Shown: positions 1 through 34,442, counted from the stretch's first letter. The stretch: DNA of 34,442 nt from Fibrobacterota bacterium (GCA_023249635.1 JAHFCH010000049.1:1-34442), one strand, 5' to 3'. The notes: generated by a model from the letters alone, not told the origin. Translations and numbers: made by a program.

Positions 1-1
1 G

Positions 2-3000
2 ACGTTCACCGAGAAGGCCACCGGGGAATTGCAGGACAAGATCCGGGCCCGCATAGCCTCCCTCCTGGCCCAGGGTGGCCTTTCCGCCAGCGCCGCCGCC
101 CGCCTCGGCCGGGCGCATCTGGAATTCGATCGCGCCTCCATCCATACCATCCACGGTTTTTGCCAACGCATCCTCCGCAAATACGCCTTCGAGAACAACG
201 CCCTTTTCAAGCAGGAGCTGCAGAAGAACCGCGCCGAAGTGCTGGATACGGTGCTCTACGAGGAAATGCGTTCGACCTGGCTGGCCGGGACGGAAGGCGC
301 AGGGCTGGAGGCGTTCCGCGCCCGGGCCAAGTCCCTCCGTCTCGGGGCCCGCAGCAAATGGAAGGATCGCATCACCAAGGTCGCGAAGGAGTTCAATCCG
401 GAACGGGGCGATGTGCTGCTGCCGGAATTCTCGCCTGCGCGCATCGCGGCGTTGGAAGCGGGAATGGCGGAGGCGCTCCGGGAAGCGGCGGCGATGGTTC
501 CCGGCGTGGTTGTAGGCGAGGAGACGCGGCACGATTTCGCGTTGCGGTTCGCCGCCATCGCATTCAAAAGTAAGCCCACCCGGGAAAAGGGATTGGCGAT
601 CGTGCTCGCCGCCTTGCGGGCCGGGACCCGTGCCGCCGCAGCCGAACCCCGCGCAGGCGTCGATATCGCGGTCGCCTTGCTGGCGGAGTCGAAGGGCACC
701 GGACTCCGCGGGTACGACAAGGAGGGATTCCTATTCCTGCTCCCCGGCGTCGCCGATCCTCCCGGCAGCGGGTGGCCCGGCCTGGAATCCTTTCTCGCCT
801 GCCTGGAGCGCATCCGGAGCGCGGCAAGCGCCATCGAACGCGAACAGATCGCCGAAGGCTACCGGCCCCAACGCGAAGTGATCCTTGACCTGCATTCCAA
901 GACCCGCGCATGGCTGCGCGAAAACGGGTTCATCACCTACGACAGCATGATTGAGGACGTCTGCCTGGCCCTGCGCGGCAAGGCCGAGCGCGTCGAACTG
1001 CTGCGCCGCGAGTACCGCTTCTGCCTGGTGGACGAATTCCAGGATACCGATCCGCTGCAATGGGAAATATTCCGGCGCATCTTCCTGGAAAGCGCCAACG
1101 CGAATCCGCTTTTCTTGATAGGCGATCCCAAGCAGGCCATTTACCGCTTCCGCGGCGGCGACGTGTACACCTATATGGAAGCCCGCAAGGATATGCTGGC
1201 GCTGAGTCGCGCAGGCAAAGCGCAAGGGCTGGGCCTGGACACCAACTACCGATCCAGCGCGGGCATGGTGGCGGGCTACAATGCCGCTTTCATCCATAGC
1301 CAATGGTTCCATACCTACGCGGTAGATGCGGCGGATAAGGATTGGCGGCTGCCCGCGGAACCGGATCCCCTGGGTTACGTGCCCGTGAAGGCCGGCTCAC
1401 TCGACGTGCAGAAGGCGCAGGATGGCAGCGGGACGCCGAAGCCGATCCTGCTAGCCGACTTCTCCCAGGGCCCCGCGGACGCCAAAACCCTCCGCAAGCG
1501 TCTGGGCCGGTGGATGGTGGAATCGATCGCGGGCTTGATGGCGGATCCGGATCGATTGCGCATCCCGGACAAGGCGACCGGTTCCCTGCGGGCCCTGGCA
1601 TGGAGCGATATCTGTATCCTGGTCCGTAAGTCGAAGGAAGCGACCTACCTGGAAAAGATCCTCACCGAGGCCGGCATCCCGGTCCAGGTCAGCAGGCGCA
1701 CCGGTCTGTACCATGGCGATGCCGCGGCGCAATATCTCGCGGTACTGGAATCCCTGGCCGATCCCACCGATACCGGTAAGCATGCGCGCGCTTTGCTCAC
1801 GCGGTTCTTCCGCGCCGCCGGCGACGCGCCACCGGATCGGCCGCCCGCCACGCCGCATACCCTTTTCGAAACCTGGATCCGCCTGGCCGCCCGTCGCCGC
1901 TGGCAGCGGCTTTTCCATTCCCTTTTATACCGCAGCGGCCTCCTCTACCGCGAAGCCTTCCTGCCGGTCGCCGATCGCAGCATCATGGACTTCACCCATA
2001 TCGGCCAGAACCTGGTGCGCGACGCCCTCGCCGACAACCTGGGGATGGAAGGCTTGGTGCAGCGCCTGCGGGATCTGTGCGCCGCCCCCAAAGGCGCGGA
2101 AGAGGATGCGGACATGCACCGCGAAGCCTCCGAAGGCGGCAAGGTCTCTTTGATGACCATGCACGTGAGCAAAGGGCTGGAGTTCCCGGTGGTTTTCGTA
2201 GCGTCCTGGTCCGGCAATCCACCCGCGACCCACCTCAAGTACCGGGCGGGCCTGAACACCGTCTACCACCTCGATACCAAGGATGCGGATGGGCTCGCGG
2301 CCTACGCCGCCGAAAGCGAAGGGGAGGATCGTCGCCTCTATTACGTAGCCTTGACCCGGGCCCGCTACAAGCTTTTTCTCCCCCTGTTGCCTCCGTCCAA
2401 AGGACGCACCGATACCGGCCCCATGGGCGCATTCGTCGCCGCGGCCTTGCGTGCCGCCGCCGCCGCCCACCCGGAACTGTATGATTATGGACCCTACGAG
2501 GACCCGCCCGCTTTGCCGCTCCCGGCCGCGCTACCGGTCATTCCCGCCGGCGTTATCGTCCCCGCCCCCGCCCCTGCCATCGCCAGTACGCCTTCCGAAG
2601 CGGATCCGCTCTCGGGCTACCCGCGCGAAGACCTGTTGGCCGGCGCCGATTTCCCGTTGCGCCGACGTCGGCTTGCCTCGTATTCCCAACTGGTGCGCCA
2701 CGGCCACGGGCTCTCCGCCGAAACCGTGGAAGGGCGCTTCGACAAAGAAGAGGCACCCGCCGCACCCGCGGCGGAGGCCGAAGCCGGGGAGGACCCCGTA
2801 ACCGCGGAGATACCCGGCAACGCCCTGCCGCGCGGCAAGGACACCGGTAACATGTTCCACGAGATCCTGGAGGACATCGATTTCGCGACCGTGGGCCGGG
2901 CCGCCAGTCCCCAGGAGATGATGGTCGACGCCGCTGTCCGCGAGTTGATCGATGCGCGTCTCCTCGAATACCGTATCGATCCGGTCTGGCGCGATGGTGT

Positions 3001-3577
3001 CGCCGCGGTCCTCTGGAACGTTCTGACGGAAAAATTACCCGACCCCTCCGGAGGCCCGCCTTTCCGCCTGGCGGACGTGGCCGAGCGCCTGCCGGAAATG
3101 GAATTCCTTTTCCCGTACGGGATGCGGCCGGGACAATCGGGACCTGACGGATATCTGTGGGGTTTCATCGATCTGGTGTTCCGCCAAAACGGGCGCTATT
3201 ACCTGCTGGACTGGAAATCGAACCACCTGGATACCTACTCGCCCGCCGACCTGGATCGGAGCATGCGCGAGTCCCGGTACGACGTCCAGTACCGGCTGTA
3301 CTCACTGGCATTGGACAAATGGCTGAAAGCCATGCTGCCGGATTACGACCATGCACGGCATTTCGGTGGCGTCTATTATCTCTACCTGCGCGGCATGGAT
3401 GCGGGCGGGATCGGCAGCGACGGGGTCTTCGCCTTGAAGCCGGAGGCGGACGCATTGCGCGGGGAATACCCGGAATCCTTGGCGGCCTTGCTGGCGGCAT
3501 CCGGTCCGGTATCGGCAGGCGGACGCCTGAATGCGGCGAGCCTGTTTCCCGAGTCCGGTGAAGGCGGGCTGCCATGA
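2..3577 (+). CDS. recB: RecB, exodeoxyribonuclease V beta subunit (5'-truncated by window edge)
   Basis: This is the helicase-nuclease subunit of RecBCD, which processes double-strand DNA ends for recombination. The frame is open from base 2, where it reads TFTEKATGELQDKI, the motif Ia region of UvrD-like helicases. The Walker A motif and true start therefore lie upstream, and the TTG at 29 is not the start. Helicase motifs follow in order: TIHGFC (about 150), LVDEFQDTDPLQ (about 1030), LIGDPKQAIYRFRGG (about 1120), DTNYRSS, MTMHVSKGLEFPVV (about 2155) and YYVALTRAR (about 2340). The C-terminal RecB nuclease domain keeps its metal-site residues: His at 2858, Asp at 3170 (GFIDLV), Asp and Lys at 3209 and 3215 (DWKSN), and QYRLYSLAL. 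The visible part (about 1190 residues) already matches E. coli RecB in length. The stop overlaps the recD start (ATGA). recC is expected upstream but is not visible. Confidence 0.95.
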   Translation, partial: TFTEKATGELQDKIRARIASLLAQGGLSASAAARLGRAHLEFDRASIHTIHGFCQRILRKYAFENNALFKQELQKNRAEVLDTVLYEEMRSTWLAGTEGAGLEAFRARAKSLRLGARSKWKDRITKVAKEFNPERGDVLLPEFSPARIAALEAGMAEALREAAAMVPGVVVGEETRHDFALRFAAIAFKSKPTREKGLAIVLAALRAGTRAAAAEPRAGVDIAVALLAESKGTGLRGYDKEGFLFLLPGVADPPGSGWPGLESFLACLERIRSAASAIEREQIAEGYRPQREVILDLHSKTRAWLRENGFITYDSMIEDVCLALRGKAERVELLRREYRFCLVDEFQDTDPLQWEIFRRIFLESANANPLFLIGDPKQAIYRFRGGDVYTYMEARKDMLALSRAGKAQGLGLDTNYRSSAGMVAGYNAAFIHSQWFHTYAVDAADKDWRLPAEPDPLGYVPVKAGSLDVQKAQDGSGTPKPILLADFSQGPADAKTLRKRLGRWMVESIAGLMADPDRLRIPDKATGSLRALAWSDICILVRKSKEATYLEKILTEAGIPVQVSRRTGLYHGDAAAQYLAVLESLADPTDTGKHARALLTRFFRAAGDAPPDRPPATPHTLFETWIRLAARRRWQRLFHSLLYRSGLLYREAFLPVADRSIMDFTHIGQNLVRDALADNLGMEGLVQRLRDLCAAPKGAEEDADMHREASEGGKVSLMTMHVSKGLEFPVVFVASWSGNPPATHLKYRAGLNTVYHLDTKDADGLAAYAAESEGEDRRLYYVALTRARYKLFLPLLPPSKGRTDTGPMGAFVAAALRAAAAAHPELYDYGPYEDPPALPLPAALPVIPAGVIVPAPAPAIASTPSEADPLSGYPREDLLAGADFPLRRRRLASYSQLVRHGHGLSAETVEGRFDKEEAPAAPAAEAEAGEDPVTAEIPGNALPRGKDTGNMFHEILEDIDFATVGRAASPQEMMVDAAVRELIDARLLEYRIDPVWRDGVAAVLWNVLTEKLPDPSGGPPFRLADVAERLPEMEFLFPYGMRPGQSGPDGYLWGFIDLVFRQNGRYYLLDWKSNHLDTYSPADLDRSMRESRYDVQYRLYSLALDKWLKAMLPDYDHARHFGGVYYLYLRGMDAGGIGSDGVFALKPEADALRGEYPESLAALLAASGPVSAGGRLNAASLFPESGEGGLP

Positions 3578-5658
3578 GCGTGGAAACCTGGGCCCGCATG
3601 GAATCGGCCGCCCTCGAGTTGGGAACGCTGGACGAGATCGACACGGCGCTGCTCAAAACCTTGGCCGAAAAATCGGGACGTCCCGGCGACGATGCCTTAT
3701 CCGCGGTGGGGGCTTGCCTCATCGGAGCGGTCCGCAGCGGCGGACTGCGCATCCCCATCGATCCCGGGCTAATGGCGAATCGGTTGGAGAATTGGCTGCG
3801 CGGCCTGACCACCGCCCTGGCGCCGGAACCGCCGGATTTCCCCGCCCTCGCTAAGCGGTGGGCCGATGCCTTCGCCGCGGCCCGCCTGGCCGGACTCTAT
3901 TCCGCCATCCTGGGCCCTGCCGGCGCGTTCCTGCCATTGATCCATTCCGATACCGGGCTGTATTTCCAACGGCACCACGCGGCCGAAGCCTGCGTAGGCG
4001 TTCGACTGCGTTCGCTGCTGAACGCTCCCGATCCCGATTTCGGGCTCGCCGCTCTGGGTAACAAGCTGGAGACCAAGCTGGATAATGCGCTGGATACCGT
4101 GTTGGAGCGCAATCCCTTGCGACGCGGCACCGGTCCCGGCGCCCCGGCGATGCGCTTCGAAGGGCGCCAGAAGGAAGCGCTTGCCATGGCGGTGCAAAAG
4201 CGGTTCTCCATCATCTCCGGGGGGCCCGGAACCGGCAAAACCTCGTTGGCGGCCAATCTGCTGCGGGCCTGGACGCGCTTACGCATGGAGGGGGGACGCG
4301 CCGCCCCCCGGATAAGACTGGCGGCGCCCACCGGCCGCGCGGCCCAACGGCTTTCGGAATCCTTGCGCCAGAACCTCGCAGGCCTGGCTCCCGGCGCGCC
4401 GGAGGACGATCTCGTGCGCGGGTTGGAATGCGGCACCCTGCATTCCCTGCTGCGCTACCAATCGGGCAGCGGCGACTTCTTCCATCACGCCCATCGTCCG
4501 CTACCCGCCGATCTCGTCCTGGTCGACGAGGTTTCCATGGTCGACATCTTCCTGCTGGCGCGGCTGCTGGACGCCCTGGAACCGGATGCCTGCCTCATCT
4601 TGTTGGGCGACATGGATCAATTGCCTTCCGTCGAGGCCGGTTCCGTCCTGGCCGATCTGGCGCCTGCGGCTTCCGCGCCGGGGCATCCCCTGGAAGGGCA
4701 TTTGGTAATCCTCGACCGCAGCCATCGTTCCCAGCAAGGTATCTTGCAGGTTACCCGCGGCATTAACGCCATGGACGCCGATGCGGCGCTGGCCGCCATG
4801 CCGCCTCCGCTTTCGCTTTCGCCTGATGTCGCGGACGCCCCCTGGCCCATCGCTTACCGGTCAGGCGACAGCGTGGAATGCACCGAAGGCGGCTGCCGCT
4901 TCCTCCAGCCCGCCCACCCTAAAGCCTATCGGGCGGGTTGGGACGCCTGGCTGGAATCGTGGCTCGCCTTCCACTACCTGGGGAACGCCCTTGACCCGGC
5001 CCGGCATCCCGGACGCGCTCTGGCCACCCCGCGACGGGTTCCTTACGAATCCCTTCTGCAATCCCTGGGGGCGCTTTCCGGTCCGGAAGATCCCGCGCTG
5101 CCCCCGCTCTTGGAAGATGCATTCGCCTATCTCGATCAGGCGCGCATCCTTACCTTGACCCGGCAGTCGTGGCATGGGGCGATCGCCATCAACCGTCGCG
5201 CCTGCGAACTGTTGCGCCGCCGCTGGGATGCCCGCGCCTCCGGAGATGCCGCGGCCGGATTTTCCGGGGCGCCCCTGCTTATCCTGGAAAACGATTCGCA
5301 ACGCGGGCTGTCCAACGGGGACGTTGGTCTGCAACTCCGCCTGGCCGGACGCGATTTGGCCTGGTTCCGTCGCGCCGACGGATTCATTTCCCACCCGGTC
5401 GCGTTCCTGCCCGGACATGAACCGGCCTTCGCCATGACCGTCCACAAATCGCAGGGTTCCGAGTACGATCAGGCGCTCGTGGTCCTGCCCGAAGCGGGAA
5501 ACCGCCTGCTCGCCAAGGAGACCCTTTATACCGCCCTCACCCGTGCCAGGCACTTCGCCGGCATCTACGGTTCCCCCGAGGTTTTCCGGGAAGCCATAGG
5601 TCGAAAGGCGGTCCGTGAATCGGGCTTGGCCGAATACCTGGCTTCCCGTAAGCCATAG
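3574..5658 (+). CDS. recD: RecD, exodeoxyribonuclease V alpha subunit
   Basis: This is the 5'-3' helicase subunit of RecBCD (694 aa). The N-terminal 200 residues match the RecD N-domain by position only. The superfamily 1B helicase core is clear: Walker A GGPGTGKTS with Lys222, motif Ia APTGRAAQRL, Walker B LVLVDEVSMVD with Asp318/Glu319, motif III LLGDMDQLPSVEAGSVL, then RSHRSQ. Motif V is MTVHKSQGSEYDQALVVLP and motif VI is YTALTRAR near the C-terminus. The length is slightly above E. coli RecD (608 aa). The ATG overlaps the recB stop by 4 nt, so translation is probably coupled. An insert-like stretch around residues 410-480 (WDAWLESWLAFHYLG and following) lies between helicase motifs, where RecD proteins vary. 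No motif is broken and the gene looks functional. Confidence 0.95.
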   Translation: MSVETWARMESAALELGTLDEIDTALLKTLAEKSGRPGDDALSAVGACLIGAVRSGGLRIPIDPGLMANRLENWLRGLTTALAPEPPDFPALAKRWADAFAAARLAGLYSAILGPAGAFLPLIHSDTGLYFQRHHAAEACVGVRLRSLLNAPDPDFGLAALGNKLETKLDNALDTVLERNPLRRGTGPGAPAMRFEGRQKEALAMAVQKRFSIISGGPGTGKTSLAANLLRAWTRLRMEGGRAAPRIRLAAPTGRAAQRLSESLRQNLAGLAPGAPEDDLVRGLECGTLHSLLRYQSGSGDFFHHAHRPLPADLVLVDEVSMVDIFLLARLLDALEPDACLILLGDMDQLPSVEAGSVLADLAPAASAPGHPLEGHLVILDRSHRSQQGILQVTRGINAMDADAALAAMPPPLSLSPDVADAPWPIAYRSGDSVECTEGGCRFLQPAHPKAYRAGWDAWLESWLAFHYLGNALDPARHPGRALATPRRVPYESLLQSLGALSGPEDPALPPLLEDAFAYLDQARILTLTRQSWHGAIAINRRACELLRRRWDARASGDAAAGFSGAPLLILENDSQRGLSNGDVGLQLRLAGRDLAWFRRADGFISHPVAFLPGHEPAFAMTVHKSQGSEYDQALVVLPEAGNRLLAKETLYTALTRARHFAGIYGSPEVFREAIGRKAVRESGLAEYLASRKP

Positions 5659-5664
5659 TTGCTA

Positions 5665-5681
5665 TTTTTCAGCTTGAAAAA
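5665..5681. terminator. AT-rich stem-loop after recD
   Basis: TTTTTCAGCTTGAAAAA is an exact 7-bp inverted repeat with a 3-nt centre, 6 nt past the recD stop. It is followed by a second small hairpin, GCC-AAAAA-GGC (5683-5693). The stem is A/T-rich, so it is a weak terminator by itself, and termination is inferred only from position. Confidence 0.3.
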
Positions 5682-5795
5682 AGCCAAAAAGGCCTGAATT
5701 CCGAGCGCCAAGGCCAATTTACCCTTGCCCGCCCCCGGCCCGCATGGTTTAATGGAGAGAATCGGGAAAACCCCTGGAAGCATGGCCGCGCACCT

Positions 5796-7457
5796 ATGCC
5801 CTTCATTGAAATCCTAAGCAGCCCAGCCAACCTCACGACCAACCGGTTCGCTTTGAAGGAAGGGCCCAACGTTGTCGGCCGCGAAAAGGGCTGCGACATC
5901 GAGATCGCCGATCCGCGCATCTCCTCCAAGCATTGCATCATCATGGTCACGGCCGGCGAGGTGGAGTTCATCGATCAGAACTCGACCAACGGCGTATACA
6001 TGGACGACCAACGTCTGCGCAAAGGCAAATGGGCCGAAGGCGCCACCGTGTTCATGGGCAACACCGAGATGCGCCTCAAGGGCGGCGCGGCGATGGACAA
6101 CAGCCTCAAGACCGGCACCTCGCAATGGGGGCAGAAGGAGACCACGGCCGGTCCCGGCACGGGGACGCAGCCCAAGGCCCTCAACAATTCCAGCTTCGAT
6201 TTCAACATCGTCCAGGAAAAGAAGATCGGCGGGTCGCAGACCGGGGCGGAGCAGGCCCAGGACAATGCCGCCAAGCGCATGGAATCCATCAACCGCATGA
6301 TCAAGTCCGTCACCACGGTCAAGAACGTGCCCGACCTGCTCGATCGCACCATGACCCTGCTCTTCGAAGCCGTCAATTGCGATACCGGCTATATCCTGGT
6401 CACCGATCCCGCCAACCACGACGCCATCAGCGACCATTTGGCCTACGAGCGCGGCAAGCGCAAGGACAACCTGGAAGAGAAGCTGTATAGCCGCACCCTG
6501 GTTTCCACCGTGATCCAGAAGAAATCCGGTTTCATCTTCGATAGCGACGAGAGCGGCGAACAGGATCAATCGCTTTCCATCTTCCAATTGCGCATCAAGA
6601 CCGCGCTGTGCTGCCCCATCCATTCCGAAGGCCAGATCTACGGCGTCATCTACCTGGACAACAAGAAACGCGGCGCCAAGTTCAACGGGGACGATCTCGA
6701 TCTGACCATGAACATCGCCGGTATCTCGGGCGTGGCCATCGAAAACATGGGCCTATCCAAGAAACTGGAGACGGAATCGCTCATCCGCGATCACCTCAAG
6801 CGCTTCTGCTCGCCCAACATCGCCGAGAAGATCATCGCCGAGCGCGGCAGCAGCGATTTCCACCTGCAGTCGCAAAAGACCAACCTGACCGTCCTGTTCG
6901 CGGATATCCGCGGCTTTACGCCCCTCTCCGAGACGCTGGCGCCGCTGGAAGTGGCCCAATTGCTCAACAACTATTTCTCGGAAATGTGCGAAATCGTGTT
7001 CGCCAACGGCGGCACCCTGGACAAGTTCATCGGCGATTGCATGATGGTGCTGTTCAATGCGCCCATGCCCGTCGCCGATCACGAATACTTCGCGGTTAAG
7101 ACCGCCCTGGAAATGCGCAACCGCCTTGCGAAGAAGATCACCGAGTGGAAGGCCGCCGGCATCCCGGAGTTCCAGGTGGGCATCGGCGTCAACTGCGGTG
7201 ACGCGGTGGTGGGCAGCATCGGAACCAGCACGCGCATGGAATATACCGCCATCGGCGACACCGTGAACATCTCCTCGAGGGTATGCGGCATCGCCAAACC
7301 CAACCAGGTGCTCATTACCGAGGCCGTGCTCGAAAAGGTGAAGGATCGCTTCCGCACCGTGAGCATGGGCGCCGTGCAGCTCAAAGGCAAATCCCGCCAG
7401 GTGATCGTCCACGAGGTGGTGGACGATTTGATCCTCCCGAGCAAAGGCGAACCTTAG
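5796..7457 (+). CDS. FHA-GAF-class III adenylate cyclase
   Basis: This is a cytoplasmic signalling enzyme of 553 aa predicted to make cyclic nucleotide. Residues about 20-100 form an FHA phosphothreonine-binding domain (VVGREKGCDIEIADPRISSKH, then NSTNG). A low-complexity linker follows. Residues about 165-330 resemble a GAF domain (DLLDRTMTLLFEAVNCDTGYIL, then TALCCPIHSEGQIYGVIYLD). Residues about 360-545 are a class III cyclase domain. Metal-binding aspartates are Asp370 (FADIRGFT) and Asp414 (DKFIGD). Lys410 occupies the purine-recognition position, Thr replaces the second purine-contacting Asp (EYTAIGDTVN), and Asn/Arg of NISSR are present. A Lys/Thr pair is typical of bacterial class IIIb adenylate cyclases, so cAMP is more likely than cGMP. 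No membrane segment is visible. The gene appears monocistronic, with recD ending 137 nt upstream and a convergent gene downstream. Confidence 0.9.
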   Translation: MPFIEILSSPANLTTNRFALKEGPNVVGREKGCDIEIADPRISSKHCIIMVTAGEVEFIDQNSTNGVYMDDQRLRKGKWAEGATVFMGNTEMRLKGGAAMDNSLKTGTSQWGQKETTAGPGTGTQPKALNNSSFDFNIVQEKKIGGSQTGAEQAQDNAAKRMESINRMIKSVTTVKNVPDLLDRTMTLLFEAVNCDTGYILVTDPANHDAISDHLAYERGKRKDNLEEKLYSRTLVSTVIQKKSGFIFDSDESGEQDQSLSIFQLRIKTALCCPIHSEGQIYGVIYLDNKKRGAKFNGDDLDLTMNIAGISGVAIENMGLSKKLETESLIRDHLKRFCSPNIAEKIIAERGSSDFHLQSQKTNLTVLFADIRGFTPLSETLAPLEVAQLLNNYFSEMCEIVFANGGTLDKFIGDCMMVLFNAPMPVADHEYFAVKTALEMRNRLAKKITEWKAAGIPEFQVGIGVNCGDAVVGSIGTSTRMEYTAIGDTVNISSRVCGIAKPNQVLITEAVLEKVKDRFRTVSMGAVQLKGKSRQVIVHEVVDDLILPSKGEP

Positions 7458-7475
7458 CCCGGTAGTGCTCCGGGC
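7457..7475. terminator. Stem-loop between convergent genes
   Basis: GCCCGG and CCGGGC form a 6-bp stem with a 7-nt loop, starting at the last base of the cyclase stop codon. It fills most of the 27-nt gap before the convergent gene ending at 7485. There is no T-tract on either strand, so a terminator role is inferred from position and GC content. Confidence 0.3.
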
Positions 7476-7484
7476 CCGAGCCTC

Positions 7485-8606
7485 TCAGGGCACGTGGACG
7501 ATGCCCGCCGCGGCCGCCGCGCGCAGGTCCAATCCGTTCACCGCTTCCGACTCCGCCCGCACTATGTAGCTTCCCTGCGATAACCGGACCGCTCCGCCGG
7601 TCGCAATGCCGCCGCCCATGGCGGAACGTTGAGCGACCATGCGCCCTTGCGGGTCCAGCACGGAAAACCGGAATGCCGGGGCGCCAGGCCACGATACGGA
7701 AAGGCCGGACCCGCCATAGGCCAGGGACATCCGCGCTCCGCCCGAGCCGGCTTTTTCCAAAGAACCGTCCAAGCCGGTGGGTTTCGCGCCCGCGATCCAC
7801 TCCAACGCGTTCATGATCAGGGAGACATGCTGCTTGTTGTCCCAGGTATTCGACTTCGCCGTGTTGGCGGCATAGTCCATATCGTTGTGGCCGCTATTGC
7901 AATAGATCATCTTGAACTTGGTGTTGGTCCACACTATGGGATTATCCCCGCTGCGCCAGGATTGGTTGGGATCAGTGCCGAGAGGATAGCTGCTTGGATC
8001 GATGGAGGCCAGGATCTTGATATCCGGGTTGCTGCGGGGATTCACGGTCCAGTTGTACCACTCGCTGACCTCGGACGTGAAGATGGACGGGAAGTCCTTG
8101 GTGACCGGATGCTGGGTGTCCTCGACCTTCATTTTCGCGGGCGTCGGTCCCCAGGTATTGCTGCGGAAGGCACCCTTGCCCAGGAACTTGTTATGGTACC
8201 AATCCCAATCCGAAGCGTTGGTGCAGAAGGCGCTCACATGGAAGCCGATGAATCCGCCGCCGCTTTCCATGTACTTCTGGAAGCCCGCGTGCTGGTTCGA
8301 GGACGGTTGATCATCAATGAACATGATCACCTGGTATTTGGAGAGCGCGGCCTGATCGTTCAACAGATCCCAGTTCTTGGTGGAATCGTAAGTGAACCCG
8401 TATTGCACCGCCGCCTTGGGCATGAACCGGTTGGTCTCGTGGGCGTAGTTGATATGCGCGGCATCATAGCCGGCCCGGAAGAAACCGAGCACTTTGAATC
8501 GCGATGCCATTTGCGCCGAAGCGGGCATTACTGACACATGCAACAATCCGGAAAAAGCAATCGCCAGCCCGACCGCGTAACGGCCTCGTTCACCCATCGA
8601 AAACAT
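7485..8606 (-). CDS. Secreted ThuA-like domain protein with C-terminal sorting-type tail
   Basis: This 373-aa protein has a Sec signal peptide (hydrophobic stretch, then MPASA|QM near residue 32). The body, residues about 35-275, matches the ThuA-like fold (trehalose-utilisation/glutamine-amidotransferase-like): KVLGFFRAGYDAAHI at its start, a central GGGFIGFHVSAF, then HPVTKDFPS and a closing MNALEWIAG. Related domains occur in secreted carbohydrate-active proteins, but the reaction is not established. The last 80 residues are a separate beta-rich tail (FSVLDPQGRMVAQRS, QGSYIVRAES) like type IX secretion C-terminal signals, suggesting surface delivery. The start at 8606 is supported by AGGGAG about 4 nt upstream of ATG. 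No catalytic residues can be assigned. Confidence 0.75.
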   Translation of the reverse strand: MFSMGERGRYAVGLAIAFSGLLHVSVMPASAQMASRFKVLGFFRAGYDAAHINYAHETNRFMPKAAVQYGFTYDSTKNWDLLNDQAALSKYQVIMFIDDQPSSNQHAGFQKYMESGGGFIGFHVSAFCTNASDWDWYHNKFLGKGAFRSNTWGPTPAKMKVEDTQHPVTKDFPSIFTSEVSEWYNWTVNPRSNPDIKILASIDPSSYPLGTDPNQSWRSGDNPIVWTNTKFKMIYCNSGHNDMDYAANTAKSNTWDNKQHVSLIMNALEWIAGAKPTGLDGSLEKAGSGGARMSLAYGGSGLSVSWPGAPAFRFSVLDPQGRMVAQRSAMGGGIATGGAVRLSQGSYIVRAESEAVNGLDLRAAAAAGIVHVP

Positions 8607-8901
8607 GATTCTCCCTCAACCCCGCCGACTGGACCAATGTAAGGACCGGAGGCCCGGCACGGTTTGTATTTCCGCGTTTTTCAGTGGGAATCCGGGTCCC
8701 AGCACGGAAAGGGTGGGAGGGTTGGCGAAGGAAGTGAAACAGGAAACACGAGCGGATGTATGAAACCTCGAGGTTACCCCGGCCATGGCGATCGATTGTG
8801 ATTGAGGTTTAAGGTTTAAGGTCTAAGGGAAGACACTTATCAATCATCACTTATCACTGACCTCTTAAACCTTAGACCTTAAACCTTCTCTTCCCCCCTT
8901 C
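8607..8901. other. Intergenic region with palindrome and heptamer repeat element
   Basis: No gene is seen in these 295 nt. They hold the ribosome-binding site of the ThuA-like gene (near 8611-8617), a 12-bp palindrome AACCTCGAGGTT (8764-8775), and the inverted heptamer-repeat element at 8804-8887. Both flanking genes are on the minus strand, so the region is downstream of one and upstream of the other. Confidence 0.6.
8804..8887. repeat. Inverted arrays of a 7-bp repeat (AGGTTTA-type)
   Basis: The left arm holds about three units of AGGTTTA/AGGTCTA (8805-8828). The right arm holds the same units inverted (TTAAACC, TTAGACC, TTAAACC; 8865-8887). An exact 18-bp inverted repeat links 8811-8828 (AAGGTTTAAGGTCTAAGG) to 8870-8887. 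The 41-nt loop contains a repeated ACTTATCA. The right arm ends 14 nt past the stop of the gene at 8902-10875, so transcripts of that gene could fold into a long hairpin. A dispersed intergenic repeat, a terminator or an mRNA-stability element are all possible. Confidence 0.75.
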
Positions 8902-10875
8902 TCAATACTGCGTCGGATCCGGGGTCTCTTTCATCTTGGAAAGCATCATCAGGCCCGCCGGAGGATGCGCCATGCGGCGTACCTTCTCGCGCGCCATGCG
9001 TATCAGGTTGTTGCGGCCGCGGATGTGGCCCACGAAACGCGTCGAGGATTGCAGCACGTCGGGTTCGGCGGCGGCAGGGGACTTGTAACACTTGCCCTTG
9101 CGCACGCAGAAGCGATGCTCGGTATGGCGGCGGCAGCGATGTACCTGCGCCTCGACGGTCTTGCACAACACCGAAACCGTGGTCTTATCGATTAGGCCGC
9201 GCAGGCCTGCGCCGTTCTGCTGCACGCCCACTTCGAACAGGCCCACCCCCGAAAGCGGCGAGGCGATGGGAATGGTGTCCAGTACCTCGTCGCCGATGGC
9301 GATCTGGTAATTGTCCTTGAATATCCACAGGTCCACGGAGAAGTTGATGCTGGGCATGGCCGCGATGGACGATTCCTCGAATTGATCGAAGTCCTGGCCG
9401 CCGCTCGCTCCGAACATCTCCACGAAAATCTTCCCCGGCTGGCCCGTAAATCCCACGTTGATGAACGCGTAGTCGTTGAAATTCCCGTCCGCATCGGCGT
9501 TGACCATGAACAGGGCCCCGCTTTCCGCGAAATTGTTGGGCGCGTCCGCGATCAGTTGCACGCGGTTGCTGAAGCGGATGCCGGTATTGGAGTCCAGCGT
9601 CACCGGGCATTTGGGGATCCAATCGGCCGCGGTCGAATATGCCCCCTCGCGGGCATAGAGCAATCCACCTTCCGTTACCCCGTCGCCATCGCCGCGCCAA
9701 ACCGAGGTATCAATCGCGGTCCAGGGTTCATCCAGGAGTTCGCGTTGCACCGCGCAGGTAGGGGGTTGCACGTCCAAGGGCGCGCAATGGTCGGTGGGCA
9801 GGGGCGCGTCCGCGAATACGGAGAGAGGATCGGCGCATACCGCGTCGGCATCCAGGATGCGGATGCGCACCGGGGGCAGTTCGCCGCCGGCCGCGCATTT
9901 CCGGGAGACAACGGGAGGCCGGCCGCCATCATCGTGATGGTCATCCCGGTCGCAGCGGCCATCATGGTTGCTATCATGGTCCGAGCGATCGCAGCGGCCA
10001 TCGCGTCCGTAATGATGCGCGTCCTGATCCTGGCCGCCATTCCGATCGCAATTCTCGCGGGAGGTACCGCCGCGGATCTCGCTGCCTCCGCCACCCGCCC
10101 CGCCTGCACCCGCCCCACCGTGGTCCTTGTCGCTTTCCCGGGATTGGTAGCCTTCCTGGCCCCCATTGGACCAACGGCGCGAAGGGCCGCCTACGGACAG
10201 GACCTGGAAGGCGATCTTGCCGATGCTCTTGCCGCGAATGTCGCCGGAGAGCGGGTTGTACTTCATGGTCACTTCACCGTCGACCGTGATGGCGCAGATC
10301 GAGCGGCCTTCCAAGCGGGTAAGCCCCAGGGCGCGCAGGGGCGCGAGGCCGGGAACGTTTTCCAGCAAGGTTTCGGTGTTACCGTGGGAATCGGGGCTGC
10401 CCAGGCCGGGACCCGCTTCGGCGTAGTTGCGCAAACCGTCGCCCTGCTCTGGTCCGGCGGACTTCCAACCGATGCGTACCTGGGTCGGGGCGAACCAACC
10501 CTCATCCCCCACGTCGCCCGAAGGCAGGACCATTTCATGCCCGATATGCCGCGCGAACCAATCCACCGTGGAACGATTGCCCACCTTCTTGCGTTCGCAG
10601 CCCAGATCATGCTCAGAAAAGCGATTGGGATCGCGGCCCGGCGCCAAAGCATCTCCGTCCAGGATGAGGAGCAGGTTTTCGCCGCGGCATTCGGGATGCC
10701 CGGGTGAGCTCGACTCGGCCCGCAAAGAGGAGGATTGCTGCTGCGCATTCCCTGGGTTCTGGTCCAGGCAACCGGCCGCGAAAAGGCCGGAGGCGGCGGC
10801 TATGGCTGCAGCCAGGCGTACGCTAAGACGTGATTGGGCTTGCGCGGCGAATGGGCGATAAGGCGAGGATTGCAT
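8902..10875 (-). CDS. Lipoprotein-like protein with His/Asp/Cys-rich repeat
   Basis: I do not recognise a named family for this 657-aa protein. It begins with an export signal ending FAAGC, an imperfect lipobox at about residue 36, so it is probably an envelope lipoprotein. Residues about 60-235 form a conserved-looking domain (NLLLILDGDALAPG, STVDWFARHIGHEM, GDEGWFAPTQVRIGWKS, ICAITVDGEVTMKYNPLSG). Residues about 240-320 are low-complexity Gly/His/Asp-rich with a 13-residue tandem repeat around DGRCDR. Its segment DSNHDGRCDRDD resembles calcium loops of thrombospondin type 3 repeats. Residues about 370-560 look like a concanavalin/LamG-type beta sandwich (SGALFMVNADADGNFNDYAFINVGF, GLFEVGVQQNGAG). 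The tail is basic and has four cysteines. AGGGGAC lies about 6 nt before the ATG at 10875. A sugar- or mineral-binding role is only a guess. Confidence 0.7.
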   Translation of the reverse strand: MQSSPYRPFAAQAQSRLSVRLAAAIAAASGLFAAGCLDQNPGNAQQQSSSLRAESSSPGHPECRGENLLLILDGDALAPGRDPNRFSEHDLGCERKKVGNRSTVDWFARHIGHEMVLPSGDVGDEGWFAPTQVRIGWKSAGPEQGDGLRNYAEAGPGLGSPDSHGNTETLLENVPGLAPLRALGLTRLEGRSICAITVDGEVTMKYNPLSGDIRGKSIGKIAFQVLSVGGPSRRWSNGGQEGYQSRESDKDHGGAGAGGAGGGGSEIRGGTSRENCDRNGGQDQDAHHYGRDGRCDRSDHDSNHDGRCDRDDHHDDGGRPPVVSRKCAAGGELPPVRIRILDADAVCADPLSVFADAPLPTDHCAPLDVQPPTCAVQRELLDEPWTAIDTSVWRGDGDGVTEGGLLYAREGAYSTAADWIPKCPVTLDSNTGIRFSNRVQLIADAPNNFAESGALFMVNADADGNFNDYAFINVGFTGQPGKIFVEMFGASGGQDFDQFEESSIAAMPSINFSVDLWIFKDNYQIAIGDEVLDTIPIASPLSGVGLFEVGVQQNGAGLRGLIDKTTVSVLCKTVEAQVHRCRRHTEHRFCVRKGKCYKSPAAAEPDVLQSSTRFVGHIRGRNNLIRMAREKVRRMAHPPAGLMMLSKMKETPDPTQY

Positions 10876-11052
10876 CGGTGTCCCCTATGTCCGCATGCGG
10901 GTTCGGACATTGGCTCCGCATACTATGACCGAGGTCGTTGTCGAATTCAATCTCCCCGTTCCCGGAGCCCCAAAATCCGCAACAACTCCGGGTAAAGATT
11001 ATCGATTCCAGTCAAATTTCCAGCAAGGGGCGCACAAAACGTACGCCTATCT

Positions 11053-11058
11053 TATAAT
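11053..11058 (+). promoter_or_regulatory. Possible -10 element of the prepilin operon
   Basis: TATAAT stands out in GC-rich DNA 26 nt upstream of the ATG at 11084. No good -35 hexamer is seen 16-18 nt before it. Transcription would start near 11065, favouring the ATG at 11084 over the GTG at 11072 as the operon's first start codon. Confidence 0.4.
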
Positions 11059-11083
11059 TATCTGACTGGGGGTGCGCATCGAC

Positions 11084-11602
11084 ATGACTGAGTGGCGGCG
11101 GTTCCATGGGCGGGACAGCGGTATGACGGCTATAGAAATCATCATCGCCGTGGCGGTGCTGCTGATCGTTTCCGCGGTCTGCGTCAAACCTTTGGCCGGC
11201 CTGATGCACCGCCTGAAGATCCAGAACGCCGCCGATGGCATGAAGCATTACATCCTCAACGCCCGGCTACGCGCCGTCTCGAATCCTGATCGGCATTGCG
11301 GCGTGGTCTTCCGGTTCCATCCCGGCAATACCTGGGACGATACCCTTTTCGCCTTTCTGGATCGCAATCCCCCCGACAAGCTTTACGTGCAAGGGCAGGA
11401 TTCCACTTACCTGGCCCCGCTGGTCATCCAGAAGCAGGACAAAATCGCGATCACGATTCCGGCAGGCTACCCTAGCGTAGTGACCTTCCGCGGCGATGGC
11501 TCGGCCTCGGGCAGCGCCAAGATTGCGCTCTCGTTGAAGGGCTTCCAAGACACCCTCGATTTGCTGGCGAGCACCGGCCGCGTGAAAGTGACCAAGCATT
11601 GA
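11084..11602 (+). CDS. GspH/FimT-like prepilin
   Basis: This is a minor-pilin or pseudopilin-like protein of 172 aa. It has a 13-residue basic leader ending in Gly, then MTAIEIIIAVAVLLIVSAV, which is a prepilin peptidase site (G|M) with the conserved Glu at mature position 5 and a hydrophobic alpha-1 helix. The C-terminal part is beta-rich, with CGVVFRF, DGSASGSAKIAL and LLASTGRVKV, as in GspH/FimT minor pilins. A GTG at 11072 is in frame, but the GGGGG tract sits at a proper distance only from the ATG at 11084. It is the first gene of a five-gene overlapping operon, and its stop shares a base with the next ATG (TGATG). The assignment to GspH/FimT rests on the N-terminus and gene order. Confidence 0.8.
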   Translation: MTEWRRFHGRDSGMTAIEIIIAVAVLLIVSAVCVKPLAGLMHRLKIQNAADGMKHYILNARLRAVSNPDRHCGVVFRFHPGNTWDDTLFAFLDRNPPDKLYVQGQDSTYLAPLVIQKQDKIAITIPAGYPSVVTFRGDGSASGSAKIALSLKGFQDTLDLLASTGRVKVTKH

Positions 11603-12033
11603 TGCGCCCGAATGAATCCATTCCGCGCGGGGACGTGCGCCAGGAAAACGGCTGGACGCTTCTCGAAGCCCTCGCCGCCATCGTCGTGGTCGGCATCGGC
11701 ATCGCCCTGTTCCTCAGGGTTCAGCATGGCTCGAGCCGGGATAGCGCGGACAACTCCCGCATGCTGATGGCCGGGAAGATGATCGAGAAATTCCTGGAGG
11801 ACACCCGCATTACCATCGCCAAGGACACGCTGGCCAATTGGCCGCCGCCCAACCGGGTGGTCACCGGGACCGCCCCGTCCTTTATCACCATCACCTCAAC
11901 CATCTCCACCGCCTATTCCCCCAAGGACCTGGCCCCGGTGGCGAACGTCATGCGCATGGATATCGCGGCACGGTGGGTGCAACCGTACCCGGATTCGCTC
12001 CTGGTAACCACTTATGTATCGAAACGCTTCTGA
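11602..12033 (+). CDS. PilV/GspI-like prepilin
   Basis: This is a 143-aa prepilin-like protein. A 17-residue leader ends in Gly and is followed by WTLLEALAAIVVVGIGIALFL, with Glu at mature position 5 and a typical alpha-1 helix. The LLEALAAIVVV pattern and short length match PilV/GspI minor pilins. The ATG at 11602 shares its A with the upstream TGA. A TTG at 11599 in the same frame is a less likely start. Its 3' end overlaps the next gene by 20 nt. Mature residues are polar and Ser/Thr-rich (TGTAPSFITITSTISTAYSP). The partner proteins would be the other prepilins here and an assembly machine not present in this window. Confidence 0.75.
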   Translation: MRPNESIPRGDVRQENGWTLLEALAAIVVVGIGIALFLRVQHGSSRDSADNSRMLMAGKMIEKFLEDTRITIAKDTLANWPPPNRVVTGTAPSFITITSTISTAYSPKDLAPVANVMRMDIAARWVQPYPDSLLVTTYVSKRF

Positions 12034-12853
12034 TCCGTACCGCCAGGGGGGATTCTCCCTGGTCGAAGTGCTCATCGCCATGGTGGTATCCAGCCTGCTG
12101 AGTATCGCGGTGGTGCGTTTCTACAAAGACTCCTACCACGCCTATAGCCTCCAGGAACAGCTGCAGGATAGGGATCAGAACGCGCATTTCGTGGAAACCA
12201 AGTTCGTGGAATTGTGGCAGCAGGCGGGCTCCAGCCTCCCGGATACCGGCTGGACCGTGATCAGCCAAGCGGCGGGAACCACCACCATCGGGCTGAACCC
12301 GCGCGGCGCGGAACAGTTCAACGGGGTGGACCTGGCCTCGTCCTTCTTCATACCCATCAGCGACGCGGCGCAATGGGCCAATACCGGCAACGTACTACTG
12401 AACATCTACCACGTGCTCATCGATTTCGCCGACCCTACGGTGTCCACGCGGAAATATTCCATCGACGTAAGCTACAACGCGAACGGCTTCAACGAAGGCA
12501 TCAAGGACAACGCAATCGGCATGGACAGCGTCCGTATCACGGTCCCGGTGCGCCTGGCGGTGGGCGATCGCATCTACGGCTACCGCGAAGACGTATTCAA
12601 GGTTACCGCGGCCAACCTGCTGGTGCTGCCCAACGGCAACGCTGCCGGCCAGATGGTGCTGGCCGAGGACATCGATTCCCTGGGATTCACCTTCCGGGAC
12701 GACAAGGGCGTCGCCACGGCCAACTGGCGCAAAATGAAATCGGTCAGCTTCACGGTGCGCGCCCGCACCTCCAAAGCCGACCCCAAGCTTCCAGCCCCCG
12801 GGTACCGCAAAATCACAATTCCGATGAACGTCATACTGAGGAACCGGATATGA
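12014..12853 (+). CDS. PilW/GspJ-like prepilin
   Basis: This is a 279-aa prepilin-like protein with a 13-residue leader ending GG, then FSLVEVLIAMVVSSLLSIAVV. The G|F cleavage site and Glu at mature position 5 are canonical. The larger size, the coiled alpha-1 extension (YSLQEQLQDRDQNAHFVETKFVELWQQAG) and a late LAEDIDSLGFTFRDDKG segment match PilW/GspJ proteins, where the latter stretch precedes the last strands. The gene overlaps its upstream neighbour by 20 nt and the downstream gene by 4 nt (ATGA), so all these proteins are probably made together. In known systems PilV/PilW/PilX- or GspI/J/K-type proteins form a tip complex, and the same order here suggests the same arrangement. Confidence 0.8.
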   Translation: MYRNASDPYRQGGFSLVEVLIAMVVSSLLSIAVVRFYKDSYHAYSLQEQLQDRDQNAHFVETKFVELWQQAGSSLPDTGWTVISQAAGTTTIGLNPRGAEQFNGVDLASSFFIPISDAAQWANTGNVLLNIYHVLIDFADPTVSTRKYSIDVSYNANGFNEGIKDNAIGMDSVRITVPVRLAVGDRIYGYREDVFKVTAANLLVLPNGNAAGQMVLAEDIDSLGFTFRDDKGVATANWRKMKSVSFTVRARTSKADPKLPAPGYRKITIPMNVILRNRI

Positions 12854-14628
12854 ACGGACCTGAACGCGCCGCGCCCGGCGGCGAAAGCAAGGGCGATCGG
12901 GGCTTCGTCCTCGCCCTGACCATCCTCCTGGTACTGGGAGTGACGGCCATCTCGGTAGGCATCATCTTCAACGGCCGCATGGGCCGCATGTCTTCGCTCA
13001 ATTACAAGAAGAAGATCGAGACCTTCATGGCCTCGGACGGCCTGGTAACCCTGCTGGCCCAGGAACTGATCAACGGCAACGGCAAAAAGTACGTGGACTC
13101 CAGCCGGGTGGGAAAGATTAACGGCGAGCTCTGGGCCGGCCTCAATGGCGACGGCGTGGCCGAATTCGAGGACCTGACGCGCAGCGATCCCGTCCCCGAC
13201 GAGACTCTCACCTCCTACTACCTGGGTTCCAGCCTGGATCGGGATTTCTACGGGGTGAAATGGAAGGGGTGGATTATCCCTCCGCTCTCCGGCGCCTATA
13301 CCTTCATCACCCGGTCCGACAACGAATCCCGCTTCTACCTCAGCACCGACGAAGAGGAGAGCAACCTTTCCTCCAGCCCCATCTGCAAACAGGAGCCCGG
13401 CTACGTATACTCCTGGCCCAAGACCGGCGATGCCATTTCGGATCCCGTGCCCCTGGTAGCCGGCAAGCGCTACTACTTCGAGTATTACCATAAGGAAGGC
13501 TGGGGCTTCGACGTGGGCCAGGTGGGTTGGAACGGACCGGAGTTCTTCAGCGAAAGGCCCATCACCGGAAAATACCTGAGCCCGTACAAGACCGATCCGG
13601 CCTGGGCGGGCGTGACCAAGGTCGGCAATCTCAACGTGCGCTACCAGGTCGCCGCCACCGGGCTGGACGCCTTCCGTATCTTCACCGAGGCCATCAATAT
13701 GCGCGCGGGCGCCTCCAAGGACACCGCCTACCGTACGCCCCTCACCCAGGCCGTATCCCTGAAGGGCCAGGCGGTAACCCCGCCGCTGCACCTGTTCATG
13801 CCGGCCATCTACCATGATTTCCCTTCCGACCACAGCCATCCCGAATTCAACATGTGCTGCTACGTCGACGGCGTGACCCATAACATGGTGAAGGAGCATC
13901 TCACCGACTTCACCAACACGGACGCATCGTATTTCGGCCGCACCTCCATCCCCAAACCCACTCATGACCAGGATACCCCGAACTTCGGGTGTGGCGTGAA
14001 CAAGTGGTTCAAGGACTGGGTAAAGGACGATTACGATTACGAGTACTCGGACGCCTCCGACTGCCGAAAGACCAAGCACGTAGGGACTTGGTGGGGCGGC
14101 GGCGACACGTATAAGAATTACAAGTGGAAGGATTCCCTCGACTTCGTGCTTGACGTGAACGAGGGGCCCAGCACCTACGTCTTCAGCCAGATGGGCAATT
14201 ACGACACCGGGGATCCGCAAACCAGCTGGCGCGGCGACGCTACCATGTTCTTCCCCCTGGATTGGCGGGGACAAGACCCGGTCGGCTCCTGGGGCGGCCA
14301 TAACTTCGGCTTCTGCATGGAAATGCACACCACCTTCATCTACCAATCGGGCATGAAGTTCGAGTTTACTGGCGATGACGACACCTGGGTCTTCATCAAT
14401 GACGACATGGTGATTGATCTGGGCGGCATGCATCCCGCGCGCAACGCCATCCTCAACCTCGACAACCTGACCAGCCTCAAATTCGGGAACATCTACAATT
14501 TCGATTTTTTCCAGTGCGAACGCCATGAATGGGCGTCGAGCAGCCGCATCGTGACCAACATCAAGATGATCCCGCCGCAAGGCAATCCCGTGGCCAACTG
14601 GCGCCGCGATTACGGATCCATGGACTGA
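12850..14628 (+). CDS. PilX/GspK-like N-terminus fused to PA14 and fibro-slime domains
   Basis: This 592-aa protein combines a pilin-type N-terminus with surface-binding domains. After an 18-residue leader ending RG comes FVLALTILLVLGVTAISVGIIF. The G|F site is kept but mature position 5 is Leu, not Glu, as is usual for GspK/PilX tip subunits. Residues about 115-245 form a PA14-like domain (YYLGSSLDRDFYGVKWKGWI, GAYTFITRSDNESRFYLSTD, GKRYYFEYYHKEGWGFD). Residues about 310-580 form a fibro-slime domain (LDFVLDVNEGPSTYVFSQMG, FTGDDDTWVFINDDMVIDLGG). Fibro-slime domains were described in Fibrobacter surface proteins, and PA14 domains often bind carbohydrates. The start at 12850 overlaps the upstream stop by 4 nt; earlier in-frame ATGs would run through the previous gene. 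Inferred role: tip adhesin of a pilus or pseudopilus. Confidence 0.85.
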   Translation: MNGPERAAPGGESKGDRGFVLALTILLVLGVTAISVGIIFNGRMGRMSSLNYKKKIETFMASDGLVTLLAQELINGNGKKYVDSSRVGKINGELWAGLNGDGVAEFEDLTRSDPVPDETLTSYYLGSSLDRDFYGVKWKGWIIPPLSGAYTFITRSDNESRFYLSTDEEESNLSSSPICKQEPGYVYSWPKTGDAISDPVPLVAGKRYYFEYYHKEGWGFDVGQVGWNGPEFFSERPITGKYLSPYKTDPAWAGVTKVGNLNVRYQVAATGLDAFRIFTEAINMRAGASKDTAYRTPLTQAVSLKGQAVTPPLHLFMPAIYHDFPSDHSHPEFNMCCYVDGVTHNMVKEHLTDFTNTDASYFGRTSIPKPTHDQDTPNFGCGVNKWFKDWVKDDYDYEYSDASDCRKTKHVGTWWGGGDTYKNYKWKDSLDFVLDVNEGPSTYVFSQMGNYDTGDPQTSWRGDATMFFPLDWRGQDPVGSWGGHNFGFCMEMHTTFIYQSGMKFEFTGDDDTWVFINDDMVIDLGGMHPARNAILNLDNLTSLKFGNIYNFDFFQCERHEWASSSRIVTNIKMIPPQGNPVANWRRDYGSMD

Positions 14629-15056
14629 TGCGCGTCGCCCTGCTGGCCTTCGCTTGCGCCCTGGCAGCGGCCCGCGCCGATGACGTAAAGGCAAAGTTCC
14701 CCATCCAAAAGGCGGTATCCGCCGCCGTGTTCGACGAGAAGATCGGCCATCAGGTCAAATTGCATTTCGGGAATCCCGCCACCGCTCCGGGCGGTAAATC
14801 TTTCGGCTACGCAACCTGCAACGCCAAAGGCAGCACCCTGAAGCGCGAGGGCGAAGACGCCTGCGATTGGGTCTTCACCAGTTGCATGATCGATCTAAAG
14901 GCCCAGGCCGACAGCGCCGGCGCCGATGCCATCATCGGCATCGTGAGCGCTTATGACGGCAAAACCTTCGTCAGCGACAGCCTGTTCGAGTGCCATCTGG
15001 GTAAGGTTGCCGCGGGCGTAGCCCTGCGGGGCAACCTGATCAAAATCATGAAATAA
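14628..15056 (+). CDS. Small periplasmic YbjQ-like protein
   Basis: This 142-aa protein begins with a Sec signal peptide (MRVALLAFACALAAARA|DD). The mature part has KLHFGN, then CDWVFTSCMIDLKAQADSAGADAIIGIVSAY, SDSLFECHLGKVAAGVALRGNLIKI. This pattern matches a family of small exported proteins often mislabelled 'excinuclease ATPase subunit', with a fold like YbjQ/DUF74. No ATPase motif exists. Three or four cysteines (CDWVF, SCMID, FECH) could form disulfides. The ATG at 14628 shares a base with the TGA of the fibro-slime gene, so it belongs to the same operon and may act with the pilin-like proteins, but its function is unknown. Confidence 0.65.
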   Translation: MRVALLAFACALAAARADDVKAKFPIQKAVSAAVFDEKIGHQVKLHFGNPATAPGGKSFGYATCNAKGSTLKREGEDACDWVFTSCMIDLKAQADSAGADAIIGIVSAYDGKTFVSDSLFECHLGKVAAGVALRGNLIKIMK

Positions 15057-15084
15057 AAAAAGGGCCCCTCCGGTGGAGGGACCC
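15055..15084 (-). terminator. Intrinsic terminator of the dehydrogenase gene
   Basis: Read on the minus strand, a 10-bp stem with one mismatch (15062-15071 pairing with 15075-15084, 3-nt loop) is followed by seven Ts. It lies 20 nt past the stop of the gene at 15104-18334. The T-tract is on the minus strand only, so it is less suited to stop the convergent plus-strand operon, whose TAA stop it overlaps. Confidence 0.85.
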
Positions 15085-15103
15085 GTTCGACGGTGGCGTC
15101 CGC

Positions 15104-18100
15104 TTAAAAAGCCGAATGCTCCCAGGTATTGGTTCCGCGCTTGAACATATTGATTTCCCCGCATTTCGCGAAGTGGTTCCCCGAGGTGTAGGGAGTTCCG
15201 GGCTGCGCCAGGTTGGGCTCCCAGCCGGGTCCGCCGGAGATGAAGGACTTCACTTCGAACCAGCCGTTCACCGACTTGGAGCAATCCATCTCCACATCCA
15301 GCATCCAATAGTGCTGGCCCCAATGGTTGAGAGGTTCCTCGCCGTGCCCGTCCGCGGCCACGGTTTTCTTGGCGCCCCATTCCGGCGGCCAGAAGTCCGT
15401 GGTCCAATCGGCGGGCGAGCCCACGGCGTTGGCGCTTTGACCCGCCTCGGTTCCGTACCAGTCGAGGTAATTGTCGTTGGCCTTCCAGGGGGCCGTGGTG
15501 GCATTGCGCAGATTCAGGTGCCGGATGGGCATGGAACATTGGAAGTTGGTATTGGCGCAGGTACGGCCCAGGTTGGCGTTGGCATAGGCATGGTCGATGC
15601 CTCCGCGCATGAACATGTCCTGGCCCGTAGCCGTCTGCCCGAAGATGAAGATGACGGTGCGCTTCCAAGTGCTGTTGCCTGTCTGCTTCACCAGCACGGT
15701 ATCCTTGGCGGTACGGTTGTCATTATCGGTTACCTTGAGCTCGAAACCGTAGGTCGCGTCGGCGGTCGAAGCAGGGATGGCCGCGGAGGCATTGGCCGCG
15801 GTCGGCGACGATAGCGTCAGGCTCGAGCCGGAAATCTGGACCCACAGGTATGCCGCAATGGTGCCGTCGGCATCCGAAGAGGTCGAACCGACGAGCTGGA
15901 CGGTGCTTCCCGCCGCCGCGACCGCGATGTCAGCGCCCGCGCGGGCCACCGGATCCTGGGCGGTCACGCCCTTGGTAACGGTGTAGGACTTGTTGTTACC
16001 GTCGAAGGTGATTGAGTAGGCCCCGGCGCCTTGGCTGATCTTGATATCGGCCCCGGCCAAATCCGCGATGCCGTTGGCAGGCGCGATGTCCCCGTAGTTC
16101 TGGGCCCAATCCCCGTTGATGTCGAACTTGAAGCGTTCATCCACGGTGCTTCCGAAGGTGGCCGAGGCCGCCCATTGGTTCGCGCCGGTGGAGGTCATCT
16201 TCAGGTTGGGCGCCCAGGCGTTGTTCGTCCCGCGCAGGTATACCTGGGGGAAGGCGGGAACGCCGTAGGCGATCGACAGGGTGGCGGCCGCCGCAGGTAC
16301 GGTGAAGGTGAGATTGCGATCGGTCGTGAACGCGCCATTGCTGGTCCAAGTTTGGAAGGCATAGCCGGCTCCGCCCGCAGCCGCAGTGGCATCGGCCAAA
16401 GCCGAATGCGCGCTGCCGACGATGAAGGCTTGCGTATACGGCGTCATGCGCGCGGTGCCGTCCACGGCCACTCCGGCTCCGGAGGGATTGGAAACGAAAG
16501 TGAGATCCGCCTTCTTGGGCAGCACGGTCAGGGAGGTAATGCCGATGCCGCCGTTATGATCGCGGCCCGTGGCCTTGACCTCGTACCAGGTATCCACCAG
16601 CTCCGGAAAGGTGGCGGTGAAGGAGCCGCTCAAGCCCGCGACTTCCTGATCGGAATGGGTATGTTCCTCATGGTGCAGGACAACCTGCCAGCTTACGCGA
16701 TCCGCGCCCAATGTGCCCTCATCGGGATCGCTGGCCTGGATCTGGAAGGTAACCTGGTCGCCTACCGCGTACTTGGAATTGTTCAGGGGCGAAAGGAAGG
16801 TGACGGAAGGCTGGCGGTTGCCCGCGTCGATATGGAAGGCCTTGGTGGCCACCCCGCCGCGCCCGTCGGTCACGCTCAGTTGCGCATCGTATGATCCGAA
16901 GGCGTAGGTATGCGTGACGCTCGCGCCCGTCGCCGAAGTCCCGTCCCCGTAGGCCCAGGTGAAGGTCAAGGGATCGCTATCGGCATCGGAAGAGCCGGCG
17001 GAAGAAAAGGCATAGGCGTACGAGGTTCCGGCCTGGTAGGTGGCCGAGCCTCCCGCAACCGGAGCATGGTTGGTGGCCAGGTAGGTGATTTCGCGTAGGC
17101 GGCCTTCGTTGTAGGAGAGATAGGCCAGGTTGCCGTCGGGGGCGGTTTCGAAATCGACCACGGAGCCGTAGCCGCCCGTGGTTCCGAACTGGGTCACGCC
17201 GCCGCCGGGCGAATACATCCAAACCTGATCGCGGTTATGATCGGCCCAGAATACCTTGCCCAGGTAACCCGCGGGATACGAGGAACCGCGGTAGGCCTGG
17301 CCCATGATGATGGCCGCGCCCTGGCCGCTATGCGTGTAGGCGTAGGCGGAAGCATGCGAGCCTTCGCCGGCCACGGTATTGCAGGTACCGCTGGTGCGGT
17401 TGTCGCTGAAGTACAGCGGCTGCTGGGTTGGGGTGCCGCTGCCGCCTTCGTAACAGGGCCAGCCCATGTTGGCGTCCCGCAGCAGGTTGGTCCACGCGGT
17501 GGGGATGATGTTCAATTCTTCCCAGGTATCCCAACCCACGTTGCCTTCGTAGATGGTCCCGTTGGTACGGTCGACCGTGAAGCGGAAGGGTTGCCGGAAA
17601 CCGCGCGCCAAGACCTTGGATTTGATCGAACCGGGATTGGCGGTTTCGTAGAAGGGGTTGGCCGGGATGCCGTTGCCCGTGTTCGGGTCGATACGGATCA
17701 TCTTCCCGTTCAGTTTGGTGAAGTCATAGGACTTGGTGGCTTCCGGATCCAGGGCCGACGGCGTCGCGCCATCGCCGAAGGTGGCCAACAGGTTGCCGTT
17801 CAAATCGAAATCCAGATCGCCGCCCGAATGGGGATCCTGCTTGTAGGCCGTCGTCTCCAGATCCGTGGCCAAAGTGACCAGGCTGTTTAGATCGGCCGCA
17901 TCGGGGTTGCCCGCCTGGGGCGTGAGCCGCACCACGCGCCAGCGCGCCGAACCGCCCTGATCGGGATCGTTCGGGGTCAGTTCCTCGTGATAGGTCATAT
18001 ACACGCGCTTGTTGGCCGTGAAGTTGGGATCAAGGGCGATGGAGAGGATGCCCCGGCCCCAAGCCGCGTTGATCTGCCCGCGCATATCGAGGAAGGTGAC

Positions 18101-18334
18101 GATGGCGCCGCCGGGCTTGACGATCTTGATGACGCCGGCGCGTTCGGCCACGAAGATGCGGCCGTCCGGGGCATATGCGAAAGCCATTGGTTGGGTGAAG
18201 CCCTGGGCGATGGTGGTGAAGCCGAATTGGGCCGGCAGGGCGGCGCGCGCGGATTGCGGCAGGCAGGCGGCCAGCAGGGCGGCGGTCAGGGCGCCGAGTA
18301 CCGGGGTCTTGCGGTGGCTATGGGATGTCTTCAC
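15104..18334 (-). CDS. Secreted glucose/sorbosone dehydrogenase-type multi-domain protein
   Basis: This 1076-aa modular exported protein starts at GTG with AAGGAA 6 nt upstream. Its signal peptide could be cleaved at QSARA|AL, or at LAAC, a perfect lipobox, so a lipoprotein is possible. Residues about 33-420 form a GSDH-type six-bladed propeller ([33 protein letters not shown] with likely catalytic His169, [19 protein letters not shown]), a family that oxidises sugars with PQQ. Residues about 425-505 resemble a PKD domain ([31 protein letters not shown]). An Ig-like stretch follows, then a SusE/F-like starch-binding-type module (about 694-789, [26 protein letters not shown]). A second PKD/REJ-like domain (about 790-880) follows. 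The C-terminal 190 residues are a Cys-containing domain I cannot name ([32 protein letters not shown]). PQQ dependence is inferred from the family. Confidence 0.85.
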
Positions 18335-18468
18335 GATTCGTTCCTTGTCTGAAATGTCTTCTCATCGGTCGGCCGAAAGCTGCGGAGCCGCTCGTCCATG
18401 CGTGCCCCCCAAATAATCGCCTTCACCCTCCGTCGTAAAGGTTTGGCCCCGACATGGGCCGGGATATG

Positions 18469-18485
18469 GTGATCAGCTTGATCAC
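18469..18485. promoter_or_regulatory. Operator-like palindrome
   Basis: GTGATCAGCTTGATCAC is a perfect 7-bp inverted repeat around a 3-nt centre, about 135 nt upstream of the dehydrogenase GTG and 205 nt upstream of the esterase start. Its size and symmetry suit a dimeric repressor or activator. No regulator is identified. Confidence 0.45.
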
Positions 18486-18610
18486 GGTTTTGGGGAAGGC
18501 GGGAAATTGTCTTTGGGCCTTGGGGAAGCTTGTGGAAATCACCGGAATCAGCGAACTGGTCATCGTATTCCTCCGTTTCCCGATCGGGAACGCTTTCGGG
18601 CCTTAATGGG

Positions 18611-18680
18611 GGTCGCTATAACCGCCCCGTGCGTATCTTTACCCCAGAAGTTCCCGGCGCTCAGGGGTGGGTTGCTATAA
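18611..18680 (+). repeat. Two copies of GGTYGCTATAA upstream of the esterase gene
   Basis: GGTCGCTATAA (18611-18621) recurs as GGTTGCTATAA (18670-18680), 59 nt apart. The first could be a -10-like element. The second runs into the ribosome-binding site AAGGAG. Confidence 0.35.
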
Positions 18681-18690
18681 GGAGCCTACC

Positions 18691-20088
18691 GTGGCATTTC
18701 CAAATCCGATTGCGGCGTCGCGCCCGGTCGCGGCGCTGGCATTGTTGCCGGCACTGTTGCTCGCCGTGTTCCCGTTGCCCGCCTTGTCCCAGCCCAGCTT
18801 AGACGTCGACCTGGCCGGAACCGTAACCGATGCGACCGGTAAACCCGTGGCCGGGGCCACCGTCTCGCTGGTCAAAGCCCATCTCTCGATCCAAACCGAT
18901 GCGGCCGGTAAATACCGTTTACAATCGACCAGCACGGCTCTGCGTGCCCATAGGCCCGGAACCGCCCGGGCGATCGCCTGGGGTGGACCGGGTTTCGTGC
19001 ATGGCGGCAGCAGAGACGGTGCCAGCGGGCGCGATGGCGGGAATGACCAAGGCGGGGCGTATCTTTGGAACGCGGAAGGACGTAACATAGGTGTTACTTC
19101 GGACCGGGGCTTTCCCGGTGCGCGCGGCCTGCGGAAATCCGCGGCGGATGCCGTTACCTCCGCGAATCCGGCTACTGCAGCCGGCGACGACACCCTGGAT
19201 GTCCTGGCCGTGGGCTGGCAACGCGACGCCCGGCCTATCCCAACCCTCGCCGGCACCCAGGATTTCAAGCTTAAGGCATTGGCGTATACCAAGGTCATGT
19301 ACCGCACCGGTACCCTCTCGGCTTACGAACAGCAGATGTGCGATCTCGACGTTCACGTGCCCGCGGGTACGGGGAGGAAGTGGCCCGTGATCGTGCACCT
19401 GCACGGCGGCGGCTTGCAGGAGGGCGACAGCCAGGAGGGTTGGACGGCCGCGAACATGAACAACGCAATCCGGAAAATGTGGGAGCAGGGCTATATCCTC
19501 ATCTGCCCCAACTACCGCTTAGGCATCGATCCCGACTTGCCCAATGGCGGCGCCCCCCGCGGTAAGTACCCCGATTACCTGCGCGACGCGGCGGCCTCGG
19601 TGGCATGGGCCCGGCGCAATGCCCCTGCCTACGGCGGCGATCCCGATAATTTCTTCGTGATGGGTTATTCGGCAGGCGCGTGGCTCTCGCTAATGTTGGC
19701 GGTGGATTCGACCTGGTACCATGAGATCGGATTCAACGGCAAAAGCGTGAACGGTTATATCTGCCTCAGCGCGCAAACTTATACCTATGGCGAATACGGC
19801 ATCGAGCACAATATTTCCGATCGCGGTATCTCGCCCGGGGCCGCCCTGAACTACGTGCATAAGATGGATACGCCCATCCGCCTCTTCGCGGGCGGCCTGG
19901 AGACGCAGCGCATCGCCGACGACAACGACTTCATGAAGGCCATGAACGCGGCGGGCACGACGAACCTGGATTTCCTGGTGATGCCGGGACGGGACCATCA
20001 GCATATCATCAGCACCCTCGGCGACGCGACCGATGATACGCGGACGAAGATCCTGGAATTCCTGGGTAAATATTCGGCCAAGAAATAA
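18691..20088 (+). CDS. Secreted alpha/beta-hydrolase esterase with N-terminal carboxypeptidase-regulatory-like domain
   Basis: This 465-aa exported protein starts at GTG 18691, preceded by AAGGAG at 6 nt. The GTG at 18667 lies upstream of that site. The signal peptide ends FPLPALS|QP. Residues about 37-75 resemble a carboxypeptidase-regulatory-like (CNA-B/SdrD-type) beta sandwich (LAGTVTDATGKPVAGATVSL, TDAAGKYRL). A Gly/Ala-rich linker follows. From about residue 230 it is an alpha/beta hydrolase of the esterase/lipase (BD-FAE/CE10-like) type: HLHGGG oxyanion-hole motif, CPNYRLG, nucleophile Ser327 in GYSAG, and His436 or His438 near the C-terminus (GRDHQH). Such enzymes deacylate plant polysaccharides or xenobiotic esters. 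A hemicellulose or acetyl ester substrate is inferred from the neighbours only. Confidence 0.85.
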   Translation: MAFPNPIAASRPVAALALLPALLLAVFPLPALSQPSLDVDLAGTVTDATGKPVAGATVSLVKAHLSIQTDAAGKYRLQSTSTALRAHRPGTARAIAWGGPGFVHGGSRDGASGRDGGNDQGGAYLWNAEGRNIGVTSDRGFPGARGLRKSAADAVTSANPATAAGDDTLDVLAVGWQRDARPIPTLAGTQDFKLKALAYTKVMYRTGTLSAYEQQMCDLDVHVPAGTGRKWPVIVHLHGGGLQEGDSQEGWTAANMNNAIRKMWEQGYILICPNYRLGIDPDLPNGGAPRGKYPDYLRDAAASVAWARRNAPAYGGDPDNFFVMGYSAGAWLSLMLAVDSTWYHEIGFNGKSVNGYICLSAQTYTYGEYGIEHNISDRGISPGAALNYVHKMDTPIRLFAGGLETQRIADDNDFMKAMNAAGTTNLDFLVMPGRDHQHIISTLGDATDDTRTKILEFLGKYSAKK

Positions 20089-20277
20089 TCCCCGCTGACT
20101 CCCTCCCCGAGGGCGTAACCAGGGCAACCACTCGCCTCCCAAATCCGGGCCGGGTCAGGATTCGCTTAGGTTTTCTCTGGGTTTTTGGGGATTTCCGTCA
20201 TGGTGACAGGGGTAGCACCGCTTTTTTCCGATAAGCTGGGCGCGTCCGCCGCGGTTACGTTCTATTACGATAGCCAA

Positions 20278-21102
20278 ATGAAGCCCATCAAGCAGTATTT
20301 GGAATACCGTGTTTTCCTGCACGACTTCTATGAAGCCAAATGCGCAACGGATGATTTTTTCTCCTTCCGGTACATGGCGCGCAAGGTGGGCATGGACCAT
20401 GGCTACCTCGTCAAGCTCTTGCAGCAAAAGGTGCACATCGCGGATGGCCATATCGGCCGGTTCACGGAATTCTGCGGGATCACCGGCAGCGACGCCGACT
20501 ACTTCAAGACCCTGGTGCATTTCAACAAATCCAAGAACCCGGAAGAGGTCGGGTTTTTGTTCGAAAAGCTGCTGGCATTGGCGGGCGTGGAATTCCACTC
20601 CGTGGAGAAAGACCAATTCGAATTCTACTCCGCCTGGCACCATACCGCCATCCGCTCCCTGTTGGATGTCATGGAATTCAAGAGCGACATCGAGGAGTTG
20701 TCCAAGAACCTGAATCCGCCCGTAGAGGCGAAGCAGGTCGCCGAGTCGGTAAAGTTGCTGGAACGGCTCAATCTCATCCGCAAGGACGAGGATGGGGTTT
20801 ACCGCCCTACCCACTCCCTGATTACGACCGGCGACGACCTCCAGGCCTCGGCGGTCCGGAAATTCCAGCGCGAGATGATCCTCCTGGCGGCGGAGTCGCT
20901 GACGCGCCATCCGAAGGAACATCGCGACATCTCCACCGTGACCATCGCGGTGGATGTGGCGGACCTGGCGGAGATCAAGGACAGGATTTCCGCCTTGCGC
21001 CAATCCATCATGAAGCTCTCGGGGAAAGCCGTGAATCCCAATGCGGTCTTCCAATTGAACGTCCAGCTTTTCCCCCTCAACAATCTCGGGAAGGCCAGAT
21101 GA
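20278..21102 (+). CDS. TIGR02147 family protein
   Basis: This 274-aa cytoplasmic protein fits the TIGR02147 family, first defined as a large paralogous family in Fibrobacter succinogenes. The sequence follows the family pattern throughout: MKPIKQYLEYRVFLHDFYEAK at the start, FSFRYMARKVGMDHGYLVKLL (helix-turn-helix-like), DADYFKTLVHFNKSKNPEE, EKDQFEFYSAWHHTAIRSLL, ESVKLLERLNLIRKDEDGVY, LITTGDDLQASAVRKFQREM, HRDISTVTIAV, and FQLNVQLFPL at the end. ATG 20278 is chosen because the family begins here; ATGs at 20185 and 20200 would add unrelated residues, but no good ribosome-binding site marks any of them. The stop overlaps the downstream lipoprotein start by 4 nt (ATGA). A transcription-regulator role is suggested by the N-terminal HTH-like part and is unproven. 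Confidence 0.85.
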   Translation: MKPIKQYLEYRVFLHDFYEAKCATDDFFSFRYMARKVGMDHGYLVKLLQQKVHIADGHIGRFTEFCGITGSDADYFKTLVHFNKSKNPEEVGFLFEKLLALAGVEFHSVEKDQFEFYSAWHHTAIRSLLDVMEFKSDIEELSKNLNPPVEAKQVAESVKLLERLNLIRKDEDGVYRPTHSLITTGDDLQASAVRKFQREMILLAAESLTRHPKEHRDISTVTIAVDVADLAEIKDRISALRQSIMKLSGKAVNPNAVFQLNVQLFPLNNLGKAR

Positions 21103-22769
21103 AGGCGGCCCTCGGGAAAAACCCGGTTCGCGCAACCTTGCTCACGGCCGTGCTGACCGGAGGGCTCGCCCTTGCGGGTTGCGAATTCGAAACCGCTGGA
21201 GGGAACGGCGCGGAGACGACCAACCACATCGCCGGGATCGTGGAGCGGTCCGATGGCACGACGGCGGCCCGCGCGATAGTAACGGCGGTGCCCGCGGGCT
21301 TCAACCCCATCAAGGATACCCTGGCTCCCGGGCTCATCGACACCGCGGACGAACAGGGCCGATTCCGGATCTATAATCCCGTGGGCGGCACGTACCACCT
21401 GCAAATCGTGGATCGGGCCTATGGTGATCGCGCCCGGAAAACCGGCATCGAATATACGCGTGGAAACACGGACGCAGGCAGGATCCGCTTGCGTAAATCC
21501 GGTTCCCTGAGCATCGCCTTCCCGCCGGGACTCAAGAACGGCGGCGGAGTCGTTTACGTTCCCGGGTCGACCTACCGCGTGGATGTGGGGGAATCCTCGC
21601 GCACCCTGCTTGACTCGCTGCCGGAAACCCGACTGCCCATCGTGGCCTTCTCCCGGAATCCCGGAGATCCCCCGATCATCATCGCCCGCGATATCGATAT
21701 CCGATCAGGGGATACCACCTTGCTCTCCGTCGCGGACACCAATACGCTGCCTTACGAGGCCAAGTTCGCCATCAAAACCACGTCGGCGGGCGCGGGAGTC
21801 CCCGAAGACGTGGCCGACATCCCCATCTTACTGCGATTGGACTCGTCCAACTTTGATTTCAGGATTTCCCCCGCCGATCGCGCCGACCTGGCCTTTTACG
21901 GCAATGAAAATATGCCGCTCCCCTACGAAATCGAAAGGTGGGACAGCCTCGGGCGCAAAGCGGAAATCTGGCTGCGCATGGGCATGATCAAGGGGAATTC
22001 CGAAACCCAATACATCCTTATGCGTTGGGGCCCGGCGGGCAAGGCGCAGTGCCGATGCGCGCCGGTTTTCGACACGTCCCTGGGTTATGTCGGCGTCTAC
22101 CATTTGGGAATCGGGGACAGCGATCGCAGGAACTCGGCGGATACGGCCGAGAAGGCCTGGACGCTCGGCTTCGACGGGGACGAACGCATAGAAGGCCTGA
22201 TAGGGCCCGCGGACACCCTCGAAAAGGGCCGGGACACGGCAGGGAACTTCATCAACGACATCATCTGGCTCGGCCATCTGCCCATCGAAAAAGACTTCAC
22301 CCTTTCCGCCTGGGTCCGGTTCACGGAGTGGCCGATTGGGGATTACGTAGTCGGCAGGAACCCGGGGACCGCGGGAAAAGGGGATGCCTTCTTCCAATTG
22401 GAATTGGGTTCGGACTCCACCTTGCCTTACGTCAGGGTATCGGACGGGAACAGGGTATACGGAACCGAGGAGGAGGGCGCGATCCCCACCGGAACCAATC
22501 CCATCGCGCTCGGCGCCTGGAACCTGGTCCAAGGGACCTTCGACGGATCGGAACTCAGAACCTACGTGAACGGCGTCCTGGTCAGTGCCCGGGCCGCGCC
22601 GGTCACGGGAAGCCTGAATTCGGGCAACGAGCTCTCCTATATCGGATTCGCGTACGGGGGCGCCGCGGACGAAGTCCGCGTCGAGAAGACGGCCCGCTCC
22701 GCCGCCTGGAACAAGCTGAGCTATGAGAACCAAAAGCCCGGCCAGTCCTTGGTGAAGCGGGTCCGCTGA
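21099..22769 (+). CDS. Surface lipoprotein with DUF2341 and LamG-like domains
   Basis: This 556-aa lipoprotein has a clear signal peptide and lipobox (LALAGC, Cys at residue 28). Residues about 45-140 resemble a carboxypeptidase-regulatory-like domain (HIAGIVERSDGTTAARAIV, DEQGRFRIYNPVGGTYHL). Residues about 215-315 match DUF2341 (IPILLRLDSSNFDFRI, DLAFYGNENMPLPYEIERW, ILMRWGP). Residues about 320-545 form a LamG/concanavalin-type sandwich (GVYHLG, DFTLSAWVRF, WNLVQGTFDGSELRTYVNGV, YIGFAYGGAADEVRV). DUF2341 and LamG often occur together on surface proteins of Fibrobacterota and related phyla and probably bind glycans. Translation is coupled to the TIGR02147 gene through a 4-nt overlap, so the two proteins are likely functionally linked. 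Confidence 0.85.
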   Translation: MKAALGKNPVRATLLTAVLTGGLALAGCEFETAGGNGAETTNHIAGIVERSDGTTAARAIVTAVPAGFNPIKDTLAPGLIDTADEQGRFRIYNPVGGTYHLQIVDRAYGDRARKTGIEYTRGNTDAGRIRLRKSGSLSIAFPPGLKNGGGVVYVPGSTYRVDVGESSRTLLDSLPETRLPIVAFSRNPGDPPIIIARDIDIRSGDTTLLSVADTNTLPYEAKFAIKTTSAGAGVPEDVADIPILLRLDSSNFDFRISPADRADLAFYGNENMPLPYEIERWDSLGRKAEIWLRMGMIKGNSETQYILMRWGPAGKAQCRCAPVFDTSLGYVGVYHLGIGDSDRRNSADTAEKAWTLGFDGDERIEGLIGPADTLEKGRDTAGNFINDIIWLGHLPIEKDFTLSAWVRFTEWPIGDYVVGRNPGTAGKGDAFFQLELGSDSTLPYVRVSDGNRVYGTEEEGAIPTGTNPIALGAWNLVQGTFDGSELRTYVNGVLVSARAAPVTGSLNSGNELSYIGFAYGGAADEVRVEKTARSAAWNKLSYENQKPGQSLVKRVR

Positions 22770-22790
22770 ACTGCCGCTTCCGCTCAGTTC
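22768..22790. terminator. Stem-loop spanning two convergent stops
   Basis: GAACTG (22768-22773) pairs with CAGTTC (22785-22790) around an 11-nt loop. The stem overlaps the stop codons of both convergent genes. There is no T-tract, so termination is inferred from its position in a 14-nt convergent gap. Confidence 0.3.
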
Positions 22791-23956
22791 CGGGCCAAGC
22801 GCGCGAAGAGGAGCCGGCCTTGGCTCTCCGCCGGTACCGGAATGCGGTTCGCGCCGGCCTCCAAGTCCGAATGCATGACGCCGATCAGGCGGCCCCGCGC
22901 ATCGAATAGCGAAACCGCGTACGCGCCTGCCACGGGGGCCCTTACCATCACATAGGTTTTTCCGGCCACGCGCTGCGCGAAGGCCGCCCCCGATGCCTCG
23001 CGCCCCCCGCTGGACCGCGACAGGCTGGTTCCATTCATGAAGTCGGCGAGCATCGCTTGTTCCGAGTTGAGCAGGCTTTGACTGGAGTTACGGTCGCCGT
23101 AGTTGGCCACGAAAGCAACCAGGCCGATATTCTTCAGGTTGACCGGCAGGCCCAGGCGGGTCGGATCGTATCGCTCCGGAACCTTGTAGGTAAAGGGCAG
23201 GGCATAAGCCGTGGACGCCGCATGCTCGGGAGGAATGACCCCTGCCTTGCCGTGCACATCGAAAACCGCGGCGCGCGCCACGTTCATATGCGGGTACTTG
23301 ATGATCTTGCCGTCCTTGTATTCCAGGTCCGGGTAGAGGTCGGCGATTTCGGATATCGAAGCCTGGTCATAGGCCGAATTGGTCTCATCCGTATCGTCTT
23401 TCACGACTCCCGCCATCATGGTGGGCCTTCCCGAGCCCCCGGTCACCTGGTCTTCGATGACGATCAGCCCGATCCGGAAATCACCTGACCCGTTGGCTAC
23501 GAAGGTGGCGGCGATTTCCCCGGTGATGGTCCGGGAGGCGGCGTCCCACCCCAATTTCCGGAAGGCGATGCCGACCTGGGCGGGCGTCGCCATGAGCTTC
23601 GTATAGACCGGATTGAATACCTTGGGGAATCTGGGATCGATATCCATCTTGCCCCCGTACTGGCCCCGATCCATGAAAATGGTCGGGAACCCGGAGACCG
23701 CGTTACCGAAAGCCTCCATGAAGTCCTGCGACATGGCGCTCGTCATGTTGTCGTTGAAGGTATGGTAGGACACGACGATATTCCTATCCGAATCCTTGCG
23801 CATCGAATCGAGCGCATGCGATCCGTCGGTACACCATGCGCACCACGTAGCGGTGAGCTCCTCCATCAACACTTTTCTTACCGGGGCTCCCAAGCTCGGC
23901 CTGCCGGAGATCCCCAGCATTATGATTACCAGGGTCGCGATATTTTTTGCCTTCAT
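22784..23956 (-). CDS. Omp28-like secreted thioredoxin-fold protein (paralogue 1)
   Basis: This 390-aa exported protein starts at ATG 23956, with AAGGAG about 6 nt upstream; an upstream in-frame start at 23989 lacks such a site. The signal peptide ends around RPSLG|AP. The mature N-terminus is thioredoxin-like: RKVLMEELTATWCAWC with a CxxC pair at Cys39/Cys42, then NIVVSYHTFNDNM and a cis-Pro-like SGFPTIFMDRG. The middle part (QVGIAFRKLGWD, GDFRIGLIVIEDQVTG) matches Omp28-related proteins of Bacteroidota and Fibrobacterota. The C-terminal 60 residues (GAYAVSLFDARGRLIGVM, GANRIPVP) resemble a type IX secretion sorting domain. It is a close paralogue of the gene at 27498-28652. The predicted role is a surface or periplasmic thiol-disulfide protein, with unknown substrate. 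A 207-nt gap upstream allows its own promoter. Confidence 0.8.
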   Translation of the reverse strand: MKAKNIATLVIIMLGISGRPSLGAPVRKVLMEELTATWCAWCTDGSHALDSMRKDSDRNIVVSYHTFNDNMTSAMSQDFMEAFGNAVSGFPTIFMDRGQYGGKMDIDPRFPKVFNPVYTKLMATPAQVGIAFRKLGWDAASRTITGEIAATFVANGSGDFRIGLIVIEDQVTGGSGRPTMMAGVVKDDTDETNSAYDQASISEIADLYPDLEYKDGKIIKYPHMNVARAAVFDVHGKAGVIPPEHAASTAYALPFTYKVPERYDPTRLGLPVNLKNIGLVAFVANYGDRNSSQSLLNSEQAMLADFMNGTSLSRSSGGREASGAAFAQRVAGKTYVMVRAPVAGAYAVSLFDARGRLIGVMHSDLEAGANRIPVPAESQGRLLFARLARN

Positions 23957-24163
23957 CTTCCACTCCTTGATCTCATGTAAGCGGTCCACCCACCGTGGAG
24001 GACTTCTCGATCAATAAAGCGCGACCGACGAGCGAATACCGGCCGGGCCGGGAAATTCCGGTGATATATTCCTCACCGATCGCGCAACCGGTGTAACACG
24101 CTGGTTACCTGGTGGACATGGCTGACGGGATCGGGTACGGAGGGGAGAGTACCGAAGTCAGGG

Positions 24164-25648
24164 TCAGAAGCGGCTGGTCATGAAGGCTTCCATCCCCTTC
24201 AGCTCGGGCTTCTGGACGCATACGCCGCCCGCGCAGACTTTTCCTTTCCTGCGCGAGCCCGCGAAAAGCGTCACAGCCAGCCTTTCCGCCAAGGTGAAAT
24301 TCGCCTGGATGCCGCTCCAGAATTTCGCGGCGCCCAGCGACAGGTCGCTTTTCTCGAGTTGGTCCGTCGTCGATTCGGCGATAAGGCTTAGCGCCAGGCT
24401 GGAAGAGCGCTCGACGCTCAGGGCGAAATGTTGGCTGTAGAACTCCCGCCGGCTCAACGCTATCGTGGTGTGCTGATGCTGGAACTCTGCCTTGAGCCCG
24501 TAGCGTTCCCCCATCGGAAGCGAGGGTTGCAGGATGAAATTGAGGTTCCGGCTTTCCAGGTCCGTTTGCGTCCCCGCGGCGGCGATGCCCTGGCACCAAG
24601 TGAACGCGTCGTATTCGAATTGGCCATAGTACTCCTCGTAGAGATCGAATTCCTTTGCGACGCCGAGGCTTTTATTGTAGTCGAAGGCCAGGACCCCGCT
24701 TTCGATAACCGGGTATTCCGCGCTGAGATGGACGCCTTGCTCATCGTCCGCGTTCTGCACGGGCTGCCGCTTGTTGGGGAGCGAGAAAACGTGCTCCCTG
24801 ACGCACGCCGGCGGGCTGTTGTAGATGGCGCCTTCATAGAGGTTGAATAGCCGATAGTGCTTTCCCTCCGCCGAAAGCGCCAAGTCCCCCAGCATCAGGT
24901 TCCCGGAAGCATAGAGCGCTTTCCCTTCCGGAAAAGCGGATCGGTAATCCTCGGCTACGAGGCCGATGGATTTCCCGGAGACGAAGGAACGGGCCGCCCA
25001 TTCCACCTGCAGGCTTCCCACGGTCCCGTTGATGCCCGCATACAGGGATCCCCAATAGTCGTTTTTCACGGAGGCGGTATTGGTGGTGACGTAGGTGACG
25101 CCCGTGAATGCGCCATGGGGCAGCGGGACGCGCAATTCACCCGCCTCCAGGGACGCATAACGCCTTCCGGCCGCATCACGGGGCGAGCCCGCCATGAGCT
25201 TGCTTTCCAGGCGCGGGGCCGCGTATCCGGCATAGATCCCGTCCAGGTTGGTATTGAACCCCACATCCCGGTTCCGTTGCGCCACCAGGGTCAAGCCATT
25301 CCCCAGTTTGGCGAAGTAATTTCCCGCCTTGAAATCCAGACCCTCGCGGGAATAGCCGAAGGTACGATTGTAAATCCCTTGCCCCGCGGTGTCCCGGGAG
25401 GCCGGGGCCGGTGGAAGGTGGGCTTCGTAACCGACATCCAGGAGATACGCGTCCTTGCGGTAGGCGAGGTCGACCCAGGTTTCGAAAAAGCGATCGACGA
25501 CCTGCCCGTCCCGGGTGGCCGAGAACCGGGTTTCATCGCTTCCGGTGATGCGGCCTTCGTCGGCTCGGGAGGGGGTGAGCCAAAGGCACGCGGCCAATGC
25601 CGGTGCCAGGCAACCCAAGCCGGGAAGGCCGCTATTTTTCCGGCGCAT
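24164..25648 (-). CDS. Outer-membrane beta-barrel protein candidate (DUF6029-like)
   Basis: This 494-aa exported protein has a signal peptide ending LTPSRA|DE. The mature part is a series of alternating amphipathic strands rich in aromatic, Gly and charged residues (AYLLDVGYEAHL, NYFAKLGNGLTLVAQ, GSLQVEWAARSF, LNFILQPSLPMGERYGLKAEFQHQ, LALSLIAESTT) and ends with FMTSRF, an aromatic C-terminus usual for outer-membrane barrels. It resembles DUF6029-type proteins found beside Omp28 and TlpA genes in Bacteroidota, a recognition I hold with moderate confidence. The chosen start (ATG 25648) overlaps the TlpA-like stop by 17 nt. The frame runs further upstream but only as the other frame of that gene. 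The C-terminal CAGGVC could form a disulfide. Confidence 0.7.
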   Translation of the reverse strand: MRRKNSGLPGLGCLAPALAACLWLTPSRADEGRITGSDETRFSATRDGQVVDRFFETWVDLAYRKDAYLLDVGYEAHLPPAPASRDTAGQGIYNRTFGYSREGLDFKAGNYFAKLGNGLTLVAQRNRDVGFNTNLDGIYAGYAAPRLESKLMAGSPRDAAGRRYASLEAGELRVPLPHGAFTGVTYVTTNTASVKNDYWGSLYAGINGTVGSLQVEWAARSFVSGKSIGLVAEDYRSAFPEGKALYASGNLMLGDLALSAEGKHYRLFNLYEGAIYNSPPACVREHVFSLPNKRQPVQNADDEQGVHLSAEYPVIESGVLAFDYNKSLGVAKEFDLYEEYYGQFEYDAFTWCQGIAAAGTQTDLESRNLNFILQPSLPMGERYGLKAEFQHQHTTIALSRREFYSQHFALSVERSSSLALSLIAESTTDQLEKSDLSLGAAKFWSGIQANFTLAERLAVTLFAGSRRKGKVCAGGVCVQKPELKGMEAFMTSRF

Positions 25649-26201
25649 CCAATGCATCCAGGCGCGCCATGAGCTGTTTTTCATCGCCGTTGGTGAAACC
25701 CGTATGCGAATACACGATGGAGCCATCCTTATCGAGGAGGAAAAGCTGCGGGCAGTTGGCGACCTGGAAGGCATCGTAAACCTTCTTCTCATCATCCATG
25801 AGGATCGTGAAGGGGTATTTCCTGGCGCGTACGTGGCCCTTGACCTTCGCCGAAGTCTTGTTGTCGTCCACGGAGACCGATAGGACTTGCAGGTTGGTTT
25901 GCTTGCGCGCTTCCAGGGCGGTTTTCATGGCTTTCATTTCAGCCATGCAGGGCAGGCACCAGGTCGCCCAGAAATGCAGGATGATGGGGCCCTTATGCAG
26001 GTTTTTCGAGAGCGTAAAAGGCTCCCCGTCCATGGTCCGCAAAGTGAAATCCGGCGCCGCTGGTTGTCCGAAAGTTTTCTCCGAGGATTTTCCCTCAACC
26101 TCTCCGGCGTGGATTAAGGGCAGCGCAGAGGACAGTAATAGGATCAAGGAGTAGCAAAAGGCAGCGCGGAAGAAAAAGCGCATGCGCGGGATAGGCTTCA
26201 T
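25632..26201 (-). CDS. TlpA-like thioredoxin, exported
   Basis: This is a 189-aa membrane-anchored or periplasmic thiol-disulfide oxidoreductase. The N-terminal hydrophobic segment (FCYSLILLLSSALPLIHA) is a signal peptide or anchor. The TlpA/ResA/AhpC-TSA fold follows: APDFTLRTMDGEPFTLS, ILHFWATWCLPC with active-site Cys82/Cys85, LSVSVDDNKTSAKVKGHV, and cis-Pro in VANCPQLFLLDKDGSIV. The start at 26201 has AAGGAG 8 nt upstream and overlaps the upstream lipoprotein stop by 4 nt (ATGA). Family members reduce disulfides in periplasmic clients such as c-type cytochromes or surface proteins. Here the obvious candidate clients are the CxxC-bearing Omp28-like neighbours, which is an inference. Confidence 0.9.
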   Translation of the reverse strand: MKPIPRMRFFFRAAFCYSLILLLSSALPLIHAGEVEGKSSEKTFGQPAAPDFTLRTMDGEPFTLSKNLHKGPIILHFWATWCLPCMAEMKAMKTALEARKQTNLQVLSVSVDDNKTSAKVKGHVRARKYPFTILMDDEKKVYDAFQVANCPQLFLLDKDGSIVYSHTGFTNGDEKQLMARLDALDAPEK

Positions 26202-27496
26202 GGGGATCGCTCCTTGGGAAACGGCGCGCATACCGCGGCGTTTCCGATCGTCAAAGGGCTGGTATTGGCTTGCAACACCGACTTGTCGGAATCGCGCTGC
26301 AGGTAGGCCACCAGGAACAGGCTCGCGGCCGGGTAAGCCGAAAGTTCGAAATCGTATTCGAACGCGTTGAACTCCCCCCGGCCCAGGGAAACCGGGACCC
26401 CATGGCCGTCCCAGAGGGAAGCCCGAATGGCATTGTGGAAAACCGTTTGCTTGTTGGTCCCGGGAGGCGAGGCGAAAACCGTTTCCTTCTGCAGCACGTC
26501 CAACCTTAACACGGTCCCTTCGATAGGCGCGCCCACCGCCGCCACGCGGACCCAGCCATGGCCCGGGTCCCCCGGCGTGATGACGATATTGGCGAGGCCG
26601 GGCGCGGCCAGGGACGTCGTGATCGCCCCGGAGAGCAGGGAATCGACCAGGGTATAGTTTTGCCCGAATTCGATCTTGGCGCCGTTGCAGTAGACGGCGG
26701 GCAGGAAAGGCGGGTTGTAATAGCCTTCCAGGAATTTATGCGTCGCCTTCGCCGCCAGGTAGAGCGGGTCATTGGGCGAAGGGAAGGAGGCATGGGTTTC
26801 GTCGTTGAGGATACGGTAATCCCCGCGGGACCGTACGAGATCCTCCACCCGCCGGGAAACCTCGGGACAGCCGTCGCAGGAGGCGTTGGTAAAGTCCTCG
26901 ATGAGGACGAAGCGCTGCAATGCCAGCTTGGCGTTGGCGGTCGCCGTCGCTCCCGGCGCCACGAGTACGGTTTGGCGGGCGGAATAGTTACCGTAGTCGA
27001 AAGACACCGAATAGGATCCGGAAGGGAGCCCGTCCAGATCGAGCGCCCCCGAATCGGGCGTCGTCCCCCGATCCAACCCGTTCAGGGTAACCTGCGCATT
27101 ACCCGGATCGGAAATGATCGCCAGGCTCCCGAACGGGGCCGCCGTCATCTCGGATACGAGCTCGGCGCCGGACGCGCCCAGGTCGAATACCAGGGATTCC
27201 GGTACCGGCCGGTATTTCCCCAGCACCAGATGGACCACGTGCCGCCCCAACGCCGCGGGCTCCAGGCGTCCATCCAAGGTGGTTTTCCCGGTAGGCCGAT
27301 GATCGAGATAGATCTCGGCCGCCAGGTTGTTCTTTTCCCGGACGATGATGATGCCTTGCCCCGCCTGGGGCGCGGTCAACACCCCGTCCCGAGTGGTGCA
27401 ACCGGCGAGCAGGAGGAGCGCCGCGGCAAGGCGCCAAGCGATCGCCTTCCGTCGCCGCCTCCCGGGTTCGGGGTTTCCCGCTTCCGTGCATCCCAT
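26198..27496 (-). CDS. Lipoprotein with PEGA domain and Omp28-like CxxC region
   Basis: This 432-aa lipoprotein has a basic N-region and a clear lipobox (LLAGC, Cys33). Residues about 45-115 are a beta-rich stretch (IIIVREKNNLAAEIYLDHRPTGKTTLDG). Residues about 122-192 form a PEGA domain (GSLAIISDPGNAQVTLNG, GLPSGSYSVSF), usual in surface proteins. From residue 195 it becomes thioredoxin/Omp28-like: RFVLIEDFTNASCDGC with a CxxC pair at Cys207/Cys210, and PAVYCNG further on. The remainder matches Omp28-like beta domains (VRVAAVGAPIEGTVLRLDVLQKE, SLFLVAYLQRDSDKSVLQ). ATG 27496 lies 1 nt after the upstream stop, so translation is probably coupled. Three genes in a row carry thiol motifs. Confidence 0.8.
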   Translation of the reverse strand: MGCTEAGNPEPGRRRRKAIAWRLAAALLLLAGCTTRDGVLTAPQAGQGIIIVREKNNLAAEIYLDHRPTGKTTLDGRLEPAALGRHVVHLVLGKYRPVPESLVFDLGASGAELVSEMTAAPFGSLAIISDPGNAQVTLNGLDRGTTPDSGALDLDGLPSGSYSVSFDYGNYSARQTVLVAPGATATANAKLALQRFVLIEDFTNASCDGCPEVSRRVEDLVRSRGDYRILNDETHASFPSPNDPLYLAAKATHKFLEGYYNPPFLPAVYCNGAKIEFGQNYTLVDSLLSGAITTSLAAPGLANIVITPGDPGHGWVRVAAVGAPIEGTVLRLDVLQKETVFASPPGTNKQTVFHNAIRASLWDGHGVPVSLGRGEFNAFEYDFELSAYPAASLFLVAYLQRDSDKSVLQANTSPLTIGNAAVCAPFPKERSP

Positions 27497-27497
27497 A

Positions 27498-28652
27498 TCA
27501 ACGCTCGACCGCTTTCGCGATCAAGATACCGCTCCCGTTCCTGAACGCCGCGCGCGGAAGCAGGATGCGGTTGAGCCCTGCTTCGAGATCCCGATCCAGC
27601 TTGGCTACGACGGTTCCCCGGGTATCGTAGAGGGAAATGCCATAGGCTCCGGCGGACGCCGTCCGCACCGTCACGAAAGCCGCCCCGCTTATCTCCTGCA
27701 CGCTGGCCAAGGCCTTCCCGTGCAACCGATCCCGCGGCAGTACCCGCGTGCCCTCCAGGTAATCGGCCAACATGGCGAGGTCGCAATTGAGAATGGTCTT
27801 GCCCGAGGAGCCGCTCTTTACCACGAAGGCCACCAATCCGATATTCGCGAGCTTCACCGGAACGCCCAAGGGGGTGGGATCGTATTTCTCCGGTACCTGG
27901 TAGGTGAACGGCAGGGCATAGGACGAATCCGCCTTGACGCTCTGGGGAATCACGCCGGATTTGCCCGTGACGCCGAAAGGCGCCGCCCTGGCCACCCAGG
28001 GGTGGGGATAGCCGAGGATTTCCCCGTTCGTGTATTTCAGGGTGGGGAAATTGGCCACGACATCGCGGTCGGCGGTCTGGTCATAGCCCTTATCGTACGC
28101 GTCCGGGTCCTTCTTCACCGCGCCATTCACCAGGGTGGCCCTGCCGTTCCCGCCGACCACCTTGTTCTCGGTGATGATCAGCCCGAAGCCGAAGCTGCCG
28201 GACAGGCTCTCCGTGAACGAAGCGGCGAGTTCCCCGCTGACGGTCCGGGTGGAGGCATCCCACTTCATTTTCCGGAATGCGATTCCTACTTGCGCCGCCA
28301 AGGCCTGCTGCCTGCTGAGCGCGGTCTTGAAGCTGGAGTTGCGCGGATCCACGCTTGATGATCCGCGATCCATGAAGGCGGAAGGATAACCATCCACCCC
28401 GTAGTACGCATCCTGCCAATCGAGTTGCATAGGAGTGGACATGTTATCGTTCTCGACATGGTAGGACACCACGATGTTCTTGGGCGATTCGACATGCAGC
28501 TTATCCAACAGCACCCCGACCGACGGGCAGAAGTGGCACCAGGTCACGGTGAATTCCTCCAACAGCACCTTTTTCACGGGAGCCGCCGCCAGCGAGGCGC
28601 GCGGCGTACCCGAAAGAACGATGGCCAGGATCGCGGTATGCATGGCTTTCAT
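27498..28652 (-). CDS. Omp28-like secreted thioredoxin-fold protein (paralogue 2)
   Basis: This 384-aa exported protein starts at ATG 28652 with AAGGAG 6 nt upstream; the longer frame to 28862 overlaps the neighbouring gene. The signal peptide ends RASLA|AA. The mature N-terminus KKVLLEEFTVTWCHFC carries CxxC at Cys39/Cys42, the same positions as in the paralogue at 22784-23956. A cis-Pro-like DGYPSAFMDRG follows. The middle part (AQVGIAFRKMKWD, GSFGFGLIITENKVVGG, YALPFTYQVPEKYDPT) is shared with that paralogue almost segment by segment. The C-terminal tail (GAYGISLYDTRGTVVAKLDRDLEAGLNRILL) resembles type IX sorting domains. It lies 28 nt after the NHL gene and 1 nt before the PEGA lipoprotein gene, inside the same operon. 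Confidence 0.8.
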   Translation of the reverse strand: MKAMHTAILAIVLSGTPRASLAAAPVKKVLLEEFTVTWCHFCPSVGVLLDKLHVESPKNIVVSYHVENDNMSTPMQLDWQDAYYGVDGYPSAFMDRGSSSVDPRNSSFKTALSRQQALAAQVGIAFRKMKWDASTRTVSGELAASFTESLSGSFGFGLIITENKVVGGNGRATLVNGAVKKDPDAYDKGYDQTADRDVVANFPTLKYTNGEILGYPHPWVARAAPFGVTGKSGVIPQSVKADSSYALPFTYQVPEKYDPTPLGVPVKLANIGLVAFVVKSGSSGKTILNCDLAMLADYLEGTRVLPRDRLHGKALASVQEISGAAFVTVRTASAGAYGISLYDTRGTVVAKLDRDLEAGLNRILLPRAAFRNGSGILIAKAVER

Positions 28653-28680
28653 GGTTGACTCCTTGCCTAAGCGGAATGGT

Positions 28681-29910
28681 TTATCGGGCCGGGAACACGA
28701 GGGCGTAGGGATGGGTCCCGACGGCCGCGGCCCGCCCCCGCGCATCGAACCACCGGCCTTGCGCGAACGGGACCGCGAAGGGCGTGGCGGAAGGCGAAAG
28801 CGGCCGGCCCAGCCACGTCGACACGCCCGGCTGCGCCACCATGACCTGGTTGGTCGTCGCATCCACGTACCAGATTCTCCCGTCCGGGCCGATGACGAGG
28901 CCCATGATTCCCTTGGCTCCCGTCTCCAGGCGCCCGATTTCCCGGGCCGGCATGGTCGCGATGTCGAAGAACATCAAGCTGCCGTCGGAATGATCCGACA
29001 CCACCAGCGTGTTGTTGAGGACGTCCACGCCCGTCGGTTCCAGCAATCCCTTGTCCATCACCACTTCCCAGGTCGCCCCGGTCACGTTCAGGTATTCCGC
29101 CACGTCTTCGGTCATGTGCCATTTCGGTTTCCCCCCAACGGTCCCGGACGCGATGTTCAAGCGCAGGATTCTCTTGTTCCCTCCGTCCACGATATAAAGC
29201 CAGCCTTTGGGTTTTTGCACGACCAGGTGGCAGGGAATGTTCTGGTTGATCCATTTGACGGCCACTTCGGGATAGCGGTGGATGATGGCATCGCTGTGGT
29301 CATCTCCGCCCGGCTCATGCGGCTTTTGGAAATCGTAGCGCAACACGTCATGGCTGTTCGCGTCGAAGGCCCAGAAGGCGTTGCCCTTCTCATGCGCGAT
29401 GCCCATGTTATAGGGGCTCTCATGGAGCATGTCGATATGGCTTCCGTTGCCCCCGTTCGGCATGCAATAGATGGCGGGGTCGCTGTTCCACAGGGTAGGG
29501 CCGGTAAAGGAAGACGCGACGTTGCTTCCATGGTTGGCGTCCAGCGCGCCTGACGAAGTCGCGAAATACCCGTTGTCCCCGAACGCGAGGGCGGTGGGCT
29601 GCAGCATGAAGTGCATGGCATTCCCGTCCTTCTGCAGCAATGTCTTTTGGGTAGGCTTTCCCGGATTGGAAATCTTGATGGTGGAACCGCCCGATGTCGC
29701 GGTTCCCCGATTGATCACCCAGAGGTTCCCTTGCTGATCGAAATCGAGATCCTGGGCGACGGCGACCTTGTCCTTATCCGAGGCCACCTGGATGAAAGTG
29801 GTCGCGGCGGGCGTCGCGGTATAGGCGGCGAGCAAATCGGGAATCTCCGCCCGGGATGCGATACAGCCGGCGGCTGTTACGAGAACGAGAATCCGGGTAT
29901 GCTTATCCAT
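28681..29910 (-). CDS. Secreted NHL-type beta-propeller protein
   Basis: This 409-aa exported protein starts at ATG 29910, with AAAGGAG about 6 nt upstream. The signal peptide ends CIASRA|EI. The body has repeated propeller strands of the NHL/SMP-30 kind: AVAQDLDFDQQGNLWVINRG, PTALAFGDNGYFATSSG, HLVVQKPKGWLYIVDGGNKRILRLN, LEPTGVDVLNNTLVVSDHSDGSLMFFD, IMGLVIGPDGRIWYVDATTNQVM. NHL propellers commonly bind proteins, RNA or sugars, and no catalytic residues can be named. The last 30 residues (GRWFDARGRAAAVGTHPYALVFPAR) look like a shortened sorting tail. It follows the Ig-like gene by 29 nt and precedes an Omp28-like gene by 28 nt. Confidence 0.8.
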   Translation of the reverse strand: MDKHTRILVLVTAAGCIASRAEIPDLLAAYTATPAATTFIQVASDKDKVAVAQDLDFDQQGNLWVINRGTATSGGSTIKISNPGKPTQKTLLQKDGNAMHFMLQPTALAFGDNGYFATSSGALDANHGSNVASSFTGPTLWNSDPAIYCMPNGGNGSHIDMLHESPYNMGIAHEKGNAFWAFDANSHDVLRYDFQKPHEPGGDDHSDAIIHRYPEVAVKWINQNIPCHLVVQKPKGWLYIVDGGNKRILRLNIASGTVGGKPKWHMTEDVAEYLNVTGATWEVVMDKGLLEPTGVDVLNNTLVVSDHSDGSLMFFDIATMPAREIGRLETGAKGIMGLVIGPDGRIWYVDATTNQVMVAQPGVSTWLGRPLSPSATPFAVPFAQGRWFDARGRAAAVGTHPYALVFPAR

Positions 29911-29939
29911 GCTTGGCTCCTTTGCCGACATCGTCGTGT

Positions 29940-30560
29940 TCAGGGATGGATCCATCGTCCTATCAGGTCGGTCAGGCCGTGGCCCCAGTCCAACCGTCCC
30001 GGCTTCCGGTGCGATTGGCCGGGGCGCGACCGGGGCGCGATCCCGGTCGCAAGGCTGATGGTGCTGTACTCGACGTAAACGACCGCGGAATCCTTGGGAT
30101 CGGCCTTGTCGAAAAAGACGTAGGCCACCCTGTCCACGCCCGGCGCATGGACGTGCTTATCGAAGGAATAGCTGGCCTTCAGTCCCGACTCCATCCCCTT
30201 ATCGGACGCGCCCGCGGCCAGCGTTTCCGAGTACGGGGACTCGAAGGTCCGCGGGGAAAAGCAATACCCGGCGAAGCAGAACGAGTGCGCGACATCTTCC
30301 TGCAACGGGGTGAGTTCCACTTTCTTGACGCAGATGTCCAGCTCTTTGACGCCTTGATTGGCGACGGCGAAGCGTTTCTCGATGAGCGCGCCGGACTCGC
30401 CGCCGGCATCCGCCCAGGTATAGGTGACCGTATTCCCGGTAACCTCGGACCCGGTCTCGTTCTCGTATATGCTGAGGTTTCCGGCCAATGCCGATTTCGA
30501 CAATAGGGACGTCAGGCATGCCGCCATCGTGAACAGGATAGATTTGCTGATGCGAACCAT
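29940..30560 (-). CDS. Secreted Ig-like domain protein
   Basis: This 206-aa exported protein has a signal peptide ending LSKSALA|GN, supported by GGGAGG about 4 nt before the ATG. The mature part looks like a single Ig-like beta sandwich (LSIYENETGSEVTGNTVTYTWADAG, RFAVANQGVKELDICVKKVELTPL, CFAGYCFSPRTF, GLKASYSFDKHVHAPGVDRVAYVFFDKADPKDSAVVYVEY). Its CFAGYC cysteines and final YVEY resemble small secreted Ig-like proteins of Bacteroidota that precede sorting tails. The last 35 residues (SRPGQSHRKPGRLDWGHGL and following) are basic and unlike such a tail, which could reflect a frameshift or degraded end. It is the first gene of the minus-strand cluster and is divergent from the amylase gene. 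Confidence 0.6.
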   Translation of the reverse strand: MVRISKSILFTMAACLTSLLSKSALAGNLSIYENETGSEVTGNTVTYTWADAGGESGALIEKRFAVANQGVKELDICVKKVELTPLQEDVAHSFCFAGYCFSPRTFESPYSETLAAGASDKGMESGLKASYSFDKHVHAPGVDRVAYVFFDKADPKDSAVVYVEYSTISLATGIAPRSRPGQSHRKPGRLDWGHGLTDLIGRWIHP

Positions 30561-30944
30561 CGAGCCTCCCCGCCGGGTTTCCCCGGCCGCTGCGTTTTCG
30601 GCAAAGCAATCCCCGGAAGGCGCAAGGGCCTTTCTTTTCGAGGGGATGTCGGATTCCGGAATCCAAATGAGGGCGGGGGTGCCCCTGCCGCTGCTCCTAA
30701 TAAAACTCCGGAGCGGCGAAAAAATCCCGCCGCGCCGGAAAAAAACGGTGATAGGGTTATCACCTTAACGACTGAGCGTAACCAGCGCGTGCGCAATATT
30801 CCCAAAGCGTGATCGAGGCGTATACGCTTAAACTTTGATTGCGAATCACGTATCCCCAGTTGGAAATTAGGTTGTCGGCGGGTTACTTGCGCGTACCGGG
30901 TGGGCCGGTTCGGGCGTCTAACCGGTCTTCACAGGGGTTCCCGT
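30561..30944. other. Divergent regulatory region rich in palindromes
   Basis: No gene is supported in these 384 nt between the Ig-like gene and the amylase gene. Four exact palindromes or short-spaced inverted repeats occur within 200 nt: GGATTCCGGAATCC (30651-30664), GGTGATAGGGTTATCACC (30747-30764), GCGTATACGC (30818-30827) and TGATTGCGAATCA (30836-30848). AGGGG at about 30933 is the likely ribosome-binding site for ATG 30945. No convincing -35/-10 pair is seen. Confidence 0.55.
30747..30764. promoter_or_regulatory. Operator-like inverted repeat upstream of the amylase gene
   Basis: GGTGATA and TATCACC form exact 7-bp arms around GGGT, about 180 nt upstream of the amylase start. Its GTGAT/ATCAC half-sites match those of the palindrome at 18469-18485, but with a 6-nt instead of a 7-nt spacing, so a shared regulator is uncertain. 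Confidence 0.4.
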
Positions 30945-33764
30945 ATGCAGCAACCGTATTCCCGTTCCGCAATATCTCCGTTCATCTCCATCCTCGCCTC
31001 CGCGCTCCTCTTCTCCTCCGGTATCGGTTCGGCCGCACCGCTGGAAAGCGGCAACGCCGCCTGGAACATCAACCTAAACGGGGATGGTTCCAATCCCGCC
31101 GCCTACTATGGCGACTGGCCCGGCCACGTTTACTACCCGTCGGCGCAGGATTGGCGCCAGCAATCGGTCTATCAATTCATCACCGATCGCTTCGCCGACG
31201 GCAACCCCGAAAACAACGACGACAAGTACGGCGGGTATGATCTGGGAAGCGTATCCATGCGCCACGGCGGCGATTTCAAGGGCATCACCGCCCGGCTGGA
31301 TTACATCAAATCCCTGGGTTACACCTCCATCTGGATCTCCCCCATCTTCCAGAACCGCTCCAACGGCTACCATGGCTACGGGCAAATCGACTTCACCTTG
31401 CTCGACGATCGCTTCGGCACCGTGGACGAGATGCGCGAGATGGTGGCTGCGGCGCATGCCCGCGGCATCTACGTGATCGTGGATATCGTCGTCAATCATC
31501 TCAACGACCTGTACTATTTCGAAGGGCACCAGAATTCCGGCACGCCCTTCAAGCTGCACGAAGGGGAGTACAAGCTTTTCCCCCGTAACGCCGGCGAGAC
31601 CTACCGGGATTTCTGGGTGGACAATACCAAGTACGCCACCGGCACCTACCCCACCGTGTACGGCTATGACGGCTGGCCCGTGGTGGACAATTACGCGACA
31701 GCGGGTTCCTACTGGTTCAGTGACCTCCACCATAACGGCGATCTATCCGACTACAACGACGCCTGGCAAAACCATCTGGGCAAGATCTACGGCGGCCTGG
31801 ACGATCTCCGCACCACCCATCCCCGGGTGCAGGACAAGATCATCGCCATGACCAAGTCGCTCATCTCCAGCACCGACATCGACGGCATCCGCATGGACAC
31901 GCCCATGCAGGTTCCCCTTGCCTTCTTCCAGGCCTGGGCCCCGGCGGTCAAGGCCCATGCGGCCAGCCTGGGAAAATCGGACTTCCTCATCTTCGGCGAA
32001 TTCTTCTGCCCCCGCGAGCGCGCGGCCACCATGACCGGGCGCGGCAAGACTCCCGCCATGTACAACCAGAACAGCTTCATCGGCGGGCAGTACACCATGC
32101 ACGGCGGCATCGATTACCCCATGTTCTGGTGGTTCAACGACGCGGTGCGCAACCAGGTCAACGGCAAGCTGGGAGACGCCAAGACCCTGTTCGAATCGGA
32201 CAAGAGCATGTTCGATTTCTGGAACCCGGCCCGCAACGAGTTCCGCTACAACCATTTCAACTTCTTCGACAACCACGATCAATGGCGCATGTCCACGGTC
32301 GGCGACGGGTTCGCCAAGACCGATCTGGCCAGCGGTATCGTGGCCTTCTGGCCCGGCGTCCCCCTCTTCTATTACGGCGACGAACAGGGATTCAAGACCA
32401 ACGGCACGGCCCTGGACGGCTGGGCCCGAGAGGATATGATGACCTCATTGGCGTGGAAGTCGCTGCCCACGGTCAACGGCCATAACCCTGCTGAGACGGA
32501 TAATTTCGACATGACCAGCGCCCACTATCTATGGGTGCAAAAGCTGATGAACGTGCGCCGCCAATATCCCGCCCTGCAGAATACCGATTCCATGTACGAG
32601 CGCTGGAAGCAAGGCAACAGCGGCAACGGCATCTACGCGTACACCCGGGTATGGGGCCAACCCAAGGACTGGGCGCTGGTGGCGTTCAATACCTGGAGCG
32701 CGACCCTGAGCGCCGGCGGCAGCTTGGGCGCCTTCAACACCGGCTGGAACGCCGGCGACGTGATCGTGAACGCGCTTAACACCTCGGAGAAGTACACCTT
32801 GGGGGCCAACGGTACCTTGGCCTCCCTAAGCATGCCCGGCTACGGAGTCAAGGTTTTCGTGCGGCAGGACAATCTCAAGGCGCTTGATCCGGTAATCACC
32901 TATGTCACCCCGTCCCATGACCAACGCATCACGGGAACCGCGTGGACCGCGCGCGTGCGCTTCAGCGAGGACATGGACATCGCTTCGGTAAAAGCAGCCT
33001 TCCGCTATGACGACCAAACGGTGGACCCGGCCCAGCTTACCTGGGTAGCGGCGTCGAAGCAAATCGAATACGCACTTTCCAGCATCCCGGATGGCATTCA
33101 TACCCTGCGCGTCCTGGAATCGGCCAAGACCACGGGCGGACGTTTCCTAAGCGGGGCCTTCCGGGCCCGCTTCCGCAAAGGCGCGGACAACAACGTGGTC
33201 ATGAATCCCGCCTTCACCAGCGATGCGGCCATGATCAACGTGACCAACTCCGCGACCGGAGCGGCCGTACTCACCCATCGCGCTGCGGGCGCCCAAAAAC
33301 TGCGCGTGAAAAACGAAGGCGGGGCCTGGAGCGCGTGGAGCGACTACCAACCCTCGACGGCCTGGACGGTGGCCCCGGGCAACGGCACCAAAAAGGTGAC
33401 CGTGCAATATTGGGCCGACAACAGCGGCGCCTATTTCGTGAACGGATCGGTTACCGTAGGCGCGGCGTTCCAAAAGACCTATGCCCAGGTGTATTTCCGC
33501 GGAACCCCGAATGGATGGGCGACCAACAAGAAGTTCGACCTGGTGGGCGATTTCACCTGGCGTACCACGGCGGTTACCCTGAATACCGCGACGGAGCGGT
33601 TCAAGATCGACATTAACGGGGATTGGAGCTTGAACTTCGGGGACAATGCGCCGGCCAACGGCGTGGCGGACCAAAGTGGCGCGGATATCGCTTTACCGGC
33701 GAACAAGACGGTGACGATTACCTGGAACGATAAGACCAAGTCGTATACGGTAGTAGCCCAATAG
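30945..33764 (+). CDS. Secreted GH13 alpha-amylase-type enzyme with Ig-like and starch-binding-type modules
   Basis: This 939-aa exported alpha-glucan enzyme has a signal peptide ending GIGSA|AP. ATG 30945 is preceded by AGGGG; an in-frame start at 30900 has none. The GH13 barrel (about 60-560) shows all four regions: DIVVNH, GIRMD with nucleophile Asp318, FGEFF with acid/base Glu352, and FFDNHD with Asp445. The start of the barrel (WRQQSVYQFITDRFADG) and DGIRMDTPMQ, where the usual His after the nucleophile is missing, resemble the catalytic domain of fungal alpha-1,3-glucan synthase-like GH13 proteins. A C-domain follows to about 645, then a Big_5-like Ig domain (about 655-745), another Ig-like region, and a SusE/F-like module (about 844-939, VYFRGTPNGWATN, DINGDWSLNFGD). 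Likely role: extracellular starch or alpha-glucan cleavage. Confidence 0.92.
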   Translation: MQQPYSRSAISPFISILASALLFSSGIGSAAPLESGNAAWNINLNGDGSNPAAYYGDWPGHVYYPSAQDWRQQSVYQFITDRFADGNPENNDDKYGGYDLGSVSMRHGGDFKGITARLDYIKSLGYTSIWISPIFQNRSNGYHGYGQIDFTLLDDRFGTVDEMREMVAAAHARGIYVIVDIVVNHLNDLYYFEGHQNSGTPFKLHEGEYKLFPRNAGETYRDFWVDNTKYATGTYPTVYGYDGWPVVDNYATAGSYWFSDLHHNGDLSDYNDAWQNHLGKIYGGLDDLRTTHPRVQDKIIAMTKSLISSTDIDGIRMDTPMQVPLAFFQAWAPAVKAHAASLGKSDFLIFGEFFCPRERAATMTGRGKTPAMYNQNSFIGGQYTMHGGIDYPMFWWFNDAVRNQVNGKLGDAKTLFESDKSMFDFWNPARNEFRYNHFNFFDNHDQWRMSTVGDGFAKTDLASGIVAFWPGVPLFYYGDEQGFKTNGTALDGWAREDMMTSLAWKSLPTVNGHNPAETDNFDMTSAHYLWVQKLMNVRRQYPALQNTDSMYERWKQGNSGNGIYAYTRVWGQPKDWALVAFNTWSATLSAGGSLGAFNTGWNAGDVIVNALNTSEKYTLGANGTLASLSMPGYGVKVFVRQDNLKALDPVITYVTPSHDQRITGTAWTARVRFSEDMDIASVKAAFRYDDQTVDPAQLTWVAASKQIEYALSSIPDGIHTLRVLESAKTTGGRFLSGAFRARFRKGADNNVVMNPAFTSDAAMINVTNSATGAAVLTHRAAGAQKLRVKNEGGAWSAWSDYQPSTAWTVAPGNGTKKVTVQYWADNSGAYFVNGSVTVGAAFQKTYAQVYFRGTPNGWATNKKFDLVGDFTWRTTAVTLNTATERFKIDINGDWSLNFGDNAPANGVADQSGADIALPANKTVTITWNDKTKSYTVVAQ

Positions 33765-33840
33765 TTTTGGATTTGAAAGTGGCGGCGCGCACCCCTACGG
33801 CGCCGCACCGGGACCGGTTGCCTGAATAACCGGATTCCGG

Positions 33841-33861
33841 CCATGCGCACCCCGCGCATGG
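33841..33861. repeat. Strong hairpin downstream of the amylase gene
   Basis: CCATGCGC and GCGCATGG form a perfect 8-bp stem with a 5-nt loop. It precedes the putative terminator by 3 nt and follows two weaker stems at 33782-33806 and 33814-33833. Confidence 0.5.
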
Positions 33862-33864
33862 ACT

Positions 33865-33904
33865 GGCGGGCGGCCTACCCCCTTTGGCCGTCCGCCGCAA
33901 TTTT
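33865..33904 (+). terminator. Likely intrinsic terminator of the amylase gene
   Basis: An 11-bp GC-rich stem (33865-33875 with 33886-33896, one G-U pair) and a 10-nt loop are followed by GCAATTTT. The stem is strong but the T-tract is short and offset by four bases. Confidence 0.5.
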
Positions 33905-34038
33905 ACCCATTCAATGGGCATGGAGATGCCATATTGCCATCCAAGGCGATATTAATTGAAGTTATTGAGTTGATATAAATGTTCAACGGATTCTCTACCG
34001 AGTTTCCGAATCGTCCTTAGCCTGATAGTCATACGCCT

Positions 34039-34056
34039 TACGTTACTCTACGTTAC
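34039..34056. promoter_or_regulatory. Direct repeat with 10-bp period
   Basis: TACGTTACTCTACGTTAC contains two exact TACGTTAC copies starting 10 bp apart, one helical turn. It lies 58 nt upstream of the ATG at 34114 and could bind a tandem regulator. Confidence 0.4.
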
Positions 34057-34071
34057 AACCGGCAGGTTTTC

Positions 34072-34090
34072 AGGGGGTGACGCGCCCCCT
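34072..34090 (+). promoter_or_regulatory. Leader hairpin before the DUF5060-type gene
   Basis: AGGGGG and CCCCCT form a 6-bp stem with a 7-nt loop, 23 nt before the ATG. The ribosome-binding site GGGGGAG (34103-34109) could compete with the left arm for CCCCCT, which would allow translational control; this is speculative. Confidence 0.3.
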
Positions 34091-34113
34091 CGCGTGAGGA
34101 CAGGGGGAGTATC

Positions 34114-34329
34114 ATGCAGTTGCCAAAGAAATCCACTTTCGCTTGGTCTATTGCATTCGGGGTTGCAGGGCTGGTGCCGCTCGGATCGTATGCGGCAGAC
34201 TACGCAACCCAGCAATGGGTTGCCCTCGAAATCCCGCTCACCAGCTCGCGCGACTACTCGGATGCCTTTCAGGACGTCGACGTGACAGCCACCTTTACGG
34301 GGCCCGGCGGGAAGACTTTGACTAAATAG
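34114..34329 (+). pseudogene. Truncated secreted DUF5060-type protein
   Basis: This 71-residue frame has a signal peptide (WSIAFGVAGLVPLGSYA|AD) and then WVALEIPLTSSRDYSDAFQDVDVTATFTGPGGKTLT, the first strands of a DUF5060 domain. That domain normally runs about 70 residues and precedes glycoside hydrolase or collagen-binding-type domains in proteins of several hundred residues. Here a stop codon follows GGKTLTK in mid-domain. GGGGGAG sits 4 nt upstream of ATG 34114, so expression signals look intact. Truncation by an inserted element or a rearrangement is likely. The downstream part of the original gene is not in the window, so a short secreted product cannot be excluded. Confidence 0.6.
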
Positions 34330-34442
34330 CATGCACTTGATCTGAGACATTTCACGCTGCCATCGTAAGTAGAGAGACCTGGGTGCCCGGAAAGGGCTGA
34401 GCGCCCCTCAGAAATTGTTCAATCGCATTAATTAGGTCATCC
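34330..34442. other. Unassigned DNA at window end, possible element boundary
   Basis: These 113 nt continue none of the DUF5060 sequence and are less GC-rich than the rest of the window. No gene is visible. They could be the terminal non-coding part of an insertion sequence, but neither transposase nor paired inverted repeats are in view. Confidence 0.25.

Follow-up and report, generated by a model that had tools for sequence, protein, structure and literature searches.

The window, that is, the whole stretch of 34,442 nucleotides that was analyzed, is part of a 6.75 Mb draft genome of a member of the Fibrobacterota. On its forward strand, four overlapping open reading frames (11084–14628) form a minor-pilin operon in the order H-I-J-K, at the positions given in the original prediction. 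The first gene, H (11084..11602), encodes a FimT/GspH-type minor pilin with the cleavage site HGRDSG/MTAIE. It is followed by I (11602..12033), which encodes a PilV/GspI-type minor pilin (RQENG/WTLLE) and whose best start, the ATG at 11602, has one base in common with the stop codon of H. The third gene, J (12014..12853), overlaps I by 20 bases and encodes a PilW/GspJ-type minor pilin (YRQGG/FSLVE). In profile searches, TIGR02532 exceeded its cut-off for H (18.4 vs. 16.3 bits) and J, and N_methyl reached 30.7 bits in J (cut-off 21.2). The prepilin signal of I was weaker (N_methyl E 0.007; PilV profile TIGR02523 E 4e-4). Together with the glutamate at mature position 5 (Glu5), which is present in all three proteins, these matches bear out the prepilin-type N-termini that had been assigned to H, I, and J. 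The last gene of the set, K (12850..14628, forward strand), overlaps J by the tetranucleotide ATGA and encodes a large minor pilin of the GspK/PilX type (592 amino acids).

A fifth open reading frame (14628–15056), encoding a small Cys-containing protein, shares one base with K. The original prediction had coupled this protein to the pilins. Beside nine other operons of the same genus, no homologue was detected, and within the phylum homologues occur only in G015, G150, and G157; the nearest one is in G157, a genome of the same genus that lacks K. The protein was therefore rejected as a partner of K. Elsewhere, the window encodes an alpha-amylase, an esterase, and a sugar dehydrogenase that contains PKD domains; these genes would fit a polysaccharide-using organism but do not indicate a linkage to the operon.

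The genome to which the window belongs encodes PilB/PilT-type ATPases, secretins, and a prepilin peptidase, as well as several GspE-type ATPases. Both kinds of machinery are located elsewhere in the genome, and none of their genes (pilB, pilT, pilQ, or other gsp genes) lies beside the operons read. The PilY1 family (PF05567) gave no match in 168 genomes of the phylum, in a search that had no positive control and in which the control genomes were silent, too; the missing matches therefore do not establish that PilY1 is absent or that K has taken its place. In the Pfam search of the window K, the PF05567 beta-propeller of PilY1 was likewise absent.

K as a GspK/PilX-type pilin

The N-terminus of K reads ...KGDRG/FVLALTILL, which places Leu at mature position 5, in line with the predicted lack of Glu5; this residue is hydrophobic in all relatives of the same genus. 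In every K of the 22 operons detected in the phylum (see below), position 5 is hydrophobic, Ala, or Gly, but never Glu, and K is always the largest subunit, encoded by the last gene after H-I-J. Its classification as a GspK/PilX-type pilin was upheld by these features and by the conservation of the operon. According to a published signature, pilins that initiate the filament or form its tip are large, hydrophobic at position 5, and encoded by the 3'-terminal gene (PMC5207764). Because of this signature and the precedent of ComZ (PMC6561018), K most likely caps the filament.

The residues at the cleavage site, G18 and F19, are invariant in ten aligned proteins, and a helix is predicted for residues 17–77. 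In the HMM search, neither PilX_N nor N_methyl matched the window K itself. The expected PilX_N similarity appeared in distant K orthologues, at E-values of 1.6e-5 to 5e-4, which are below the curated cut-off; the helix of these orthologues is clearly homologous. Three K-type pilins of other clusters in the same genome (C129, C138, and C143) contained no recognizable Pfam domain.

Two AlphaFold2 models of K agree in their overall arrangement: a helix (17–77), a PA14 sandwich (90–228), a group of strands (252–303), and the fibro-slime domain. The second model is of moderate quality (pLDDT 73.5, pTM 0.50), and the linker formed by residues 232–250 is of low confidence. Four constant parts and one variable part of the protein can be delimited, all on the forward strand. 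The predicted pilin helix alpha1 corresponds to 12898..13080, and the predicted four-stranded pilin sheet (aa 252–303) to 13603..13758. Between them lies the variable part, the PA14 domain (aa 90–228, 13117..13533). It is followed, behind the sheet, by a complete PA14-like fibro-slime module (aa 313–577, 13786..14580) with the motif GDDDxWVFIN at residues 508–517, and by a C-terminal tail with the consensus WKRDYG (14593..14619), which was seen only in K-type fibro-slime proteins.

Both non-pilin domains had been anticipated, and their profiles matched far above chance: PA14 (PF07691) with E 8e-14 and 52.1 bits, above the gathering cut-off and best for residues 111–230, and fibro-slime (TIGR02148) with E 5e-31 and 106.9 bits (curated cut-off 45). 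The two domains are thus present as predicted, but their arrangement has to be revised, since the models place PA14 inside the pilin, between alpha1 and the sheet, and not appended to it. In structure searches with the K model (Foldseek), the closest folds were tandem PA14 dyads of RsgI-type anti-sigma factors (6qe7, 6qdi); sugar-binding PA14 adhesins were matched as well (6m8m, TM 0.68 by target). Pilin structures were absent among the matches listed, and the PA14 parts were matched instead. The pilin fold of K is predicted from the helix, the modeled sheet, and the PilX_N-like matches in orthologues. The fibro-slime part of K alone matches the Pfam PA14 profile (25.2, cut-off 24). Because of this match and the tandem PA14 dyads at the top of the Foldseek results, K can probably be regarded as a pilin that bears two heads of the PA14 fold.

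Variation of the insert between lineages

Profiles for the single parts of K were trained on sequences of the window's genus only and tested on nine K proteins of other families and on 2000 shuffled sequences. In these nine proteins, the alpha1 profile scored 57–77 bits and the fibro-slime profile 103–153 bits. The sheet profile, which covers about 60 residues, scored 10–23 bits, with 4.3 bits for the best shuffle. The insert profile found nothing above the shuffles. These nine proteins, all of them complete, also have a C-terminal TIGR02148 domain (62.8 to 124 bits) and a WKRDYG-type tail, but they differ in the region that follows the helix. Judging from these sequence comparisons, the helix, the sheet, the fibro-slime module, and the tail are the constant parts of K, and the insert is variable.

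According to Pfam, the insert type of the window's genus is PA14. In family f7, the insert was identified as the lectin-like DUF1349 (E 7e-9 and 2e-5 in two proteins, 0.06 in a third), in genus g36 of family f11 as GH115_C (E 5e-15 to 5e-16), and in family f9 as two F5/8-C stretches (E 1e-34 and 6e-18). All of these domain families include glycan-binding or lectin-like members. The insert of G038, which belongs to a second genus of f11 (g37), matched the f7-type profile with 55 bits (best shuffle 9.3), so the insert type does not strictly follow the family. Despite the f7-type insert, the constant parts of G038 cluster with those of the f11 proteins that carry GH115_C. The tree calculated from the constant parts requires four changes of insert type, the minimum for four types being three; the placement of the long-branched f11_G037b affects this count.

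In sugar-binding PA14 domains such as those of Flo5 and MpPA14, an Asp-Asp (DcisD) motif is responsible for the binding of calcium and sugar. The PA14 domain of the window does not have this motif. It reads SDN (Asp157-Asn158), and Asp158 is present in nine of the ten aligned proteins. Because Asn158 replaces an aspartate of the motif, the window copy may bind weakly or differently. The GDD motif of the fibro-slime domain is nearly invariant, and it takes the form GDDD in the window.

Distribution in the Fibrobacterota

Two profiles, one covering the N-terminus of K together with PA14 and the other covering J, were searched against 168 genomes of the phylum. In the families f7, f9, and f11, both profiles led to identical loci, at which the match of the K profile was limited to the first 65–100 residues or so. 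In total, 22 H-I-J-K operons were detected in 16 of the 168 genomes and in four families, and the gene order was always kept. Genes were missing only at contig edges (H in one case, K in another, where the contig of G021 ends before K). Glu5 is present in H and I of all operons and in J of all but the f11 operons, which have Gly5. The original prediction would have failed if the four genes did not co-occur in related genomes, and they do. From this distribution, the H-I-J-K operon is taken to be old in the phylum.

The genome of the window contains 24 fibro-slime loci, three of which are K-type and each of which closes an H-I-J-K operon (C288 in the window, C332, and C319). The other genomes of the genus that have such operons contain between one and three each, and in G156 two K genes stand in tandem. 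Neither K nor such an operon was found in G157 of the same genus, the genome of which is 98% complete. Fibro-slime proteins occur in 157 of the 168 genomes; hence, only a small part of them are K fusions. In f4, the family with the most genomes of the phylum, no K was found; judging from the number of genomes and the copy count, f4 probably includes Fibrobacter.

Fibro-slime matches that a search with the whole K protein retrieved from other families were considered as K orthologues and discarded, because they are Sec-type secreted proteins and not pilins; the true orthologues in other families surfaced only with the N-terminal profile. The 265-residue module of K aligns over its full length with secreted fibro-slime proteins of other families. 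In the complete secreted proteins that were compared, the module directly follows the Sec-type signal and the WKRDYG tail is absent; every complete K has this tail. In a tree of the fibro-slime core, the K proteins fell into several groups, and a single clade was not rejected (AU test, p 0.134). Since tail and gene order are shared, we favor the view that the fusion arose only once.

Putative function of K at the filament tip

We consider it fairly probable that K, as a GspK/PilX-like subunit, forms the tip of a type IV filament and has turned into a two-headed glycan adhesin, and that its insert has been exchanged between lineages. H, I, and J would represent the usual minor-pilin set and prime the filament. 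K would be the first subunit to be assembled and would remain on top of the filament, because it has no Glu5 and is too bulky for the shaft. From there, the lectin-like insert (PA14 in the window) and the fibro-slime domain would project and bind polysaccharide, and the extension and retraction of the filament, for which PilB and PilT homologues are encoded in the genome, would bring cell and polymer together. Replacement of the insert by DUF1349, GH115_C, or F5/8-C types, with the constant parts kept, would re-aim the same head. We infer the tip location, the export through the secretin, the glycan binding, and the docking driven by retraction; the site of the insertion and the sheet of the pilin are model predictions. 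Counting against this reading are the missing pilin among the structure matches listed, the moderate confidence of the model, Asn158 in the window PA14, the lack of machinery genes beside the operons, and the absence of K from G157 and from family f4. More tentatively, and with a probability that we place somewhat below one half, this architecture may constitute a platform used throughout the phylum, in which a vertically inherited tip with a constant fibro-slime head had its insert replaced several times by unrelated folds of carbohydrate-binding type and the retractile filament was thereby retargeted to different polysaccharides, the three operons of one genome representing differently aimed tips.

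As an alternative, K might form the tip of a T2SS pseudopilus, in which case its glycan-binding-type domains would be periplasmic and would act on exoproteins such as cellulases, by selecting or pushing them, and not on an external polymer. H-I-J-K is the gene order of T2SS pseudopilins, GspE-type ATPases and secretins are encoded besides PilB/PilT, and a bulky GspK may halt the growth of the pseudopilus at the secretin (PMC5207764). On the other hand, no T2SS genes adjoin the operons read, in Fibrobacter succinogenes the extracellular medium is the main place where fibro-slime proteins are found (PMC4668043), and a lectin-like insert that varies between lineages would suit external ligands better than exoproteins. 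A role in a T2SS is considered unlikely. It appears rather improbable, too, that K is a pilin which primes assembly and whose extra domains serve mainly a structural purpose, as a spacer or cap, with an insert that varies by neutral drift among beta-sandwich domains. The loss of one Asp of the DD motif in the window PA14 and the modeled position of the insert inside the pilin would fit such a spacer, but the glycan-binding or lectin-like members in all identified insert families, the near invariance of the fibro-slime GDD motif, and the retention of three diverged copies in one genome argue against it. That K is not processed as a pilin, but is an adhesin which a membrane helix at its N-terminus attaches to the cell surface and which is encoded in a pilin operon by chance, is hardly credible: the missing PilX_N match and the missing Glu5 of the window K would agree with it, but the Gly/hydrophobic cleavage site and the helix are conserved in all K proteins, PilX_N matches an orthologue with E 1.6e-5, and H, I, and J tightly co-occur with K in every operon.

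As a putative tip adhesin, K shares features with several known systems. Like K, the GspK/PilX tip subunits are large, have a hydrophobic position 5, and stand at the end of the H-I-J-K set; the domain inserted into the sheet of GspK, unlike the K insert, consists of alpha-helices and does not belong to a glycan-binding family. ComZ of Thermus thermophilus is also GspK-like, lacks Glu5, is proposed to be located at the tip, and carries a large inserted beta domain as a receptor (PMC6561018). In ComZ, one beta-solenoid that binds DNA is inserted between the last two strands (PMC6561018) and a fibro-slime domain is missing, whereas the insert of K is exchangeable, lectin-like, and predicted to lie between helix and sheet. 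In modular type IV pilins such as PilB and PilC of Streptococcus sanguinis, an unrelated adhesive domain is likewise grafted onto a minor pilin (PMC8179133), and K similarly combines a pilin module with domains that are not pilus-specific (PA14, TIGR02148). Because PA14 (IPR011658) is already among the 15 most common modular-pilin architectures (PMC8179133), a pilin with PA14 is not unprecedented. In contrast to these proteins, the insert of K is predicted inside the pilin, the fibro-slime domain follows the sheet, and the insert has been swapped while the rest was conserved. The tip adhesins PilC/PilY1 resemble K in their role, since they provide an adhesive head on a minor-pilin complex and have a modular N-terminus, but PilY1 is not itself a pilin; it is a separate protein that contains a beta-propeller. 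The RsgI3 dyads (6qdi, 6qe7), the best structural match, consist of two tandem PA14 domains and belong to the sensor ectodomain of an anti-sigma factor, not to a pilin.

Modular pilins, including those with PA14, and tip pilins with an insert, such as ComZ, are thus already known. Neither a fibro-slime pilin, nor the combination of a constant fibro-slime domain with a swappable insert, nor a tip pilin with interchangeable domains at one position is described in the open-licence literature that was searched; a fusion of fibro-slime with FlgD has been noted before (PMC4704652). The survey of modular pilins was based on the IPR012902 motif (PMC8179133), and because this motif includes Glu5, pilins such as K, which has neither Glu5 nor an N_methyl match, may escape such surveys. 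It has long been asked how Fibrobacterota attach to plant polymers, and pili and fibro-slime proteins, the latter of the same TIGR02148 family as K, have been proposed as separate adhesion partners in F. succinogenes (PMC4668043, PMC4704652). Here, both are united in one protein. Domain exchange at a fixed insertion point of the tip pilin would be a simple route to retarget a type IV filament, and the tips with PA14, DUF1349, GH115_C, or discoidin inserts offer a ready natural comparison of pilus-tip specificity.

Fibro-slime copy number and relatives of the PA14 insert of K

The genome of the window (G000) contains 24 fibro-slime loci, a count higher than the ten reported for F. succinogenes S85 (PMC4668043) and than the 'up to 10 copies' given elsewhere (PMC4704652). 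Large proteins whose PA14 domains are related to the predicted PA14 insert of the GspK/PilX-type pilin K (window 12850-14628) are encoded on three contigs of other genomes (G016:C392, G020:C157, and G022:C126). They comprise 882-1482 amino acids, contain two or three such domains in tandem and may be related to the donor of the insert. In the window K, Asn158 takes the place of the second Asp in the PA14 Asp-Asp motif, a substitution confined to this protein among ten same-genus K proteins.

Variation among minor-pilin clusters

In genome G156 (C50, L039:7616-11117), the H-I-J-K prepilin operon terminates in two fibro-slime K genes, which are arranged in tandem and have diverged. In the J subunit of family f11 (loci L084, L085, L087, and L088), residue 5 of the mature protein is Gly rather than Glu; therefore, two subunits of the f11 set lack this Glu. 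On a single contig of the window genome (G000:C129:1-16370, L054), minor-pilin clusters follow one another, all of them including I- and J-type genes; no domain was recognisable in the large proteins encoded after two of these clusters. Three similar prepilin-type proteins of 505-515 amino acids, an unusually large size for such pilins, are encoded in tandem 3' of J- and K-type genes on G000:C143 (L057:2944-7540).

Further genes of the window

The secreted 142-amino-acid Cys protein encoded downstream of K (14628-15056) had no confident family match, and relatives were found only in G157, G015, and G150. A resemblance to RcsF-like small Cys proteins was noted by eye only. A 657-amino-acid protein (8902-10875, minus strand) includes an Asp/His-rich stretch, DHDSNHDGRCDRDDHHDD, and gave no Pfam match. 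The window also encodes an FHA-GAF-adenylate/guanylate cyclase fusion (5796-7457) and two Omp28-domain proteins in the same stretch (22787-23989 and 27501-28862, minus strand).
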